Assembly: GCF_947498805.1 (NCBI RefSeq)
Contig: NZ_CANMLT010000002.1
Coordinates: 186,001 to 250,000 of the forward strand
Source: an uncultured Tenacibaculum sp.
Lineage (GTDB): Bacteria; Bacteroidota; Bacteroidia; Flavobacteriales; Flavobacteriaceae
Direction: 5' to 3'
DNA length: 64,000 nucleotides
The translations under genes were made by a program, and so were the position numbers. The notes below the pieces were generated by a model. The model saw only the letters and a list, made by a program, of their open reading frames with translations, had not been told where the DNA came from and did not search any database. Below, one piece after another: positions 1 through 64,000 of the stretch (within the stretch, counting starts at the first letter, position 1; the number at the start of each line of letters is the position of its first letter).

Positions 1-113
1 AAGTCATGCTCATTGTCAATGGTTGTTTGAACCAGGATGGATATGTCAACGTGAATCTTTCTTTTCTAATAAGGGAGTATGCATACCGGCTTAATTTATT
101 AGCTAATGTTTGA
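1..113 (+). other. possible 3' end of an upstream gene
   Basis: The first bases are open in two plus-strand frames: one ends at TAA 92-94, the other at TGA 111-113. A terminator hairpin follows directly, so a plus-strand gene probably ends here. Too little is left to choose the frame or name the product. Confidence 0.3.
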
Positions 114-124
114 TTGGGAAAAGA

Positions 125-148
125 CACCTATTGTTAGGTGGCTTTTTA
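125..148 (+). terminator. intrinsic terminator
   Basis: Perfect 6-bp stem CACCTA/TAGGTG with a TTGT loop, followed by GCTTTTT. It fits a terminator for whatever plus-strand gene enters from the left edge, and it separates that gene from the lipoprotein at 249. Confidence 0.6.
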
Positions 149-248
149 TATGGGAAATTATTCAGCAATAAAAATCGCTTGTTCGGAAAGTTTACACCTG
201 TTTATTTCGGCTCTATAGATACTTTTATAGTAGTAAAAAAAATAGGAT

Positions 249-893
249 ATGAAAAGAAGAAACTTTGTATGGACAATTTTGGTAATGATATGTTTTATTT
301 CTTGTTCAAAAGAAGAAATAAATCTGGGTAATTTTAACCCAATCAAAGAGGATTATATTGAAGGAATTTTTAATGGTAAAAAAATTAGAGGTCCTTTATA
401 TGTATCGGGCACTAGTCGTGATTTATTAACCCAAAATGATTTGGCTAAAATGCAATATCAATTTGGTTATATGTTTTATGAATTCAATACCAGCCAAGTC
501 TTTATTACATTTCATTTTAAGAAGCATATAGAGGAGTTAGAGCCGTATCCAAGTACCTTCATAAAATTTGCGGATCGCTTGGAAATTTTTAAGGTTAAAA
601 ACTATCAATACTCTCAACTAATTGATGATAGTTACTTATCCCATCCAGGTATTTCTGTTCAATACTCACCTAGAAATGAAGATGGCAGTTTACCACATTA
701 TGATTCTATGAAATTTCAAAACGATTCTCGATTGGATTCATTTCATTTTAGCATAGATAATTTAGAAGTGGATTATGAATCACAAACGATTGTCATTTAC
801 TATTCTTTTGATTGTTTGGTAAAGAATACGTTTTTAAATAAAGAATTAAAAATAGAAAATGCGCACGGAAGATATACTTTAAAACTTCAATAG
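249..893 (+). CDS. exported lipoprotein of unknown function
   Basis: This 214-residue protein begins MKRRNFVWTILVMICFISCSKEE. That is a charged N-terminus, a hydrophobic stretch and a lipobox (FISC|S), so it should be a lipidated envelope protein. The mature part is rich in aromatic residues and beta-prone, and I recognise no catalytic motif or family. It stands alone: a terminator lies upstream and two hairpins lie downstream, with rmuC convergent. ATG at 249 is the natural start because it places the signal peptide at the N-terminus. The two overlapping ORFs in the track (110-331 and 158-346) are shadows. Family and function are unknown. Confidence 0.8.
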   Translation: MKRRNFVWTILVMICFISCSKEEINLGNFNPIKEDYIEGIFNGKKIRGPLYVSGTSRDLLTQNDLAKMQYQFGYMFYEFNTSQVFITFHFKKHIEELEPYPSTFIKFADRLEIFKVKNYQYSQLIDDSYLSHPGISVQYSPRNEDGSLPHYDSMKFQNDSRLDSFHFSIDNLEVDYESQTIVIYYSFDCLVKNTFLNKELKIENAHGRYTLKLQ

Positions 894-920
894 TTGCTTT
901 AGTTGGCAACATTTTTCTTT
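893..920 (+). terminator. intrinsic terminator of the lipoprotein gene
   Basis: GTTGC/GCAAC stem with an 8-nt loop begins at the stop codon and is followed by ATTTTTCTTT. It should end plus-strand transcription of the lipoprotein gene. Confidence 0.55.
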
Positions 921-931
921 CATTTTTAATA

Positions 932-962
932 AAAGACTGTCTATGAATAATAGACAGTCTTT
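932..962. terminator. bidirectional terminator between convergent genes
   Basis: Perfect 13-bp inverted repeat AAAGACTGTCTAT / ATAGACAGTCTTT with a 5-nt loop. It lies between the convergent lipoprotein gene and rmuC. It has T-rich sequence after it on the plus strand and A-rich sequence before it, so it can work in both directions. Confidence 0.75.
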
Positions 963-993
963 GAAGTTTTTATAAGATAAGAGTGAAGAACAG

Positions 994-2367
994 TTATTCT
1001 TCTTCAGCTCTTTCAATAATGGTTTGTGGTAGGGCCTTTTTAGCCTTAGCACCCATTTTCTTTAGCTTTTCTACACTTGTTATCAAATTACCACGTCCTT
1101 CTACCAATTTATTCATTGCAGCTGTATAATCTGCTTTGGTGCCGTCTATTTTTTTACCAATACTAATTAAATCTTTTAATAAACCTTCAAATTTATCGTA
1201 TAGAGCACCAGCCTGACGGGCAATTTCTAAAGCATTACGCTGTTGTTTTTCGTTATTCCACATCGTATCTATGGTACGTAAAGTAGCCAATAGGGTAGTA
1301 GGGGTAACGATAACTATATTTCTTTCAAAAGCTTTATTATACAGGGTGTTATCTTCTGCTAAAGCTACAGCAAATGCTGGTTCTATAGGTACAAACAACA
1401 ATACAAAATCAGGTGATTCAATTTTGTAAATATCCTCGTACTTCTTTTCTGAAAGTTGTTCTACATGTCGTTTTAAGGATCCGATATGTTCCTTTAAGAA
1501 ACGTATTTTATCAGCTTCATCATCTGTATTAACAAACTGCTCATAAGCTGTTAAAGATACTTTTGAATCGACAATCATCTTTTTATTGTCTGGTAAATGA
1601 ATGACTACATCGGGCATAATACGTTTACCTTCATCATTTACAAAAGACTGTTGTACAAAGTATTCACGATCTTTTTCTAATCCAGACTTTTCCAAAACAC
1701 GTTCTAACACCAATTCTCCCCAATTTCCTTGAGTTTTAGAGTCTCCTTTTAAGGCTTTGGTTAAATTGATAGTTTCCTTACTCATTTGAGCATTGAGTTC
1801 TTTTAAACCTAATAATTGCTCTTTTAAGGCAGAATGCATGGAAATACTCTCTTTTTGCGTGTCTTCTACCTTTTTTTCAAAGGTTTGAATCTTTTCTTGT
1901 AACGGATTCAAAATCTCTTTGATATTCTTTTTATTCTGCTCCGTAAATTTATTCGACTTTTCGTCTAAGATTTTATTGGCTAAATTTTCAAACTCTTTAG
2001 TAAATTTTTCCTGAAGCTTTCCAACTTCTTCTTTATTTTCATTGAGTTTTAGCTGCAAATTCTTTAATTCTTCGTTTTTTCTAGCTAATTCTATAGAAGA
2101 AAACTCTTTTTCGCGACGTAACTCATTGTTTTCCTTGGTTTTTTCTTCTAATTGCTTGGCTACATCTTCACGAAACTGCTGTAAATTCTTGTCCTTTTCT
2201 TGTTTTTGAATTTCTAGATTGCTTACAGCCGCTTTTAAGCTGTTATTTTCGCTTTCTAAAGTAGTAGTAGCCTTTTTTAAAGCTAACTTTCCTAATAAAT
2301 TACCAATAATAATTCCTATGATAATCGCTATAATACCGATAATAAGATAGATAACAAGGTCTTGCAT
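994..2367 (-). CDS. rmuC: DNA recombination protein RmuC
   Basis: RmuC-family protein, 457 residues from the ATG at 2367. The track's 464-aa version starts at TTG 2388; the ATG puts the membrane anchor (MQDLVIYLIIGIIAIIIG) at the very N-terminus, as is usual. Then comes a long charged coiled coil (about residues 35-190) and the conserved C-terminal RmuC domain with GNWGELVLERVLEKSGL, PDVVIHLPDNKKMIVDSKVS and PTTLLATLRTI. RmuC proteins are membrane-anchored, have a predicted nuclease-like fold and limit rearrangement at short inverted repeats. The gene is monocistronic, facing the lipoprotein gene and divergent from the acyltransferase. Confidence 0.93.
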   Translation of the reverse strand: MQDLVIYLIIGIIAIIIGIIIGNLLGKLALKKATTTLESENNSLKAAVSNLEIQKQEKDKNLQQFREDVAKQLEEKTKENNELRREKEFSSIELARKNEELKNLQLKLNENKEEVGKLQEKFTKEFENLANKILDEKSNKFTEQNKKNIKEILNPLQEKIQTFEKKVEDTQKESISMHSALKEQLLGLKELNAQMSKETINLTKALKGDSKTQGNWGELVLERVLEKSGLEKDREYFVQQSFVNDEGKRIMPDVVIHLPDNKKMIVDSKVSLTAYEQFVNTDDEADKIRFLKEHIGSLKRHVEQLSEKKYEDIYKIESPDFVLLFVPIEPAFAVALAEDNTLYNKAFERNIVIVTPTTLLATLRTIDTMWNNEKQQRNALEIARQAGALYDKFEGLLKDLISIGKKIDGTKADYTAAMNKLVEGRGNLITSVEKLKKMGAKAKKALPQTIIERAEEE

Positions 2368-2447
2368 TCGTTGAGTTCTTTTAGACAAATATATCTGATT
2401 TTTTTTGATGTTTATACTGAAAACCGTATCATTGAGACTAAATATGA

Positions 2448-2987
2448 ATGTACATGTTATCTAAATTTATCTTTTCGAAAGTATTAGGGTGGAAGTTGGT
2501 AGGTGAATTTCCGAAAGATTTAAAGAAATACGTAGTTATTGGAGCACCACATACCAGTTGGAAAGACTTTCCTATAGCTATTTTAGCAAGAAATTCATGG
2601 GGAGTTAAGATCAATTTTATAGGTAAAAAGTCCTTATTCAAACCTCCGTTTGGCTTTATTTTTAGATGGTTGGGTGGTGCTCCTGTAGATAGAAGTAAGA
2701 GCACAAACTTAGTGGATTCTATTGTGGATATTTTTAACAGCAGAGAAGAGTTTCGTTTGGCCTTATCACCAGAAGGTACACGTCAGAAAGTAGAGGAGTG
2801 GAAGACAGGTTTTTACTATATAGCTAAAGGAGCGAATGTACCAATTTTAATGTTTACACTAGATTTCGGTAGAAAGCAAATTGCGGTATCTGAACCATAT
2901 TATTTAACAGACGACTTTGACAAAGATTTGGCCTTTTTAAAAGACTATTATAAAGATGTAGTTGGAGCGAACCCTGGGTTACAATAA
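2448..2987 (+). CDS. PlsC-like 1-acyl-glycerol-phosphate acyltransferase family protein
   Basis: Short (179 aa) member of the LPLAT/PlsC superfamily. It carries the HX4D catalytic motif as HTSWKD near residue 35, a GGAPVDRS block and a SPEGTR motif near residue 109, in the order expected for lysophosphatidate-type acyltransferases. No clear transmembrane helix is present, as in the small soluble-looking Bacteroidota versions often labelled glycerol acyltransferase. The true acyl acceptor is unknown. It overlaps the downstream acetyltransferase gene by one base (TAATG), so the two are translationally coupled. ATG 2448 is used; ATG 2454 is an equally possible start. Confidence 0.85.
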   Translation: MYMLSKFIFSKVLGWKLVGEFPKDLKKYVVIGAPHTSWKDFPIAILARNSWGVKINFIGKKSLFKPPFGFIFRWLGGAPVDRSKSTNLVDSIVDIFNSREEFRLALSPEGTRQKVEEWKTGFYYIAKGANVPILMFTLDFGRKQIAVSEPYYLTDDFDKDLAFLKDYYKDVVGANPGLQ

Positions 2988-3472
2988 TGAGTATAAGGAA
3001 AGCCACTTTAGCAGATTATGATGCTGTTTGGGAGATTTTCTCTAGTGTAATTCAAACAGCTGAGACCTATGTGTTTGACCCAAATACTCCTAAAACAGAC
3101 TTAGAAAAGCATTGGTTTGCTAAGTATATGCAAACTTTTGTATATGAGGAAGATGGACAAATATTAGGTACTTATATAATCAAAGCCAATCAATTAGACT
3201 TAGGAGACCATATTGCCAATGGTAGTTATATGATTCATCCAGAAGCTCAAGGAAAAGGAATTGGCAAAAAATTATGTGAACATTCTTTAGAAATGGCCAA
3301 AGCATCCGGATTTAAAGCAATGCAATTTAATATTGTGGTAAGTACCAATATAGGAGCTGTAAAATTATGGCAACGCTTCGGATTTGAAATTATTGGAACT
3401 ACACCAAACGGATTCCGACATGCACAACATGGCTTTGTAGATACCTATATTATGTATAAAGCACTGGATTAG
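2987..3472 (+). CDS. GNAT family N-acetyltransferase
   Basis: A 161-residue GNAT acetyltransferase. It starts MSIRKATLADYDAVWEIF, shows the acetyl-CoA-binding motif A as HPEAQGKGIGKKLCEHSLEMA (Q/RxxGxG/A), and ends with the motif B region GAVKLWQRFGFEIIGTTPNGF. The layout resembles phosphinothricin/ribosomal-type acetyltransferases, but the substrate cannot be read from sequence. The start ATG shares one base with the stop of the acyltransferase gene, so the two form an operon. No obvious terminator follows in the next 100 bp. Confidence 0.9.
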   Translation: MSIRKATLADYDAVWEIFSSVIQTAETYVFDPNTPKTDLEKHWFAKYMQTFVYEEDGQILGTYIIKANQLDLGDHIANGSYMIHPEAQGKGIGKKLCEHSLEMAKASGFKAMQFNIVVSTNIGAVKLWQRFGFEIIGTTPNGFRHAQHGFVDTYIMYKALD

Positions 3473-4278
3473 TACGCTGTAGAATTTTGTTTCCTTTAAA
3501 TTTGTAATAAAATGAGACTGCTTTGGGAGATAGTCATATTTGAGTTTAAATAAACTCTATTTAACATAATATTAATTATAGTACTATTCCATTACATTTT
3601 TAAAGAAACTTTTGGAAAGAAAAAAATCAATAAAACTGGGTTAAAGAACTTCGCTTTTCACCAAAGCAAAGTTACATAACGCAGAACATTATAATACACA
3701 TATATTAATTTCTGTATAACCGCTTATGGCTATTTATACATAATATCAGATATAATGTTAACGGAAATTATTAAAGCTTTATATCGTCAAACAAATCGAC
3801 TTTAGGAGATTCACGAAATCCTCTAAAACAATATATACCTGTGAGTAATTATGTTACAGCCGTTTTACGACTTGTTGCTTATTTATATTCGAAAGCTACA
3901 ATTCTCTAGAATGATTTTATGTCAATACCCAAATATGATATTCTAACTATAAGTAGTTTTATATAATTTTAACTAAAACCACATTTAATTTCTTCGTCGT
4001 ATTCAAGACTAAACCCAAGAAATTTTCAAATACGCGATTCTCAGCCATCCTATGATTTACATGATATATATATATTTTAATCTAAAAATATAAATGTTAT
4101 GTTAAATAGAAATTATCATATGTAATTCCTATCAAAATCTAATTTTTCTGAATACAAAAAAAGGTACATGTATATACATGTACCTAATACTAACTTAACC
4201 GTTTCATATATAGTTCAGAAGTCCCCCGAAATCTATACCATACGGGCGCGCAATATATAAAAGTAATCTAAGACATAC
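3473..4278. other. long gene-free region with degraded-looking sequence
   Basis: About 800 bp with no ORF above background in any frame. It is AT-rich with short islands of higher GC (GGGCGCGC near 4244), and it contains a 24-bp palindrome at 4162-4185. I see no tRNA, IS end, CRISPR repeat or convincing pseudogene. It separates two unrelated, convergent gene blocks and may be a decayed insertion, but that is inference. Confidence 0.5.
4162..4185 (-). repeat. 24-bp perfect palindrome with adjacent A/T tract
   Basis: AGGTACATGTAT / ATACATGTACCT is a perfect palindrome of 24 bp. On the minus strand it is followed by a run of seven T, so it could act as a second terminator behind the minus-strand lipoprotein gene. 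The lack of an unpaired loop also fits a protein-binding site or a target for structure-forming sequence. The role is not decidable here. Confidence 0.5.
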
Positions 4279-4313
4279 ATGTTAAAAGCACCATTTTAAG
4301 GTGCTTTTAACAT
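4279..4313 (-). terminator. terminator after the minus-strand lipoprotein gene
   Basis: Perfect 14-bp stem ATGTTAAAAGCACC / GGTGCTTTTAACAT with a 7-nt loop, 27 bp beyond the stop codon of the gene at 4340. The stem itself carries an AAAA/TTTT block. It is a strong candidate for the end of the minus-strand block. Confidence 0.65.
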
Positions 4314-4339
4314 TATTATTAATTTTAAACTTCTGTTAT

Positions 4340-5113
4340 CTAATTAATTTTAGTTTTTTGGTAACCATCTAAAACTAATTCAAACGACCCTTCGGTTGCT
4401 GTAGCTTTTTCATAAATTAAAAACCATCCTAATTCATCTTTAGCCAACCATACTTCACCGTGTAAATGCCCATAGTCTATATATATCACATGACAATCAA
4501 ATGTATACTGCCCTAATGTAAACTTGTCCATTCTAAGAAATTTTTCTTTTAATTTCATTGTTCTAGCAAAAGAAACATCCAACATGTTCCTGTTATACTC
4601 TTTGCCAGGTGTCATTTCTCTATCTGTAGGATCAATATAAATGGTTGCAGTGTGATAATCCTTTCCTTTTATAAACTTTTGTTTAAATAACTTTGAATCT
4701 TTTAAAGATTTAGATTCAAAATGTAATGTTTTACCTTCTAACTTAAATTGATTTTTAAAGGTTTCATTAGTGTTAAGATTTACAAATTGCCCTTTATATT
4801 CTTCTAAACCATTTGCTCCTAACCAGAATGTCTCTTCAGATTTGGTGTCTGAAGGCTCATAGAAACTTATTAAACTTTTAGCTTCATCTTTTATTAATGT
4901 TCTTTTTTTAGATAAATCTACTTTTCTAGTAGCTTCCATTTTTCCTGTTTTTATACCATCAGTGGACATTGCATATGTCCTTTTAATTTGAATGTTCTTT
5001 GGAGGATTAAAATTCGTGTTATTGGCTAATTGTTCTTTTTCTTGACTACAAGCGGTAAACAAGTTCAACATAAAAATAATTATACAAGCATTTAAAAAAT
5101 TAGTGTTCTTCAT
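4340..5113 (-). CDS. putative lipoprotein of unknown function
   Basis: A 257-residue protein starting MKNTNFLNACIIIFMLNLFTACSQEKEQ, a signal peptide with lipobox FTAC|S, so a lipidated envelope protein. The mature part has no motif I recognise. It is beta-rich and ends with a 'WLAKDELGWFLIYEKA...SFELVLDGYQK' segment resembling bacterial DUF3108/LolA-like folds in style only. It is the last gene of a minus-strand block that includes an AraC regulator and two serine-hydrolase-like proteins, and a strong hairpin follows it. Function unknown; participation in the same process as its neighbours is inference. Confidence 0.75.
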   Translation of the reverse strand: MKNTNFLNACIIIFMLNLFTACSQEKEQLANNTNFNPPKNIQIKRTYAMSTDGIKTGKMEATRKVDLSKKRTLIKDEAKSLISFYEPSDTKSEETFWLGANGLEEYKGQFVNLNTNETFKNQFKLEGKTLHFESKSLKDSKLFKQKFIKGKDYHTATIYIDPTDREMTPGKEYNRNMLDVSFARTMKLKEKFLRMDKFTLGQYTFDCHVIYIDYGHLHGEVWLAKDELGWFLIYEKATATEGSFELVLDGYQKTKIN

Positions 5114-5200
5114 TTTGTTATTGTTTTAATCTATTTATAAATTAATTACAGCACAAAACTACATGTGAAGGTTAGTGAAAAGTTATCCTTTTTGGACAAT

Positions 5201-6058
5201 CTACTGAACAGGAATATAAATTTCTATAATTTGATTTTCTTCAGAGGTTGATTTAAAAAAACTCGGGTATATTTCTATCGAAGGTTTATCGGCAAATTCT
5301 AATTGAACATCTTTAAGCCAGTATCTATAAATTTTATGGTAGATTTCTTGGCTCTTCTTATATGGTCCAATGTATTTGAATTTAGCATATTTCTGCCTTT
5401 TGTGTTTCTTTACTTTAAATAAATCTTTTGGTTCAAAATTTATTGACTTATCAAGGCTAATTGCACAATTATAACGAAAATGAACACTATCACTAATTTC
5501 ATTATCATCTAAAAGTTCCGCTAAAAAAAATGTTTTAGCGGATAATAGGTTTTCCTTTTCACTGTAATTCAAAAGTTTTTCCCATGTTTTTTCAACAGCG
5601 ATATTATCATTAAAAATGCCACGATATTGTAAATATAAGAACTCAAAATCTGGAAGAAACTCTATACTAAATTCTAATTGGTTCACATTTATAACAACTG
5701 GCGTTTTTGTTGTTTCTCGGATGACTTCTGTAGTATTACGAAAATCTTTAGGAGTACAGTTAAATTTATTTTTAAAAGCTTTGTTGAATGCGGGTGCATT
5801 TTCAAAGCCTACTAAAAACCCAATATCTGCTATTTTTGAATCAGAAAATTTTAAATATTGTGCTGCCTTTTCTAGGCGTATTCGTTTTATGTATTTTCCT
5901 ATTGTTTCATTATGTAATGCCAAAAAGATGCGATTGATATTTCGATACGAATAATGACATATTTCTTCTATCTTCTTTATATCAATATCTTCTTTGAAGT
6001 TTTTATCTATATAAGAAGTTAACTTTTTATAACGTCCAAGTTGTGTTTCATTATTCAT
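5201..6058 (-). CDS. AraC family regulator with GyrI-like effector domain
   Basis: An N-terminal AraC/XylS double helix-turn-helix (about residues 10-110, with RIRLEKAAQYLKFSDSKIADIGFLVGFENAPAFNKAFKNKFNCTPKDFR) is followed by a GyrI-like small-molecule-binding domain ending NQIIEIYIPVQ. This is the Rob/SoxS-GyrI arrangement, where the C-terminal domain senses a hydrophobic or cationic ligand. I use ATG 6058 (285 aa); the track's start at 6076 is a TTG that adds six residues. The gene lies between the esterase/beta-lactamase gene upstream and the lipoprotein downstream on the same strand, so it may regulate them. Confidence 0.88.
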   Translation of the reverse strand: MNNETQLGRYKKLTSYIDKNFKEDIDIKKIEEICHYSYRNINRIFLALHNETIGKYIKRIRLEKAAQYLKFSDSKIADIGFLVGFENAPAFNKAFKNKFNCTPKDFRNTTEVIRETTKTPVVINVNQLEFSIEFLPDFEFLYLQYRGIFNDNIAVEKTWEKLLNYSEKENLLSAKTFFLAELLDDNEISDSVHFRYNCAISLDKSINFEPKDLFKVKKHKRQKYAKFKYIGPYKKSQEIYHKIYRYWLKDVQLEFADKPSIEIYPSFFKSTSEENQIIEIYIPVQ

Positions 6059-6159
6059 AACGGCAAAATAAAACAAAATGATTTAATTACCATTCAATAG
6101 TATTTTGCTTCCCTCCTAGGTATTGTTTAATTATAAATTAGATATGTTTTACTCTAAGT

Positions 6160-8142
6160 TTACTTCTTTACAAAGGCTGGGATTACAACTTCAGAAATTT
6201 GTTTCATTAAAGTATCATCTCTATCATGACCAGAAATAACAATGGTTAAATCAAGTTCTTCAACCACGATAACACGCTGTCCGCCTCCTCCCCAGGCAAA
6301 TCTAACATCATAATTTTTATTACCAACCTTTACCAATGTTTGGTACCAAAAATAGCCATAACGATAGTCTTTTGGCATCCAATCTTGAGTAGGTTTAACA
6401 ATTCCACTGGTGGCCTTAGCCAAATATTCTTCAGAAATAAGTTGTTCACCGTTTAACTTTCCTTTGTTAAGTACTAGATTTCCTAATTTAATCATGTCAC
6501 GCGATAAGAATTTTACACGCGACCCCGCATGTGGTAAACCGTTTATATGATTTGGCCAGTTATATTTATGAATACCAAGTTTGTCTAGTAATTCCTTCTT
6601 AATAAAGTCTTCAGCTGTTCCTGGAACCACTGCATCAATCACAGTCATTACCATTATCGGGTTAAAATTGCCATATAAATATATCTGAGATTCCAAGGTT
6701 ATGGGAGCACTTTGCTCTAAAAGTGTTTGTACTAGCCCTTGTCCTTTTAATCTTACCGAATCTTTCTCAAACTCTTTCCATTTTTCCCTATCAATATTCA
6801 ATCCTCCTTGCATGGTTAAGGCTTTATGAAGGGTTATTTTTTCCACTCCTTTGGTAAATTTACTTGGGTCAACATCTTTTAGAAAACTTATTAAAGGTTT
6901 GTCTAGATCTTCCATAGATAAATAACCCATTTGTATGGCTCTACCTATGATTAAACTGGTATATCCTTTGGTAGCTGATGCTTGTCCGTGAGGTACATTA
7001 ATGCGTCCTTTCTTATAATAAGACTCAAAAACTAATTTGTTTTTATGTGAAATAAGCAAGGCATCATAATTTCCATGTTTATTATCAAATAGTTCTTTAG
7101 AAAGGTTTAAAATAGCCTTTTTGTCCTTGTTACTAACGCTTAAAGTATCTGCTACTATTCCGTCTTTTCTGTCCTCAGGAGTGGTACTTATAAAGGCCTT
7201 ATTTAAATGTGGAATATCCCAAAATGAAATCTCATTGCTATCAGTAGAAATATGTGTCATCATGGATGCTAACCAAGCCACGCTTTCTATAGCAATTCTT
7301 GGAAATGCAGTTTGATGATTACCTTCAATAATTTCATGTTGTTTAGACAGTCGTATATCGGTTCGGTTTTTAAACAAATTGAAAAACTCTCTAGCAGGTT
7401 CTTCTGTATCTTTTTCTAAACTACCATATGCCATATATACATTGGCATGTAACTTTTTATTTTCAGCGGATTTGTTGGTTGCACGTTTCGAATTAATCTC
7501 AGCTAAATAGGACACTAACCTTTTACTCAAAGGACTACCAAGAATGTAATTATCAAAGGTATCCGGTTGTGTGATCAAGGTATATGCCCCAAAAGCACCA
7601 CTTAATGAGTAACCGAAATAACTTTTACTATTAGGGTCTGTACGATAGTTTTGTTCTACATATGTCATTACGTCGTCACGAATAAATTTTAAATGGTTTT
7701 CGGCTTGACCAAATTTTATTGAGAAATGATTGGATTTTGTACCCTTCCAGAATGAATAATCGAAAAAGCGACTGGCGTGTTTCCCAAATTTTTTCATTAG
7801 TTTTTCTGAAATGTTCTTTTGCCAAGAGATTCCCACTAAAATAACATCTTCTAATAGATATTCTGAAGCTCCAGATAGCATTTCCTGATGCCATCCAGCA
7901 TCTGTATAATACAACACAGGGTACTTTTTAGAACTGTTCTTAGCATAATTTTCAGGCAATTCGATATAAAGCTCATATTCCTGACCAGTGTTAGTATTTT
8001 TTATGGGAATTACCTGAATTTGTGGTACTACTAAGGCATTATTTTTTGTTTTTGATATGATTTGTTGCGTGTCATTTTTCTGAGCATAGACAGTGCTCAA
8101 AGCAATGAAACTCATCAAAATTATTTTTTCTATAGTTTTCAT
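6160..8142 (-). CDS. fused esterase and class C beta-lactamase-like serine hydrolase, exported
   Basis: A 660-residue exported two-domain enzyme. It has a signal peptide (IALSTVYA|QKN). Next is an alpha/beta-hydrolase of the esterase-D/Fes type (about 35-300) with nucleophile elbow GYSLSGA and a PVLYYTDAGWHQ oxyanion region. The C-terminal half (about 330-655) is a beta-lactamase/penicillin-binding-protein-like hydrolase with SATK (SxxK), YGN (YxN) and a late GGGG replacing the usual HxG/KTG. Both active sites look intact. Such proteins usually act on esters or D-peptides in the periplasm; the substrate is unknown. It belongs to a minus-strand block with a PD40 protein and a beta-lactamase-fold pseudoenzyme. 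Confidence 0.85.
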   Translation of the reverse strand: MKTIEKIILMSFIALSTVYAQKNDTQQIISKTKNNALVVPQIQVIPIKNTNTGQEYELYIELPENYAKNSSKKYPVLYYTDAGWHQEMLSGASEYLLEDVILVGISWQKNISEKLMKKFGKHASRFFDYSFWKGTKSNHFSIKFGQAENHLKFIRDDVMTYVEQNYRTDPNSKSYFGYSLSGAFGAYTLITQPDTFDNYILGSPLSKRLVSYLAEINSKRATNKSAENKKLHANVYMAYGSLEKDTEEPAREFFNLFKNRTDIRLSKQHEIIEGNHQTAFPRIAIESVAWLASMMTHISTDSNEISFWDIPHLNKAFISTTPEDRKDGIVADTLSVSNKDKKAILNLSKELFDNKHGNYDALLISHKNKLVFESYYKKGRINVPHGQASATKGYTSLIIGRAIQMGYLSMEDLDKPLISFLKDVDPSKFTKGVEKITLHKALTMQGGLNIDREKWKEFEKDSVRLKGQGLVQTLLEQSAPITLESQIYLYGNFNPIMVMTVIDAVVPGTAEDFIKKELLDKLGIHKYNWPNHINGLPHAGSRVKFLSRDMIKLGNLVLNKGKLNGEQLISEEYLAKATSGIVKPTQDWMPKDYRYGYFWYQTLVKVGNKNYDVRFAWGGGGQRVIVVEELDLTIVISGHDRDDTLMKQISEVVIPAFVKK

Positions 8143-8226
8143 TTTAAATATTGTTTGATTTTCAGTTAGCTAACTGAGTCATTTACTAAAAAAGTGGTGT
8201 ACTAAACATGTATTATAAGTTCTCTC

Positions 8227-9102
8227 CTATTGAGGTCTTAAATCTTCAATAAACTTGGCATCCATCCAAAATATATCTCCGGTATCACCGCCATAACCTC
8301 TATGAAAGAAAAAATATTTTCCATCTGGAGATACACTTCCATAAGCTTCTCCAAATTCAGTATTTATTTTATCCCCTAGATTAATAGGATCACCCCATGT
8401 CCCATTTTTCTTTTTAAAACTTATGTAGAGGTCTGCTTTACCATATCCGCTTTCTCTTTGAGCATCCCAGATTATATATGATTCATCAGGAGCAATAAAT
8501 GGATGTGCATTCCATTCTCCTAAATCAATATGTAAGTTTTCTGGTTTTTGATGTTTACCATCTATGAAGCTAGAATAACGAATTGCACCTGTTTCACTAG
8601 CTTCATCAAAATAATAAGTTCCTTTAGAGGAAGCGGTCAAACGCATGATACGAATATCTTTAAAAGGAGCGTCAAGACGCTTTACTTCAGACCAACCTGT
8701 CTCGGTTCGTTCTCTATATTTATTTCCTAAATGCAGGGTTTTACCGTCAAAAGAAACAAATGGTTCCCCTGCCACGGGTGGTACAACAGACTCCACCCAT
8801 TTATTGTTTTTGTATTGAACAACCACTAGGGTATTCCTTTTATACTTCCCTCCTCTTCTACGGAAATAAAACTCCTTTAAGTCTGGTGTAAAGGCTGCTT
8901 CAGCTTCCCTATGTTCGGTTTTAATAATATCCGGTGCAAATAGTTCTGGTACTAAGCCTGGAGGTTTTTGTCCTAGATATATATTTTCGGTAAATTCAAT
9001 ATTATTGGTATATATTTTCTCCTTTTGGTTCTGACGTGCAAAGCAAAATACTACAAATACTAAGTAGATTACTAGCACGCTAATTTTTTTCATGTTTGTC
9101 AT
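8227..9102 (-). CDS. exported PD40/WD40-like beta-propeller protein
   Basis: A 291-residue protein with a signal peptide (VLVIYLVFVVFCFARQN). Its TolB-type PD40 repeats are recognisable as FTPDLKEFYFRRR, SFDGKTLHLGNKY, APDESYIIWDAQ and SPDGKYFFFHRG. Such propellers are usually periplasmic recognition or scaffold modules rather than enzymes. It sits between the beta-lactamase-fold lipoprotein (31 bp upstream) and the esterase/beta-lactamase fusion (84 bp downstream) on the same strand, probably in one transcript. ATG 9102 and ATG 9093 are both plausible starts. Confidence 0.82.
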   Translation of the reverse strand: MTNMKKISVLVIYLVFVVFCFARQNQKEKIYTNNIEFTENIYLGQKPPGLVPELFAPDIIKTEHREAEAAFTPDLKEFYFRRRGGKYKRNTLVVVQYKNNKWVESVVPPVAGEPFVSFDGKTLHLGNKYRERTETGWSEVKRLDAPFKDIRIMRLTASSKGTYYFDEASETGAIRYSSFIDGKHQKPENLHIDLGEWNAHPFIAPDESYIIWDAQRESGYGKADLYISFKKKNGTWGDPINLGDKINTEFGEAYGSVSPDGKYFFFHRGYGGDTGDIFWMDAKFIEDLRPQ

Positions 9103-9133
9103 ATTTATAGATGGTCTTTAATGAAGAGGTTTA

Positions 9134-10975
9134 TTATGGATTCTTTTGTAATTCTTGAAGTCGGTGTCGTGCTTTGTTGTTTTGAGAGTTTAATTCCAAT
9201 GATTTCGCATAGTTTTCAATTGCTAAATCGATTTTTTCTGCTTTTAAACAAGCTTCAGCATAGCTTTCATATACTTTAAAGCTATCTGGATACAACAGTA
9301 TATTTAGTTTAAAGGTGTTTAACGACAGCTCCATCCTACTTGCATGGTAAAAATCATATCCTAAATCATTTATATAGTATTCAGTAACAGCAGGATGATT
9401 GGGATCACGCTTCTTTAAATCACTATATACGGTTAGTGCTTTGTCTAAATCACCTTCAAGAAGGTATTCTACAGGGTTCTTTTTCTTAGCATCTACTTTG
9501 TTATAGGTTGAATATATAGCTCCATTATTTCGAAGTTGAAGCATTTGCATCTTTCCACTTTCAGTATTTCTTTTAAACTGTATATGAAGACTAGAGTTTC
9601 TTTTAACGAAAAGACTATCTGAAACTTTTACCAGTTCTTTTGGTGATATATCAAGTATGTTTTTAACATATAATAGATTGTCCTTTTGAAAAACTTCTAG
9701 AATGGTATTGTTAAACTGGTATCTGCCTGTAAGTTTATTGATTTCAGCGAGTCCTATTGCTAATTTTGTATACTTCGGAACAAAGTTATCCCAACCATAT
9801 GTAAGCGCAACAGATCGAATCACTTCAGCATTGAACTCAGGAAACGTTGAATTGGTTAGTACTACCACACCATAACCTTTGTCTCTATGTGCCATTACCT
9901 CGGCGTAAAATCCTTCATTCCACCCATGATGTCTTAAGTAAATATCATTCTTTCTATTTAAGAGTTGAAAGCCTAATCCAAGTGTAAATGACCAATCAGA
10001 ACCACTCACCCCGTATGGTGTTCCCATTAATTTTGTGAGTTCTTTTGATAATCCTTTTGTAGCATTACCTTTCATTGTTTGTTGCACATTGGTAACAAAC
10101 TTTGCATAATCTTCTGCTGTTGTCCATAAACCATGAGACCCCATTGCAGGATATACTTTACTTCTTCCTTTTACCATAGCTCCACCTTTCAAATACCCCG
10201 TTGCAGCTTTTGATAATTGTGCGGCAGTTAAGGTTTGATTATAGGTACTGTTATTCATTTCTAAGGGCTGTAATACGAATTCATTCATGATTTCGGGAAA
10301 TGTTTTTTGCTCAATTTCCAGCATCAATTGTTGTACAGGTACATAACTAGCATATGCAAAACGAACACTTTCTTCAGGTACTTTGTTGGTAGTGACTGGT
10401 TCATTTTTAGCAGGATATGATCCGTTAAGAACTTCTATCAATGAAGGAATAGTATCCGTTCTATCATATCTTCCCGTACCTCTTGGATATATTCCAGCAG
10501 AATGATTTAAAAGGTTTCTTAGCGTTACTTTTTGTTCTTTGGTAAATTCGTTTTCTGGTACCTGCCAAGACCTTAAATAGTTGTTAATGTTGGTATCTAA
10601 ATCTACCTTATTGTTTGCTACAAGGTGTAATGCACCATAAGCAGTTACCGGCATACTGGTTGCTGCTGCTTGAAACAGTGTTTCTGTTGTTACAGGGAGC
10701 TTACTATCTTTATCTTTAATTCCATATCCTTTTGTCCAAGCAATTTTACCATTGTGTATTACAGCAATACTCACTCCTGGTATTCCGTAGTGTTTCATAC
10801 GGTCTTCTATAGTCCATGTGGAATCTCCTTTGATATGTACTCTAGTGGTAAGCCCATTTTCTACTTTTGTTATGGAGTCCTTTTTAGTAGTAACAGTAGC
10901 GTTCGTGTGATTGGATTTTTTTACACAAGACTGCAAGAGAATTAGGATAAGGAGGACTGGAATAGTGTTTTTCAT
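9134..10975 (-). CDS. beta-lactamase-fold lipoprotein with TPR tail, catalytic residues lost
   Basis: A 613-residue protein with lipobox LLQSC|VKK, a class C beta-lactamase-like domain (about 55-395) and a C-terminal TPR region (about 500-610; e.g. VYESYAEACLKAEKIDLAIENYAKSLELN). The family signature usually reads FQAGSxSKPVTA; here it reads FQAAATSMPVTA, so both the SxxK serine and lysine positions are changed (to A and M). The YxN/YxG tyrosine region reads RFAYASY, also altered. HHGWNEGF near the end is kept. The fold is therefore probably a binding pseudoenzyme. It is the first gene of a block whose third gene is an intact beta-lactamase-like hydrolase, and it is divergent from a LytS/LytTR pair. 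Confidence 0.82.
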   Translation of the reverse strand: MKNTIPVLLILILLQSCVKKSNHTNATVTTKKDSITKVENGLTTRVHIKGDSTWTIEDRMKHYGIPGVSIAVIHNGKIAWTKGYGIKDKDSKLPVTTETLFQAAATSMPVTAYGALHLVANNKVDLDTNINNYLRSWQVPENEFTKEQKVTLRNLLNHSAGIYPRGTGRYDRTDTIPSLIEVLNGSYPAKNEPVTTNKVPEESVRFAYASYVPVQQLMLEIEQKTFPEIMNEFVLQPLEMNNSTYNQTLTAAQLSKAATGYLKGGAMVKGRSKVYPAMGSHGLWTTAEDYAKFVTNVQQTMKGNATKGLSKELTKLMGTPYGVSGSDWSFTLGLGFQLLNRKNDIYLRHHGWNEGFYAEVMAHRDKGYGVVVLTNSTFPEFNAEVIRSVALTYGWDNFVPKYTKLAIGLAEINKLTGRYQFNNTILEVFQKDNLLYVKNILDISPKELVKVSDSLFVKRNSSLHIQFKRNTESGKMQMLQLRNNGAIYSTYNKVDAKKKNPVEYLLEGDLDKALTVYSDLKKRDPNHPAVTEYYINDLGYDFYHASRMELSLNTFKLNILLYPDSFKVYESYAEACLKAEKIDLAIENYAKSLELNSQNNKARHRLQELQKNP

Positions 10976-11186
10976 TAGTGAAATTTTTTATTGAATAATT
11001 GACGTTTAAAGAGGATCCATTTCATTTAAGGTTGTATAAAAGTAGCCCTTAATCCTTGTGGAAATTTGAAATTAGGACAAGCACAAAGATTAAATGATGA
11101 AGTGATTTCATCATTGATATAAAGCTTTGGTAAGAAATTATGGTGAATTGTATTTTTTGATAGTATCTTTATTTTTTCAAAAGGAA

Positions 11187-12179
11187 ATGCCTATGCTTAA
11201 AAAATCTTTGAAAGAAACAATCCTCATTAATATAGGAGCCTTCTTTCTAGTGTTTACGCTTGAATTATTGAGTAATTTATACTTTAGAGATAAGTTTGAA
11301 ACCAGTTATTCTTTTTTCTCACATACCTTAGAGTATGCCGTTATGATTATGGGACTCATTTGGGTAAATCATTTTCTTTTAATACCCAATTTCTTAGATA
11401 AAAAAAGGTATTTCTTTTATGTAATCTTATTAATTGGAAGTCTTTTTGTTTTTTCTTACATACGAGCAAAATCTTGGACGGGTGTTTCTAAGGTATTCTT
11501 CTTTCTTCTTTATACCACTGGAGCAGGTATGGCTGCTTTTTTGTTTAGAAGAAATCTGATTATCCAAAAAAGAAATAATGAGAAAGAGAAATTGCAAAAA
11601 GAGATGGAATTGAACTACCTAAAGGAACAGGTGAATCCTCATTTTTTATTTAACTCATTAAATAGCATTTACGCGCTTTCTAGGCAGCAATCTCCAGAAA
11701 CTCCTGATGTTGTAATGCAACTTTCTGAATTAATGAGATATCAGCTAGAGAGTTCTAAAAAAAATACTGTTTTACTAAAAGAAGAACTTGAATTTATAGA
11801 GAACTATTTATTGCTAGAAGAAAAAAGACTGAGCAACCGCAGTAGTATTGAGTTTTCTATTGAAGGTGATGTATCTAAGTTGAAGATTTCACCCATGTTA
11901 CTCATTCCTTTTGTAGAAAACGCTATTAAACATGGTGCTCAGAGTACGAATGATCAAAGTACTATTAGTGCCTGTGTTACGGTAAAAGATAGGATGATGT
12001 ATTTTAAAATATCGAATTCTAAACCAAGTAACCATACCATCTCTAAAAGAGAAGGCTTTGGTCTTGAAAATGTAAGAAGACGTTTGAATTTATTATATCC
12101 TAATTCTCACACTTTAGAAATTAACGATACAGAAAAAACATATGATGTAAGTTTATCTGTTGATTTAAATGGACATTAA
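11187..12179 (+). CDS. LytS/YehU-type sensor histidine kinase
   Basis: A membrane histidine kinase of the His_kinase (LytS-like) family. About four transmembrane helices fill the first 130 residues, followed by a coiled linker and the phosphoacceptor block LKEQVNPHFLFNSLNSIYAL. The ATP-binding lid carries LLIPFVENAIKHG and EGFGLENVRRRL. I start at ATG 11187 (331 aa). The track's TTG 11127 adds 20 residues of doubtful sequence, and ATG 11193 is also possible. The LytTR response regulator follows after 10 bp. The pair is divergent from the beta-lactamase-fold lipoprotein operon, which is its most likely target (inference). Confidence 0.9.
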   Translation: MPMLKKSLKETILINIGAFFLVFTLELLSNLYFRDKFETSYSFFSHTLEYAVMIMGLIWVNHFLLIPNFLDKKRYFFYVILLIGSLFVFSYIRAKSWTGVSKVFFFLLYTTGAGMAAFLFRRNLIIQKRNNEKEKLQKEMELNYLKEQVNPHFLFNSLNSIYALSRQQSPETPDVVMQLSELMRYQLESSKKNTVLLKEELEFIENYLLLEEKRLSNRSSIEFSIEGDVSKLKISPMLLIPFVENAIKHGAQSTNDQSTISACVTVKDRMMYFKISNSKPSNHTISKREGFGLENVRRRLNLLYPNSHTLEINDTEKTYDVSLSVDLNGH

Positions 12180-12189
12180 CAAATAGCGA

Positions 12190-12885
12190 ATGATTAAAAT
12201 AGGAATTATAGATGATGAAATACTAGCACGTAAGGTGCTGGAAGAGTATTGTTCTAAGATTAACAACTTTGAATTGGTGATAAGCACCGGTAATCCGTTG
12301 GAGTTTGTGAACTTTATTCAGCAAAATAAAGTAGACCTTATTTTTTTAGATATAGAAATGCCAGAGCTTAATGGTATGGAAGTCTTACGATCGCTTATAA
12401 ATCCTCCTAAAGTTATTTTAACCACAGCCTACTCTGAGTATGCTTTAGAAAGTTATAACTATGGTGTGGTAGATTATTTATTAAAGCCTATAAAAATTGA
12501 ACGTTTTTTAAAGGCGATTAATAAGGTAGCTACTTCAAAAATAACAGAGCCTAAACCACCTAGTGATACTAAGGAGCTTCAAATAAAACACGATGGTCTT
12601 CCTGTAAATATTCCTCTTAGCTCTATTCTATACATCCAAAGTTTTGGTAACTATTTAAAGGTATTTACCGATGCTAGAATGTATTTGATCACTGAAACAT
12701 TGGTTAATATTACTACGGTATTATCTGATAATTTTCAACGTACGCATAAATCCTATATAGCCAATCTAGACAGGGTTACAAAAGCAAGCCGAACACATTT
12801 GTTAATTGCTAACAAAGAGGTACCCGTGAGTGCTACGTATAAGGTGCTGGTTTCTGAAAAACTGGAGAGTTTATCGAAGATATAA
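12190..12885 (+). CDS. LytTR family response regulator
   Basis: A 231-residue regulator: a receiver domain with acidic pair IIDDE, phosphoacceptor D54 in FLDIEMPELNGME, conserved T and K in LTTAYSEYALE and YLLKPI, then a LytTR DNA-binding domain (about 130-228; LSSILYIQSFGNYLKVFT, FQRTHKSYIANLDRV). It is the partner of the LytS-type kinase 10 bp upstream. LytTR proteins bind paired direct repeats near promoters; I could not identify a convincing site in the divergent intergenic region. A hairpin and T-run after the stop form its terminator. Confidence 0.92.
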   Translation: MIKIGIIDDEILARKVLEEYCSKINNFELVISTGNPLEFVNFIQQNKVDLIFLDIEMPELNGMEVLRSLINPPKVILTTAYSEYALESYNYGVVDYLLKPIKIERFLKAINKVATSKITEPKPPSDTKELQIKHDGLPVNIPLSSILYIQSFGNYLKVFTDARMYLITETLVNITTVLSDNFQRTHKSYIANLDRVTKASRTHLLIANKEVPVSATYKVLVSEKLESLSKI

Positions 12886-12938
12886 AGGAATCTAATTTTA
12901 AACCGCAATGACAAACCTATTTTATAAACCTGAATATT

Positions 12939-12960
12939 AATACCTAAGGTGTTATTTTTT
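12939..12960 (+). terminator. terminator of the LytS/LytTR operon
   Basis: AATACC TAA GGTGTT hairpin followed by ATTTTTTG. It ends the plus-strand two-component operon and overlaps the stop codon region of the convergent nuclease-like gene. Confidence 0.5.
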
Positions 12961-14034
12961 GTTTTTTTGAACTAATCCATGCACTATTCGATTCGCAAGA
13001 ATATTTAATCCCATGGTGTTCTTTTCATCAAAATTATCTCCATAACCCAACCATCTTAAATATTTAATTAATAAATTCAATTGTTTTGCATTTCTTAAAT
13101 CGTATATGCTATAAATAATTTTCCAAGGCTTAGGTAAAAATATCCATCTACCATTAATAAAACACCAGACATTTGATGAAATTCCACCTATTTTTATAGT
13201 GTAAAAAGATATATTTCGCTGAAAACAATTGAATTCATTCATAACCATTCTCATACCGCCCGGAAGCTTATCTTCTTTATTTTCCATTTCTTCTATTGTT
13301 GACCTATAAACCCTTACGCTCTTATTTAGAAAATCATTACTAGAAATATCCTCAAATTCTAATAGGTCTTTGTACAAACTGTAATAGTTATCACTAACCT
13401 CTTTATAAATTTCTTTTGAAAATATTTTCTTAAAATCCATAATATTGGGTTGGGCTTGAGCAAAAAGTTGCTTTAAATCAACTTCTGGATTTACAAATTG
13501 ATTGAAAAAATCATTGATTTCTATCTCTGATGGTTCTCTGTCCATATATGAATCATGATTTCGAAAAACATTATTTGCATAATATTTTCTTCCAATTTGA
13601 GGATACTTAAGCATAAATCCTAGTATTTCAGTATGCCCCCAATGCTTTACAGTTATATTAGTTAAAGAAGCAATTTCTTCTAACCATTGCATACCATGTT
13701 TCGTAAAATTATCTGGAGTAACTAGAATCCATTCATCCATATCTGGAAAATTCTCAATGGCATTGAATAAAGATTTTTTTAAGTTTGATTTATAGTGACT
13801 CTTGGGGTTTCCTTCAAAGAACTTATATTGAAGTCCAACTTTTTTAAAGCTTCTCTCCATTAAAGCATCGACTCCTTTATAGTCTCCAGACGAATCCGAA
13901 AATGACTGAAAATAATAGTTAAACATTTGAGAATCTTCAAACAAAAGTTGATTCATTAATCTTGAAAATTCAAGACCTCCTTCACTCCCACTTTGAATTA
14001 TTTTGGAAAGTGACGGCACATTAGGTATGGACAT
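12952..14034 (-). CDS. PD-(D/E)xK nuclease-like defence protein
   Basis: A 360-residue protein whose first ~150 residues look like the restriction-endonuclease-fold module found at the N-terminus of many phage-defence NTPases. It has GGLEFSRLMNQLL (E22), GDYKGVDAL (D56), QYKFF (Q69, K71) and the conserved tail LVTPDNFTKHGMQWLEEI...VKHWGHTEIL. The E-D-QxK layout suggests an active metal-dependent nuclease. The rest (150-360) has no ATPase or methylase motif and I do not recognise it; it ends in a lysine-rich tail. It is encoded 60 bp downstream of an XRE regulator and next to the DRT3 reverse transcriptases. The specific system name is unknown. Confidence 0.72.
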   Translation of the reverse strand: MSIPNVPSLSKIIQSGSEGGLEFSRLMNQLLFEDSQMFNYYFQSFSDSSGDYKGVDALMERSFKKVGLQYKFFEGNPKSHYKSNLKKSLFNAIENFPDMDEWILVTPDNFTKHGMQWLEEIASLTNITVKHWGHTEILGFMLKYPQIGRKYYANNVFRNHDSYMDREPSEIEINDFFNQFVNPEVDLKQLFAQAQPNIMDFKKIFSKEIYKEVSDNYYSLYKDLLEFEDISSNDFLNKSVRVYRSTIEEMENKEDKLPGGMRMVMNEFNCFQRNISFYTIKIGGISSNVWCFINGRWIFLPKPWKIIYSIYDLRNAKQLNLLIKYLRWLGYGDNFDEKNTMGLNILANRIVHGLVQKNKK

Positions 14035-14094
14035 GGCAATTTATTTTTTTAAGTCTTATTCTAAAAAGAGATTCTTTCTCACTCTAAGATTTGA

Positions 14095-14301
14095 TTATTT
14101 GGTTGAAACTAACAACTCTCTAATATCAACATCTAAAATTTTAGCAATTTTTTTTAAATCCTTTAAATGAGGTTGTGATTTATTATTACAAAATGAAGTT
14201 ACTGAAGTGGTACTTTTTCCAAGTTTTTCCGCTAACCAAACTTGTGATTTTCCTTGAATTACCAATACTTCCTTTATCCTATTTATTCTTTCAGCTGTCA
14301 T
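14095..14301 (-). CDS. XRE/Cro family helix-turn-helix regulator
   Basis: A 68-residue single-domain regulator with the classic HTH KSQVWLAEKLGKSTTSVTSFCNNKSQPHLKDLKKIAKILDVDIRELL. This size is typical of restriction controller (C) proteins and of small regulators in Bacteroidota defence loci. It is first in a minus-strand pair with the nuclease-like gene (60 bp gap). A 195-bp region separates it from the divergent 65-aa ORF. That region holds two near-identical 12-nt repeats that could be its operators. Control of the nuclease gene is inferred from position. Confidence 0.88.
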   Translation of the reverse strand: MTAERINRIKEVLVIQGKSQVWLAEKLGKSTTSVTSFCNNKSQPHLKDLKKIAKILDVDIRELLVSTK

Positions 14302-14359
14302 AATTTATTATAAGTATTCTATTATAAATATAAAATACATTCTTAATAAAATATAAGTC

Positions 14360-14371
14360 TAAGTTACATTT
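14360..14371. promoter_or_regulatory. candidate operator repeat, copy 1
   Basis: TAAGTTACATTT in the divergent intergenic region between the XRE gene and the small coiled-coil ORF. A second copy with one change lies 75 bp further right. It is a candidate binding site for the XRE protein, based on repetition and position only. Confidence 0.35.
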
Positions 14372-14434
14372 CATTAACTAAAACTTGTGTTTTTAATTTT
14401 TAAATCATAAGTTTGAATTAACTTTATGTAAGTA

Positions 14435-14446
14435 TAAGTTATATTT
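14435..14446. promoter_or_regulatory. candidate operator repeat, copy 2
   Basis: TAAGTTATATTT, matching copy 1 at 11 of 12 positions and lying 51 bp before the start of the 65-aa ORF. Together with copy 1 it would allow the XRE protein to act on both divergent promoters. Confidence 0.35.
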
Positions 14447-14496
14447 ATATAATCCTTAATTTAATTTTTATTGTTGATAACTTTATTCCAAATTTT

Positions 14497-14694
14497 ATGC
14501 CACATCCAAAATATACTAAAGCTGACCTTGAAAAAATCGTGTATACACAACTAGATAATTTAAATGCTATTCATGATTTGTTACGCATTATGAAACTTCA
14601 AAATGAATTAATTGAAAAAGCCAATAAGAAATTAGAAGATGAAATTATAGACTTTAAAAAACGAATTAATTATGAAACTGGAAAATTTAAGTAA
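14497..14694 (+). CDS. small coiled-coil protein of unknown function
   Basis: A 65-residue ORF beginning MPHPKYTKADLEKIVYTQL, predicted to be almost wholly helical, with charged heptad-like stretches (MKLQNELIEKANKKLEDEIIDFKKRI). It has its own ATG, lies divergent from the XRE gene and points toward the 3' end of the reverse-transcriptase operon, stopping 25 bp before the paired core of the putative DRT3 RNA. I recognise no family. It could be an accessory or antitoxin-like peptide of the island, or a chance ORF. Codon use and the leader region favour a real gene moderately. Confidence 0.5.
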   Translation: MPHPKYTKADLEKIVYTQLDNLNAIHDLLRIMKLQNELIEKANKKLEDEIIDFKKRINYETGKFK

Positions 14695-14719
14695 TATATC
14701 ATAAGATAAGTTATATAAA

Positions 14720-14845
14720 GGAAACTAATGGCTTAACGCATCTTGGTGTGTACTCTATAAAAGAGCTCAATTTACCATATGATTTCTAAATGCCTTTAAT
14801 AATCATTTTTAGTAAACCGTATTATACGATGCACCATTAGCTTCC
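14720..14845 (-). ncRNA. putative DRT3-associated structured RNA with ACACACC tract
   Basis: Immediately 3' of drt3b, on the same strand, the sequence folds into a closed multi-branch RNA. The closing helix is GGAAGCUAAUGG/CCAUUAGUUUCC (12 bp) plus UGCAUC/GAUGCG (6 bp) with a UUAAG bulge. Arm 1 is CGGUUUACU/GGUAAAUUG, AUGAUU/AAUCAU and UUAAA-GGCA-UUUAG. Arm 2 is CUCU-UUUAU-AGAG. Between arm 2 and the closing helix lies an unpaired ACACACCAA. The wobble pairs (G-U, U-G in the closing helix; three in arm 1) pair only if the RNA is read from the minus strand, which fixes its orientation. DRT type 3 is known to need an ncRNA. From memory, its template is an AC repeat copied into GT-repeat DNA. 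Confidence 0.75.
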
Positions 14846-14851
14846 AAATAA

Positions 14852-16822
14852 TCAACCAGAGTATGGCGGATTATATTCTTTTTTAGCTAAAACATATTCC
14901 AAATTTATATCATTTGTATTCCAATCAATAAACCAAGATTGATATGATAAGATATAATTTCTAATTCTACCTACTCGATTAGCTGTTGGGGTAACACCTA
15001 TTAATGATTTGTATACAATTTTAATTAATTCATTTTTTTTATCGGTTTTTATATGTGGACATGAGACTAAATCAAAAAAAAGATATACATATTCCGTTTT
15101 CGCCATGCATTCTTTTACCTTGGCAATCTTCTTTATTGAAGTATCTATAAGTTTATCTTTATATTCTTCGCATTCATTTGAATCTTCAATAAAATATATT
15201 AATATTATTATTTGGAAATAATCTAAATTTTCTAATTGATCTTCATTTAAAAGAATATCTTCTATAAACTTTGTTTTAACAATTGGATAAATTTTATTTA
15301 AATTTACTAAAGCTACCAGTAAATTCATTGATTCTAAATGAGTTTTAGAATCTCTATTCAAAATATTTAAGGTATCTCTTATACCATCAAACATTTTTTT
15401 TGATATTACCATTGAGTTTTCACCATCTATATTACTAGCTCTTAGAAATTGAGTAATTATTACGACAATTTGAGTTAAAATTACGGTTGTTCTGGTTCTA
15501 CTATCCATTGATATTAGGAAAAATAAAACGTCAAGTATAATCAAAATAGGGTTATTCAAATCTTTAATGAATGTAGAGTCTTGTTGAAGAATAAATTCAT
15601 TTGATAATAACTTAACTAACCGATTCCTTATTATTGAAAGTGTCATTCCAGTTACATCTTCATAGTCAACTTTATTTTGCTTGATTATACTTTTTAAGTC
15701 CCGAATTAATTTATTAGAAACATTGAATGGCTTAATAATTTTTTTAAGCATAATTTCATTATCAGTCTCTTCTATAAATGAACTCAAAAAATTATCAAGT
15801 CTCTTCTCTAATTGAATTCTAGCTATTGTTATTCCAGTAATAAATGGTATCTCAATTTCTTGTGTTTTAGCATCGTTAATAGATAATTTATAATATTCTA
15901 ACTCTTTTACGAATTCTTTTTTGACCTCATGAGCTAATTTAAAATCATTTGAGAAAACAAAATAATCATCTACATATCTTCTTATTGTATAATCTCTATC
16001 TAAATGTATTTTATGTTTTTCTTTTAAAGAATTAATTACATTTTGTTCTATTCTTTGTAAAATGATTTCCGCAAAAATTCTTGAAGTTTCTGGACCTATA
16101 ATAATTCCATTTGTTTCATTGTAATTCGACCATTGCATTAACTTATCAAATTTATTTTCAAAAGAACTTGTAGAAGTATTTTTTTTAGCAAACTCTTTTC
16201 CTTTTATTGCCCAGGAAATTGAATGAGAGTATATACTAGGAAAACATTTTGATATATCAAATCTTAATAATTTTTTGAATTTTTTTTCTAAGCGGTGAAA
16301 CTTATATGAGTCATAAAATTTATAAAGAAAATCATATTCCTTGTATGTAAAATATGAACTAGAATATGCAATTTCTGTTTCATGCGGAAGTCTTTCAACT
16401 TCTACCCCAGAATCTTTTAATTTTTTCTTTATAATTTGCGAGTTTTTAACAAAAAAGTGGCTAGCTACTTTAGAAGGATATCTAATCGACACCCTACTCT
16501 TAGAACATAAACTTAAAATAAGAGAATCATACTTATTATAAAATTCAATAAACTTCAATTGCACTTTTGGATGCATTATACTTAATGTTCTATAACTGTC
16601 TAGTTTTTTTATTATTTTGTAATTATATGGAAGTAAATTTCCTGTATTTTTTTTTGTTATTTTAAAAATCTCAGTAACTAAATTTGGTACATTTTCAGAT
16701 TGTTTTCTTCTTGAAAATCTATATAGCCCGATGTTTGAGAAAGGAATTGGAACTTCATAAGGCAAAACTTCGGTTAAGAGAATTCTACTTTTGTCAAATT
16801 TTTTAACTCTGACTTTAGCCAT
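14852..16822 (-). CDS. drt3b: defence-associated reverse transcriptase Drt3b (UG8-like)
   Basis: A 656-residue protein with a reverse-transcriptase core: motif A RFDISKCFPSIY (D189), motif B GIIIGPETSRIFAEIIL (about 239-255) and motif C RRYVDDYFVF (YVDD 283-286). A long helical C-terminal half (about 340-656) has no maturase, HNH or integrase domain. Size, the second-gene position and the helical extension match the larger RT of defence-associated RT type 3. Its start overlaps the drt3a stop by 8 bp. By the published classification DRT3 comprises two RTs and an ncRNA that protect against phage. I recall that this subunit makes the complementary repeat strand, which is not visible here. Not a group II intron RT or retron. 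Confidence 0.85.
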   Translation of the reverse strand: MAKVRVKKFDKSRILLTEVLPYEVPIPFSNIGLYRFSRRKQSENVPNLVTEIFKITKKNTGNLLPYNYKIIKKLDSYRTLSIMHPKVQLKFIEFYNKYDSLILSLCSKSRVSIRYPSKVASHFFVKNSQIIKKKLKDSGVEVERLPHETEIAYSSSYFTYKEYDFLYKFYDSYKFHRLEKKFKKLLRFDISKCFPSIYSHSISWAIKGKEFAKKNTSTSSFENKFDKLMQWSNYNETNGIIIGPETSRIFAEIILQRIEQNVINSLKEKHKIHLDRDYTIRRYVDDYFVFSNDFKLAHEVKKEFVKELEYYKLSINDAKTQEIEIPFITGITIARIQLEKRLDNFLSSFIEETDNEIMLKKIIKPFNVSNKLIRDLKSIIKQNKVDYEDVTGMTLSIIRNRLVKLLSNEFILQQDSTFIKDLNNPILIILDVLFFLISMDSRTRTTVILTQIVVIITQFLRASNIDGENSMVISKKMFDGIRDTLNILNRDSKTHLESMNLLVALVNLNKIYPIVKTKFIEDILLNEDQLENLDYFQIIILIYFIEDSNECEEYKDKLIDTSIKKIAKVKECMAKTEYVYLFFDLVSCPHIKTDKKNELIKIVYKSLIGVTPTANRVGRIRNYILSYQSWFIDWNTNDINLEYVLAKKEYNPPYSG

Positions 16823-18098
16823 TATACCAACATTTTTTAATGATTTTAACCCTTTCAGGTCTAAAATCAGAATTTAACTTTCTATTTTTCCAACCAGCTA
16901 AAAAATCATACTTTGACAATACTCCTTTTTCATTTTGAGTCAGTGAACTTGCAATTTTGTTACCAAAACTTTTATTTCGTGCATTTATAATTTTTCGTAA
17001 AAAAGAAGTTAAATTTTCTAAAACATCGTCATCATTAATAAATGGATAGTTATAATATAATCCAGCGTAAAGAACTGTTCCTTCCGAAGGGTTCTTTTTA
17101 ATTGGATAGTTCCCTGAGAGAAACTTAAGTCTATCTTCTAATAATGAAAAATCATTGTTCTTCAAATAGTCCAAGAAAGAATATACGATTCGGGTCTTAT
17201 ACTTTTTTACCTTTTTTTTTGCAATAGATACCGTTATGTTTTTATCTTTAAATTCATAACCTGTTTTTTTGCACAAATCATTAAAAACAAACTTATAACC
17301 TAAATATTCAAAACTTAAGTTTGAAATATTAGAATTATCGTAGTTGTTTATTTCGAATATTCTAGTTTTCTTTTTATTAAAAGTCAAAGGTTTTCTTAGT
17401 AACTCATTATCCTCAATTTTTTTTATTAAAGTTTTTGGGCTATCAATTGTAAAAAGTATAATATCATCAACGTACCTAGCGAAATAGTATACAGTGTTTA
17501 ATCTGTTAACCTTTCTATCAAAATCTCGTAAATAGAGTTCTGACAGTGTAGCACTTATACCTATTCCTCTAGGCAACCCAGTAAAAGAAGAAAATTCGTT
17601 TGAATCCAAAAAATCCTCTAATATTTTTATGGAACTGCTTGAGAGTAATGCATCTTCTTTCAGTTTATTGATTATCCATTTCCTATCAATACTTTCGTAA
17701 AATTTCTTTAAGTCTAGTTTAATTATTGACATGGGTATTGCTTCTTGCAGCAATACGATTATTTGATTAACTATTAGATTTCGGTCAGCTTGTTTAACCT
17801 TATAAAAACGTTTAACACTATCGTTAATTTTTCTCAAAGCAAAATCATCTTCAATTTTTTGTAAAGAAAATATCTTATCTTCTCCATTTAAAATTTCTTT
17901 AATTGATGTAACCTTAAAACCATCGGAACAAATCTTTTGAGATACTTCTGTCATTATTTCAAAAGTTTTATCTCTAGATTCTCCTATACCAACGTATCTC
18001 TTATAATCCTCATAAGTTATTAGTTTTAATAAATCGGATGCAGAAAATGACTGTGTTAACATATATAGATTAAATACTTCATCATAATTAAATGGCAT
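16815..18098 (-). CDS. drt3a: defence-associated reverse transcriptase Drt3a (UG3-like)
   Basis: A 427-residue compact reverse transcriptase. Motif A is IKLDLKKFYESID (D129), motif B is GLPRGIGISATLSELYLRDFD (about 174-194) and motif C is FARYVDDIILF (YVDD 209-212), followed by a thumb-like helical tail ending KIIKKCWYNG. It is the first gene of a two-RT operon, overlapping drt3b by 8 bp, which is the hallmark of DRT type 3. In that system the RNA-templated activity is attributed to this subunit; that attribution is from memory. A 315-bp gene-free leader precedes ATG 18098. The codon usage is very A/T-rich, in line with horizontally spread defence genes. Confidence 0.85.
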   Translation of the reverse strand: MPFNYDEVFNLYMLTQSFSASDLLKLITYEDYKRYVGIGESRDKTFEIMTEVSQKICSDGFKVTSIKEILNGEDKIFSLQKIEDDFALRKINDSVKRFYKVKQADRNLIVNQIIVLLQEAIPMSIIKLDLKKFYESIDRKWIINKLKEDALLSSSSIKILEDFLDSNEFSSFTGLPRGIGISATLSELYLRDFDRKVNRLNTVYYFARYVDDIILFTIDSPKTLIKKIEDNELLRKPLTFNKKKTRIFEINNYDNSNISNLSFEYLGYKFVFNDLCKKTGYEFKDKNITVSIAKKKVKKYKTRIVYSFLDYLKNNDFSLLEDRLKFLSGNYPIKKNPSEGTVLYAGLYYNYPFINDDDVLENLTSFLRKIINARNKSFGNKIASSLTQNEKGVLSKYDFLAGWKNRKLNSDFRPERVKIIKKCWYNG

Positions 18099-18413
18099 CG
18101 AAAGCTATTAAATTTTAACAAGTAACACTTACGGTATTCCGTAAATCATTAATATTTTTCTTTCATAATTCAACTTTGGTCATTAATCTCAATTCAATTT
18201 TAGTAAAATGACCATAGAAAATCATTTTTATAGAAATAGTTATTCGAGAACAATTATGTATGACATAAATCTAATAATACAACCTAAAAAACAGGCTCAA
18301 TTAAAAGAAAAATAACTTTTAATTTAATAGCTTAGCCTTTATAGACTATTTGTAAGTTTATCTAAAGAACAAAAAGATCAATACTAAAGAAATACTACAT
18401 ATTTTGTTAGCAA
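18099..18413. other. intergenic leader upstream of drt3a, two hairpins
   Basis: Divergent region between drt3a and the Crp-family gene. It holds TTACGG-TATT-CCGTAA (18129-18144) and TGGTCATT/AATGACCA with a 22-nt loop (18177-18214). Both are closer to drt3a and may belong to its 5' leader. No gene, and no AC- or GT-repeat, is seen here, so I prefer the 3' flank as the ncRNA locus. Confidence 0.45.
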
Positions 18414-19040
18414 ATGACTGAATTCGACATACTATTTAAAGCTTTAAAAATTACCGAAGAAGAGTTAAAAGAGAAAATTCTAGAAGAAGGTGTAGTTCAA
18501 ACGCTTTCTAAAGATACGCTTATTGTAGAACAAGATAAGTATATTAAGTGGTTGGCTATTGTTATTTCTGGAAAGGTTAGAGTTTGGCAAGAGAAAGAAG
18601 ACAGACAAGTTTTAATTTATTATGTAAAGCCAATTGAAACCTGCGTATTATCTCTTTCTGCAGCTTTTAGAGATTGTAAAAGTATTATAAATGCAAACAC
18701 AGAAGAAACGACTACAATTGTAAAAATACCCGTAAGATTGGTTTCTGAATGGAGCTTTAAATATAGGTCTTGGAATAAATTTACAATTGACTCCTTTGTT
18801 TTTAGCTATGAAGATTTATTAAGTTCGTATAAAAAAATAGCTTTTGAAAAAATAGATCAAAGATTATTAGATTATCTTAACTCTTTTTCAAAACAAAATA
18901 ATACTAGCATTATCAACCTTTCCCATAGCCAATTGGCTAAAGAAATAGGAACAACAAGAGAAGTTATATCTAAAATATTGAAAAAGTTTGAGCTTAAAGG
19001 AATCGTAAATCTTAAGTTCAAACAAATAGAACTTCTATAG
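18414..19040 (+). CDS. Crp/Fnr family transcriptional regulator
   Basis: A 208-residue Crp/Fnr-type regulator: an N-terminal cyclic-nucleotide-binding-like beta-roll (about 20-110; IKWLAIVISGKVRVWQ...) lacking the canonical cAMP-phosphate RxS motif, a dimerisation helix, then a winged helix-turn-helix (about 155-205; LSHSQLAKEIGTTREVISKILKKFELKGIV). No Fnr cysteine cluster is present in the first 30 residues, so oxygen sensing by Fe-S is unlikely. The next gene (exported hydrolase) lies 116 bp downstream on the same strand, behind an inverted repeat that could be this protein's site. Confidence 0.9.
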   Translation: MTEFDILFKALKITEEELKEKILEEGVVQTLSKDTLIVEQDKYIKWLAIVISGKVRVWQEKEDRQVLIYYVKPIETCVLSLSAAFRDCKSIINANTEETTTIVKIPVRLVSEWSFKYRSWNKFTIDSFVFSYEDLLSSYKKIAFEKIDQRLLDYLNSFSKQNNTSIINLSHSQLAKEIGTTREVISKILKKFELKGIVNLKFKQIELL

Positions 19041-19068
19041 AATTCAAAATTTTTTCATGGTTTATTTG

Positions 19069-19091
19069 ATACTTGTACCAAAAGGTACAGG
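19069..19091 (+). promoter_or_regulatory. inverted repeat between crp-like gene and hydrolase
   Basis: TTGTACC-AAAAA-GGTACAG inverted repeat (9-bp stem if a G-U pair is allowed), 66 bp before the hydrolase start. It lacks a following T-run, so a terminator is unlikely. A palindromic operator for the Crp-type regulator encoded just upstream is the more natural reading. Confidence 0.4.
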
Positions 19092-19156
19092 TGCTACGCT
19101 ATGGCTCATTTTACATTTGTGGCATCAAAATTATTCACAAATTAAAATAGTAAAAC

Positions 19157-20335
19157 ATGAAACCAAAATTTTATTCCCTTATCATTTATCTACTTGTATC
19201 AATTTGTAGTGCAAACTCTTTACATGCACAAAAAATTGAGAAAGAAGTTTTAAAAGCTAGTAGAAAGTGGATATCAAATTTTAACAGAGGAAATGTCTCA
19301 GAAATTGTTAATGCATATACCAACGATGCAGTTATGGTGGCTAAGCCATTCGGAACTTATAGAGGAAGAAATTCTATAAATGCGTTTTGGTCATCTTTGA
19401 TTAAAGATGGTGCCTCAAACTTAAAATATTTTAATACCAACGTAAAAGTCATCAACAGAAAGAAAGCTATTATCTCTTCAGATTGGAGTATGAATATAGG
19501 AAAAGGAATCATAACCAATGAAACCTGGGTGAAAGTACAAGGTGTATGGAAATTAGAAACTGATCATTTCGAAGTCACAAAACAATTTAATAACGCAAAA
19601 AAAGAATCTAAAATGAACAAAAAAGAAACTTTCATATTGGTTCATTCTGCTTGGTTAGGAGGATGGCAATGGGAAAATGTAAGCAACATCTTAAGAGAAA
19701 ACGGACATACTGTGCTAACTCCAGATCTTCCTGGACATGGGAAGGATAAAACTCCTCCTTCAAATATTACTATGGAAGATTATGTAAAAACAATCACAGA
19801 ATTACTTGATAAACAAGATACTCCTGTGGTTTTAGTTGGACATAGTTTTAATGGTATAACAGTTAGTAGAGTGGCTGAGCTTAGACCAAACAAAATTAAA
19901 AAACTGGTGTTCTTAACGGCATTTTTATTGCCTAACAAAGGCTCTTTCTTTAAGGCTGTGCAAAATGTTAAAGGATCTATTGCTGTTGATAATTTTATGT
20001 TATCAGAAGATAAAACTTTCGCTTTTGTTAAAGAAGATGAGATACAAAATGCCTTTGCTCATGATATTCCGAAAAGTGCATTTGAAACTGCAAAGCCTCA
20101 TATTGTTCCAGAACCAATTAAACCGCTTACGTATGAGTTAACGATTACAGATGAAAACTTTGGTAGCGTTCCTAAATTTTATATTGAATGTACTGAGGAT
20201 AGAGCAATTCCGATTGAAATTCAAAGAGCAATGTACAAAGGGAAAGTCAAAAAGTCATTCTCATTAAATTCAAGCCATACACCGAATTTTTCACAACCAA
20301 AAGAATTGGCAGACATCCTAATGAACCTAAACTAG
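19157..20335 (+). CDS. exported SnoaL-like / alpha-beta hydrolase fusion
   Basis: A 392-residue exported protein with a signal peptide ending SLHAQ. A SnoaL/NTF2-like domain (about 25-140; WISNFNRGNVSEIVNAYTNDAVMV, GRNSINAFWSSLI) is joined to an alpha/beta hydrolase of the salicylate-esterase/MES type (about 155-392). The hydrolase shows FILVHSAWLGGWQWE (oxyanion region), VLVGHSFNGITV (nucleophile S), and an acid and histidine near TEDRA and SSHTPNF. Small hydrophobic esters are typical substrates of this hydrolase group, but the true one is unknown. The join contains an internal MNKKETFILVHS that would be a good start for the hydrolase alone, so a recent gene fusion is likely. Confidence 0.85.
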   Translation: MKPKFYSLIIYLLVSICSANSLHAQKIEKEVLKASRKWISNFNRGNVSEIVNAYTNDAVMVAKPFGTYRGRNSINAFWSSLIKDGASNLKYFNTNVKVINRKKAIISSDWSMNIGKGIITNETWVKVQGVWKLETDHFEVTKQFNNAKKESKMNKKETFILVHSAWLGGWQWENVSNILRENGHTVLTPDLPGHGKDKTPPSNITMEDYVKTITELLDKQDTPVVLVGHSFNGITVSRVAELRPNKIKKLVFLTAFLLPNKGSFFKAVQNVKGSIAVDNFMLSEDKTFAFVKEDEIQNAFAHDIPKSAFETAKPHIVPEPIKPLTYELTITDENFGSVPKFYIECTEDRAIPIEIQRAMYKGKVKKSFSLNSSHTPNFSQPKELADILMNLN

Positions 20336-20375
20336 TATAAATATAAAAGTAGGTATAATCAGTATTGTTTTAAAC

Positions 20376-20410
20376 AAAACCTCCAAAGTAAAAGAGACTT
20401 TGGAGGTTTT
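20376..20410. terminator. bidirectional terminator
   Basis: Perfect 14-bp stem AAAACCTCCAAAGT / ACTTTGGAGGTTTT with a 7-nt loop, placed between the convergent hydrolase gene and the metal-efflux operon. The A-tract and T-tract at its edges let it act on both strands. Confidence 0.8.
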
Positions 20411-20421
20411 TAGGTATTATT

Positions 20422-20856
20422 TTAATGCGTATTTGGGTTTTCTTTTACTTCTCCCTTAATACTCATATCCATTTCATGGTCATACTGGCAACATCCTGGT
20501 AGGTTCTCATAGGCAGCTTCGCTTCCCATTACTTTATCAGTATCATATCCTGAAGCAGCAATCGCCTTATGAATAGCATCAATGTTAGTTTTACTTTCGT
20601 CATAAGAAACATTGATTTGCTTTCTAGATTTGTCCCATTCTGCTTTCGTTACCCCAGCTACTCCATTTGCAGCTTTTTCAATTGTGTTTTTACACATACC
20701 ACAATTTCCTCTAACTCCAAAAGTACTTTCTGTTACAGCTGCTACTGTAGTGCTCGTTTCCTCTGTCTGAGCTGGTGTTTCCTTCTTTGCTTCGTTTTTA
20801 CAGCTTATAAATCCTATGACTGCTATCAAAGCGATACTTAAAATTACTTTTTTCAT
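20422..20856 (-). CDS. lipoprotein with heavy-metal-associated (HMA) domain
   Basis: A 144-residue lipoprotein (lipobox FISC|K) with a short T/E-rich linker, an HMA domain (about 45-110; FGVRGNCGMCKNTIEKAANGV, metal site CGMC) and a second Cys/His cluster at the end (LPGCCQYDHEMDM). It is likely an envelope copper or other soft-metal chaperone that hands ions to the efflux pump. It is the last gene of the Cus-type operon, 18 bp after the adaptor gene, with a terminator behind it. Confidence 0.88.
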   Translation of the reverse strand: MKKVILSIALIAVIGFISCKNEAKKETPAQTEETSTTVAAVTESTFGVRGNCGMCKNTIEKAANGVAGVTKAEWDKSRKQINVSYDESKTNIDAIHKAIAASGYDTDKVMGSEAAYENLPGCCQYDHEMDMSIKGEVKENPNTH

Positions 20857-20874
20857 GATTATTATATTAATTAT

Positions 20875-22578
20875 TTATTTAGTATTGATTGTTTCTTTTA
20901 CGGCACCACATTTTAGCATTGCATCTCCAAAATATGGGTTTAAAACTTTGTTTTCTTTGCTTAACCAAAAACCTCCTTGATCGCTATCTGCCATCGGACA
21001 ATATTGCTTATAGGTTGTTTCTAGTATTCCAAAAGACTCTACTGCCATTATTAAATGATTAGATAAAGTCTTGAATTCTTTTCGTTGAATTTTTATATCC
21101 TCAGATTGCCCTATGATATTGCTCTTAGACTTTAGTGTTTTAGCAAGTAACATCCATTGTTTATGAGCATTTGTGTTACTTAAAGTTTTCATATCAACAG
21201 CTGTTAAACTCTGACTAAGCTTCTCTGCCGCTATTTTTGCTGTTGTTGCATCTGATTGTATCAATGCATCTTTTAAAGTGATATACGCATCATATACGCT
21301 TTGCAGTTCCGATTTAAATTTATTGGATACTTCAAATGTTTCATTGATAGTTTTACTATGATTCATCATCGACTTTTTACCCGCCAATTGCGCCGATGCA
21401 TCTACGGTAAATGTTCCATGGGTAACTACTTCTTCTCCAGATTTGAGTCCATTAGCTACGATGTAGTTATCTCCTACTCTATTTCCTAAGACTACTTCTT
21501 TCATTTCAAAAATAGGAGCATCTGGTTTTACTTTTACATATACAATCGAACGCTTACCTGTCCATAATACAGCAGATCCAGGTACGGTTAAAGGACTATC
21601 CTTTTCCATTCTTTGAACAACTACTTTACCTTTTACAAACATTCCTGTTTTAAATTTACCATCTCTATTAGCTAACACTACACGTACATTGACGGTTCTT
21701 GTAGAAGGATTCAACACAGGGTCTATAAAAGATATTTTTGAAGTAAATACTTCATTTGGATACGCATTGGTTGTAATTACTATTTCTTGTCCCTTGCGAA
21801 AACTTTGAATCTGATTTTCATAAATGTCGAAATTTGCCCAAACGGTATTTAAATTAGATACTTTTAACAGGGCTTCTCCTTGCTTTACATAATCACCCTG
21901 TGCTACCATTTTATGAATAACAATACCTGATACAGTAGCATAAATGGGAAAGTTTTCTCTTACTTTTTTTGAACTTTCTATTTGATTTATTTGCTTGTCA
22001 GATAGTTTCCAAAGTTTTAATTTATTTCGAACAGCCTTATATAAAGCTGGTTGACTTTCTTTTAAGCTAGCCGCTGTGAGTAATTCTTGTTGTGCTTTAA
22101 TTAATTCTGGAGAGTAAATGGTTGCTAACCATTGTCCTTTTCTAATTGTTTCCCCCGTTGAATTAATATATAAACGCTCTATTCTTCCCTGAAAATAACT
22201 GGCTTGTACAAGATTAGTTTCTTCGTTTTCTACTATTTTTCCTGATATTGTGAGACCATTATCTTCTTCTATAGCACTACCGATAATAGTCGTTTGTACA
22301 TCCGCCAATGCCATCGCATTTTTTGTAAGCTTAAACTGATCGGCAGCCAATCCTTCTGAACCTGATTCCGCAGGAATTAAATCCATTCCACAAATAGGAC
22401 AATCTCCTGGCTCTGGTTGCATGATTTGTGGGTGCATAGAACAGGTCCACATTTGATTAGTAGCACTCATTTCTTTATGATCATGTGATGCATTTTCATT
22501 AGATGAACCTCCAAAAAGCAACCAACCTAATAGTAAACCGGTTACTAATATTCCTGTATAAATTAGATACTTCTTCAT
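20875..22578 (-). CDS. cusB: CusB-like RND efflux periplasmic adaptor
   Basis: A 567-residue membrane-fusion protein. An N-terminal anchor (YLIYTGILVTGLLLGWLLFG) is followed by a heavy-metal-binding motif WTCSMHPQIMQPEPGDCPICGMDLIP, then barrel-sandwich, hairpin and beta-barrel adaptor domains (about 100-400). A C-terminal DUF3347-like region (about 415-560) holds PMADSDQGGFWLS and a late cysteine. It should link the RND pump to the outer-membrane channel and bind Cu(I)/Ag(I) or similar ions. It ends 19 bp before the HMA lipoprotein start and begins 4 bp after the HMA-MauE gene. Confidence 0.9.
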   Translation of the reverse strand: MKKYLIYTGILVTGLLLGWLLFGGSSNENASHDHKEMSATNQMWTCSMHPQIMQPEPGDCPICGMDLIPAESGSEGLAADQFKLTKNAMALADVQTTIIGSAIEEDNGLTISGKIVENEETNLVQASYFQGRIERLYINSTGETIRKGQWLATIYSPELIKAQQELLTAASLKESQPALYKAVRNKLKLWKLSDKQINQIESSKKVRENFPIYATVSGIVIHKMVAQGDYVKQGEALLKVSNLNTVWANFDIYENQIQSFRKGQEIVITTNAYPNEVFTSKISFIDPVLNPSTRTVNVRVVLANRDGKFKTGMFVKGKVVVQRMEKDSPLTVPGSAVLWTGKRSIVYVKVKPDAPIFEMKEVVLGNRVGDNYIVANGLKSGEEVVTHGTFTVDASAQLAGKKSMMNHSKTINETFEVSNKFKSELQSVYDAYITLKDALIQSDATTAKIAAEKLSQSLTAVDMKTLSNTNAHKQWMLLAKTLKSKSNIIGQSEDIKIQRKEFKTLSNHLIMAVESFGILETTYKQYCPMADSDQGGFWLSKENKVLNPYFGDAMLKCGAVKETINTK

Positions 22579-22581
22579 TTC

Positions 22582-23307
22582 TTAAAAGATTAACATTGTT
22601 ATTGCCATCACTATCATAATAGCATTTTCAATAAAAGTTGCCTCCGTCATGGGTAATTTCAAAGCGGTACCTAAACAAGCACAACGAATTGCCTTCTTAT
22701 CTAACAAGGTTTTAGTTACTCCTACAGTAGTAATTCCTAGGACTACTAAGGTTATAATTGAAGCTATGTTTACTTCAAAACGTAGTAAGAACATGAGTCC
22801 TAAAGCGGTTTCAATAAATGGATATATTTTGGCATATACTGGAACTTTTTTAGCCAAAGGATCATACATTCTAAATGAGTCTGGGAATCCTTTTAAATCG
22901 AGCATTTTAAAAAAACTAAATACGATATAAAATAAGCCCATAAAGTCTAACATAAACGCACTCCAACTCCAATCATTTCTATGCATTAAAACACTTGCGA
23001 TTGTAATATAGCCTAGAATTAAAAACAAAGGTTTTAACTGTACCAGCTTACTTTGTTCTTCATCAAATAGGTCATTAGATACATAGCCAGCCTTCTTTTC
23101 TTGGGCTATTTCTGAAATTTGATATTTTTCAGCCAGTACTTTCTGTAAGTCTTCCAAAGGAATGTGTTGTTCCATCTCTATGGCTACTTCTTTACTTGTT
23201 AAATCAACCACAGCATTTTGAACGTTTTGAAGTGATATTAAGCTTTCTTCAACAGAGGCTTTACAACTTCCACAGGTCATTCCTGTAACTTTATATATAT
23301 GTTTCAT
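22582..23307 (-). CDS. HMA domain fused to MauE/DoxX-like membrane protein
   Basis: A 241-residue protein. An N-terminal HMA domain (about 1-65, metal site MTCGSCKAS) is followed by four to five transmembrane helices (about 85-240) with a MauE/DoxX-like pattern, including a conserved CACLGTALKLPMTEATFIEN segment whose two cysteines could carry or relay metal. This fusion is common in Bacteroidota Cus operons. It probably moves or senses metal at the inner membrane beside the RND pump. It is 4 bp from its neighbours on both sides. Confidence 0.85.
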   Translation of the reverse strand: MKHIYKVTGMTCGSCKASVEESLISLQNVQNAVVDLTSKEVAIEMEQHIPLEDLQKVLAEKYQISEIAQEKKAGYVSNDLFDEEQSKLVQLKPLFLILGYITIASVLMHRNDWSWSAFMLDFMGLFYIVFSFFKMLDLKGFPDSFRMYDPLAKKVPVYAKIYPFIETALGLMFLLRFEVNIASIITLVVLGITTVGVTKTLLDKKAIRCACLGTALKLPMTEATFIENAIMIVMAITMLIF

Positions 23308-23311
23308 CTCT

Positions 23312-24547
23312 TTAGTTTTGTGCGGTTAAATAATGTAATGCTACACTTTGGTTGTAATAAGATAGCTTGGAGCTAATCATATTCATTTGAAACTTTAACT
23401 GTAATTCCTGTATGTCTAATACATCGTTAAAGTCAATGGTTCCTGTTTCATAACTTTTCACCAATATATTTTGAGCATTTTTAGCTTGCATTAAGTTTTT
23501 TCGTTGCGTTTTAAAATTTATAAATGCAGCATTCCTTTTAGAAACTACATTTTGAAGCATTGCTTCTAAGCTATTTAATCGCTGTTGTTTTTGCGTTAAT
23601 ACTTCTTCTTGCTGTAAACTATGTTGTTTGCTTATAGACTTGTACTTTTTATTGAATATGGGAATGGATACAGATACCATTGGCATTACAATATCCTTTC
23701 CGTTATCGCTAAATGACATATTGGGTCTTTTTTCAACGTTTACATAGTCTATTCCAAACCCTAACATCGGCTTACTCTGCTTTTGATTCACTATTTCTGA
23801 TTTTTCTACTGAGGCATACAATCGATCGAACTTGATTAATTCTGGATGCAGTTTTACATCTTCTGAATTAAAGCTTTCAGTCTTATCAGGTATTTGCAAA
23901 CTGTCTATAAGTACCACAGATTCTAATACCTCTCTGTTTAATAATTTATTGAAAGATGCTTGTTCTCCTAAAAACTGTTCTTTTAAAACCTCTTTATTTT
24001 GAATCAATTCGTTTTGTCGAATTTGAAGTTTTAGAACATCAACTGCAGAAGCTTTTCCAACTTCTACAGAGGTCAATGCCAATTTTTCGTAAGTAGAAAG
24101 TAACTCAATGTTTTCCTCTAATACAGCTTGCTTAGCTTTAATTTCATAGAGTTTATAATACGATTGAGATATCTTAGCAATCAATTTTCGCTTCTTTACA
24201 ACAATATCTTGGTACGCGATATCTGCCAATGAAGAGGCATAATTTTCTCTTGCTGTAATGGTTCCGAAAAAAGGAAGCATTTGTTTTACAGAAACTTTAA
24301 ACTTTTGTGCTCCTGTTCGTGTTTCAGGTGTACTTGCAAATACCCCAACTCCTATTTCAGTATTTGGTAAACTATTAACTTCTTGTTGTTTTTCTGAGAT
24401 ACGTTGATGCCTTATTTCAAACTGTTGTATTTCAGGATTACTTGCCAAGGCTTCTTTTATATACTCTTGTAATTCTTGGGCTTTTAAATCAAAAGATAAA
24501 AAAGCAACAGTCAATGTTATGGCATATGCTATATAGGACTTATTCAT
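23312..24547 (-). CDS. cusC: TolC/CusC-family outer-membrane efflux protein
   Basis: A 411-residue exported protein (signal peptide VAFLSFDLKAQ) with two long helical TolC repeats, recognisable as ALASNPEIQQFEIRHQRISEKQQEV in the first and ETGTIDFNDVLDIQELQLKFQMNMI in the second. It supplies the outer-membrane tunnel of the tripartite metal pump. It is coupled to the RND gene (6-bp gap) and the HMA-MauE gene (4-bp gap). Confidence 0.88.
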   Translation of the reverse strand: MNKSYIAYAITLTVAFLSFDLKAQELQEYIKEALASNPEIQQFEIRHQRISEKQQEVNSLPNTEIGVGVFASTPETRTGAQKFKVSVKQMLPFFGTITARENYASSLADIAYQDIVVKKRKLIAKISQSYYKLYEIKAKQAVLEENIELLSTYEKLALTSVEVGKASAVDVLKLQIRQNELIQNKEVLKEQFLGEQASFNKLLNREVLESVVLIDSLQIPDKTESFNSEDVKLHPELIKFDRLYASVEKSEIVNQKQSKPMLGFGIDYVNVEKRPNMSFSDNGKDIVMPMVSVSIPIFNKKYKSISKQHSLQQEEVLTQKQQRLNSLEAMLQNVVSKRNAAFINFKTQRKNLMQAKNAQNILVKSYETGTIDFNDVLDIQELQLKFQMNMISSKLSYYNQSVALHYLTAQN

Positions 24548-24553
24548 TTTGAT

Positions 24554-27500
24554 TTAGTTTTTACTACGTTTTAATAAAAATTCTTCTCGTAAACTATACA
24601 ATACAGGTACTATAAAATACGAAGTAATGTCTATAATCATTCCTCCAAAAGCAGGAATTGCCATCGGAATCATAATATCACTTCCTCTTCCAGAAGAGGT
24701 TAATACTGGTAACAAAGCCAAAATAGTAGTGGCTGTGGTCATTAAACAGGCTCTAATTCGTTTATTTCCCCCGTGTAATGCAGCAGCTCTAATTGCTTCA
24801 ACAGTAGCAGGCTTTTCTTTGTCAAAGGTTTGCTTCAAATAAGTAGCCATTACTACCCCATCATCCGTAGCAATACCGAATAAGGCTATAAAACCAACCC
24901 ATACCGCTACACTTAAATTAATAGGATACATTTGGAATAATTCCCTTAGATTTTTGCCAAATACGCTGAAATTCAAGAACCAATCTTGTCCGTATAACCA
25001 CATCATAATAAATCCTCCAGCAAAAGCTACTGCAATTCCTGTAAATACCATTAATGAGGTTGAAATAGATCGAAACTGAAAATAAAGTATTAAGAATATA
25101 ATTAATAATGCCAACGGAACTACAACAGCTAAGGTTTTTTCAGCTCTTATTTGGTTTTCATAAGTTCCTGTAAACTGATACGAGATTCCCTTTGGAACCT
25201 CTAATTCTCCTGAACTGATTTTTTGTTGAATGGCATCTTGCGCTTTTTCTACTACCGCTACTTCCGCGAAATCAGATTGCTTGTCAAATAATACATATCC
25301 TATTAGGAACGTATCTTCACTTTTAATTACTTGCGCTCCTTGTTCATATCGAATAGAAGCCAATTCACTTAAAGGAACATAATTACCTTTTGAAATAGGA
25401 ATGTAAATGTTTTGTAAATCTGTAGGATTGGAACGTAACTCTCTTGGATAGCGTACACGTATTCCATAACGTTCTCTTCCTTCAACGGTTTGTGTTATTT
25501 GCATTCCTCCAACAGCTACTTTTAGCTCGTTTTGAACTGTTTGAATTGAGATTCCATAACGTGCTAATTGTTCTCTATTGATATCAATTAACAAATAGGG
25601 TTTTCCAACAATTCTATCTGCAAAAACAGCTTCTTTTTTAACACCTTCAACTTCTTTTAAAATACTTTCTAATTGAATTCCAAAAGCTTCAATTTGTTCT
25701 AGATTTTGTCCTTTTACTTTAATTCCCATAGGTGCCCTCATTCCTGTTTGCAACATCACTAAACGGGTTTCAATAGGTTGTAACTTAGGAGCAGAAGTAA
25801 CTCCAGGTAATTTCGTTACTCTTACAATTTCATTCCAAATATCATCAGGAGACTGTACATTAGGTCTCCAATTTCTATAAAATTCACCATCTTCATCCTC
25901 AATAAGTTCTTTGGAAGTTACCTCATAAAAAGGCGTATTGGTAGTTTTATCTGTAGTATTTGGGTTTGCTACCGTCTTACCATTTTTTAATAGAAATATT
26001 CCTTCTTCATTTACTCTAAATCGTTGACGTTCTCCATTTTTATTTAACAAATATTCTGGCTTGTATAATATTACGTTTTCATACATAGACATCGGAGCTG
26101 GATCTAAAGCCGACTCTACTCTACCCGCTTTTCCTACAACTGTTTTTATCTCAGGAATATTGGCCACAGCCATATCCAGTTGTTGCAGTACACGTTTGTT
26201 TTCTGCTACTCCAGAATGTGGCATGGACGTAGGCATTAATAAAAAAGAACCTTCATTTAAAGAAGGCATAAATTCTTTGCCTGTATTCTTAAATATTAAA
26301 AAACCGCACACCAATACCGTTATAGGTATGGTGAAAAACAATAGTTTGTTTTGCAGCGCCCATTGTAATATTTGACTATAATATCTTTGGAAAACAGTAA
26401 AGAAGCCCAATAATCCGAAGCATATAACCGCTACAAAGATGATGTTTAGCAAAATGCTTTTATCTACTCCTAAAGGTCTCCAATAGGTTGCTAATAAGCC
26501 TACAATGGCCATTGTAGAGATAACAATATTTATAAGGTTTCCTCTTTCAAATGTTATTTTCTCAAATTGAATTAAGAACCCAACTATACCGAAACCTATT
26601 AGGATCAATCCTAAAGAGTTTCCATAGACAATCCCCACAATTCCTGCTAAAATTAGTAGTGTATTTACCACATATTTTAGCTTTATTGTACTTCTTTTCT
26701 TTTTGAAAATAAGAGCCGCAAATGGCGGTATAATAAATAACGCTACAATAATTGCTGCGATTAAAGCAAAAGTTTTGGTAAAGGCTAAAGGACGGAATAA
26801 CTTCCCTTCTGCACCAATCATGGTAAACACAGGTATAAAACTTATAACGGTTGTTAATACTGCTGTAATAATGGCTCCAGATACTTCTGAAGTAGCATTG
26901 TATACAATGGTATTAATATTCAGTTTTTCTTTATTTACTTCAAGATGTCTAATGATATTTTCAGCTAAAATGACGCCGACATCCACCATGGTACCTATAG
27001 CAATGGCAATTCCAGATAAAGCTACAATATTGGCATCTACACCAAAAGCTTTCATGGCTACAAATACCATTAAAACAGCTACCGGTAATAATCCAGAAAT
27101 AAGCACAGAAGCTCGTAGATTGAATACCATTACAATAATTACCAAAATGGTAATCAAAATCTCTAAGGTTAATGCCTCATTAAGGGTATGTAATGTTTCT
27201 TGAATCAACTCAGTTCTATCATAAAAAGGAACAATGGTTAATTGTGAAGTTCTTCCATCTTTAAGTACTTTACTTGGTAATCCAGTACTTAACTCATTGA
27301 TTTTATCTTTTACATTGTTGATTACTTTTAAAGGATTTGCTCCATAACGTGAAACTACTACACCACCTACTACTTCTGCTCCTTCTTTATCTAATATTCC
27401 TCTTCGAGCTTTTGCTCCTAAAGAAATATTGGCTATATCTTTGACTCTGAGAGAAGTGTAATCTTTAGAGGATATTACAGCATTTTCTATATCGGCTATT

Positions 27501-28270
27501 CCTTTGATATACCCCAAACCTCTTACCAAGTATTCTGCTTGGTTAATTTCTATAGTTTGAGCCCCTATATCTTGATTACTTAATTTAACCGCTTTTACTA
27601 CCTCTTGCAAGCTAATATTATACTGACGTAATAATTCGGGTTTTACATCAATTTGATATTCTTGAACATATCCTCCAATAGAAGCTACTTCTGATACTCC
27701 ACTTGCAGAAGAAAGTGCATATTTCACATAATAATCTTGAATGCTTCTTAGTTCATGTAAATCCCAGCCTCCGGTGACGTTTCCTTCTGCATCACGTCCT
27801 TCTAGAGTATACCAAAAAATCTGTCCCAATCCAGTAGCATCTGGACCTATAGATGGACTTACCCCTTCTGGTAATAAGTTATTTGGTAATGAATTTAATT
27901 TTTCAAGTATACGCGACCTACTCCAGTAAAAATCAATATTCTCTTCAAAAATGATGTATATACTAGAGAATCCAAACATTGAAGAACTACGAATAGTTTT
28001 TACTCCAGAAATACCCAATAAAGAAGTAGTTAATGGATAAGTAATTTGGTCTTCTATGTCTTGTGGAGAGCGACCATCCCATTTTGTAAAAACGATTTGT
28101 TGATTTTCTCCAATATCAGGAATAGCATCTACAGCAACTGGATTATTGGGTAATAAACCTGTATTCCAGTTAAATGGAGCTGTTACAATTCCCCAACCAA
28201 TAAAAAGTAGTAGTAATAAAATAGCTACTAACTTATTTTCTATTAAAAACTTAATGCTTTTATTTAGCAT
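24554..28270 (-). CDS. cusA: CusA/CzcA-type heavy-metal RND transporter
   Basis: A 1238-residue heavy-metal-efflux RND pump. It starts with the usual KSIKFLIENKLVAILLLLLFIGWG helix and has the periplasmic porter domains (FTKWDGRSPQDIEDQITYPL). Its TM4 proton-relay block is VALSGIAIAIGTMVDVGVILAENIIRHLE. It ends RACLMTTATTILALLPVLTSSGRGSDIMIPMAIPAFGGM. It is longer than the ~1040-residue enteric CusA. The extra length is inserted after TM6 as additional membrane helices (about 525-640) and as a periplasmic insertion near 745-800, as in other Bacteroidota pumps. First gene of the core operon. Confidence 0.93.
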   Translation of the reverse strand: MLNKSIKFLIENKLVAILLLLLFIGWGIVTAPFNWNTGLLPNNPVAVDAIPDIGENQQIVFTKWDGRSPQDIEDQITYPLTTSLLGISGVKTIRSSSMFGFSSIYIIFEENIDFYWSRSRILEKLNSLPNNLLPEGVSPSIGPDATGLGQIFWYTLEGRDAEGNVTGGWDLHELRSIQDYYVKYALSSASGVSEVASIGGYVQEYQIDVKPELLRQYNISLQEVVKAVKLSNQDIGAQTIEINQAEYLVRGLGYIKGIADIENAVISSKDYTSLRVKDIANISLGAKARRGILDKEGAEVVGGVVVSRYGANPLKVINNVKDKINELSTGLPSKVLKDGRTSQLTIVPFYDRTELIQETLHTLNEALTLEILITILVIIVMVFNLRASVLISGLLPVAVLMVFVAMKAFGVDANIVALSGIAIAIGTMVDVGVILAENIIRHLEVNKEKLNINTIVYNATSEVSGAIITAVLTTVISFIPVFTMIGAEGKLFRPLAFTKTFALIAAIIVALFIIPPFAALIFKKKRSTIKLKYVVNTLLILAGIVGIVYGNSLGLILIGFGIVGFLIQFEKITFERGNLINIVISTMAIVGLLATYWRPLGVDKSILLNIIFVAVICFGLLGFFTVFQRYYSQILQWALQNKLLFFTIPITVLVCGFLIFKNTGKEFMPSLNEGSFLLMPTSMPHSGVAENKRVLQQLDMAVANIPEIKTVVGKAGRVESALDPAPMSMYENVILYKPEYLLNKNGERQRFRVNEEGIFLLKNGKTVANPNTTDKTTNTPFYEVTSKELIEDEDGEFYRNWRPNVQSPDDIWNEIVRVTKLPGVTSAPKLQPIETRLVMLQTGMRAPMGIKVKGQNLEQIEAFGIQLESILKEVEGVKKEAVFADRIVGKPYLLIDINREQLARYGISIQTVQNELKVAVGGMQITQTVEGRERYGIRVRYPRELRSNPTDLQNIYIPISKGNYVPLSELASIRYEQGAQVIKSEDTFLIGYVLFDKQSDFAEVAVVEKAQDAIQQKISSGELEVPKGISYQFTGTYENQIRAEKTLAVVVPLALLIIFLILYFQFRSISTSLMVFTGIAVAFAGGFIMMWLYGQDWFLNFSVFGKNLRELFQMYPINLSVAVWVGFIALFGIATDDGVVMATYLKQTFDKEKPATVEAIRAAALHGGNKRIRACLMTTATTILALLPVLTSSGRGSDIMIPMAIPAFGGMIIDITSYFIVPVLYSLREEFLLKRSKN

Positions 28271-28370
28271 ATAAATACGTTTTAAACAATTAAACTTAGG
28301 TGAATAAACACCAGCTATGAAAGCCTATAAATAGAATTTATAAGCCTTACCTGTTTTTATTGTTTAAAAA

Positions 28371-28790
28371 TCATATCAAATATACCTCGTCAAGAACTTG
28401 TATGTCTTTAACGATAAGCGGAGGTGCATAATCTTTAAAAGGTACTACCTTATCATGTAAGGTATTGAAAAGATTAAGGTATGAGTAGTAAAATGAAGTT
28501 ACGAATAATTGTTGTTCAAAAGACAATGAATCAAAAGATGATTTCTTTAAAGTATCTTGCCCTTCGATAAAATCAATTTTATCATTACAACAATTCTTCT
28601 TTGAAATAGAACACCCATCTAAAGTGGCCATATTTTCCATTTCCATTCCGCAAGATTTTGCTTTACCAAAATAGCTTACTTCTACTAGATTGTCACCACA
28701 AAAATGACTACTAATAGTAAATGACATTGTAGAAAGTAATACTACAAAAGCCATTGTAATTGCCACTATTTTATTGAAAACTTTTTTCAT
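28371..28790 (-). CDS. HYC_CC_PP family exported protein
   Basis: A 139-residue exported protein starting at ATG 28790; the track adds four residues from a TTG at 28802. After a signal peptide it shows SSHFCGDNLVEVSYFGKAKSCGMEM, a CxxxxNCCND pair and a C-terminal YAPPLIV. This is the His-x-Cys / Cys-Cys / Pro-Pro pattern that gives this family its name. The family is found beside copper-resistance genes in Bacteroidota and is presumed metal-binding. It lies 100 bp upstream of cusA on the same strand and probably shares the transcript. Confidence 0.82.
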   Translation of the reverse strand: MKKVFNKIVAITMAFVVLLSTMSFTISSHFCGDNLVEVSYFGKAKSCGMEMENMATLDGCSISKKNCCNDKIDFIEGQDTLKKSSFDSLSFEQQLFVTSFYYSYLNLFNTLHDKVVPFKDYAPPLIVKDIQVLDEVYLI

Positions 28791-28917
28791 CTTACAATGC
28801 AAAGTTACAAAAAATTCAAAACCAAAATATTAAAGAAACTATAAAGCTTCTTTTAACTCTTTATATAATTACAGAACTTTAAGGAATAATAAGCTTAGAA
28901 GTACTTATTTTGTTTTT

Positions 28918-28976
28918 AGCAGTTTAAACAACAAAGCTCAATACATATGTAACATGCATCGAGCCTTGAAACTGCT
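28918..28976 (-). other. long hairpin at the end of the racemase operon
   Basis: Minus-strand RNA pairs AGCAGUUU/AAACUGCU outside and AAGGCUC/GAGCUUU inside, with one G-U pair that exists only in this orientation. It lies 19 bp after the racemase stop codon. There is no clean U-run after it, so it may be a 3'-end stabiliser or weak terminator. Confidence 0.4.
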
Positions 28977-28994
28977 TACTAACTAATACAAATA

Positions 28995-30527
28995 TTAAAT
29001 TTTTTCCTCTGCCGACAAGTGTTTTGTTTTGTGGTTTTCTTGATTGAATGTATTCATTAGTTGATATACATATGGGATCTGTTTTTGAAAACGTGTTAAA
29101 ATATCATACGAAATATTCTTTCTACTAAAAGGAACTACTTTTACATATTCTTGAATTTGATCAGCATTTCTTCCGTATTTGTATTCATAAGGAAAACGAC
29201 CTGTTTCATCTATTATATTTCTCGGATTATTTTTGTTTGCAACACTTATATAAAACTCACTATCTTTTATATTCCCAGCAGGGTTAAATAGTTTTTCTTG
29301 TTTTAAATACTCATGAAGTTCTTTAGCAGTGTCAACAGCCGGATCTATTAATTGTACATTTTCTACCATAAAATTGCGGTACAAATATGCTCCTTCTTTG
29401 TTCTTATAATTGAACAACTCTTTTAAAATGTCTTTGATTTCATCTGTCATATATGGATAATGAGTGCACCCCAAAATGATAGATTTTAATTTATTTTTAG
29501 TTTTTGACAGCCTTATTTGTTCTAATAAAGATACTAAGTGATAACGCACATAATTTTTAGCATCATTGATTTGAAGAATAGAACAATCGTCTGTTTTTTC
29601 ACTATCACATAAAATTTTACTGTCTTTAAAATCAAAATTGTATACATCAAAGAGTGTTTTATCAATCTTCACTTCTCCGTCTAAACTTGGTCCTTTATAG
29701 TCTTTCCTTGGTTTTTTAAGGTTTTTATTAAAATAATTCGGGTCTTCATCTACAGCTTCAGCTATTCCAAGGCCTCCTTGGGAAAACACTTCAATATTAC
29801 CGGTATATCCCAATTTATCTTTCATTTTTAAAATGGTGTTTTTATAACCTTTAGAGGCTATAGTTCCCACAGTTGCTAAAACACCAATAATGGCATCTTC
29901 ATTTGTGTCAATACTAGCTAAAGTTCCTCTAACTCCTGCATCAATAACTCCAATAACTTTAAGGTTTGAATTCGCCTTTTTAAGAAAATCTTCAATATAT
30001 TCTTTTCCATATGCTGTGGCTGTATTACAAGCAATTACCAGTGCTTTTACCGGTTTTTTATCCGTTTTTAAGGTTGTGGTATTTGCTTCTAAATAGTATT
30101 TATTACTCATTAAAAACTGTGCATCTTTAATAATATGCTCTTTTAGTAAATCTATTTTTCCTTCTTTAGAATAATTCCCGTAAGGCATATTTGCTTGATC
30201 TCCTAGATAAATAAAAGACTCTTTATTAAAATCTAAAGCTCCATCACTTCCTTTTTCATGAGAGTTATTCTGATTTTCATCATAATTTATTATTGCTTTT
30301 AGCACTGTTAACCCTCCTGTTCCTGAATCAAATACTCCAATGGGTAAAGATTTATCTGAACTCGGATAATTAGCCATGTCTATATGATAAAAATTGCTTT
30401 TATCATTGATAATTATGCTGACTATATTATCATTTTTAACAACTGCTTTTGTATTCGTTTTCTGTTTACAATTCGATAGAGAAAGTATTAGAAAACCTAT
30501 AAACGGTAGTATATATTTATTGTTCAT
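28995..30527 (-). CDS. lipoprotein of the Asp/Glu racemase family
   Basis: A 510-residue protein with lipobox LSLSNC|KQK, so it should sit in the envelope, fused to a glutamate-racemase-like core. It has PIGVFDSGTGGLTVLKA, YLGDQANMPYG, the first catalytic cysteine in VIACNTATAYG and the second in ILGCTHYPYM. Both cysteines are kept, so racemase activity on an acidic or related amino acid is plausible. It is almost twice the length of cytoplasmic MurI (about 265 aa), with insertions around 255-300 and a C-terminal extension (about 400-510). Being exported, it cannot be the cell-wall MurI. It is the last gene of the M14-SusCD operon. Confidence 0.83.
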   Translation of the reverse strand: MNNKYILPFIGFLILSLSNCKQKTNTKAVVKNDNIVSIIINDKSNFYHIDMANYPSSDKSLPIGVFDSGTGGLTVLKAIINYDENQNNSHEKGSDGALDFNKESFIYLGDQANMPYGNYSKEGKIDLLKEHIIKDAQFLMSNKYYLEANTTTLKTDKKPVKALVIACNTATAYGKEYIEDFLKKANSNLKVIGVIDAGVRGTLASIDTNEDAIIGVLATVGTIASKGYKNTILKMKDKLGYTGNIEVFSQGGLGIAEAVDEDPNYFNKNLKKPRKDYKGPSLDGEVKIDKTLFDVYNFDFKDSKILCDSEKTDDCSILQINDAKNYVRYHLVSLLEQIRLSKTKNKLKSIILGCTHYPYMTDEIKDILKELFNYKNKEGAYLYRNFMVENVQLIDPAVDTAKELHEYLKQEKLFNPAGNIKDSEFYISVANKNNPRNIIDETGRFPYEYKYGRNADQIQEYVKVVPFSRKNISYDILTRFQKQIPYVYQLMNTFNQENHKTKHLSAEEKI

Positions 30528-30601
30528 TTTTCTTAATTTTGGGATGTAGTTTTCCTAAACCATAAGAAGTTATGGTTCTAATTACTTGTATGTGAATGGG
30601 T

Positions 30602-32155
30602 TTATTTTCTTAAGACTTTTCCGTGTAATTGGTTCGTAAACTGTCCTTTGTCTATAGCCAGCTTTCCATTAATGATGCTATATTCTAAACCTTCTGAGAG
30701 TTGAAATGCATCTGTAAAATCGGCTATATCTTTAAAGGTTTCTGGATTGAAAATGATAATGTCCGCAAAATTTCCTTTTTGTAAACTTCCACGATTCTTA
30801 ATATTTAAAATTCTAGCTGTTTTTGAGGTACTATTATTAATAAACCTAGGTAAGTCTATTATTCTATCTTGCTTTACATATTTGTTATATTTTCTAGGAA
30901 ATGAACCATATTTACGAGGGTGTCCAGTGTTCCCATCTGAACCCGTAACTACCCAATCTTGTTGCATAAAATGATGAATATCTTTAGGGTTCATATTAAA
31001 AGAAGCCACACGAACATACCCAGTTTTCAAAACAGAAAATACAGCTTCCTCAGGTGTTTCGTTTAGCATCTTTGAAATTTCCAACAAATTTTTCCCAACA
31101 AACTTTGAGTTTTCGCACTTCACAATTAATAGTTTATCTGGTCCTCCTCTACGTGTTATATTCTTTTTGGTATCAGCTAAAATCTTTGACTTTAATAGTG
31201 GGTCAGCATAACGAATCATTAATGAATCTTTTCCTCCGCTTTCTGCCCAACGTGGTGCTACTGCCGATTTTAATCCTGTTGCAGAAGCATCATATGGATA
31301 CTGATTAGCCGTTATCTTAATTCCTTCTTTTTGAGCTTTTTCAATAGCTTTAATAATTTCTTTACTTTGATACCAAACATCCACTCCTAAACATTTTATA
31401 TGTGAAATATGAATAGGTAGTTTTGCTTGACGACCAATTTCTATGGCTTCCTCAATGGCAGGAATTAAACCTACAGTATATGAACTTTCATCACGTAAAT
31501 GTGTATCATAAATTCCATTATTTTGAGCTACAATTTTTGCCAACGCAATAACTTCATCGGTATTTGAATAGCTTCCTGGAGCATAAAACAGCCCTGTGGA
31601 AATGCCAAAAGCACCAGCTTTCATTTCTTGTGCTATCAATTCCTGCATTTTAGCAATCTCTTTAGTAGAAGCTTTTCTATTACTCTTTCCCATTACTTGT
31701 TTTCTAATGGTTCCATGTCCTACTAAAGGAACTGCATTTGTACCAATTCCATGGGTACTATACAAATCAATATATTTTGAAGTTGGATAAAAACTATCAC
31801 CATCATTTCCTACAACGACAGTAGTAATTCCTTGAAACAAAAAAGGTTTATTATGCGCATTATCAGCTACATTAAGATCACGATCTGCATGGGTATGTGG
31901 GTCTATAAATCCAGGACAGACTACTAATCCTGTAGCATCAATTGTTCTTTGCGCATTGATAATAGCGTCTTTTTGGTTTCCTATAAAGACAATTGTATCA
32001 TTTTTTAAAGCTATGATATGATTGCTTGCTATTGTATCAACTCCATTATAAACTGTACCATTTTTGATTAATATATCTGCTTCAAGTCTCTTCTTTGAGC
32101 ATGAAGAAAAAAGCATAACAGCAATAAATACAGAAATATAAATTTTATAATTCAT
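30602..32155 (-). CDS. N-acyl-D-amino-acid deacylase (D-aminoacylase), lipoprotein
   Basis: An amidohydrolase-family enzyme of 517 residues starting at ATG 32155. The track's TTG at 32191 overlaps the upstream gene and hides the lipobox VMLFSSC|SKK. It shows the metal-site VCPGFIDPHTHADRD, the D-aminoacylase block GAFGISTGLFYAPGSYSNTDEV, HLRDESS, PIHISHIKCLG and VVTGSDG. The reaction is hydrolysis of N-acyl-D-amino acids (or similar N-acyl groups) to free D-amino acids. It lies 10 bp after the dehydrogenase and 74 bp before the racemase, which could convert the released D-amino acid to the L form. Confidence 0.88.
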   Translation of the reverse strand: MNYKIYISVFIAVMLFSSCSKKRLEADILIKNGTVYNGVDTIASNHIIALKNDTIVFIGNQKDAIINAQRTIDATGLVVCPGFIDPHTHADRDLNVADNAHNKPFLFQGITTVVVGNDGDSFYPTSKYIDLYSTHGIGTNAVPLVGHGTIRKQVMGKSNRKASTKEIAKMQELIAQEMKAGAFGISTGLFYAPGSYSNTDEVIALAKIVAQNNGIYDTHLRDESSYTVGLIPAIEEAIEIGRQAKLPIHISHIKCLGVDVWYQSKEIIKAIEKAQKEGIKITANQYPYDASATGLKSAVAPRWAESGGKDSLMIRYADPLLKSKILADTKKNITRRGGPDKLLIVKCENSKFVGKNLLEISKMLNETPEEAVFSVLKTGYVRVASFNMNPKDIHHFMQQDWVVTGSDGNTGHPRKYGSFPRKYNKYVKQDRIIDLPRFINNSTSKTARILNIKNRGSLQKGNFADIIIFNPETFKDIADFTDAFQLSEGLEYSIINGKLAIDKGQFTNQLHGKVLRK

Positions 32156-32165
32156 AATGTTTAAG

Positions 32166-33173
32166 TTAATTGATAAAACCAGGAACAGCAACTGTGGCCA
32201 TTGTTTGTAAACCTGCAGGAGCTTTTAAAATACTATTGATACAGTTAATTGTAATTGCACAAGTTGCAATATCTCCGTTAATTCCTCCTTCAATTTCTGA
32301 AGAAAAATTGGGAACTCCTTTTATGGTAACTTTATCAAAAGATTTTGGCTCTCCAATAGCTGCTTTAAAATGCATTTTTATTTTACATTCATCATCTTTA
32401 TAACCATAAGCAATTTGCTCTACACCTCGTGCATCTCCCTTTTTTACTTTAATTACTTCAGAAGCGACTTCAGATTCTGCAATTACTGGGTTTAAACTTT
32501 CAGTAACTTCGTCTAGTTCTAATCCTATAGAATTTGCGAGTAAATAGACAGATTCTTGTAAACCTACATGGCGTAATTCTCCTGTAGCTTCTTTCTTTCT
32601 AAAGGCATCAATAGCTAACCCTGCTCCTATTTTTTGCTGAAATGGGGCACGTCTAGGTGTAGCATCCTGTACTCTTTCAACAAATATATAAGAAACATCT
32701 TTAGATATGGATGTAAATACTGTAGGAAGATAATCCATTAAAAACCCTGGATTTACACCTGTTCCTAGACAAGCGATATTATTTTCTTTACAAATAGTAT
32801 CAAGTTCTTTACTTAATTGAGGTTGTAGCTTCCATGGGAATGATAGCTCTTCACATGTAGAAATAACAGGTATTCCAAATTTAGCAACTTCTTTTACCTG
32901 AGGAATTAGCTTTTCTAAACTAGATACCGTAGTAATGATAGCTACATCTGGTTTTTTATTTTGTTTATTGACCACCTCTTCTACAGATGAAGATATAGTT
33001 ACATCGGTAGGCAAATCTTTGTCCAATTCAGAAAGTAACTTACCTTTTAAAGTCGGGTTTATATCTACAGCAGCTATCGTTTTAACTGTTTTCTTTTGAG
33101 CGATATACTTCCCTACTTGTATCCCTAAAGGTCCATAACCTATTTGTAAAACATTAATCATATTTTTAGTCAT
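32166..33173 (-). CDS. DapB-like NAD(P)-dependent amine dehydrogenase
   Basis: A 335-residue protein with an N-terminal Rossmann fold (VLQIGYGPLGIQVGKYIAQK, AAVDINPTLKGK) and a catalytic domain (CLGTGVNPGFLMDYLPTVFTS, RVQDATPRRAPFQQKIGAGL) like 2,4-diaminopentanoate dehydrogenase and dihydrodipicolinate reductase. These enzymes reduce imines or oxidatively deaminate diamino acids. A role on diaminopimelate-, ornithine- or opine-like substrates fits the D-amino-acid operon but is inferred. No signal peptide, so it is cytoplasmic, unlike its lipoprotein neighbours. ATG 33161 (MINVLQ) is an alternative start. Confidence 0.78.
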   Translation of the reverse strand: MTKNMINVLQIGYGPLGIQVGKYIAQKKTVKTIAAVDINPTLKGKLLSELDKDLPTDVTISSSVEEVVNKQNKKPDVAIITTVSSLEKLIPQVKEVAKFGIPVISTCEELSFPWKLQPQLSKELDTICKENNIACLGTGVNPGFLMDYLPTVFTSISKDVSYIFVERVQDATPRRAPFQQKIGAGLAIDAFRKKEATGELRHVGLQESVYLLANSIGLELDEVTESLNPVIAESEVASEVIKVKKGDARGVEQIAYGYKDDECKIKMHFKAAIGEPKSFDKVTIKGVPNFSSEIEGGINGDIATCAITINCINSILKAPAGLQTMATVAVPGFIN

Positions 33174-33236
33174 TCTTTGAAAAGAGGCTGGTTAAGAAAA
33201 TTAAACAACCTCTTTAACATTAAAACAAAGTTTATT

Positions 33237-34670
33237 TTATTGATTTACTTCAGTAACTGAATAAATATCGATATTACTTGGTGTATTTGAATTCGCGTTA
33301 ATTGCATTTTGAGAATAAGGAAACCTTTCTGGATGCTGTGTAACTGAATTATTATTTAAAGGAAAAGGAACGGCAATATCTGAATCTGATTTACGAAGCC
33401 TCCTAGCATCGTTAAAAGGAATAAATGTACCAAACCCTGTTACATATCGTTCTTCTATTATTTCTCTTAATAAAGCTCTTGTAGCATCAATACCATCGGC
33501 GTTCTCAATACCTCCATTATTAAAATCGGCAGTAACATAATCATCATATAGTAATATATCTGAAGAACTAACCTTATCAAATAATACTCCCGAAGCTGTT
33601 AACTGTCTCACCTGATTTAAATAGTTCAATCCTGTATTGAAATCTACTGTTCTTGCCCCTGTTTCTGCAAGAATCAATAAGTTTTCTTGATAAGAAACTA
33701 AATACATGTGTGTTAACTCACCAGTTATTCTTTTGGTAGTACCACTTCTATGCCTAGTATCTGCATAATACTTGTTTCTTGCTTCTTCATTAGTTTTTGC
33801 ATTGTTTCTATTATAACTAGCTGTTGTACCCAATAAACCTGCACTATAGTTATCTCTATTGGTCGTCATATATCCAGCTCTTCCTAGCATAAATCTATAC
33901 AACAAATTCTCTGCTCCGGTGTCTCTCGATGGTGGTACAAATTTCATTGTATTATCATTTGAAGAAATTCCATTTAAAGCTGCATTATAAGCCAGTGCAT
34001 ATTGCTTTGTTTGTAGATAATACCTTGCTTTTAAGGTATAAGCAACCTGAACCCATTTTGTAGGATCTCCTTGAAAGAATATGTCTTCATCAAGTGTTGT
34101 ACCTACTCCTGATGTAGTTAGTTCAGTTATAGCTTCATCTAATCTTAATTGTAATCTAGCATAAACGTCACTTTGCTTGTCGAATTTTGGATCATATTGC
34201 GGGTTGTCTTGATTTGTGATAGCATCACTATACGGTATATCTCCCCAAATAGAGGTTGCGGTACCAACGGCATGTGTTTCAATAATCTTACTTATACCTC
34301 CTATTAATAGCTGCCTTGATATAGGCTCTGTAGGAAGTGATTCCTCTATTAAAGAATTTTGTTTTAAAATACCGTTGTATAAATATCCCCATGCACTATC
34401 GCATTCTTCTGTTGAAATACTATAGTTATGAAGTGCATCATATAATAATATTTCGCCTTTGAATTGTCCTGACCACATTCCAGATATACGTTGTAAATGA
34501 CTAGAGTTAATTGCAATATCAGCCAGCATTGTTCCTTTTATCAACAAGTTAGCAGGTAAAGTAACATCTGTAGTTAAATTGTTTTTATTAAAGTTAATAT
34601 CTTCAAATGAACTATCACAAGAGAAAATCAACATTAATGAAATTATATAAAAAGAAAATTTAGTTCTCAT
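33237..34670 (-). CDS. SusD/RagB family nutrient-binding lipoprotein
   Basis: A 477-residue SusD-like protein: lipobox MLIFSC|DSS, TPR-type helices, the HAVGTATSIWGDIPYSDA segment typical of SusD-like proteins, and a C-terminal RLRKSDSDIAVPFPLN. It should form the surface lid over the SusC-type channel encoded 4 bp upstream. Because the operon encodes peptidases and D-amino-acid enzymes and no glycosidase, the cargo is probably peptide-like rather than glycan (inference). Confidence 0.92.
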   Translation of the reverse strand: MRTKFSFYIISLMLIFSCDSSFEDINFNKNNLTTDVTLPANLLIKGTMLADIAINSSHLQRISGMWSGQFKGEILLYDALHNYSISTEECDSAWGYLYNGILKQNSLIEESLPTEPISRQLLIGGISKIIETHAVGTATSIWGDIPYSDAITNQDNPQYDPKFDKQSDVYARLQLRLDEAITELTTSGVGTTLDEDIFFQGDPTKWVQVAYTLKARYYLQTKQYALAYNAALNGISSNDNTMKFVPPSRDTGAENLLYRFMLGRAGYMTTNRDNYSAGLLGTTASYNRNNAKTNEEARNKYYADTRHRSGTTKRITGELTHMYLVSYQENLLILAETGARTVDFNTGLNYLNQVRQLTASGVLFDKVSSSDILLYDDYVTADFNNGGIENADGIDATRALLREIIEERYVTGFGTFIPFNDARRLRKSDSDIAVPFPLNNNSVTQHPERFPYSQNAINANSNTPSNIDIYSVTEVNQ

Positions 34671-34674
34671 GATT

Positions 34675-37600
34675 TTAGTATTTTATTTTTATTGTAAATA
34701 AATATGTTTTAGAAGCAGGATTCGTAAAATAATCTATTCCAAATCCATTACCAACACCCGTCTGATTCGTTTGAGGATCTACCCCTAAGATATCTGTCCA
34801 TAGCGCCAAGTTTCTACCTGTTAGCGTAAAATCTACTGAAGAAAGCTTTGTTTTCTTTCTAAACCATTCAGAATTCAATGTATACCCAATGGTAACCTCA
34901 CTTAAACGTGTCCATGTAGCCTTATTGTAAAGGGTAAACTCATTAATTGGTGAAGAACCAAATCCTCCTCCTCTAGTCGTATACCAAGCTTGATTTAAAA
35001 GAACAGGTCCGGCACCAAAATCTCTAATATTACCTCTTACTGGTACACCTGCAGGATATACATTTCCATTAAGATCTCTTACATCTACACTCGGAATTAC
35101 TTCATTTCCTACATCGGCATGTGTACCAAAGTTACCTAAGATAAAACGAGTTCTTTCAGAAAAATCTCCTCCTTGTGAGTGTTCAAAAAGTACATTAAAG
35201 CTAAACTTTTTATAATTTCCACGTAATCCGAATCCACCTCTCCAATCTGGATTAGGATCTCCAATTACTCCTTGTGAAACCGCTTGCTGTGGAAATCCAT
35301 TGGCATCAAGATCAAAAGAACCATCTGGATTTCTCTTTGCTCTTGTTCCCCATAATGCTCCCATAGCATGCCCTACTACCGCTCTTGAACTAACAGAACC
35401 ATCCGTTAGAGCAATAGACTCCGCTCCTTTAAGGCTTAATACTTTGTTTTTGTTATTGTTGAAATTACCATAAAAACTCATGTTTAAATCTTCAGACTTT
35501 AGGAAGTTATAGCTAAGATCTATTTCAATTCCTTTATTTTCAAGAGACGCTCCATTGTCCCAACGTCTAGTCGCTCCTAAACTTGGAGAAATAGGTACTG
35601 GTAAGATAACATCATTCACTTTATTATAATAATAGGTAAAACCAAGGTCTACTCTATTAAATAATCCAACATCAAATCCTACTTCATATTCTGTTTTTAT
35701 TTCTGGTTTTAAGTTAGGATTTCCTAAAGTAGTACTGAAACCTAATCCACCACCAAAATCTTCAATATCTAATGGATCGCTATAGTCCGAAAAGCTTGGA
35801 TTGATATAAACTGTTTGCGCTAAGTGAGGTCTTGGTCTAACTCCCACTTGACCTACTCCAAATCGTAATTTTCCTTTGGTTAAAATATCATTATCTATTA
35901 AGTTTGGCAACTGTTTAAACTGCCAAGATGCATCTACTGATGGATAAAAGAATCCTCCTTTAATACTAGAAGCTTTTTCATATGCAGCAGATAAGTTTAA
36001 GTACAATTGATTTTTATAATCAAAATTAGCGGCTCCATAAAATCTAAAGCTTCTCAATTTTCTAATTAAGTTTCTCGGAGGTAATATTTCAGTAGTAATA
36101 GAAAAACTTTGTAACGTAGTATTGGTAATAAAGTTCTCACCTCTGTTATAGACACTTTTCCTGTTTTGATCATTAAAATTATATCCAAACATATAATTAG
36201 AGCTAATAGTCTCAGATAACTTAAGGCTATTCGTAGTAGCTATTAAATCTAAGTTGAAAATACTATTATTTATATTATCTAATCTAAATTGACCTGTTGT
36301 TCTACCTGTACCTGCGGAAAATACAGGGAAAAAGTACCTTCTTTCATCTGAATAGGTATCATAACTAGATCTTAACTTTAAGTTTAACCAATCATTGGCC
36401 TTATAATTAAAATCTGTACTTACAATAATTCTATCTACTTCTGTTGGACTTTTTTGTCTGTATAAGGTCCACAAAGGATTGTTATACGCTGGAATACTGG
36501 CTCCAATATGTGATCTATATGCTCTATGTGATAATGGAGTTAAAACCCCATTGCTATCATAATAATCACCAATATAATCGGTATTATCAAAATCTGGAGC
36601 TCCTCTTAATAAACCTAAAAGTACCCCTGCTGTATTAGAACTTTGCTGAATTCTGTTAGATTCTGTATTGGCATATTGTGCAGAAGTTGTTACATCAAAC
36701 TTATCATTAAAGTTATACTTTCCTGTAAATCCAACATTCAACTTTTTATAATCACTTGTTCGTATAATACCTTCTTGATCTATATATCCAAGACTAAATC
36801 TATAGTTTCCTTTCTCTCCTGCTCCACTAATACTAAAATTATGTTTGGTAGAAAAAGCATCTTGAAAAACAGCATCTTTATTCTTTTCTCTAAAAGTTTC
36901 TTGTGAATTTTTAGTTCTTATTAATAAGTACTCATTACCTGTTTGAGCCCCTACAAAATATCCTCTTTCTGCCTTGGTATAAAATACATCAGCTGCTCCA
37001 GATCTATCCGCTATTTTATCACCCCAAGATCTTGAGTTGTTAATTCTCCAGCTACCTCCAGATCCTTGACCATAGGCACTCTGTAATGGATGAAAGGTTG
37101 CCAGTTGATCAAATGATAAACTTGTTTTATATTCAATATTAACTTTTCCGGTATCTCGACCTCTTTTCGTAGTAATTACTAATACACCATTTGCTGCAGC
37201 AGAACCCCATATGGCAGCTGCTGATGCCCCTTTTAAAATATTAATACTTTCTATATCGTCATCATTGATATCATTTAAACGAGATTGTTGTACCGTACCT
37301 CCTGCACTAGCATTACTTCCATTGATATAATCATTACTTACAGGAACACCATCAATAATTATAAGCGGTTGTGTATTACCAAATATGGTATTAGCTCCAC
37401 GTATTTGAATACTAGAACCTGCACCCGGATCACCGTTGGAACGAGCAATTCTAACTCCCGAAGCTTTTGCCTGTAATGAGTTAATTACACCTGTTTCTCC
37501 CGAAGTTTCTAGGGCTTGTGCTTTAACATTAGAAACAGTTGCTCCTAAGGTTCTTTTGTCTACTCTTATACCTAAAGCATTTACTACTATTTCGTCTAAT

Positions 37601-37896
37601 TGTTCACTATCTTCTTTTAATATAACATCAATCTTTGATTTTCCTGAAACAGAAATTTCTTGGTTTTCCATTCCAATAAAAGAAAATACTAAAACTGAAT
37701 TCTCATTTTTTACTTGTAGTGTATAGTTACCTTCAAAATCGGTTTCAACACCATTGGTAGTCCCCTTTTCTACAACGGATACTCCAGGTAAAGGACCTGT
37801 AGCATCTTTAACAGTACCTGATATTGTTTTTTGTGCATACACACCAATTGATGTGATTAGTAGTACTAAAAAACTTAAATAGAGTTTTTTATTCAT
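34675..37896 (-). CDS. SusC/RagA family TonB-linked outer-membrane protein
   Basis: A 1073-residue SusC-type receptor. It has a signal peptide (SIGVYAQ), an N-terminal carboxypeptidase-D-like domain (TISGTVKDATGPLPGVSVVEKGT), TonB box region QLDEIVVNALG, a plug domain (SLQAKASGVRIARSNGDPGAGSSIQIRG, SINILKGASAAAIWGSAAANGVLVITTKRG) and a 22-strand-type barrel ending KTYLFTIKIKY. It imports an oligomer with the SusD lid. Gaps to its neighbours are 10 bp upstream (M14) and 4 bp downstream (SusD), so it is firmly inside the operon. Confidence 0.94.
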   Translation of the reverse strand: MNKKLYLSFLVLLITSIGVYAQKTISGTVKDATGPLPGVSVVEKGTTNGVETDFEGNYTLQVKNENSVLVFSFIGMENQEISVSGKSKIDVILKEDSEQLDEIVVNALGIRVDKRTLGATVSNVKAQALETSGETGVINSLQAKASGVRIARSNGDPGAGSSIQIRGANTIFGNTQPLIIIDGVPVSNDYINGSNASAGGTVQQSRLNDINDDDIESINILKGASAAAIWGSAAANGVLVITTKRGRDTGKVNIEYKTSLSFDQLATFHPLQSAYGQGSGGSWRINNSRSWGDKIADRSGAADVFYTKAERGYFVGAQTGNEYLLIRTKNSQETFREKNKDAVFQDAFSTKHNFSISGAGEKGNYRFSLGYIDQEGIIRTSDYKKLNVGFTGKYNFNDKFDVTTSAQYANTESNRIQQSSNTAGVLLGLLRGAPDFDNTDYIGDYYDSNGVLTPLSHRAYRSHIGASIPAYNNPLWTLYRQKSPTEVDRIIVSTDFNYKANDWLNLKLRSSYDTYSDERRYFFPVFSAGTGRTTGQFRLDNINNSIFNLDLIATTNSLKLSETISSNYMFGYNFNDQNRKSVYNRGENFITNTTLQSFSITTEILPPRNLIRKLRSFRFYGAANFDYKNQLYLNLSAAYEKASSIKGGFFYPSVDASWQFKQLPNLIDNDILTKGKLRFGVGQVGVRPRPHLAQTVYINPSFSDYSDPLDIEDFGGGLGFSTTLGNPNLKPEIKTEYEVGFDVGLFNRVDLGFTYYYNKVNDVILPVPISPSLGATRRWDNGASLENKGIEIDLSYNFLKSEDLNMSFYGNFNNNKNKVLSLKGAESIALTDGSVSSRAVVGHAMGALWGTRAKRNPDGSFDLDANGFPQQAVSQGVIGDPNPDWRGGFGLRGNYKKFSFNVLFEHSQGGDFSERTRFILGNFGTHADVGNEVIPSVDVRDLNGNVYPAGVPVRGNIRDFGAGPVLLNQAWYTTRGGGFGSSPINEFTLYNKATWTRLSEVTIGYTLNSEWFRKKTKLSSVDFTLTGRNLALWTDILGVDPQTNQTGVGNGFGIDYFTNPASKTYLFTIKIKY

Positions 37897-37906
37897 ATGT
37901 ATTGAT

Positions 37907-39145
37907 TTAGTTAATATTTAATTTGTTCAAAATTTTCATCATCTCCTCACCAGTTACCTTACCTACTATTTTAATTTTATCTCTTGGAGTAGCATCACCT
38001 ATTTCATAGGTAATTCCCACTGCGTTCTGTCCGTATAAAAACCAACCTTTAGAAACAGGTTTTGTGCTGTTACCAGCTTTTTCATTTACTTTATAATTTG
38101 GAATGTTTTTTTCCAAAGCAGCAAACCAATCATCAATGAAAGTTGGAAGTGTTGTAGCCTCTCTTATTTTGTTTGTATAAAAAACATCTTCGTATGTGGA
38201 ATGAAAATCAAGTCCCAACACAATTTTTCCTTTGTTTTTTTTACTCTCCTGTGTTATAAACTTAACAATCTGTTTAATTTCAGGTTGATGATATTCAGAC
38301 CAATCTCTATTTGTATCTACTCCTCCAGCATTATGGCGCCAATGTCCTAAGTCTACTCCATCTGGATTTACAATTGGAAAGGCTAATACTCTATATTTAT
38401 TAAGAAATTCGTTGGTTAGATTATTATCTTGTATAATTGTTTTTAAAAATTCTTGATAGGCAAAAAACCCTGTTACTTCTGGTGGGTGCTGTCTAGTTAA
38501 TAAAACAACAATTGGTTTATTCTTTTTTTCTCCTTTGTAAATATCTAATACCGGTAAATTACGTCCTAGAGTTGTTTTACCTACGCTTTTTAAACGTATA
38601 TAAGGTTTACTATTTATCAAAGTTTTATACCAATTTTCTGTATCTTTTGAAGTAACAATTTCCTGAGCCGATACCCATGTTGTATCTTTTGATACCCTCA
38701 ATTTCATAGAAAAAGACTCTCCATTTGTAAAAACTCTGGAAGAATCAATAGGGCTCCAACTAGTCTCTTCTTTTTTTATTTTTGGTACATATCGATGTTT
38801 GTAACCTTTTGGATAATCAAATTGAATATAAATTGATTTTGGTGTTTCTGACCATATTTTAAAAGAATAGTATGTACTATTATTAATAGGCGTATTTTCT
38901 GGTCTAATAATGGCTTTTACGGCACTATCATTTACTTTTTCGAACCCGTTTAAACGAGCAGCATCAAAATTATTCGTAGCATAAACTTGCATCTCTTTAA
39001 TAGAATATACCTGTTTCTCTTGCTTAGAAATTTCTTTATTGGTGGTATCTACCGGGGTTTTGAATTTGACAATTTTTGTTGAACTACACCCTGTTATAAT
39101 AAAAAAAAGAGTTGCTAGTTTGGTAATGGTTAAATTGAATCTCAT
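37907..39145 (-). CDS. M14-family zinc carboxypeptidase, lipoprotein
   Basis: A 412-residue protein with lipobox FFIITGC|SST, an N-terminal beta-sandwich (about 45-190) and an M14 zinc-peptidase domain (about 195-410). Zinc ligands are in TRQHPPEVTG (H and E) and GLDFHSTYEDVF (H), with the general-base glutamate in ITYEIGDATPR. M14 enzymes trim C-terminal residues, and some cleave gamma-D-Glu-diaminopimelate bonds. It is the first gene of the six-gene operon (10 bp before susC) and is divergent from the MocR regulator, so it defines the operon promoter. Confidence 0.88.
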   Translation of the reverse strand: MRFNLTITKLATLFFIITGCSSTKIVKFKTPVDTTNKEISKQEKQVYSIKEMQVYATNNFDAARLNGFEKVNDSAVKAIIRPENTPINNSTYYSFKIWSETPKSIYIQFDYPKGYKHRYVPKIKKEETSWSPIDSSRVFTNGESFSMKLRVSKDTTWVSAQEIVTSKDTENWYKTLINSKPYIRLKSVGKTTLGRNLPVLDIYKGEKKNKPIVVLLTRQHPPEVTGFFAYQEFLKTIIQDNNLTNEFLNKYRVLAFPIVNPDGVDLGHWRHNAGGVDTNRDWSEYHQPEIKQIVKFITQESKKNKGKIVLGLDFHSTYEDVFYTNKIREATTLPTFIDDWFAALEKNIPNYKVNEKAGNSTKPVSKGWFLYGQNAVGITYEIGDATPRDKIKIVGKVTGEEMMKILNKLNIN

Positions 39146-39198
39146 ATAAACTTATCTATATTCGACTATAAAATTATAGAGTTAAATATGTATATTGT

Positions 39199-39233
39199 GC
39201 ATACCAATTTTTTATCTTAAAGCATACCAATTT
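39199..39233. promoter_or_regulatory. direct-repeat operator overlapping the MocR start
   Basis: GCATACCAATTT occurs twice without mismatch (39199-39210 and 39222-39233), 23 bp apart, i.e. about two helical turns. The second copy runs into the TTG start of the regulator, and both lie in the divergent promoter region of the M14-SusCD operon. MocR/GabR regulators are known to bind paired direct repeats, so this is a likely autoregulatory operator. Confidence 0.65.
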
Positions 39234-40683
39234 GTATTTCAATTTTAAAAGCTTATTACAAGAAACCAAAGAATGGAACGATGATAAGTCTCCTATTTAT
39301 AAGAGAATATATAACTCATTTAAGAATTTAATTTTGAGTGGATCTATTCCTAACAATACACAATTACCTCCTACAAGAGTTTTAGCTAAAGATCTAGAAA
39401 TATCAAGAAGTACAGTGGTAAAAGCTTTTGATTTGTTAAGTTTTGAAAGGTTTTTAATATCTAAAAAAGGAGCTGGATTTTACGTCAATTATAATTCTAT
39501 TAAAGAGAATTTATCCAATAAAAATAGTGACGCGCTTAAATATCCAAGTATATCTAAAAAAGCGAGCTCTTTTTTAAAAAACACTTATTTAAATACAGAT
39601 AAATTTTCTAAAAATAATATTGCTTTTAGACCTGGTTTACCTCCTTTAGACATTTTTCCTATTAACAAATGGAAAGAAATATCTAACAAATATTGGAGAG
39701 AAGCTACCCCGACAAATTTATCATATGCTCCTGCTGAAGGCCTTGATAAATTAAGGATAAGTATTATGAATTATCTTCGTATTTATAGAAATATAGAATG
39801 TAATTACCAACAAATTATCATTACTTCTGGTTCTTTACATTCCTTATACTTAATTGGAAATAGTTTATTAAACAAAGGGAATTCAATTGTTATGGAAAAT
39901 CCTACTTTCCCTAGAGCTTATAAATTATTTAAAAGTTTAAAAGCAGATATTATTCCTTGTGAAATAGATTCAGAAGGTATTAATATAGATACTCTTAATT
40001 GCAAAAAAGTAAAGTTTATATATACCACTCCCTCCAATCAATATCCCTTAGGAGTTAAAATGAGTAAAAATAGAAGACAAGAATTACTCGAGTGGGTTTC
40101 GAAAAAGAACTCTTTAATTATTGAAGACGATTATGATCATGAGTTTAGCAATTGGGAAAAACCAATATCATCATTGTTTAGCTTGGATTCTGAAAAAAGA
40201 GTTATTTATACAGGTACTTTTAATAAACTGCTGCATCCTTCTTTAAGGATTGGGTATATGGTGGTTCCAGAATACCTCATAACTCCTATTAAAAGTATAT
40301 ATGAGCAATCTAGTAGATTTATTTCAATTCACTTACAAGAAAACCTTCATGAGTTTATAGTTAGAGATTACCTGAATAAACATATTAGAAATGTTATTAT
40401 TACTTCTAAGAATCGAAAAAAACTGTTTTCTGAGTTAACTAAAGATTTTTTAGATGTTGGTTCTTCTTTTGATGGTTTACATTTAATAGGAAAAATTAGA
40501 AACGGAGATGAAAACGATAACTTAATTCATAAAAAACTTCTAGTTGAAAATGTGGTAGCCTACCCATTGAGTAACTACTATATTACCAAAAGCAAAAAAC
40601 AGGGACTTGTCTTAGGTTACTCTTCAGTAAATGAAAAAGTAATGAAAGAAAAGATTTATAAAATGTCTAATACGCTAAAGTAA
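39232..40683 (+). CDS. MocR (GntR/aminotransferase fusion) regulator
   Basis: A 483-residue MocR-type regulator: a GntR winged helix (about 15-85; SPIYKRIYNSFKNLILSG...LPPTRVLAKDLEISRSTVVKAFDLL) and a fold-type I PLP domain (about 115-483). The PLP domain has SGSLHSLYL, TPSNQYPLGV, IIEDDYDHEF and the PLP lysine in TGTFNKLLHPSLRIGYMV. Such proteins sense amino acids or amines through PLP. I accept the TTG start: no ATG occurs in frame before residue 170 or between TTG and the upstream stop at 39169. It is divergent from the M14-SusCD-racemase operon and is its probable regulator. Confidence 0.88.
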   Translation: MYFNFKSLLQETKEWNDDKSPIYKRIYNSFKNLILSGSIPNNTQLPPTRVLAKDLEISRSTVVKAFDLLSFERFLISKKGAGFYVNYNSIKENLSNKNSDALKYPSISKKASSFLKNTYLNTDKFSKNNIAFRPGLPPLDIFPINKWKEISNKYWREATPTNLSYAPAEGLDKLRISIMNYLRIYRNIECNYQQIIITSGSLHSLYLIGNSLLNKGNSIVMENPTFPRAYKLFKSLKADIIPCEIDSEGINIDTLNCKKVKFIYTTPSNQYPLGVKMSKNRRQELLEWVSKKNSLIIEDDYDHEFSNWEKPISSLFSLDSEKRVIYTGTFNKLLHPSLRIGYMVVPEYLITPIKSIYEQSSRFISIHLQENLHEFIVRDYLNKHIRNVIITSKNRKKLFSELTKDFLDVGSSFDGLHLIGKIRNGDENDNLIHKKLLVENVVAYPLSNYYITKSKKQGLVLGYSSVNEKVMKEKIYKMSNTLK

Positions 40684-40705
40684 ATGTTTGCTAATGATTC
40701 CAGTA

Positions 40706-41305
40706 TTAATAATACAATCTAAAATCAAGTAGTCTACAGAGTTTATAATGCTTTTTGTGCAGTTCTTCTACTGCATTGAACATATCATCATCTTTTTTAA
40801 ACAGGTTAAAAAAGGCTTTGTCTAGCTCAGAACTAGCTATTCCGTTAAATTCGTTACCATAACCAGAAATAGCTTTTGCACCCGTTATATCTAAGAAATA
40901 CTGAGCTTCTTCTTCATCTAAATCAAGTACTTTGGCATTTGAAAAATGCAATATTTTATCATGCAATCTACCTTCAAAAAGCTCTGCTATTTCTTGTAAA
41001 CTATAGTAATAATCGTTCAAACAGATACTATTGGCTTCGCCTGTCATAACAAAGTAGATGATTTCATAGTTTTTAAAGTGATGATCATCTAAAATTAAGG
41101 TATTTAAACTTTCTTCTAAATCTTCAATAGAATCGCAAGTTTTATAAATACTGGCAACTCCATATTGCATGGTTAACTCTTCCAATTTTATTTGTGTTTG
41201 TGTAGTCTCATGCATTTCGACATCATCCACTGCTTCTAGACAGAAAATAAAATAGTCTGTATTGATATATGCTTCTTGGGGTAAATGGTCTACTTTCTTT
41301 AACAA
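40706..41305 (-). CDS. DUF6642-like protein
   Basis: A 199-residue protein from a TTG start; a stop codon lies just upstream in frame and the next ATG is residue 31. The pattern FIFCLEAVDD...IIYFVMTGEANSICLNDYYYSLQEIAELFEGRLHDKILHFSNAKVLDLDEE...TGAKAISGYGNEF matches my memory of DUF6642. There a segment with His-Gly and later Ser-Cys resembles a CHAT/caspase-like dyad. Here those positions read TG and SNA, so any such activity would be lost. No signal peptide. It stands alone between convergent mocR and the amine-oxidase operon. Function unknown. Confidence 0.65.
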   Translation of the reverse strand: MLKKVDHLPQEAYINTDYFIFCLEAVDDVEMHETTQTQIKLEELTMQYGVASIYKTCDSIEDLEESLNTLILDDHHFKNYEIIYFVMTGEANSICLNDYYYSLQEIAELFEGRLHDKILHFSNAKVLDLDEEEAQYFLDITGAKAISGYGNEFNGIASSELDKAFFNLFKKDDDMFNAVEELHKKHYKLCRLLDFRLYY

Positions 41306-41396
41306 ACTTCAGGATTTAGGAAAATAAAACACAAAAATACTTCTTTTATTTGTTCGTTAAATTGTGAAACAAAACATTTCTGTTATAAAAACATAA

Positions 41397-41423
41397 TAAA
41401 AAAACCGACCTTTTCAGGTCGGT
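41397..41423 (-). terminator. terminator of the amine-oxidase operon
   Basis: ACCGACCT-TTTC-AGGTCGGT, a perfect 8-bp GC-rich stem, followed on the minus strand by seven T. It lies 45 bp after the stop of the gene at 41468. Confidence 0.88.
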
Positions 41424-41467
41424 AATAGTTAAAATCAAGTTTTAACTGTGAAAAATAGTGATGATTT

Positions 41468-43174
41468 TTAGTCTTTCTTTGTATCACTAGAAGGTGGAAC
41501 TAAAACACATCCTGAAAACATTTCTGTAATAGATTCCAATCCAAAATGATCTTTCAGCATTTTTTCAGAAGATCGAAGTGAACCATTTACCCAACCTTGC
41601 ATATCTGACCACGATTCATTACACGTAAAAATAGCTTCTTCATACAATGGTTTCGTCATTCGGTTAATGACTTCTTTGTCATCAGCATTCAATGCCCATT
41701 GATGATAGGCATGCGGAAAATCATTTAAGCCATCCCATGAACGATAACTGGTTAATACTGGTTCAGGCACATAATGTGTATTAAACAAACTTTTAATTTG
41801 TTTGATGGCCTCAGCAACTACTTTTTTTGAAGCCGGAAATAAGGTTTGTGGTGTTTTAGAATGTTCTTGTTGTAAAGGACTATCAAATTTAGGTCCTACG
41901 TTTTGCAACCCTCTCCAGAAAACCGTATTGGTAAAGTCACAATAAATGGTAAGCGCAGCAGGTTTACCCTTATTAGGTTCTCCTGGAGCTGTTTGTACTG
42001 TGTAAAAAGGATAAATAGAGTTTATAGGTAAATCGGTAAATGAAGGTCCTGCTAATACAGCTGGTTGTCCTGTAGAACCATCTGCCCACCAAGGTCTGTC
42101 AAAATAAAGATTGATTTTCAACAAGTTCATGGGCTGAATAGAATTAATATCCTCCCAAAATACTCTTGAATTTTTATTTAGATGTAATACTGGTGATGCA
42201 GCAAACAACATTGCCATAGCTTTACTTGGAATGGCTAAAACAATTTGTTCAGCATGTATAGTCTCAGTTGCAGTATCTTGTTCAAAAACATACGCCGATT
42301 CCCCTTTTTTAGCAATACTTACATTTATGGTATAATCTCCTTTGGTACCATTAATGGTATTTACATTAATTCCTGTATGTATTATTCCTCCTAATTGAAT
42401 TACTTTTTCTTCTAACTTACGAATCAACGAACTGAACCCACGCTTTAAGGTAAAGTACTGTGGATCTGCTGGGAAATCTTCTAAAATTTGCCAAGCTTCA
42501 CCTGCATTTGGTAATCCTTGAAAAGGACCACGGAAGCCAAGTGTATCTGTTAACATGGTAAGACATTCTTCTGAATAGCCCATATTTCTTATTAATCCAC
42601 CCAGTTGCCATTTGTATAACTCAATTCCGTCCCATTTAAACTGTAATCTAAATTTTTGCCAAAATTCAGGAGTTGGTTTTTTAGGAACATTTTCTACACC
42701 ATTTACATTCAAAATACGCTTATATATTACATTTAAAATGTCTCCAGGGCTTTGATTTTGTTCTGCTGGTTCTAGGTCGTATAATTCACCCCAAATGGCC
42801 TTATTGTTTTCTTCTGATTCTGCTTCGGTAAAGCTATGACCTCTAAAAAAATATCTATTGGTGGTCATTGGAAAATAGACAGCATCTTTACATAAATTAA
42901 GTGCCGAAAAAAGCGACATTAATTCGGTCATCGAATCTTCAAAACGCATCCCTCCTTCTTCTTCCTTAACAATAGCTTCTTTATCGTCATAAGGATCTTT
43001 AATAGCCACTAAATCTGAATCGAGTCTACCTCCGGTACGATTTAAACGATCAAGAATTACTACTTTTCTTTTGCTATTCTGTTCCAGAAGTCTATAAGCT
43101 GTGTATAAACCTGCAACACCTGCGCCTACAATTAGTATATCTGTGTTCTTTGTGAGTGTTGAATCTTTTTTCAT
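41468..43174 (-). CDS. flavin-containing amine oxidase
   Basis: A 568-residue flavoenzyme: dinucleotide motif DILIVGAGVAGLYTAYRLLEQ, the GGRLDSD region, EEGGMRFED, and the C-terminal FAD motif NESWSDMQGWVNGSLRSSEKML typical of monoamine/L-amino-acid oxidases. It should oxidise an amine or amino acid to an imine with H2O2 release. No signal peptide. It is the last gene of a four-gene minus-strand operon with a second amine oxidase, a lipocalin-like protein and a ThDP enzyme. Substrate unknown; an aromatic amino acid is a guess from the pathway logic. Confidence 0.87.
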   Translation of the reverse strand: MKKDSTLTKNTDILIVGAGVAGLYTAYRLLEQNSKRKVVILDRLNRTGGRLDSDLVAIKDPYDDKEAIVKEEEGGMRFEDSMTELMSLFSALNLCKDAVYFPMTTNRYFFRGHSFTEAESEENNKAIWGELYDLEPAEQNQSPGDILNVIYKRILNVNGVENVPKKPTPEFWQKFRLQFKWDGIELYKWQLGGLIRNMGYSEECLTMLTDTLGFRGPFQGLPNAGEAWQILEDFPADPQYFTLKRGFSSLIRKLEEKVIQLGGIIHTGINVNTINGTKGDYTINVSIAKKGESAYVFEQDTATETIHAEQIVLAIPSKAMAMLFAASPVLHLNKNSRVFWEDINSIQPMNLLKINLYFDRPWWADGSTGQPAVLAGPSFTDLPINSIYPFYTVQTAPGEPNKGKPAALTIYCDFTNTVFWRGLQNVGPKFDSPLQQEHSKTPQTLFPASKKVVAEAIKQIKSLFNTHYVPEPVLTSYRSWDGLNDFPHAYHQWALNADDKEVINRMTKPLYEEAIFTCNESWSDMQGWVNGSLRSSEKMLKDHFGLESITEMFSGCVLVPPSSDTKKD

Positions 43175-43267
43175 CTTTATAAATTAGTTAGTTATAAATG
43201 AGAATTTAATTTTAAAAGGCTCAACAGTATCATAGTAACATACCATTGAGCTATAGTTTTAATCGTC

Positions 43268-44536
43268 TTAGTGACGTCTATGATTCATCATTGGACAAAT
43301 ACTTTCATTTGACTTTATGTTTGCTTCTTCCTTAACTTCAACATCTGCTGGTAATTTGATAGATGGTAAACGTCTATCTAACGGAATGTCTTTTTCACGT
43401 CGTAAGGTATTTACTTGTATATGTGGCCATAAAGTAGTTCCTCCGTCTGATCCAAATTGAAATTCAAAATCTACAATTTGTTCATATTGAAGTTGCTCTA
43501 TTAAACCACCGAATTCTTCATCATACACCTCTTCTATCCACATACGATAACGCATACGAACTACTCTACAATAGCGTTCAATCATTGGGTTATTGATCAC
43601 CCCTCCTTGAACTCCAGTAGTATGAAACGAATCTAACTCAATCATATCATACCTTTTGAATCCTAGTCCTTCATTGGCATCTGATAATTTTAAATTCGGT
43701 TGTACGGTATATGGAAACTTTGCTCCAAATTGATCATAATTAAAGATTTTCTCGAAGTATGCACGACCACTGTTCACTCCTCCTGGTTCTTGATCTTCAC
43801 GAGGCAATTCTGTCCATGTTGGTTTTTCACGAGATCCTGCAATCAAATCTTTTTCTGGATTGATTCCCATCGTTGGCGATACTGCCAAATATTGCTGTTC
43901 CCAAAGGTCAGCAATATGTGGAGCTTCTCCTTCCTTAGATTCTGTAATATTTCCTGTTAAGTGAATGGTGGTACCATGTGGAATAACCCCTGAACGAGAA
44001 ATTTGATATGGTGGCACAAACTGTGGACCTAATTCTCCCGGACCAATTACAGGCTCTCCTCCATCTGTTTTTACAGACTCTTCATCCGAGGTGTGCTTAT
44101 ACATAGTTGGCGGGTGCTGGTATGGGCTATCTTCCTTCCAGGGCATTTCATGATCACCTAACCACAAGTACATTCCGTCTTCAAAGTGTTGTAAATCACC
44201 ATTATCATCTATAATCGCCGTTTCATATTTAACAGCACCATTAAATTGCTCATTTGATCCTGCACGGTTACGTACAGGTGCGTTTACCTGCGTAAACTTA
44301 AGCTGCTCTGTATATTCTTGTGATTTGAAATGGAAAACTCCAAAAATGGTTTCTGACGAGGTTCCTGGTGAAGGCATAGGAGTGGTATGTAAACCCGTTG
44401 GGCCACCTTTCCAATTTACCCAAGTACCATTAAGTTTGGACAATATTCCGTGTTGAGATCCATTATTAGGTTTTGTTGGTAATACATCAGGTAGCTCTTT
44501 ATAAGGTCTTACTGATGATTTTTGATGCTTGCTCAT
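43268..44536 (-). CDS. lipocalin/nitrobindin-like protein of unknown function
   Basis: A 422-residue protein without signal peptide. The first part (LSKLNGTWVNWKGGPTGLHTTPMPSPG...GVFHFKSQEYTEQLKFT) resembles the LxGxWxGxG opening of heme- or ligand-binding beta-barrels (nitrobindin/FABP-like). A second beta-rich portion follows (DMIELDSFHTTGVQGGVINNPMIERY...RMRYRMWIEEVYDEEFGGL). The His residues could bind heme, but no ligand can be assigned. It lies between two flavin amine oxidases in the same operon and may act on, or carry, their unstable imine product, as heme proteins do in bisindole pathways. That parallel is inference. Confidence 0.55.
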   Translation of the reverse strand: MSKHQKSSVRPYKELPDVLPTKPNNGSQHGILSKLNGTWVNWKGGPTGLHTTPMPSPGTSSETIFGVFHFKSQEYTEQLKFTQVNAPVRNRAGSNEQFNGAVKYETAIIDDNGDLQHFEDGMYLWLGDHEMPWKEDSPYQHPPTMYKHTSDEESVKTDGGEPVIGPGELGPQFVPPYQISRSGVIPHGTTIHLTGNITESKEGEAPHIADLWEQQYLAVSPTMGINPEKDLIAGSREKPTWTELPREDQEPGGVNSGRAYFEKIFNYDQFGAKFPYTVQPNLKLSDANEGLGFKRYDMIELDSFHTTGVQGGVINNPMIERYCRVVRMRYRMWIEEVYDEEFGGLIEQLQYEQIVDFEFQFGSDGGTTLWPHIQVNTLRREKDIPLDRRLPSIKLPADVEVKEEANIKSNESICPMMNHRRH

Positions 44537-44562
44537 AATTTTGTTAGTTTAAGGTTAGTTAT

Positions 44563-46662
44563 TTATGCTGGACAGATAAAAGGATACTCCTTATCATCTA
44601 TCAATTTTTCTATGTTAAAGAAATCGTTTAACACCGATTCTGCTGTACAAAAAGCTCCTTCTACCCAAGCTTGATCATTAGAATAGGTAGATCCAATAAT
44701 AAATAGGTTGCTATCTTTACCTTTTACCAAAGAAGATGGCTTGCGTATTTTTTGCTGTACATCTCCAATATTGTAATGAGAGAAATATGCATGATATCCA
44801 GCATTAAATGGTGGTAAAGACCAATCCATATACTTAGTTTCTAAAGGTTCAGGAACAGCCGTATAATTGGCTTCTGAACCAAAGTGTAAGTTTGCTAATT
44901 GCTGACGTAACATTTTCACCATAATGGCTGGTGCTTTTTTAGGACCTTCTAAGGGTTGTGTATCTTGAGATTCGGCTACTTTACGTTCTCTATTTGGTCC
45001 TATTTCTAAGGCTTTCCAGAAGGTTGTATAGCGGATATCATCATAGCTGGCAAGAATTCCGTAGATTTTTTTACCCTTTTTATCACGTGCATTGTCACCA
45101 AAATATACTACTTGTCTAATCGGCATATCGGTTGCACTCGGTCCAATAGTATCTAAATGTGCTACTTCTATAATTTGTTGTTTCTCATCATAAGTAAGAC
45201 TTGCTTCAATTATAGTTTCTGTAGCATCTAAAAAGGAAGCTTGTGTGTCGTAAGTTACTTCTATAAGTGAAGTTACAGAATTATCATAGGCTTTATTGTT
45301 TTGCTCTGCCTTTTGTTTTGCTTTAGCTGCTTCAGAAGCTGCTTTTTCAATGGCCTTAAGGTATTTAGCAGGAAACTTATCTTTTTTAAGTTTTTTAACT
45401 CCTTCTTGTGTTAAAAAATAGCTATTTAACTTCGCAGGATACTTCGGTGGTGATGGTATATCGTCTCTCCACCAAGGTGATTCAAAGAACATTCCTATTT
45501 TATAAGAAGGTTGCATTAATACAGATTCTAAATACAACTGTACTTTGTCTTCATTCAACACATCAAAATCACCCGCTTTTTTGTTCATATATCGTGTAGC
45601 TTGCGCAACTAAATCAATAGCATATCTTCCCATAGCCAAGAATGCAGCATCACAAGTTTTTGCATCCAACTCTTTGGTAGGTTCTTTTCTACTAGCTGTG
45701 GTAAAGTGTATTGTATTTTTATTTTCTAAAATAGAGCGAAGTCTGGTATTCGGGTAGTACTGGAAGTCAATTCCTTTTTCTTTTGCGAGCTTTACCACTT
45801 CTTGAAATAAAGTAGAGAAAATACCAGAATATCCAATTGTTAAGGTTTTATAAAGTGTTCCAGGAGTAAATTCATTATTTACTTCAAATGATTGTGCAGA
45901 ATTACTGTTTACTACATTAGAAGAATACCCATTACCATCTGCTAAATAGCTAAAACCTTCTTGTCCTAATACATCATAAGCTAAATTCCAATAACCAATA
46001 TCCTTTAGTTTTTGTCCTTTTTTAAAGATAGAATCATCACCTAAATCTTTGGTTATCTTTCCGTTTTCATAAAAGTCACACCATTCTTTTCTTGTGGGTG
46101 GTAAAGCATCTTGCGAAACATCAATACCAACGCTTTCTATTTTAGTAAAACCATCATCTGGTGGTGAATATGCTCCATAATTATTTACATTATAAGGAGC
46201 TGGATTCTTTGCATCAATATCTGAGGTATACATACTCTTTGCTCTTAATGATAAAAGTGGATCACTCGCTTCATTAAAAGGAACGGAGTACTTCTCCAAT
46301 CCAATTTCACTAATGGTTTTAGTTACCAATCGATGCCCAGGATTATTAGCATCATTTGGATTAGGATTGTTCTTAGTTTTCTTATAATCCCAGGCAGAAT
46401 AACGCATTCCTCCTAACTCTAAATAAGAGGCATCCGGATCGTCTTTATAGTGCCACGTACAAACTCTAGCTCCAGCGGCTCTAGTTCCTTTTTCTTTATT
46501 TGAAAATTCATATTTTCCCCAGTCGTATAATTCTAAGACATCTCCTTTTTGTAAGTTTTTAGAAGTGTCTTTTGAATTTGCTGGCTTTCCTTGAAGTAAT
46601 CTCCATGCGGTATATAAACCGGCCGCTCCTGCTCCGAAAATAGAATAGGTTTTGGTTTTCAT
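44563..46662 (-). CDS. FAD-dependent amine/L-amino-acid oxidase
   Basis: A 699-residue flavoprotein. The FAD motif SIFGAGAAGLYTAWRLLQG is at the extreme N-terminus. It also has TRAAGARVCTW, ELGGMRYSAW (amine-oxidase GGMR block), a long substrate domain, and the C-terminal YSNDQAWVEGAFCTAESVLNDFF. It is larger than the 568-aa oxidase of the same operon and has a charged coiled insertion (about 430-475, AIEKAASEAAKAKQKAEQ). Together with the ThDP enzyme 20 bp upstream it could turn an amino acid into a 2-oxoacid for decarboxylation. No signal peptide. Confidence 0.84.
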   Translation of the reverse strand: MKTKTYSIFGAGAAGLYTAWRLLQGKPANSKDTSKNLQKGDVLELYDWGKYEFSNKEKGTRAAGARVCTWHYKDDPDASYLELGGMRYSAWDYKKTKNNPNPNDANNPGHRLVTKTISEIGLEKYSVPFNEASDPLLSLRAKSMYTSDIDAKNPAPYNVNNYGAYSPPDDGFTKIESVGIDVSQDALPPTRKEWCDFYENGKITKDLGDDSIFKKGQKLKDIGYWNLAYDVLGQEGFSYLADGNGYSSNVVNSNSAQSFEVNNEFTPGTLYKTLTIGYSGIFSTLFQEVVKLAKEKGIDFQYYPNTRLRSILENKNTIHFTTASRKEPTKELDAKTCDAAFLAMGRYAIDLVAQATRYMNKKAGDFDVLNEDKVQLYLESVLMQPSYKIGMFFESPWWRDDIPSPPKYPAKLNSYFLTQEGVKKLKKDKFPAKYLKAIEKAASEAAKAKQKAEQNNKAYDNSVTSLIEVTYDTQASFLDATETIIEASLTYDEKQQIIEVAHLDTIGPSATDMPIRQVVYFGDNARDKKGKKIYGILASYDDIRYTTFWKALEIGPNRERKVAESQDTQPLEGPKKAPAIMVKMLRQQLANLHFGSEANYTAVPEPLETKYMDWSLPPFNAGYHAYFSHYNIGDVQQKIRKPSSLVKGKDSNLFIIGSTYSNDQAWVEGAFCTAESVLNDFFNIEKLIDDKEYPFICPA

Positions 46663-46668
46663 TGTCTT

Positions 46669-46686
46669 TATATTTAATTGGTTAGT
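46669..46686 (-). repeat. leader repeat before the 699-aa oxidase
   Basis: TATATTTAATTGGTTAGT on the plus strand (ACTAACCAATTAAATATA on the coding strand), 7 nt from the ATG. It is identical in sequence and distance to the copy before the ThDP gene. It overlaps the stop codon of the upstream gene. Confidence 0.5.
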
Positions 46687-48409
46687 TACAGTTCATTTTT
46701 TGTGGAGTTAAGTTTTTCATTTGTCCTGCCAAATCTTTTTCAGGAATAACAATCTCAACTAAAGTAGGTTTGTTCGTTTTCGTAGAAGTAATAGTTTCTA
46801 ATACTTGATTTAGTTCTTTGATGGTGCTTGCTTGATATCCATTCGCTCCATAAGCCTGTGCAAGAGCCATATAGTCCCATTTAGGTAAATAATCAAATTC
46901 ATCAAATTTCCCATTTGGACAAAAAGCATCTACGTCAACAAAGACTTGTTCAATAGCGTAAACCTGATTACTCATTACGAAAATGACACTATTTACATCG
47001 TATTTTGCTAAGGTTGAAAGTGATTGACAAATCATCATAAATCCTCCGTCTCCTGCTATTGTCCATGATTGTTTTTTACTTCCCAATTGAGCTCCTAATG
47101 CTGCACCAGTTTCATAACCAATACATTGCCAAGCAGCAGAACTTATAAAACTATTTTGTTTCATTCCATAAATATTGGTAGCTACATACATTGCTGAACT
47201 CACTCCAAAGGTTAGATTTATTTGGTCCCATAAATTGTTGCTTTCTATATGCTTTACTGCATGTTGAAAAAAGCGATTGTAGGTAATGACTTCTGGTTTG
47301 TCATTGTATTTAGGGTCAGATGAAGAACTCCAAGGTTCTGGGTATGTTGGTTGCTCTGGTGCTTTATTCTTTAATGGATAGGTGGTATCATTTTCAAAAC
47401 GTTCTAGCAAAGCTTCCATAAAATCTTTCATAGTAACTTGCTCATAATTATAATATCCAGCTCTAATTTCTGTAGTAGTAACCAATACCATATCTGAAAA
47501 CTTATTTTCTACAAACCATAAGTAATCATCAGTTATTAATGTTCCTAAGCATAAGAAACAATCAGATTCTTTTACATAGTTTGTTACGTTTTCTATAGAA
47601 GCTGCATCAGAATAGGTTCCTATAAACTGGTCTCCTTTTTCATCTAATACTGTTTTACCAAGTGATGTGGTTGTGTATACAAATCCACTAGCATCTATTA
47701 TTTTTTGAAGTAAATCCGATAATCCATGTCTTAAAACTTCTACACCCGCAAATATCATTGGCTGTTTAGCAGCTGTTATTTGTGTCCATGCCTGATCTAC
47801 CGCATTTAGAAGTGCATCAGGTTTACTTTTTTTAACTTTTGGTTCCAATTTCTTTTTAGAAGGTCTTTTACAAGGTTCTCCCCAAACTTCACTATATGCA
47901 GCTATATATACAGGTTTTTTATGTGTGATAGCAGCGACTATAAGTTTGTCTATTTTTTTTGCTGCTCCAACAGAAGTACTCAACGTTTCTGAAGCAACGG
48001 TAACATGATTGTATATTTCTTGATCTGCTTTTAAATTACCTGTTGAATGATGGTATAGTACATTATACATATCGCCAATTTGGCGATCATTAGATCCCGG
48101 AGTAGCACTTATAACTACCATCGGACTAGATTCTACATATGCCCCAGCTACAGCATTTAATGCACTGAATGTGCTTACACCATATTGTAAAGAAACGGCC
48201 GCTAAACCTCTTGTTCGTCCATAAGCATCTGCCGCATAAGAAGCATCTAATTCATTGGAAGTACCAATAGTTTCAATACCATCGAATTTTTCTAAAGCTT
48301 GGGTAAAATTTTTAACGTAATCTCCTGGAATTTGGAATAACTCTGTAACATCTAATTGCTGTAAACGAGTTAATAAGTAATCCGCTACTGTGAACGTATC
48401 CTTTTTCAT
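46682..48409 (-). CDS. ThDP-dependent 2-oxoacid decarboxylase-like enzyme
   Basis: A 575-residue ThDP enzyme of the pyruvate/indolepyruvate decarboxylase family. It has FQIPGDYVKNFTQ, the activating glutamate in TSNELDASYAADAYGRTRG, the HH pair in VLYHHSTGN, and the ThDP-Mg motif AGDGGFMMICQSLSTLAKYDVNSVIFVMSNQVYAIEQ. The HH motif favours decarboxylase or acyloin-forming activity over acetolactate synthase. It is first in the operon; the amine oxidase next to it would supply a 2-oxoacid. The leader carries an 18-nt sequence repeated before the oxidase gene. Confidence 0.85.
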   Translation of the reverse strand: MKKDTFTVADYLLTRLQQLDVTELFQIPGDYVKNFTQALEKFDGIETIGTSNELDASYAADAYGRTRGLAAVSLQYGVSTFSALNAVAGAYVESSPMVVISATPGSNDRQIGDMYNVLYHHSTGNLKADQEIYNHVTVASETLSTSVGAAKKIDKLIVAAITHKKPVYIAAYSEVWGEPCKRPSKKKLEPKVKKSKPDALLNAVDQAWTQITAAKQPMIFAGVEVLRHGLSDLLQKIIDASGFVYTTTSLGKTVLDEKGDQFIGTYSDAASIENVTNYVKESDCFLCLGTLITDDYLWFVENKFSDMVLVTTTEIRAGYYNYEQVTMKDFMEALLERFENDTTYPLKNKAPEQPTYPEPWSSSSDPKYNDKPEVITYNRFFQHAVKHIESNNLWDQINLTFGVSSAMYVATNIYGMKQNSFISSAAWQCIGYETGAALGAQLGSKKQSWTIAGDGGFMMICQSLSTLAKYDVNSVIFVMSNQVYAIEQVFVDVDAFCPNGKFDEFDYLPKWDYMALAQAYGANGYQASTIKELNQVLETITSTKTNKPTLVEIVIPEKDLAGQMKNLTPQKMNCN

Positions 48410-48415
48410 TGTTAA

Positions 48416-48433
48416 TATATTTAATTGGTTAGT
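48416..48433 (-). repeat. leader repeat before the ThDP enzyme gene
   Basis: Second copy of the 18-nt leader sequence ACTAACCAATTAAATATA, again 7 nt from the start codon. Conserved spacing suggests a translational or RNA-level role rather than chance. Confidence 0.5.
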
Positions 48434-48619
48434 ATAGTGGTACCAATTCGATCTTTACAATATTCAAGTTGTTAGATATCGAATGGCTTTATAAAATTGA
48501 AAAATTAAAAGGATGTTCTTTAATAAAAGGTGCTGAATGTAAGGAATTTGAGCATGAGAGTATTGATTGATATACCTAGCTTTTTTTTGAGACGCTTACA
48601 TCAATATTAAAGAGAATCT

Positions 48620-48649
48620 AAAAAAAGCACTACAATACTTGTAGTGCTT
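48620..48649 (-). terminator. distal terminator of the TonB-receptor transcript
   Basis: AAGCACTACAA-TAC-TTGTAGTGCTT, a perfect 11-bp stem, followed on the minus strand by a T-run of seven. Confidence 0.75.
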
Positions 48650-48728
48650 GGATATTTAGGGTATTAAGAAAAAAGATTTAGAGATGTGATCTTCTAAATC
48701 CCTTATAATGTACGACTTTTTTAAGTAT

Positions 48729-48764
48729 AAAAAAAGCACATAGAAATCATATATAACTCTGTGC
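48729..48764 (-). terminator. proximal terminator of the TonB-receptor transcript
   Basis: Minus-strand GCACAGAG...CTATGTGC stem (one mismatch) followed by seven T, 48 bp after the stop codon of the receptor gene. The two tandem terminators isolate it from the amine-oxidase operon. Confidence 0.65.
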
Positions 48765-48812
48765 CAATATTTTAATCACCAATAATACTGAGTCTTGTAT
48801 ATTAGTTTTATT

Positions 48813-51020
48813 TTAAAAATTAACTGTTACACTACCCTTTAAGAAAAATGGTGTACCAGGTGTAAAGTGAATTTCTTCAGTACTATTTGCTTCTCCTGGT
48901 AAACGAGATTCTGTAGCAAATTGTGTTTCATTCCAGTCAATATCAAAAAGGTTTTGAATCTGTAATCCAAAAGTTACGTTCTTCAACGAATATCCTAGAT
49001 TAAGATCTGTTACTGTGTAACCTTCAGCAATAATAGAATTGTCTTCATTTGCTGGTCTGTCTCCGATATGTCTTAATTGCATACCTCCATAAAAACCTAA
49101 CTCGCTTTTATATGTTATTCCGCTAGATAACGTAAAGTCTGGAGCTAACGGGATATAATCTTGTCCAGATGCTTCTTCTGATGCTCTCGCATGTGCATAA
49201 TTAGCATCTAAGTTAAAATACAATTGGTGTATTGGTTCATATCTTAAGCTAAAATCTATTCCTTGACGTTTGGTTTTTCCACTTGGTTCTACAATACCTG
49301 CATCTCCTACATAGACAAACTCTTGTTCTAAAAACAAATACCAATATGCTGTATTGATTAATAACTTAGGCATTGGTTTCCACATAAAACCAGCATCAAA
49401 TCCATACGAAGCAGGTAGTATTTCCTTACCATTTTGAGCTACCACTACTCTAGTATCATTTGAATGAAATCCTTTACCTGTTTTTATATAAAACTGTAAA
49501 TCTTCATTATAGTTATAAAACATATTTAATTTTGGACTTACAATACTCGCTGTTTGCGACTGAGTTTGATAATTAGTTTGTAAATTATTATTGTATTCAA
49601 AATTGAAATAATCAAGTCGGATTGCTGGATTTATCGTAAACTTTCCAAAGTTAAAATTAGCACTTGCGTAAGCACCAAAATTGGTTTCATTAATATCACC
49701 AAATTGAATTTGGTTTAACGTTTGCCTTCTATTTAAAGTATGAGATAACTCATTATTAGAGCTTTGATCGTTTCTTAAGCTTATTCCAGCAGTAAAATTG
49801 GCGTCTATATCTACTAAATCTTGTGTGTATTCACTATTAAACCCAAAGATATTACGCGATTCTTTTTGCTTAATTTGATCTCCATTAACAGGATCGCCTA
49901 AAAAGAAGGTAAAATTAGAGAACAATTCAAAATGGTACTTATTATAATATACTTTGTTTTTAATAGATGAGTTTTCAGAAAGGATTTTATCATAGGTTAA
50001 CAAGAAGTTAGAGCGACTTGTTTTCCCACCTTCTGTATCATCTATGGCACCAAAACGTGTTATTGATCCATTGTTTACAGCTCGTTGTGGTATTTGACCT
50101 GAGGCATCCCATTTACTCGTAAAATGAGATAGCGTCACTCCTACTTTATCAGAATCAGATACATTGGCTGTATATTTTCCAAAAATATTTAGCCTATTAA
50201 AGCTCTGTGGACTCTCAAAATACCCATCTGTAAGAATATATTCTGAAGCTATATAAGCACTTTGTTTATTATTATTTATTAAGTTGAACATTCCTAACAA
50301 ACGTTTCGTATCAAATTGTCCCACTTCTAGCTTAACAAGATTAGATTTTAACCTGTTTTTTGTCTTGAAATTAACATATCCTGCTGTATTAAAGTTTCCT
50401 TTATCGGCATAATATGCTCCTTTACCAAAATCTATCTTATCTACGGTTTCTGGAATTACAAAATGTAAATCTGCATATCCTTGTCCATGGGCATGAGAAA
50501 CCATATTAACTGGCATTCCATCGGCTGATATTGTAATGTCAGTTCCATGATCTATATCAAAACCTCGTAAGAAAATTTGTTCTGCTTTTCCTCCTCCTGC
50601 ATGTTGACCAATAAATAATCCTGGAACTTTTTGTAAAATTTCTTGCGAAGAATTTACTGGGCTAGTTTGAATATCAACTGCTGTAATTACATTTAAAGCA
50701 TTCAATTTTTTGCCAATGGTTATCTCATCTAAAGAAACCATGTTTTCTTCTAAAATTATATTGATTGGCTCAAAGTTTTTTACAACAATTTTTGTTTTTT
50801 TATAATTGATATGAGTTACTACTAAAGTATCTCCAACAGTTACGTGATGTAATACAAAGGCTCCTCTTTGATTACTATGTGTATGATGCTTATCATTGGT
50901 ATTTAAAATATGTGCTTCTATAACAGGAATATCATCCTGAGTGGTTATTTTCCCTTTAAGGGTCTGTGCTATGAATTGTTGTGATATTAAAAAACTACAA
51001 AACATTATTAGCTTTTTCAT
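48813..51020 (-). CDS. TonB-dependent receptor, probably for a metal
   Basis: A 735-residue receptor: signal peptide (SQQFIAQ), a carboxypeptidase-D-like N-terminal domain (about 20-95), a TonB-box-like stretch, a plug (QEILQKVPGLFIGQHAGGGKAEQIFLRGFDIDHGTD), and a barrel ending TPFFLKGSVTVNF. The N-terminal half is histidine-rich (DKHHTHSNQRG, VSHAHGQGYADLHF), as in zinc- or copper-linked receptors. It lies 118 bp downstream of the MerC-like gene, whose promoter has a Fur/Zur-type palindrome. I therefore infer metal (zinc most likely) uptake rather than siderophore import. Confidence 0.87.
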   Translation of the reverse strand: MKKLIMFCSFLISQQFIAQTLKGKITTQDDIPVIEAHILNTNDKHHTHSNQRGAFVLHHVTVGDTLVVTHINYKKTKIVVKNFEPINIILEENMVSLDEITIGKKLNALNVITAVDIQTSPVNSSQEILQKVPGLFIGQHAGGGKAEQIFLRGFDIDHGTDITISADGMPVNMVSHAHGQGYADLHFVIPETVDKIDFGKGAYYADKGNFNTAGYVNFKTKNRLKSNLVKLEVGQFDTKRLLGMFNLINNNKQSAYIASEYILTDGYFESPQSFNRLNIFGKYTANVSDSDKVGVTLSHFTSKWDASGQIPQRAVNNGSITRFGAIDDTEGGKTSRSNFLLTYDKILSENSSIKNKVYYNKYHFELFSNFTFFLGDPVNGDQIKQKESRNIFGFNSEYTQDLVDIDANFTAGISLRNDQSSNNELSHTLNRRQTLNQIQFGDINETNFGAYASANFNFGKFTINPAIRLDYFNFEYNNNLQTNYQTQSQTASIVSPKLNMFYNYNEDLQFYIKTGKGFHSNDTRVVVAQNGKEILPASYGFDAGFMWKPMPKLLINTAYWYLFLEQEFVYVGDAGIVEPSGKTKRQGIDFSLRYEPIHQLYFNLDANYAHARASEEASGQDYIPLAPDFTLSSGITYKSELGFYGGMQLRHIGDRPANEDNSIIAEGYTVTDLNLGYSLKNVTFGLQIQNLFDIDWNETQFATESRLPGEANSTEEIHFTPGTPFFLKGSVTVNF

Positions 51021-51138
51021 CGTATTTTATTTTATGAATTTGGTTATTGTGAATGATTATTTTGTAATTGAAAGCGAATGTATCACTGCTTTTCTTTTTT
51101 CTTATTTAAGGTATTGTTAAAATTGTTAATAAATAGTA

Positions 51139-51510
51139 TCAATGCTGCTTAGATATTCTCCAGTTAAAATAATGCGCCATTGAAATTAATGAAGCTCCTA
51201 ATACTGTATTACCAACCTCCCATAGCACAGTAAACTCGAACCTTCCTATTCCAATAAATGTAAAACCAATTAGAGCAAAAATTAATGGCTTTATTTTATG
51301 ATGATTTTTCTGATAACTCGGCCATAGAGACATAAAAACAAATATTACTCCGATAGCAATAAAGGTCCATTCTATATAAGGATTTTCCAAAAAGTGTAAG
51401 CTACTCAGCGAAGAGAATGATACTATTATAGGAATGGCCGCACAGTGGATTGCGCAAACAATAGAGCTCGTTAATGCTATGATATCTATGGTATTGTTTC
51501 TTATTTTCAT
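51139..51510 (-). CDS. MerC domain membrane protein
   Basis: A 123-residue membrane protein with four predicted helices. It has the MerC-type metal site SSIVCAIHCAAIPI in the first helix and a HHK loop, and ends in a His-containing tail. MerC proteins move Hg(II) in mercury operons, but no merA, merR or merP is present here. In Bacteroidota such proteins often accompany Zur-controlled TonB receptors. A role in metal (zinc) transfer across the inner membrane is the best inference. First gene of a two-gene operon, 27 bp after the palindrome. Confidence 0.83.
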   Translation of the reverse strand: MKIRNNTIDIIALTSSIVCAIHCAAIPIIVSFSSLSSLHFLENPYIEWTFIAIGVIFVFMSLWPSYQKNHHKIKPLIFALIGFTFIGIGRFEFTVLWEVGNTVLGASLISMAHYFNWRISKQH

Positions 51511-51536
51511 TTCAATATATATTTAAAATTTATCAC

Positions 51537-51565
51537 TGCAACTAAGTTGCAATAATACAAATATA
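51537..51565 (-). promoter_or_regulatory. promoter with Fur/Zur-type palindrome before the MerC-TonB operon
   Basis: On the minus strand a flavobacterial -7 element TATATTTG (51565-51558) is followed six bases later by the perfect palindrome TGCAAC-TTA-GTTGCA (51551-51537), where the transcript should begin. The same palindrome occurs twice before the gene at 58174. Its size, symmetry and placement on a promoter of metal-transport genes suggest a Fur-family repressor, most likely Zur. Confidence 0.65.
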
Positions 51566-51714
51566 TTATATATTCCTAGTATTAAATGTAGCTTCTAAAA
51601 AATCATTCAATCATTTTTTCTCTTTGACAACTAACTATACTATTAAGAAAGAAAACACATATAGAATCAACGTTCTATATGTGTTACTACAATTAATTAA
51701 AAGACTGGATTATA

Positions 51715-53310
51715 CTATTCTGTCTTTAAGTTTTTTGCTTTATTGTAAAATTCCTGGGCTTTATCTTTAGCTCCTAATTTATGATAACAATCTGCAAGAT
51801 ATTCCCAGCCTTTAGCTGAATTCGGGTACATTTGTGTTAGAAATGTTAATATTCCAACTGCTGGTTGTATTTGTCCTTGATTCATTAATAATTTTACCGC
51901 ATTTAAAAACTTTCCTTCAAAATCAAAGAATTGATATCTTGGATCCTTTCTCATCTTAAGAACATCTCGCTGTATCCCTGCCATATCCCCTTTCATAAAT
52001 AAGCTTCTAATATGTTCCATAGGTCTTAAAATAAATCCTTTAGGATCATAGTTAAATATGGCTTTAAGCACCGGATCTTCATTGTTTTTATATTCATCAA
52101 AACTCATCTCTACCGATAATTGAGGAGCCAACCATTGATCATTTTCCCAAGGAGCCTTGTCCTGCCACCAAGCAAAAGATAATCTTATCTTTAGTTTACT
52201 ATTTGGTAAAGAAACCGGTGTAGCGTCGCCATAAAAATTTACATTTTCACTTGTAGGTTCTCCAACGAAAATAGCATTGGTATAATTGTCTAAACGATTT
52301 ACAAGATTTTGACAAGCAGAGAATGTATTTCTTCCAGTAATTACAAATAACTTTCCTTCTTGATTGATTTTTTTTGTTTCAATAATCCCTGTAATAATAG
52401 GCTTTACCAAATAATTGTTTCCTCCACCATTTAAACGAACATCAAGTATTAGTTTTTCTACATCATTCGTCTCAATAAATTCAAAAACACGTTTGTAAAA
52501 TGCTGCTATGGTTTCTGATTTATCATCTCTTACTCTACTATGTCTTACATATACTGTTTTCTCTTTTGGAAGATATTCGTAATAGTATATTTTATCCAAA
52601 TTCTTTAGATATAAAGGAGTATTGTTTTGCTTTCTAGCGCTCAACCAATTATCTTTTTGTTGTACGAAGCCGTAAGTGGTTGGCAGCCCTTTCTTATTAG
52701 GTAATAGGGTAAATTCTTGTTCAAATTGGGTTCCTGCTTTTTCTAAAGTTAACTTAACAGATTCTTGCAATACTCTTGTAATTCCCTGAGCGTGCAATAT
52801 TTCAGGATAGCGAATATTATTAATTCCATAAGCTTTAAAATATTGAGAGTTTTCTGCTTCTACCGTTGGTTCAATCAATTTAAGAACTTCTAAGATAGGC
52901 TTTCCTTCTACTGCAATTACTTTTGCTCCAACAGCTTTTGGATACATTTTATGTGTTCCTTGTATGTAAATTTCATCTTTAAATTGGTATAGACGAAAAG
53001 GAAACTGTGAAAATTCAAATGGTTTTTGATGAAAAGGGACATATGTATGTCCATATTTAAATAATGATACTAATCGAGAAAGTCCAACGATAACTTCATG
53101 TTGTTCCAAATTTGGAACTTCCATATATAATTTATCTGCCGCAGTATTAAATTCTTCTGATGTTATTTTTTTAAATAGGAACGGATATTTTTCATTAATC
53201 GTTTTCTGTAAAAATCGAATGTCTTGTTGCCACTGTTTTTTACTTACTGTTTCTTGTGCTGATAGTTGAAAAACTAAGAATAGCTGTAGTATAAGAAGTA
53301 TTTTTTTCAT
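51715..53310 (-). CDS. S41-like peptidase with C-terminal TPRs, exported
   Basis: A 531-residue exported protein (signal LFLVFQLSAQ). The middle resembles the S41/tail-specific protease fold: LDVRLNGGGNNYLVKPII, VITGRNTFSACQNLVNRLD (nucleophile S), FVGEPTSENVNFYGDA. A short PDZ-like segment lies before it (AVGAKVIAVEGKPILEVLKLI). The C-terminus carries TPR motifs (WEYLADCYHKLGAKDKAQEFYNKAKNL). Likely a periplasmic peptidase or interpain/tricorn-like protein. It precedes no obvious partner; the M20 hydrolase lies 47 bp upstream on the same strand. Confidence 0.8.
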   Translation of the reverse strand: MKKILLILQLFLVFQLSAQETVSKKQWQQDIRFLQKTINEKYPFLFKKITSEEFNTAADKLYMEVPNLEQHEVIVGLSRLVSLFKYGHTYVPFHQKPFEFSQFPFRLYQFKDEIYIQGTHKMYPKAVGAKVIAVEGKPILEVLKLIEPTVEAENSQYFKAYGINNIRYPEILHAQGITRVLQESVKLTLEKAGTQFEQEFTLLPNKKGLPTTYGFVQQKDNWLSARKQNNTPLYLKNLDKIYYYEYLPKEKTVYVRHSRVRDDKSETIAAFYKRVFEFIETNDVEKLILDVRLNGGGNNYLVKPIITGIIETKKINQEGKLFVITGRNTFSACQNLVNRLDNYTNAIFVGEPTSENVNFYGDATPVSLPNSKLKIRLSFAWWQDKAPWENDQWLAPQLSVEMSFDEYKNNEDPVLKAIFNYDPKGFILRPMEHIRSLFMKGDMAGIQRDVLKMRKDPRYQFFDFEGKFLNAVKLLMNQGQIQPAVGILTFLTQMYPNSAKGWEYLADCYHKLGAKDKAQEFYNKAKNLKTE

Positions 53311-53357
53311 GATGTGTTTTGTTAAGTATGATGATATAAATGATAACTGTGTAATAT

Positions 53358-54644
53358 TTAAATTGTATTATTTACTCGTTTTAAAATGAACATAGAAAAC
53401 GATTGTACTCCATATTTTATAGTATTCTCATCTACAGCAAAATTAGGAGTATGAGGCATGGATTTTATTCCTTTTTCTTTATTCGAGCCACCTAAAAAGA
53501 AGAAAACTCCAGGTACTTTTTGCTGATAATAAATAAAGTCTTCTCCAAAGTATGGTACCTGTCCGTATAACGGTTGAAGCATTTCCTTGTTATAAAAACC
53601 TTCAATAGTTTGTTTAGCAATTTCAGTTAGCTTAGGATTATTTATTGGAGTACCTGAATTATCTGGTAAATATGCAACTGAAATTAATAAATCTTTAAAT
53701 TTAGATTGAACAATTTGTTGTTTTATTTTTAAGGGAATACTAAGCATATTCTCTCTATCTGTCTCGAAAAAACTAGCTGTATATACTAACGTATTTTGCG
53801 CTTTATAAAATTTTGCTCCGCTTCTAAAAAAGTAATCTTTATATATAGTTTCTTTATTGGCGATTCCTTTTTCAGGATCAGAAATATTATGAATAGTTTC
53901 CCATGGTGTTCCTTTAATAGGATTGCGATCAAAACCTTTTAATAGGGTATTCATAAAAGAAGCTAATTCCTTTTCGTTCCTGGTTGGTTTAAATGTTGCC
54001 TTAAGTGTTTTTTGATATGCAAACAATTCGTTCGCCTTATAACTAATTACCCCTGATTTTTCAGGACCAATATGCAGACCATAAATCTCATCGGGCTGGA
54101 TTATTTCAAAAAGACCATTTTTGATCATATCTTTTGCCCCAGTAAATGTTTCTTCAGCAGGTTGAAAAATAAAGTACACAGTTCCTTTTAAGTTATGCTT
54201 TTGACGTGCTAAAATAGTGGCTAGTCCTAGAGCTATTGTTGTATGTACGTCATGCCCACAAATATGTCTTACACCTTTGTTTTTCGAAGGAAAACTTACC
54301 ACATCTGGTTCTGTTGTTTTGATAGCATCCATATCTGCTCTCCATGCTATTTTTTTACCCTGCTTCCCTCCTTTTAAGATTCCAACTACTCCATATCCTC
54401 CAATATTCGTTTTTACCTCTAAGCCTATATTTTTAAGATAGTTAGCAATTTTCTGAGAAGTTTTCTTTTCTTGTTTAGATATTTCAGGATGCACATGCAG
54501 ATCTCGTCTAACTTCTACTAAACGATCAAAAATTTCATCTGTTTGTGCTACTATTTCTTGGTAAGTATTTTTATCGTTACTTGTTTGTGCTTTTATTACA
54601 CTAGCAATAAACAAAAGACTTAATATTGTAAACTTTAACTTCAT
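53358..54644 (-). CDS. M20 family amidohydrolase, exported
   Basis: A 428-residue exported M20/amidohydrolase (IAA-amino-acid-hydrolase type): signal SVIKAQ, RRDLHVHPEISKQEKKT, metal ligands in ICGHDVHTTIALG, FQPAEETFTGAKDM, LHIGPE and MPHTPNFAVDE. Family members cleave N-acyl amino acids or small amino-acid conjugates. It is followed by the S41-like peptidase after 47 bp, suggesting joint peptide degradation in the periplasm. The LytTR/LytS genes upstream are separated by 112 bp. Confidence 0.9.
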   Translation of the reverse strand: MKLKFTILSLLFIASVIKAQTSNDKNTYQEIVAQTDEIFDRLVEVRRDLHVHPEISKQEKKTSQKIANYLKNIGLEVKTNIGGYGVVGILKGGKQGKKIAWRADMDAIKTTEPDVVSFPSKNKGVRHICGHDVHTTIALGLATILARQKHNLKGTVYFIFQPAEETFTGAKDMIKNGLFEIIQPDEIYGLHIGPEKSGVISYKANELFAYQKTLKATFKPTRNEKELASFMNTLLKGFDRNPIKGTPWETIHNISDPEKGIANKETIYKDYFFRSGAKFYKAQNTLVYTASFFETDRENMLSIPLKIKQQIVQSKFKDLLISVAYLPDNSGTPINNPKLTEIAKQTIEGFYNKEMLQPLYGQVPYFGEDFIYYQQKVPGVFFFLGGSNKEKGIKSMPHTPNFAVDENTIKYGVQSFSMFILKRVNNTI

Positions 54645-54756
54645 AATATAATTTTTTTTGGTTTAAATTATATCACAAATATTACCTTATTCTAAAGTTT
54701 AGAATAGTGGTTTTTGTTGAAACGTAGTTTTTAGTACTTGAAATGTAACAAATAAC

Positions 54757-55512
54757 TTAGCGATTCATCCAATCTTTAAAATCACTCGTTTTTTGCCTAC
54801 TTACAATAAACTCTTGATCCCTTGAATTTGCAATGGATAAAACAACTCTGTGATTAAAATAAGGATCAATTCTTTGAATAGAAACTTTTGAAATTATTTG
54901 CCCCCTATTAATTTTATAAAACTTTGTATCGTCTAATGAATTGAATAATTGATCAATCGTTTCATCTATGATATATCGCTTATTCTGAAGTGTAATTCCA
55001 AATGTTATACTATCTTGAGAGTAGATATACAGTAATTCAGAAATTCTAATTTGAACAAATCCACTTCCTTCTTTTACCAATATACCAGAACGTTTTTGAG
55101 GAGCTTGCATGCTCGTTAACAGCTCTTTTAAGATTAACGGTTCAATGGTGGTTGATTTTGTGGATTTTGTAAATTTATTAAGCGCAGTGTCTAATTCACT
55201 CTGTTGAATTGGTTTGAGCAAATAATCAACACTATTTACTTTAAAGGCTTGTATGGCATACTGATCAAAAGCTGTGGTAAATATTATTGGTGCTGAAACT
55301 TCAGTTTTCTGAAAAATTTCAAAGCTTAACCCATCTGCCAATTGAATATCCATAAATATCAAATCTGGAGTTTCATTAGTTTTGAACCAATATACAGCAT
55401 CTTCAATAGTATCAATGACTTCTAGTATTTGGAATTCATAATCGGTTTTATTAAGAAGTCTTTGTAGCTGATTTGCTGCCCTTGGTTCATCTTCAATGAT
55501 TAATATTTTCAT
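54757..55512 (-). CDS. LytTR family response regulator
   Basis: A 251-residue regulator: receiver domain (IIEDEP; phosphoacceptor D55 in FMDIQLADGLSFE; TTAFDQYAIQAF; YLLKPI) and a LytTR DNA-binding domain (about 150-250; VKEGSGFVQIRISELLYIYSQDS, FYKINRGQIISKVSIQRI). Its start overlaps the upstream kinase gene by 20 bp, so the two are translationally coupled. The targets may include the M20 and S41 genes next to it; this is inference from position only. Confidence 0.92.
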   Translation of the reverse strand: MKILIIEDEPRAANQLQRLLNKTDYEFQILEVIDTIEDAVYWFKTNETPDLIFMDIQLADGLSFEIFQKTEVSAPIIFTTAFDQYAIQAFKVNSVDYLLKPIQQSELDTALNKFTKSTKSTTIEPLILKELLTSMQAPQKRSGILVKEGSGFVQIRISELLYIYSQDSITFGITLQNKRYIIDETIDQLFNSLDDTKFYKINRGQIISKVSIQRIDPYFNHRVVLSIANSRDQEFIVSRQKTSDFKDWMNR

Positions 55513-56587
55513 AGTTTTTGTTTTGATCTAATAATTTTAATAAAGGTAAAGAAACAATAAACTCATCTTCATTCTCATTAATAACTGGCAATTTATTCGA
55601 TATCAATTTATATCGTTTCTCAATATTCTTTAATCCAATTTTAGTTGATGGGGTTTTTGTTGATTTAGGTTGAATCTTATTGCTTACAACCAAATAATCA
55701 TCTTTTATTTCAATATTTATAACTAAGGGTTTCGTCCTAGAAACAACATTGTGCTTTATGGCATTCTCAATTAAAAGTTGTAAACTCATTGGTACAATCA
55801 AGAAGGCCTTCTTCTCTTCTGGTAGCTTCCAATTTATTTTTAAGTTTTCTCCAAACCTTTCCGATTGAATATAAACATATGCATTGACAAACTTTAGTTC
55901 TTTTTCTATAGAAATTAAATTGGTATTTCCTGATTCTAGAATAAACCTATAAACATCTGATAAATTGTCTACAAAACCTTTGGCGTCTTCTTTAGTATCT
56001 TGGTCAATAATATCGCGTAAGGTATTTAAGCTATTGAATAAAAAATGGGGCTGCGCCTGATTTCGAAGTGTATCCAACTGCGCCAATACCATTACCTGTT
56101 TTGCCTGCTCTTCTTCTCTAATTGATTTTTTCAATCTCCCATAATAGTAAATAGCTTCATAAATAGCCATAATCATAATAACAATTAAGATAACTGGTAA
56201 AAGAATTTTAAAAATTACCCTATGAGAGGAAGGATATCCAAAAAATGTAAACAACTTTGCCAATAAAGGCCCTACAACATAATCGACAAAAAATATCACA
56301 GTAAGAATAGCAAAGAAAAGAAAAACTATACGCTTTAAATCATCTTTAAAATCGGGATATTTTTTCCTTAAAAAGATTAGAATTCCCCTTATAATTAGCC
56401 AATCACATACGGTTGAAAAGAACGCTGCAAACCAACCTATAAAAACTAAGTCTAAACTTGCTCTTTCAAAAGGGTTATTGAATAAGTAATTGGTTATGAT
56501 ACTTATAAAAAGGATACCTATTATAGTAAACCAGATATCATTAAAGCCCAAATATTGTATGCGTTTCTTTTTATTAAATAATGCCAT
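55493..56587 (-). CDS. LytS/YehU-type sensor histidine kinase
   Basis: A 364-residue sensor kinase: four predicted membrane helices in the first 150 residues, a coiled linker, the H-box LDTLRNQAQPHFLFNSLNTLRDII, and ATP-site blocks LQLLIENAIKHN and TKIGLKNIEKRY. It lies 3 bp after the 266-aa membrane-protein gene and overlaps the response-regulator gene by 20 bp. The signal is not evident: no extracellular sensor domain is seen, as is usual in this family. Confidence 0.92.
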   Translation of the reverse strand: MALFNKKKRIQYLGFNDIWFTIIGILFISIITNYLFNNPFERASLDLVFIGWFAAFFSTVCDWLIIRGILIFLRKKYPDFKDDLKRIVFLFFAILTVIFFVDYVVGPLLAKLFTFFGYPSSHRVIFKILLPVILIVIMIMAIYEAIYYYGRLKKSIREEEQAKQVMVLAQLDTLRNQAQPHFLFNSLNTLRDIIDQDTKEDAKGFVDNLSDVYRFILESGNTNLISIEKELKFVNAYVYIQSERFGENLKINWKLPEEKKAFLIVPMSLQLLIENAIKHNVVSRTKPLVINIEIKDDYLVVSNKIQPKSTKTPSTKIGLKNIEKRYKLISNKLPVINENEDEFIVSLPLLKLLDQNKNYENINH

Positions 56588-56590
56588 AAA

Positions 56591-57391
56591 TTATAAGCGT
56601 ATTAGCGGGATACCTTGTTTCGCTTGATAAAAGATAAAACCAATCCATGAAGCATATACTAAGCCGAAAATCACTACCGAAATAACTTGATTTCTATTAC
56701 TTATTTTCCACTTATGTGATACCCATAATGCGAATAACGGAATTATTTGTAAGCCATGCAACCCAAAGAAATGTCCTATTCTCAAGTCACCACCAATTGT
56801 ACTCCAGTTTACCAAAGGTAGTCCAGCCCCACCATCTACTACACCAACGTTATGAGACAATTGTTTAATCATTTGTCCACCAATCCAGCTTCCTATTACT
56901 AATATAACCCATCCTAATAAAATGGCCAATTGCATTGATTTTTTAACCTTTAGTTTTAATCGAATAGTATCAATAACAAAAAGCAACATGATCAACACAT
57001 TAATAGCCACTAAAATTCCCATAGATGCATATAATATACCATCTAAAGGAGTGGATGTATTATAATGGGATTGTACACCTCTTGCTCCTTGACAAAGTAT
57101 AATTCCTATTTCTATAAGCATTGTCCAAGAAACAATAGCATTTATAATATTTTTTTTCTTTTTTGAATATGGGTATAAGGTTATCAGAAAACCAACAGTT
57201 AGAATATAAATAACTCCAGAAATTGAAAATTTTAAGGGTTTTATCCAAACATTAACTCCCAATAGAGTTCTTTCGTCCATAATTAACCCTATTATTGATA
57301 TAATGGTAAAAATGACATGAACCTTTACAATTCCATAAAGTATTGGACTTTCACTTTTGACGGTACGCAATAGTTGTCTTAAATAGTTCAT
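56591..57391 (-). CDS. multi-pass membrane protein of unknown function
   Basis: A 266-residue integral membrane protein with about seven hydrophobic helices and conserved-looking motifs GVNVWIKPLKFSISG and LRIGHFFGLHGLQIIPL. The paired histidines in the latter could bind a cofactor, which is speculative. It overlaps the ABA4-like gene by 4 bp (ATGA) and sits 3 bp before the kinase gene, so it may feed the signal to, or be regulated with, the two-component pair. I do not recognise its family. Confidence 0.75.
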   Translation of the reverse strand: MNYLRQLLRTVKSESPILYGIVKVHVIFTIISIIGLIMDERTLLGVNVWIKPLKFSISGVIYILTVGFLITLYPYSKKKKNIINAIVSWTMLIEIGIILCQGARGVQSHYNTSTPLDGILYASMGILVAINVLIMLLFVIDTIRLKLKVKKSMQLAILLGWVILVIGSWIGGQMIKQLSHNVGVVDGGAGLPLVNWSTIGGDLRIGHFFGLHGLQIIPLFALWVSHKWKISNRNQVISVVIFGLVYASWIGFIFYQAKQGIPLIRL

Positions 57392-57810
57392 ATCTTTCCT
57401 TTTTTTATAGTTTTAAGAATTGTAAAAAGTAAATATCCAAGAGGGCCAAACATGAAGGTTGCAAACAAGCAAGGGATTAATAAAAATTGATGAATATTGA
57501 GTTTGGAATTTTCCTCTAGCATCCACATACCTATCAGAAGGTCAAAAGCTAAATAGTGCACCCACCCCGCTAAAACAGCATTGTCCTCTGTGAATAATTC
57601 CTTTACGGACGCTAAACTTCCAAAGTCCACCATGCCCCCTATTTGTAGGGCTTGGTATATATATATCGTATAAACAAGAGAGAGTAGTATTGGAATAATT
57701 TTGAATTTAATTAATACTTGGGTACCCTTCCATTTAGGCAAAAACATCATTAAAATCCACATAGGCATTACCAACATACCTGCTATTGAAAACATTTCTT
57801 TAGGACTCAT
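57388..57810 (-). CDS. ABA4-like membrane protein
   Basis: A 140-residue protein with four predicted helices and the ABA4/DUF4281 signature VLAGWVHYLAFDLLIGMWML followed by FGPLGYLLFTIL. Plant ABA4 is needed for neoxanthin formation, while bacterial members are uncharacterised. It overlaps the downstream membrane-protein gene by 4 bp. First gene of a four-gene operon with the LytS/LytTR pair. Confidence 0.8.
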   Translation of the reverse strand: MSPKEMFSIAGMLVMPMWILMMFLPKWKGTQVLIKFKIIPILLSLVYTIYIYQALQIGGMVDFGSLASVKELFTEDNAVLAGWVHYLAFDLLIGMWMLEENSKLNIHQFLLIPCLFATFMFGPLGYLLFTILKTIKKGKI

Positions 57811-58173
57811 TTTATTAGTATTTAAGATTGTTATTATTTGAATTCAGATTCAAATATGTGCTGCTTTTAGAGTATTTTAAATTACATTCCTTTGAATCGT
57901 CGTTTAAGGTTTTTGAATTGTAATTTTAATTGGTAATGCACATTTTTTTAACAAGTTGTGGTTATAAATGGTCTTAAAAGGTGAAGCTTTTTATTAGAAT
58001 AAATGGGACTATGCTATAATTAACATTTTATTAAACGCAACTATGTTGCAATAATGAAATAAACTTATATATTTGCAACTAGGTTGCATTAGCGTGATTT
58101 GATATTAATTAGATTTAAATGTTAAAATTGCTCTAGCATCGCATAAACCGACTTAATAATATATAACCACAAA
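57811..58173. other. divergent intergenic region with two operator palindromes
   Basis: About 360 bp between the divergent ABA4-like and NTF2-like genes with no ORF. Its only clear content is the pair of Fur/Zur-type palindromes and a promoter near 58036-58088, described separately. The first 200 bp next to the ABA4-like gene show nothing distinctive. Confidence 0.6.
58036..58088 (+). promoter_or_regulatory. promoter with two Fur/Zur-type palindromes
   Basis: GCAAC-TAT-GTTGC (58037-58049) and TGCAAC-TAG-GTTGCA (58074-58088), centred 38 bp apart. The second overlaps a -7 element TATATTTG (58068-58075). The first covers the place of the -33 element. Blocking both promoter elements is classic repression. 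The palindrome is the same as the one before the MerC-TonB operon. Confidence 0.65.
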
Positions 58174-58653
58174 ATGATGATTACAAAAGCACAAGTATTA
58201 GAAGCTCAAGAAAATTGGGGCAACGGGGTAGTTAAAATAGGTTCACTAAAAGAGAATTTAGTTGAATGTGAAGCCTATACCAATAGTTTTCTTGACGAGC
58301 GTTATAATTTCGGGCAGAGTACGGTTTTGTTTAAACCAACTAAATGTGAACTAGAGCAATTTAGACCTACAAAAGCAGAAGCTCTTTCTTACTTTATAGC
58401 AGGAGAAAATAGAACTTGCGAAGAAGACAAAGGTTTTGCTATACAACCATGGACAAAAGTACGCTTTGAAAATACAGGCTTTATTCTAGAAGAAGATAGA
58501 GCTATTGCCATGGGTAATTACTTTTTTACAGACTTAGAAGGAAACGAAGCTAAAGTTGAATACACTTTTGGATACAAACTTGTTGATAACCAATTAAAAA
58601 TCGATGTACACCATTCATCATTTCCGTATACAAATCCAGACATTGTGGCTTAA
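58174..58653 (+). CDS. NTF2/SnoaL-like protein, often mislabelled phosphoribosyl-AMP cyclohydrolase
   Basis: A 159-residue protein with the pattern TKAQVLEAQENWGNGVVKIG...FRPTKAEALSYFIAGE...GFAIQPWTKVRFENTGFILEEDRAIAMGNYFFTDLEGNEAKVEYTFGYKLVDNQLKIDVHHSSFPY, an NTF2-like fold. Relatives are often annotated as phosphoribosyl-AMP cyclohydrolase in databases (from memory), though no HisI motif is present. No signal peptide. First gene of the palindrome-controlled operon, overlapping the next gene by one base (TAATG). Function unknown; a link to metal limitation is inferred from the operator. Confidence 0.72.
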   Translation: MMITKAQVLEAQENWGNGVVKIGSLKENLVECEAYTNSFLDERYNFGQSTVLFKPTKCELEQFRPTKAEALSYFIAGENRTCEEDKGFAIQPWTKVRFENTGFILEEDRAIAMGNYFFTDLEGNEAKVEYTFGYKLVDNQLKIDVHHSSFPYTNPDIVA

Positions 58654-59150
58654 TGTATTCAGTACTTTATCTTCTATGTCCAACCGATTGTTTAGAAACC
58701 CGTGTTAATGACGCTTTTAAACATCAAAACTACTTTTATACGTCACTTGGGAATTCATTGAGCCTAGATGATAAAACAGTAGAAAGCTTAAAAGCGTTGA
58801 TGCTTGAACATAGCATCAGGGAGATTAGTGTTGTCCTTTCCAATGATAATCCAATATTTTTGGATGCATTGGAAGGGCAATTTTTTTATAAAATAAACGG
58901 TTTAAATCGGTTTTACAAGAAAATAGGTAGACAACGAAGACATTCTGAATTAATTTGGAATGGTGACAATCGTAGAGATGCGATACTTTCATATTTTCTT
59001 AACAATAAAATAAAAGAGCTTCAACTTAGATTGGCTAACTTTCCCTTTCATTCAGTAAAGATTAACGGGAAAATATATGATCGATTCGAAAATAGTTTTA
59101 AAAACGTGTATTCGAATCTGACTTGTTTAGAGAAACATTCCTTAAACTAA
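58653..59150 (+). CDS. hypothetical protein in the palindrome-controlled operon
   Basis: A 165-residue protein of unknown family. It has MYSVLYLLCPTDCLETRVNDAF at the start, a SVVLSNDNPIFLDALEGQFF stretch, and a basic, aromatic C-terminal half (RFYKKIGRQRRHSELIWNGDNRRDAILSYFLNNK). The early CPTDC pair could bind metal. No signal peptide or membrane helix. Its start overlaps the NTF2-like gene by one base and its stop is 2 bp before the PhoX gene, so it is a true operon member. Confidence 0.65.
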   Translation: MYSVLYLLCPTDCLETRVNDAFKHQNYFYTSLGNSLSLDDKTVESLKALMLEHSIREISVVLSNDNPIFLDALEGQFFYKINGLNRFYKKIGRQRRHSELIWNGDNRRDAILSYFLNNKIKELQLRLANFPFHSVKINGKIYDRFENSFKNVYSNLTCLEKHSLN

Positions 59151-59152
59151 AT

Positions 59153-60832
59153 ATGGAATATAACAGAAGAAAATTCATTTCCTTTTTAGGAAAAGCAAGC
59201 GTAGGAATTTTAACTATTCCTCCTTTTTTAACAAGCTGTGGAAGTACTACTACTCCACTTATTTCAGATAACATTTCAAAAAAAGCTTTAGAACGATTAA
59301 GAAAAGTTACGTTAAAGAATTTGATTCCTTCAAACAAAGATGATTTAATTCTTACAGAAGGCTTAGACTATCATGTAATTTTAAAATGGGGAGATCAAAT
59401 TAGTGATACAGATACTTTTGGTTTTAATAATGATTTTACCTGCTTTATTCCTTTAGATGATAGCAATCCTAAAGACGGTTTGTTATGGGTAAATCATGAA
59501 TATGTAAATCCGTTATTTGTTTCTGATTTTGATTATCGAACCTATAAAAATCCTTTAGAACATAGAACTATTGAGCAAGTAGATAAAGAAATGTATAATG
59601 TTGGAGGAACTATTGTACGAATTAGAGAGGTAAATGGTAGATGGGAAATTGTAAAGAATGATCCTTATAATAGACGGATTACTGCCCAAACTCCAATCCG
59701 ACTCAATTGGGATACTCCAATTAAAGGTAAGAACATTGCTATAGGAACTAATAGTAATTGTTCTGGAGGTATTACACCTTGGAAAACCTTTTTAACCTGC
59801 GAAGAGAATTATGACAATCAATTCGGAGAAACGGTTTATAATAAAAATAACGAACCTATACACAAACCTAGTAATTATCATTGGGAGCATTTTTACAATT
59901 ATCCTCCAGAACATTATGGTTGGGTAGTAGAAATAGATCCAAAAGATGGAAGCGCCCAAAAACATATTGCTTTAGGAAGGTTTGCTCATGAATGCTGTAC
60001 TTTATATGAATTAGAAGACAAACGTGTTGTTGCTTATACAGGAGATGATAGAAATAGTGAACATTTGTACAAATTTATTTCTTCTAAACCACAATCATTA
60101 AAAGAAGGTACCTTATATGTAGCGGATACAATTAATGGAAAATGGTTAAGCCTAGACTGGAAAACACAACCTATTTTACAGAAACACTTTATAAATCAAA
60201 CAGAAGTACTTATAAGAGCTAGAGAAGCATCTAAATTACTTGGTGCTACTGAATTGAATCGTCCTGAAGACATTGAAATTGATCCTATTACGGGTAATAT
60301 TTTGGTAACCTTAACCAATAATAAACCCAAAAAAGATTATCATGGATCTATTTTAAAAATTGAAGAAGAGAACGGTCAATTTGACGCTTTAACTTTTAAA
60401 GCTTCTACTTATTTAGCAGGTGGTGAAGAGAACGGATTTTCTTGCCCAGATAATTTAGCTTTTGATTTATCTGGAAACCTTTGGATGACGTCAGATATGT
60501 CTGGAAGTTCTATGAACAATCCTAACAAACCTTATATACCTTTTAAAAACAATAGTTTGTTCGTGATACCAAGATATGGAAAGGATGCTGGAAAAGTAAT
60601 TCGAGTAGCTTCTGCACCTACAGATGCTGAGCTTACTGGCCCTTGGTTTTCTCCAGATGGAAAAACTTTATTCCTTAGTGTTCAACACCCAGGAGAACAA
60701 ACCAGTGACCTAAAAAATCCTACCAGCTCTTGGCCCTTTGATACCGATGGAATTCCAAAATCTGCCGTTGTAGCTGTACAAGGAGATTTAATTGAAAAAC
60801 TAAATAATATGAGTAAATTAGCATCGTTATAA
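59153..60832 (+). CDS. PhoX-family phosphatase
   Basis: A DUF839/PhoX-type beta-propeller protein of 559 residues from ATG 59153. The track's TTG at 59123 overlaps the upstream gene and pushes the signal inward. A Tat-like signal NRRKFISFLGKASVG ends at a possible lipobox LTSC|G. Cofactor motifs follow: CSGGITPWKTFLTCEENYDNQFGE, GWVVEIDPKDG, HECCTLYELEDKRVVAYTGDD, EDIEIDPITGNILVTLTNN and FSPDGKTLFLSVQHPGEQTSD. PhoX enzymes are Ca/Fe alkaline phosphatases that do not need zinc. Followed by split 5'-nucleotidase genes. Confidence 0.88.
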   Translation: MEYNRRKFISFLGKASVGILTIPPFLTSCGSTTTPLISDNISKKALERLRKVTLKNLIPSNKDDLILTEGLDYHVILKWGDQISDTDTFGFNNDFTCFIPLDDSNPKDGLLWVNHEYVNPLFVSDFDYRTYKNPLEHRTIEQVDKEMYNVGGTIVRIREVNGRWEIVKNDPYNRRITAQTPIRLNWDTPIKGKNIAIGTNSNCSGGITPWKTFLTCEENYDNQFGETVYNKNNEPIHKPSNYHWEHFYNYPPEHYGWVVEIDPKDGSAQKHIALGRFAHECCTLYELEDKRVVAYTGDDRNSEHLYKFISSKPQSLKEGTLYVADTINGKWLSLDWKTQPILQKHFINQTEVLIRAREASKLLGATELNRPEDIEIDPITGNILVTLTNNKPKKDYHGSILKIEEENGQFDALTFKASTYLAGGEENGFSCPDNLAFDLSGNLWMTSDMSGSSMNNPNKPYIPFKNNSLFVIPRYGKDAGKVIRVASAPTDAELTGPWFSPDGKTLFLSVQHPGEQTSDLKNPTSSWPFDTDGIPKSAVVAVQGDLIEKLNNMSKLASL

Positions 60833-60853
60833 CCAAATACTTAAAAAAATTAG

Positions 60854-61600
60854 ATGAAATTTTCATACGTACTTTGCTTATTGCTGGCAGTAGTTTCTTG
60901 TAAAAAAGCACCAAATCAACTTGAAAAAATAACAGCCAAAACAATCACTATAGATAGTACCTTGGCTTCATCTAATAAAATAGATAGTGTTATTACTCCT
61001 TATAAAGAAAAACTAGAAGTAGAAATGCAAGAAATATTGACATATGCTCCAAAAGATTTTCTTAAAAATGAAGTACCAGGACAAAGTTCTTTAGGGAATT
61101 TAATGGCAGATATATGCTTTGACTTAACCAATCCTCTCTATAAAGAGAAAACAGGTAACTCTATTGATTTTGTACTTTTTAATCATGGAGGCATACGAGC
61201 TACTATTCCACGAGGAAAAGTTACAGTAGAACGAGCATTTAAATTGATGCCCTTTGAAAATGAATTTGTAGTTGTAACACTTACAGGTGAAAAAATAAAC
61301 GAACTAGTTCAATTTTTTATTGACCATAAAAGAGCACATCCTCTTTCTAAGAATGTAGAGTTACAAATTACTGGTAAACAGTATACCTTAAAAATTAATG
61401 GTGAAGATTTTGATAAAAACAAATCTTACAACGTACTTACTTCCGACTATTTACAGACTGGAGGAGATAATATGTTGTTTTTCAAAAACCCTAAAGAATT
61501 GGTTAAGTTAGACTATAAAATTAGAGATGCACTAATTGATCATTTAAAAAAAACAGATACTCTACAAGCAAGCGTTGATAACCGTGTAATTATTAAGTAA
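60854..61600 (+). CDS. 5'-nucleotidase C-terminal domain as a separate lipoprotein
   Basis: A 248-residue lipoprotein (lipobox LAVVSC|KKA) consisting only of the substrate-binding C-terminal domain of UshA-type 5'-nucleotidases. It has LGNLMADICFDLTN, DFVLFNHGGIRATIPRGKVTVERAFKLMPFENEFVVVTLTG and DYLQTGGDNMLFF. The catalytic metal domain is encoded by the next gene, overlapping by one base. The domain order of ordinary single-chain enzymes is thus reversed at gene level. The two products probably assemble on the outer side of a membrane to release phosphate from nucleotides. Confidence 0.87.
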   Translation: MKFSYVLCLLLAVVSCKKAPNQLEKITAKTITIDSTLASSNKIDSVITPYKEKLEVEMQEILTYAPKDFLKNEVPGQSSLGNLMADICFDLTNPLYKEKTGNSIDFVLFNHGGIRATIPRGKVTVERAFKLMPFENEFVVVTLTGEKINELVQFFIDHKRAHPLSKNVELQITGKQYTLKINGEDFDKNKSYNVLTSDYLQTGGDNMLFFKNPKELVKLDYKIRDALIDHLKKTDTLQASVDNRVIIK

Positions 61601-62511
61601 TGAAAAGAAGAAATTTTATAAAGCAAATTGGTGGCGCCTCTGTGTTAGTGGCAGCAGGACTAACATTACCTTCATTCATTGGAAATAACCGACGTCATAT
61701 TACCATATTACACACCAATGATACACATAGTCATATTGAACCTTTTGATGAAAACCACAATAGATACGCTAATAAAGGTGGTGTAGCTAGACGTGCTTCT
61801 TTAATAGACCAAATTAGAAGAGAAAATCCAAATACATTATTGCTTGATGCCGGTGATATTTTCCAAGGTACCCCCTATTTCAATTTTTTTGGAGGAGCAT
61901 TGGAGTTTAAATTAATGAGCATGCTAAAATATGATGTAGCCACTATTGGAAATCATGATTTTGACAACTCTATTGATGGCCTATACAAACAACTACCTAA
62001 TGCCAAATTTGATTTTGTTTCTGCAAACTACGATTTCAAAAATACAGTACTTGATACCCACGTTAAACCATATAAAATTATAGTTAAAGATGGTGTTAAA
62101 ATTGGAATTTTTGGCTTAGGAGTAGAACTTGAAGGCTTGGTAAGTAAAAAGATGTATAAAGAAACTGCATACCTAGACCCTATAGAAATTACTCAAGATA
62201 TTACTACCGAGTTAAAAGATACACAAAAGTGCGATTTAATTATATGTTTATCTCATTTAGGATATTATTATAAGAACAATCCTGATAAAATTTCTGATTT
62301 AAATTTAGCGAAAGCAACAAAAAACATTGACCTAATTATAGGAGGACATACACATACTTTTTTACCAAAACCCACTATTGTAAAAAATATTGAAGGAAAA
62401 AATATGCTAGTTAATCAAGTAGGAGCTTACGGAGTTAACATTGGTAGAGTAGATTTTTATTTTGATAATTTAAACAATAAATCTTCTTCTGGTACTACCA
62501 TTTTAGTTTAA
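61600..62511 (+). CDS. 5'-nucleotidase metallophosphatase domain as a separate protein
   Basis: A 303-residue metallophosphatase with a Tat-like signal (KRRNFIKQIGGASVLVAAG) and all metal motifs of UshA-type 5'-nucleotidases: HTNDTHSHIEPF, LDAGDIFQGTPYF, IGNHDFDNS, LSHLGYYY and GGHTHTFL. It stops where the linker to the C-terminal domain would begin; that domain is the upstream gene. Translational coupling (TAATG) suggests equal amounts. Last gene of the PhoX operon, with no clear terminator after it. Confidence 0.87.
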   Translation: MKRRNFIKQIGGASVLVAAGLTLPSFIGNNRRHITILHTNDTHSHIEPFDENHNRYANKGGVARRASLIDQIRRENPNTLLLDAGDIFQGTPYFNFFGGALEFKLMSMLKYDVATIGNHDFDNSIDGLYKQLPNAKFDFVSANYDFKNTVLDTHVKPYKIIVKDGVKIGIFGLGVELEGLVSKKMYKETAYLDPIEITQDITTELKDTQKCDLIICLSHLGYYYKNNPDKISDLNLAKATKNIDLIIGGHTHTFLPKPTIVKNIEGKNMLVNQVGAYGVNIGRVDFYFDNLNNKSSSGTTILV

Positions 62512-62927
62512 GCATACAATTTAAAAAATTGACAATGACCTTAACTTATTGCAAAAATTGCAAATGCTACTGTTATTAAAATTATTGGAAAAACGAAACC
62601 TGTATAAAAAAGAAGCACAGGTTACAAGAACCTGCACTAGGATTAATTCGCTCAGCCCCCCAGGACTAAAACTAATTGCTCTAAAATTACATAAAATATT
62701 GGAAATGAGCAAACAAAATATTCTGCAAAAATCGCAAACCAAAACGATAAAACACTTTGAGTCAAACGATTAGCATCATTTATTTTGTCAAAGAAATTTT
62801 AAAACACATTAAACAGTTCGCATTTTAACTTCTTAAAACGACTAATTACTTGTTATCAATAAGTTACCTTCTTTACATTGTCTTTAACATAAATGTTTCA
62901 TGCAATAGTATTTTCTTAAATATCACT
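62512..62927. other. intergenic region, possible decayed membrane-protein gene
   Basis: No intact gene. On the minus strand one frame reads SVLSFWFAIFAEYFVCSFPIFYVILEQ up to a TGA near 62656, and another frame resumes as LFYTGFVFPIILITVAFAIFAIS before a TAA. This looks like the two ends of a small membrane protein interrupted by a GC-richer hairpin. The two 73-74 aa ORFs of the track overlap here in other frames and look artificial. Confidence 0.3.
62604..62639 (-). terminator. minus-strand hairpin with T-run
   Basis: On the minus strand AGTGCAGGTT-CTTGT-AACCTGTGCT (10-bp stem with two G-U pairs) is followed by TCTTTTTT. The wobble pairs exist only in this orientation, so a minus-strand transcript ends here, either a long 3' end of the aminotransferase mRNA or a short independent RNA. 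Confidence 0.5.
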
Positions 62928-64000
62928 CTAAATCTTCACAAGTTTATGAGCCGCATTTAAAAGTGTATCATCTGTCTTCGCAAAACAAAATCGTAGCATT
63001 TTTTTATCTATTGCGTCTTTATAAAAAACAGATATAGGAATTGCTGCGACTCCATGGTTTTTAATCAATTCCTTAGCAAACTCCACATCATTTTTATCAC
63101 TTATTTCTGAATAATTAACTACTTGAAAGTAGGTTCCTTCTGAAGGTAATATCTCAAATCGACTCTTCTTGATAGCTTCTTGAAATAATGATCTCTTTTT
63201 AGCATACATTGTTGAAATCTCATTAAAATCTACAATATCAAGATATTCAGCAATTATATGTTGTGCTGTACTATTCACACTAAATACCAAAAACTGATGA
63301 ATTTTTTTGATCTCTTTCATCAAAGGCTCAGGTGCTATTAAATAACCTACTTTCCAACCTGTTACATGCAACGATTTTCCAAAAGATGAAGCTATAATAG
63401 CTCTATTCAGGAGCTTAGGGCGTGTATTTATAGAAATATGCGCGTGTTTAAATGAAATGTACTCATATACTTCATCACTTAATAACAATACATGCGTATG
63501 TTTTTCTAAAAGAGTTTCTAAAGCTTCAAAATCTTGTTCATCCCATACTTTACCCGTTGGATTATGCGGATTATTAATAATTATTAATTTAGTTTTAGCA
63601 GTAATAGCATCTTCTACCCTATTAAAATTAGGAGAATAATCATCATTTAAAGAAATTCGAATTGGCTTCCCTCCTGCTACCAGAACTGACGGTTCATAAC
63701 TATCATAACTAGGATCTAAAATAATTACTTCATCTCCCATGTTTACTAGCGCATTGATAGCCGTATAAATTCCTTGAGTCGCTCCAGAAGTGACTAATAA
63801 CTCATTGTTAGTATTTATGATTCTATCATAATTTTTCTTTGTAAGTAAAGCTATTTTTTCTAATAAAGAAGGTAAACCAGTCATAGGTGTATACTGGTGA
63901 ATGTTTTCTGTTAATAATCGTTCAGAAATTTCAAGTAAACGCTTGTCAACTGGAAAATTCGGAAAGCCTTGAGATAAATTAATCGCATTGTGCTCATTGG
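62928..64000 (-). CDS. methionine/kynurenine-type aminotransferase, N-terminus beyond window
   Basis: PLP-dependent class I/II aminotransferase. The track starts at an internal ATG (63884), but the frame stays open to the window edge and reads INLSQGFPNFPVD...NIHQYTPMTGLPSLLEKIA, the normal N-terminal part of the family, so the gene is cut by the right border. Key motifs are TSGATQGIYTAI, DPSYDSYEPSV, NNPHNPTGKVW, LLSDEVYEYI and the PLP lysine in SSFGKSLHVTGWKVGY. It resembles E. coli YbdL (methionine aminotransferase) and kynurenine aminotransferases, giving 2-oxoacids from methionine or aromatic amino acids. Confidence 0.88.
   Translation of the reverse strand, partial: NEHNAINLSQGFPNFPVDKRLLEISERLLTENIHQYTPMTGLPSLLEKIALLTKKNYDRIINTNNELLVTSGATQGIYTAINALVNMGDEVIILDPSYDSYEPSVLVAGGKPIRISLNDDYSPNFNRVEDAITAKTKLIIINNPHNPTGKVWDEQDFEALETLLEKHTHVLLLSDEVYEYISFKHAHISINTRPKLLNRAIIASSFGKSLHVTGWKVGYLIAPEPLMKEIKKIHQFLVFSVNSTAQHIIAEYLDIVDFNEISTMYAKKRSLFQEAIKKSRFEILPSEGTYFQVVNYSEISDKNDVEFAKELIKNHGVAAIPISVFYKDAIDKKMLRFCFAKTDDTLLNAAHKLVKI

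Follow-up and report, generated by a model that had tools for sequence, protein, structure and literature searches.

The structured RNA encoded on the minus strand directly behind drt3b, in the 64,000-nt stretch of DNA analysed here (the window), is almost certainly the noncoding RNA of a chromosomal DRT3 antiphage system, in which an unpaired ACACACC tract would serve as the template of the reverse transcriptase Drt3a by the mechanism described for E. coli DRT3. The DRT3 RNA, its ACACAC template and the synthesis of poly(GT)/poly(AC) were published in 2026 (PMC13174585, and Deng et al. as summarized in the review PMC13314766), and the RNA of the window is therefore a well-supported member of a described family and not a new type, which makes the surprise modest. 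The work on an AC-repeat template for GT-repeat DNA, which the initial annotation had invoked, is thus real (PMC13174585). The word "guide" used there is not apt, as the RNA would act as a template and probably as a scaffold.

The two genes that precede the RNA encode true Drt3a and Drt3b proteins according to the curated models, the scores listed in Table 1 being above the respective cut-offs of 200 and 350 bits. The gene of Drt3a (UG3) lies immediately upstream of that of Drt3b (UG8) on the same strand, with an 8-bp overlap; its reading frame is open as far as 18098, and the conserved Met is the start in all four close relatives. The TGA stop codon of drt3b occupies 14854-14852 and is followed by 6 nt, base 7 being the first of the RNA. 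The residues E23, R78, D189, R248, Y283-V284-D285-D286 and Y654 of the Drt3b of the window align with E22, R71, D182, R241, YVDD and Y666 of the E. coli protein, and all the gate (A/C choice), catalytic and priming residues of the solved E. coli systems are kept. R248 is an arginine in 92 of the 92 aligned Drt3b proteins, and E23 is a glutamate in 90 and an aspartate in 2. In the Drt3b tree, the five-row clade of the window is fully supported and belongs to 49 rows that include EcoDRT3b (PDB 26cz, assigned to it by sequence), while the second solved Drt3b (9z6y) is placed in the opposite half. The mechanism proposed for the window is therefore inferred from two characterised relatives, one in each half of the tree. 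Adjoining the DRT3 genes, the segment 12952-14301 (minus strand) carries two genes, one for a 68-aa HTH protein of the Cro/C1 type and one for a 360-aa protein. The latter is devoid of any Pfam match but weakly matches the N-terminal region of Avs2 (E 0.0019), and the two genes may form a small pair, either of defence or of repressor and effector.

Table 1. Coordinates of the DRT3 genes, of the RNA and its parts in the window, and of the second-architecture RNAs at other loci
Feature	Position	Strand	Description
drt3a	16815..18062	minus	415 aa from conserved Met; RNA-templated reverse transcriptase; NF041747, 394 bits
drt3b	14852..16822	minus	656 aa; protein-templated, Tyr-primed reverse transcriptase; NF041748, 660 bits
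DRT3 ncRNA (very probable)	14720..14845	minus	126 nt; ends deduced from closing helix; fold z -6.6, covariation in 5 species
Closing helix P1, 5' strand GGAAGCUAAUGG	14834..14845	minus	12 pairs, every cell paired, 2 pairs with two-sided changes
Closing helix P1, 3' strand CCAUUAGUUUCC	14720..14731	minus	5-species comparison
Inner closing helix P2, 5' strand UGCAUC	14828..14833	minus	5-species comparison; register versus MFE alternative
Inner closing helix P2, 3' strand GAUGCG	14737..14742	minus	5-species comparison
Joining segment CGUAUAAUAC	14819..14828	minus	9/10 bases identical in 5 species
Hairpin arm 1	14768..14819	minus	7/12 counted pairs with two-sided changes
Hairpin arm 2	14752..14766	minus	adjoins template on its 5' side; putative template boundary
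Template tract ACACACC	14745..14751	minus	unpaired; invariant in 5 species
Second-architecture RNAs	L083:6011-6121, L047:6122-6237, L067:2818-2929, L069:6017-6129 and relatives		covarying kissing-loop pseudoknot

The minus strand of the element folds to a minimum free energy (MFE) of -41.5 kcal/mol, against -19.9 ± 3.3 for shuffled sequences (z -6.6), which bears out the structured minus-strand RNA that the initial annotation had placed from base 7 after the stop codon. The tract ACACACCAA is single-stranded in this fold, with a mean unpaired probability of 0.97 over its first seven bases, and the predicted layout of two hairpin arms with ACACACC left free between arm 2 and the helix is present in all its elements. 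The folding is strand-specific, since the plus strand folds far less well (-27.2, z -3.3) and the covariance model gives it 15.5 bits against 143 for the minus strand; the five wobble pairs on which this specificity had been based amount to five or six, depending on the register. The register also qualifies the 18-bp interrupted closing helix announced earlier: its 12-bp part is found in the MFE structure, but at the inner part the latter prefers the neighbouring pairing CGUAU/AUGCG over UGCAUC/GAUGCG. The comparison of the five species slightly favours UGCAUC/GAUGCG (100% of cells paired versus 96%) because a C-A in the relative L015 disrupts the alternative, and the inner register is to be regarded as uncertain. 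The joining segment CGUAUAAUAC is nearly invariant in the five species without covariation, and many of the other DRT3 RNAs also have a UAAU-like motif 5' of the hairpin on the template side; it is possibly a contact with the Drt3a protein. Searching Rfam with the element returned no match to any family, and a promoter scan was uninformative (27 sigma-70-like sites for 28 expected, sigma-70 being the wrong promoter type here).

The RNA is found in four out of four close relatives (two Winogradskyella, L015 and L016, Arenibacter L017 and Flagellimonas L018), whose Drt3b proteins are 71-80% identical to that of the window, and always at an equal distance behind drt3b. In the five-sequence alignment, 96.5% of the cells pair, versus 35-43% when the partners are slid, and two-sided compensatory changes are seen at 11 of 35 pairs, versus 1-4 with slid partners. 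The DNA similarity between the window and these relatives extends from the start of drt3a (18038-18067) to 14706-14717, that is 3-14 nt beyond the closing helix, and the flanks are devoid of similarity. The similarity being confined to drt3a, drt3b and the RNA, the latter moves with the cassette as its third component. Run on 298 genomes of the order, the covariance model built from this clade (R1) finds a single copy, that of the window's own genome, and nothing in the 297 others. Among all the DRT3 loci, it recognizes only the clade itself and, weakly but at exactly the right place, L019 (17.7 bits, E 0.29), and is consequently a model of the clade and not of the family. It does not detect the RNA of the E. 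coli homologue L095, and the homology with the E. coli RNA therefore rests on the position, the architecture and the tract, with the weak link provided by L019. In viral contigs no relative was found, and the phage records yielded remote reverse transcriptase matches only.

The survey of the family was carried out on 95 other drt3b flanks, the homologues being gathered by the Drt3b protein alone and never through the RNA. An (AC)3 tract is present within 350 nt behind drt3b at 89 of these 95 loci. As controls, it was seen in 144 of 2169 stretches of 350 nt taken elsewhere in these loci (6.6%) and in 5 of 96 flanks read on the opposite strand. Beyond the tract the RNA sequences of the 89 systems are otherwise unrelated. 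At the six remaining loci, a similar position is occupied by 4-5 nt (ACAC or CACAC), and the evidence that these provide is weak. At five loci (L021, L023, L033, L036 and L039), the tract behind drt3b is 4-5 nt long and is followed by G (ACACG); these are the shortest templates seen, and such loci are candidates for an altered repeat addition. The closing helix was examined at the 63 loci whose tract lies 60 nt or more from the stop codon by exchanging partners between loci, a test that replaced composition shuffling, whose z-scores were weak where the GC content was high. The segment following the stop codon pairs with that following its own tract at a mean of -25.4 kcal/mol, versus -16.0 for partners from other loci, and the own partner ranks in the top 5% at 45 of the 63 loci. 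The presence of a hairpin ending at most 4 nt from the tract was uninformative (87 of 93 loci versus 231 of 252 control positions). The E. coli homologue L095 follows the same plan, GUUAAAAGG...GACACACUAUUG...CCUUUUAAC, with ACACAC flanked by a stem-loop and the closing helix. Compensatory changes and a conserved AC tract, whose joint absence from the homologues had been named beforehand as refuting the proposal, are thus both present, and together with the true Drt3a and Drt3b they support the identification of the element as a DRT3 RNA and of ACACACC as its template.

These data also bear on another view, according to which the structure would be merely a transcription terminator or a 3' stabiliser of the drt3 operon and the AC tract incidental. 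The position immediately behind the drt3b stop codon and the run of T that follows the 3' strand of P1 in L016-L018, which is compatible with an RNA 3' end, would suit this view. However, a canonical terminator would not have 126 nt and two arms, none was detected at the element by the terminator scan, and the invariant, single-stranded tract is found again in systems whose RNA is otherwise unrelated, so that we hold this explanation to be very improbable. Slighter still is the chance that the element is the RNA of a DRT3 variant with another product, for instance a longer unit copied through ACACACC-AA: the invariant tract of the clade does read ACACACCAAG, with an extra C, but the EcoDRT3-type RNA L095 shares the ACACAC core and the residues by which Drt3b alternates C and A are intact, in such a way that a non-GT strand would not anneal. 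As for a retron-like msr-msd RNA giving a branched, non-repetitive DNA, which the long closing inverted repeat (retron RNAs are closed by an a1/a2 inverted repeat) and the adjoining reverse transcriptase might evoke, it is the least credible of all, given the lack of a retron or any other Rfam match, the identity of both reverse transcriptases as Drt3a/Drt3b equivalogs, which score far below the cut-offs of the retron models, and the family-wide AC tract. The retron and plain terminator readings were accordingly rejected on the basis of Rfam, the reverse transcriptase models, the tract conservation and the two-arm fold.

The model we propose for the locus of the window, in which transcription, binding, copying, DNA products and phage defence are extrapolated from the E. 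coli work, would be the following. The RNA would be produced as the 3' part of the drt3a-drt3b transcript, by processing from it, or from its own promoter, and would adopt a closed loop with two arms. Bound to Drt3a, this RNA would expose the 5'-ACACACC-3' lying between arm 2 and the closing helix. Drt3a would read the tract in the 3' to 5' direction to generate GTGTGT and would stop at arm 2, whose last base immediately precedes the tract and which might be the natural counterpart of stem-loop 4 of EcoDRT3 as a template boundary, by analogy with the stem-loop boundaries described in PMC13174585 and PMC12632851. A slip-back by AC microhomology, repeated many times over, would yield poly(dTdG). 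It speaks somewhat against this reading that the tract, invariant as it is in the clade, amounts only to (AC)3 plus C. Drt3b, primed on Tyr654, would synthesize poly(dCdA) without any nucleic-acid template by means of Glu23 and Arg248. The annealing of the two strands would result in a double-stranded DNA whose accumulation during infection would halt growth.

The 2026 review PMC13314766 leaves open whether all the DRT3 systems share one architecture and one output motif. In our survey, the template is AC nearly everywhere, and the fold of the RNA is of two kinds. The second kind is found in a 28-row Drt3b clade that does not include the window (SH-aLRT 98) and whose proteins mostly end in a C-terminus like SQEVY. 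In this clade, the tract usually lies only 28-56 nt after the stop codon, and a short helix closes the compact loop that contains it; two further hairpins are present 3' of the template loop, the last one being terminator-like. Pairing between the loop of this last hairpin and the single-stranded segment located 5' of the tract gives rise to a kissing-loop pseudoknot, the pairs seen being CCGUC/GACGG, CCGCUC/GAGCGG, CAGUCC/GGACUG, UCACC/GGUGA, UCAUGU/ACAUGA and CCGAC/GUCGG. When 17 systems are aligned on sequence only, the helix is 97% paired and 5 of its 6 pairs show two-sided changes; a hand-registered set, whose register was chosen by the analyst, agrees with this. Neither "pseudoknot" nor "kissing" appears in the main text of PMC13174585, and "pseudoknot" is likewise absent from the review PMC13314766. 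It is likely that the DRT3 RNAs comprise at least two architectures sharing only the AC template, the second having its template loop pinned by the pseudoknot to the 3' terminator-like hairpin. The template would be constant across DRT3 because it must match the strand written by the amino acids of Drt3b, whereas the templates of DRT10, which lack such a partner, drift.

The host genome imposes a restriction on the published activation model, in which EcoDRT3 is restrained by RecBCD and triggered by phage Gam (PMC13174585). RecC (PF04257) was not found in the window's genome, which is 99.97% complete, while the model does find E. coli in the control set. The published trigger therefore cannot apply unchanged and must work differently there, and the restraint by the host RecBCD is a feature of the EcoDRT3 model and does not define DRT3. 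AddB-like and AddA/RecB-like proteins are present (loci L108 and L109) and would be the obvious substitute, should the guard logic also operate in this host. Elsewhere in the same genome (contig C5, 139522-140367; locus L111, 1438-3611), a UG17 (DRT10) reverse transcriptase is followed by a SLATT_5 protein, and two telomerase-like DRT systems therefore coexist.

Our observations extend the DRT3 RNA to the Flavobacteriaceae with the support of covariation, and give exact coordinates to an element missed by Rfam and by gene callers. Their added value resides in this new-clade covariation, the family-wide survey, the second architecture and the absence of RecC.

In EcoDRT3, the ncRNA found downstream of drt3b carries a 5'-ACACAC-3' loop that templates the synthesis of poly(dTdG) by DRT3a (Wang et al. 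2026, PMC13174585). According to the same work, mutation of the loop abolishes both defence and poly(dTdG), DRT3a performs an RNA-dependent polymerisation of dGTP/dTTP, DRT3b performs an RNA-independent, Tyr666-primed synthesis of poly(dCdA) gated by E22 and R241 with the help of R71, and the products are truncated by read-through into stem-loop 4. The system of the window shares with it the order drt3a-drt3b-RNA, the single-stranded ACACAC between the last arm and the closing helix, and the gate, catalytic and priming residues of Drt3b. It differs from it by an RNA that is unrelated in primary sequence, shorter, with fewer arms and without a separate terminator hairpin, and by a host without RecC. 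The DRT3 of Deng et al. 2026 (PDB 9z6y/9z6z), described in the review PMC13314766 as a 6:6:6 complex, has, according to this review, the same two reverse transcriptases and an AC-template RNA, but its Drt3b is a distant relative belonging to the other half of the tree. The DRT10 (UG17) ncRNA and the telomerase RNA work alike, with a short template behind a stem-loop boundary and a slip-back repeat addition (PMC12632851). The second DRT3 architecture would resemble the telomerase RNAs, in which a pseudoknot or a stem forms the template boundary. DRT10 templates vary freely among systems (PMC12632851) while that of DRT3 is held to AC, and DRT10 associates its enzyme with a SLATT protein and no second reverse transcriptase (PMC12632851), whereas DRT3 has two; a UG17 enzyme with a SLATT partner was looked for at the DRT3 locus of the window and is not there. 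Finally, DRT9 belongs like DRT3 to the class 2 DRT systems and makes an RNA-templated repetitive product (PMC12632851), but from a poly-U template that gives rise to poly-dA.

Follow-up and report, generated by a model that had tools for sequence, protein, structure and literature searches.

The Boxes and the Two Operons in the Window

The window analysed here, a stretch of 64,000 nucleotides from the genome of an uncultured Tenacibaculum species, contains three copies of the palindrome TGCAAC-N3-GTTGCA, which we will refer to as the box. Two are exact (TGCAACTAAGTTGCA, 51537–51551; TGCAACTAGGTTGCA, 58074–58088) and the third has one edge change (CGCAACTATGTTGCA, 58036–58050); the positions given for all three in the original prediction are thereby confirmed. 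The box at 51537 is located in the promoter of an operon on the reverse strand, comprised of genes for a MerC-family membrane protein (51139–51510; PF03203, E 2.3e-22) and a TonB-dependent receptor with a CarboxypepD_reg-like N-terminus (48813–51020). This receptor had been described as His-rich, which is an overstatement, as its His content is 2.7% with a single HHTH cluster. The other two boxes are found before an operon on the forward strand, whose first gene (58174–58653) had been taken for an NTF2 protein and encodes instead a COG4337-type iota-carbonic anhydrase (iota-CA). It is followed by the genes for an unannotated protein of 165 aa, referred to below as D165 (58653–59150), a PhoX-family alkaline phosphatase (59153–60832), a 5'-nucleotidase C-terminal domain protein (60854–61600), and a calcineurin-like phosphoesterase with a Tat-like signal (61600–62511). 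The last two constitute the halves of a UshA-like 5'-nucleotidase, which is encoded at 60854–62511 by two adjacent genes with the C-terminal domain first and the metallophosphoesterase second; a split pair of this kind is also present beside zur in the locus L064.

The placement of the boxes relative to the promoters differs among the three copies. It had been stated that each copy overlaps or abuts a -7 element, but an overlap exists only for the box at 58074, which shares TG with the -7 element TATATTTG of the carbonic anhydrase-PhoX operon (58068–58075, forward strand). In the merC-TonB promoter, 6 bp separate the -7 element TATATTTG (51558–51565, reverse strand) from the box at 51537, which is downstream of it. 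The box at 58036, about 17 bp upstream of its -7 element and 38 bp from the box at 58074, covers a TTG (58046–58048, forward strand) that is exactly 19 bp before TATATTTG and is the putative -33 element. Among 310 oriented boxes from related loci, which overlap and are not all independent, a TAnnTTTG element starts at -6 relative to the box in 52 cases, as it does for the box at 58074. In 40 cases it starts at +32 or +33. All box pairs that were seen are spaced by either 38 bp (29 pairs) or 39 bp (11 pairs). This arrangement would suit repression by promoter occlusion.

In the whole genome, the exact box occurs only at the two sites within the window, which precede the merC-TonB and carbonic anhydrase-PhoX operons, respectively, while a first-order Markov model predicts 0.0022 such sites in 64 kb and 0.14 in the genome of 4.0 Mb. 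The reversed control pattern gave no exact match. With up to one mismatch, the box was found at 11 places versus three for the reversed control. These 11 include the three in the window, two within one intergenic region (C4:390277 and C4:390315) and one at C3:59178; the remaining five, which fall at the ends of genes or within simple repeats of the TTGCAACA type, were set aside as chance matches. Words resembling TTGCAACA are densely repeated around small genes in the region G000:C4:19753–32200 (L006–L008), which is possibly a mobile element and is a source of false palindrome matches.

The Fur-Family Regulator

A profile search identified two Fur-domain genes in the genome. The gene of interest here encodes a protein of 126 aa (G000:C4:389886–390263, outside the window; PF01475, 37 bits vs. 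a cutoff of 23.1) and is preceded by the two C4 boxes, which are situated in the promoter that it shares with a divergent merC-folE operon. A Fur/PerR-like gene is present separately (L012). When the best 30 orthologous loci of this regulator from 201 genomes of the family were examined, a box with no more than two mismatches was found just upstream of the regulator gene in all 30, mostly as a pair, and the boxes of these pairs are 38–39 bp apart, which is the spacing seen at 58036/58074. In 18 orthologues, the four cysteines of a structural Cys4 site (C87, C90, C121, and C124) as well as H82 and H84 are invariant, H78 and D80 are nearly so, and C70, which aligns with a Cys of the Streptomyces coelicolor Zur, is retained in 16; both the structural site and the regulatory Cys/His residues expected of a Zur are represented.

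In a search of the PDB with the profile of this regulator, the first matches were 3mwm and 7vo0, one Fur (9ire) was third, and 2o03 and 4mtd also scored high; S. coelicolor Zur was the top match, and the Zur proteins of Mycobacterium tuberculosis (FurB/Zur) and Escherichia coli were also among the best. The NCBIfam models gave only weak scores, viz. 24.3 bits for Fur and 23.7 bits for the E. coli-type Zur equivalog, and as the cutoff of the latter is 167 bits, the regulator is not an orthologue of the E. coli-type Zur. The palindrome also occurs in L091 and L095 between a divergent TonB receptor and another Fur-family paralogue (about 30–33% identical), which indicates that this operator is not confined to one orthologous group of Fur proteins. 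The Zur encoded beside hisI and a COG0523 gene in L074 is a variant whose metal-site loop is altered.

The Iota-Carbonic Anhydrase, D165, and PhoX

The assignment of the first gene of the operon is based upon its matches to solved members of the family (7c5x, E 6.2e-87; 7c5v, E 2.5e-25) and upon the invariant HHSS motif (H146, H147, S148, and S149). It scored 106 bits against the NCBIfam equivalog NF047901, whose cutoff is 350 bits and whose 205 positions exceed the length of this protein. The nearest named genes are from Tenacibaculum (82–83% identity). The COG4337 enzymes, which work without a metal, were described from Anabaena and Bigelowiella (PMC8132391; 7c5v and 7c5x), and the window protein belongs to the same family, shares the HHSS motif and, as in other bacteria, is comprised of a single domain. 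It differs in being tied to a zinc-type regulator and, from most of the bacterial members in that study, in showing no obvious N-terminal signal peptide. The genome also retains a beta-carbonic anhydrase (beta-CA). In a comparison of 25 genomes of the family that covered the beta class, the zinc beta-CA was present in seven of the eight genomes with a box-linked iota-CA and in three of the 17 others (p 0.002), the genomes with a box-less iota-CA being mostly incomplete MAGs. Such a distribution is expected if the iota-CA is an emergency substitute where it is linked to a box and the main enzyme in the other genomes.

D165 yielded noise matches alone in Pfam, and an assignment to a Pfam family was rejected. 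However, for each of two AlphaFold2 models (pLDDT 77–78, pTM 0.74), all 50 of the PDB matches listed were beta-CAs (prob 1.00, TM about 0.5–0.7), and D165 is predicted to be a protein of the beta-CA fold without the His-x-x-Cys zinc ligands. Its relationship to the beta-CAs rests on the predicted fold, as hhalign comparisons of D165 with one beta-CA and with a beta-CA profile were not significant (profile probability 0.2%). Among 27 homologues, Cys9, the first residue of the Cys...His-x-x-Cys ligand set, and Asp12 are invariant and a GN turn is nearly so, whereas the other zinc ligands are missing: the residues equivalent to His-x-x-Cys, an equivalence set by the order of the elements rather than by a computed structure alignment, are Asn, Asp, or Ser followed mostly by Lys, Arg, or Gln, with His at the Cys-equivalent position in two homologues. 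Members of the D165 family (L109, L117, L125, and others) are usually found beside iota-CA in box-controlled operons.

The PhoX protein, whose start was placed at the ATG at 59153 (the ORF list had a TTG at 59123), carries a Tat-like signal and a lipobox. It matches PF05787 with 347 bits (cutoff 24) and the solved Pseudomonas PhoX with an E value of 5e-53, and it shares PF05787 with the latter (PDB 3zwu and 4amf) but stands under a Zur-type box. PhoX uses Fe and Ca, whereas PhoA uses zinc (PMC5454538). A search for PhoA (PF00245) in the genome found none, which rules out that PhoX replaces a resident zinc PhoA.

Conservation in Related Bacteria

The association of the box with iota-CA was examined at 80 iota-CA loci from named genomes of Tenacibaculum, Aquimarina, Kordia, Polaribacter, Flammeovirga, and Splendidivirga and from marine MAGs. 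Within 2.5 kb upstream of these genes, an exact box was present in 23 cases and one with up to one mismatch in 38, whereas 179 other permutations of the half-site gave, before the same 80 genes, at most one exact match and three with up to one mismatch. About half of these loci contain both the box and the partner genes and the rest contain neither (39/2/3/36; Fisher p 1e-16, a value that ignores relatedness). The canonical order, zur divergent from merC-folE-iCA-D165-PhoX-5NT-MPhos, is complete in L125 and nearly so in L121 and L137, and PhoX forms a part of box-controlled merC-folE operons in these three loci and also in L223, which is without an iota-CA. In the window genome, the canonical operon is split and its second half carries a box pair of its own. 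The boxes, their geometry, the gene content, its conservation, and the co-occurrence are all read directly from these sequences.

The box also precedes or adjoins genes for COG0523 chaperones, folE, and hisI in relatives, all of which were identified by reading the sequences; COG0523 GTPase genes follow it directly in L222, L225, L234, and L238, and hisI does so in L074. COG0523 proteins and the paralogues of folE and hisI are Zur-regulated families (PMC2770081). When the window genome was searched for a COG0523 gene of the YciC type, PF02492 gave two weak matches, both in frames whose length was unsuitable, and this candidate was rejected. The genome has three copies of folE, including the Zur-linked one (L013:2259–2924, contig C4); the product of the latter retains the usual zinc-ligand motifs, which counts against a zinc-sparing role. 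Exact boxes that lie inside genes of relatives (e.g., L083, L086, L092, and L101) were treated as chance matches.

A probable fourth target promoter is marked by the one-mismatch box at C3:59178 (L015:5179–5193), which is found before the genes for a TonB receptor and a thioredoxin and adjoins those for MntR and a metal ABC transporter. In L062, zur is adjoined by a homologous receptor-thioredoxin pair whose receptor is 78% identical.

Discussion

The palindrome is very probably the operator of a zinc-sensing, Zur-type repressor of the Fur family belonging to this organism. The proposal of a Fur/Zur-type regulon gains support from the boxes at all 30 regulator promoters, the paired geometry, the zinc-linked targets, and the profile match to Zur. 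The arguments originally put forward were less strong than the conclusion itself, since the receptor is not His-rich and only one of the two operons is a conserved target. It is quite likely that the box controls a zinc-starvation regulon consisting of zur/merC-folE, merC-TonB, and the zinc-sparing operon for iota-CA, D165, PhoX, and the nucleotidase. From these data we infer that zinc is the signal, that the regulator binds DNA and represses, and that the encoded enzymes have the activities named. One dimer of the zinc-bound repressor would occupy each box, and paired boxes 38–39 bp apart, by covering the -33 and -7 elements of a TTG-N19-TAnnTTTG promoter, would block the access of RNA polymerase. 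A drop in zinc would release the repressor from the DNA, and the three operons would be expressed; merC-TonB would then serve in the import of metal across the outer membrane, the metal-free iota-CA would replace the zinc-dependent beta-CA, and PhoX would provide phosphatase activity without zinc.

For the merC-TonB box, a chance match is an alternative explanation. Within 1.5 kb upstream of homologous receptors, no box was found at any of 29 loci, three of which are in genomes with a close Zur orthologue, and the promoter carries a single box rather than a pair; its membership is therefore either lineage-specific or, less likely, due to chance. If the match were accidental, the regulon would be limited to the iota-CA-PhoX operon and zur-merC-folE. 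We regard this as unlikely in view of the low number of exact matches expected per genome, the location of this box 6 bp from a -7 element and before a MerC gene, and the TonB receptors that follow boxes in relatives (L084, L091, and L095). Of the two operons placed under one regulator in the original prediction, the carbonic anhydrase-PhoX operon has proven to be a conserved target, while merC-TonB depends upon one exact box in this genome.

It is also conceivable, although improbable, that the regulator responds to another metal (Fe, Mn, or Co) or to peroxide and that the regulon answers that metal. The nearly equal and weak Fur and Zur scores, the iron requirement of PhoX, and the proximity of the C3 box to the MntR and metal transporter cluster would fit this possibility, but Zur structures top the profile search, the genes targeted in relatives (COG0523 GTPases, hisI, and folE) have links to zinc, a separate Fur/PerR-like gene is available, and the induction of an iron enzyme under iron starvation would make little sense. 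Very little likelihood attaches to the view that the PhoX operon is a phosphate-starvation operon that came to share its site with metal genes by chance or rearrangement. PhoX and a 5'-nucleotidase do make up a typical organic-phosphate kit, but the paired boxes are conserved together with their spacing and PhoX recurs in the box-controlled merC-folE operons of several genomes.

Under the preferred reading of a zinc-starvation regulon, the operon for iota-CA, D165, and PhoX looks like a zinc-sparing module for CO2 and phosphate. More tentatively, and at somewhat less than even likelihood, CO2 hydration under zinc starvation may pass to a zinc-free pair, the metal-free iota-CA and D165, a beta-CA relative that, having lost its zinc site, would either be active without metal or assist the iota-CA, while in streamlined marine relatives the iota-CA may be the sole and constitutive carbonic anhydrase.

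In common with the Zur regulons of Proteobacteria and Bacillus (PMC6103462, PMC8000910, PMC2770081), that proposed here has a Fur-family zinc repressor with a palindromic operator, COG0523 chaperones and folE/hisI paralogues, and an alternative carbonic anhydrase among its targets (in those bacteria the gamma-class cam, or ytiB). It differs in the sequence of the operator and in having as targets a metal-free iota-CA, a beta-CA-fold protein without zinc ligands, and PhoX. Neither Bacteroidetes nor any name in Bacteroid- or Flavobacter- appears in the Zur reviews PMC6103462 and PMC8000910, and the open-licence papers searched described neither a Zur from Bacteroidota nor an iota-CA under Zur control.

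The results may define a testable zinc-control operator for the Bacteroidota, a phylum for which the Zur reviews searched give none, and they point to a family of beta-CA-fold proteins without zinc. The discoverers of the metal-free carbonic anhydrases had suggested that they are of use in metal-poor water, and since in many Bacteroidota the iota-CA gene is wired to a regulator of the zinc type, there would be a physiological reason for such enzymes. In these common marine bacteria, the use of zinc, CO2, and organic phosphate would be joined in a single switch.
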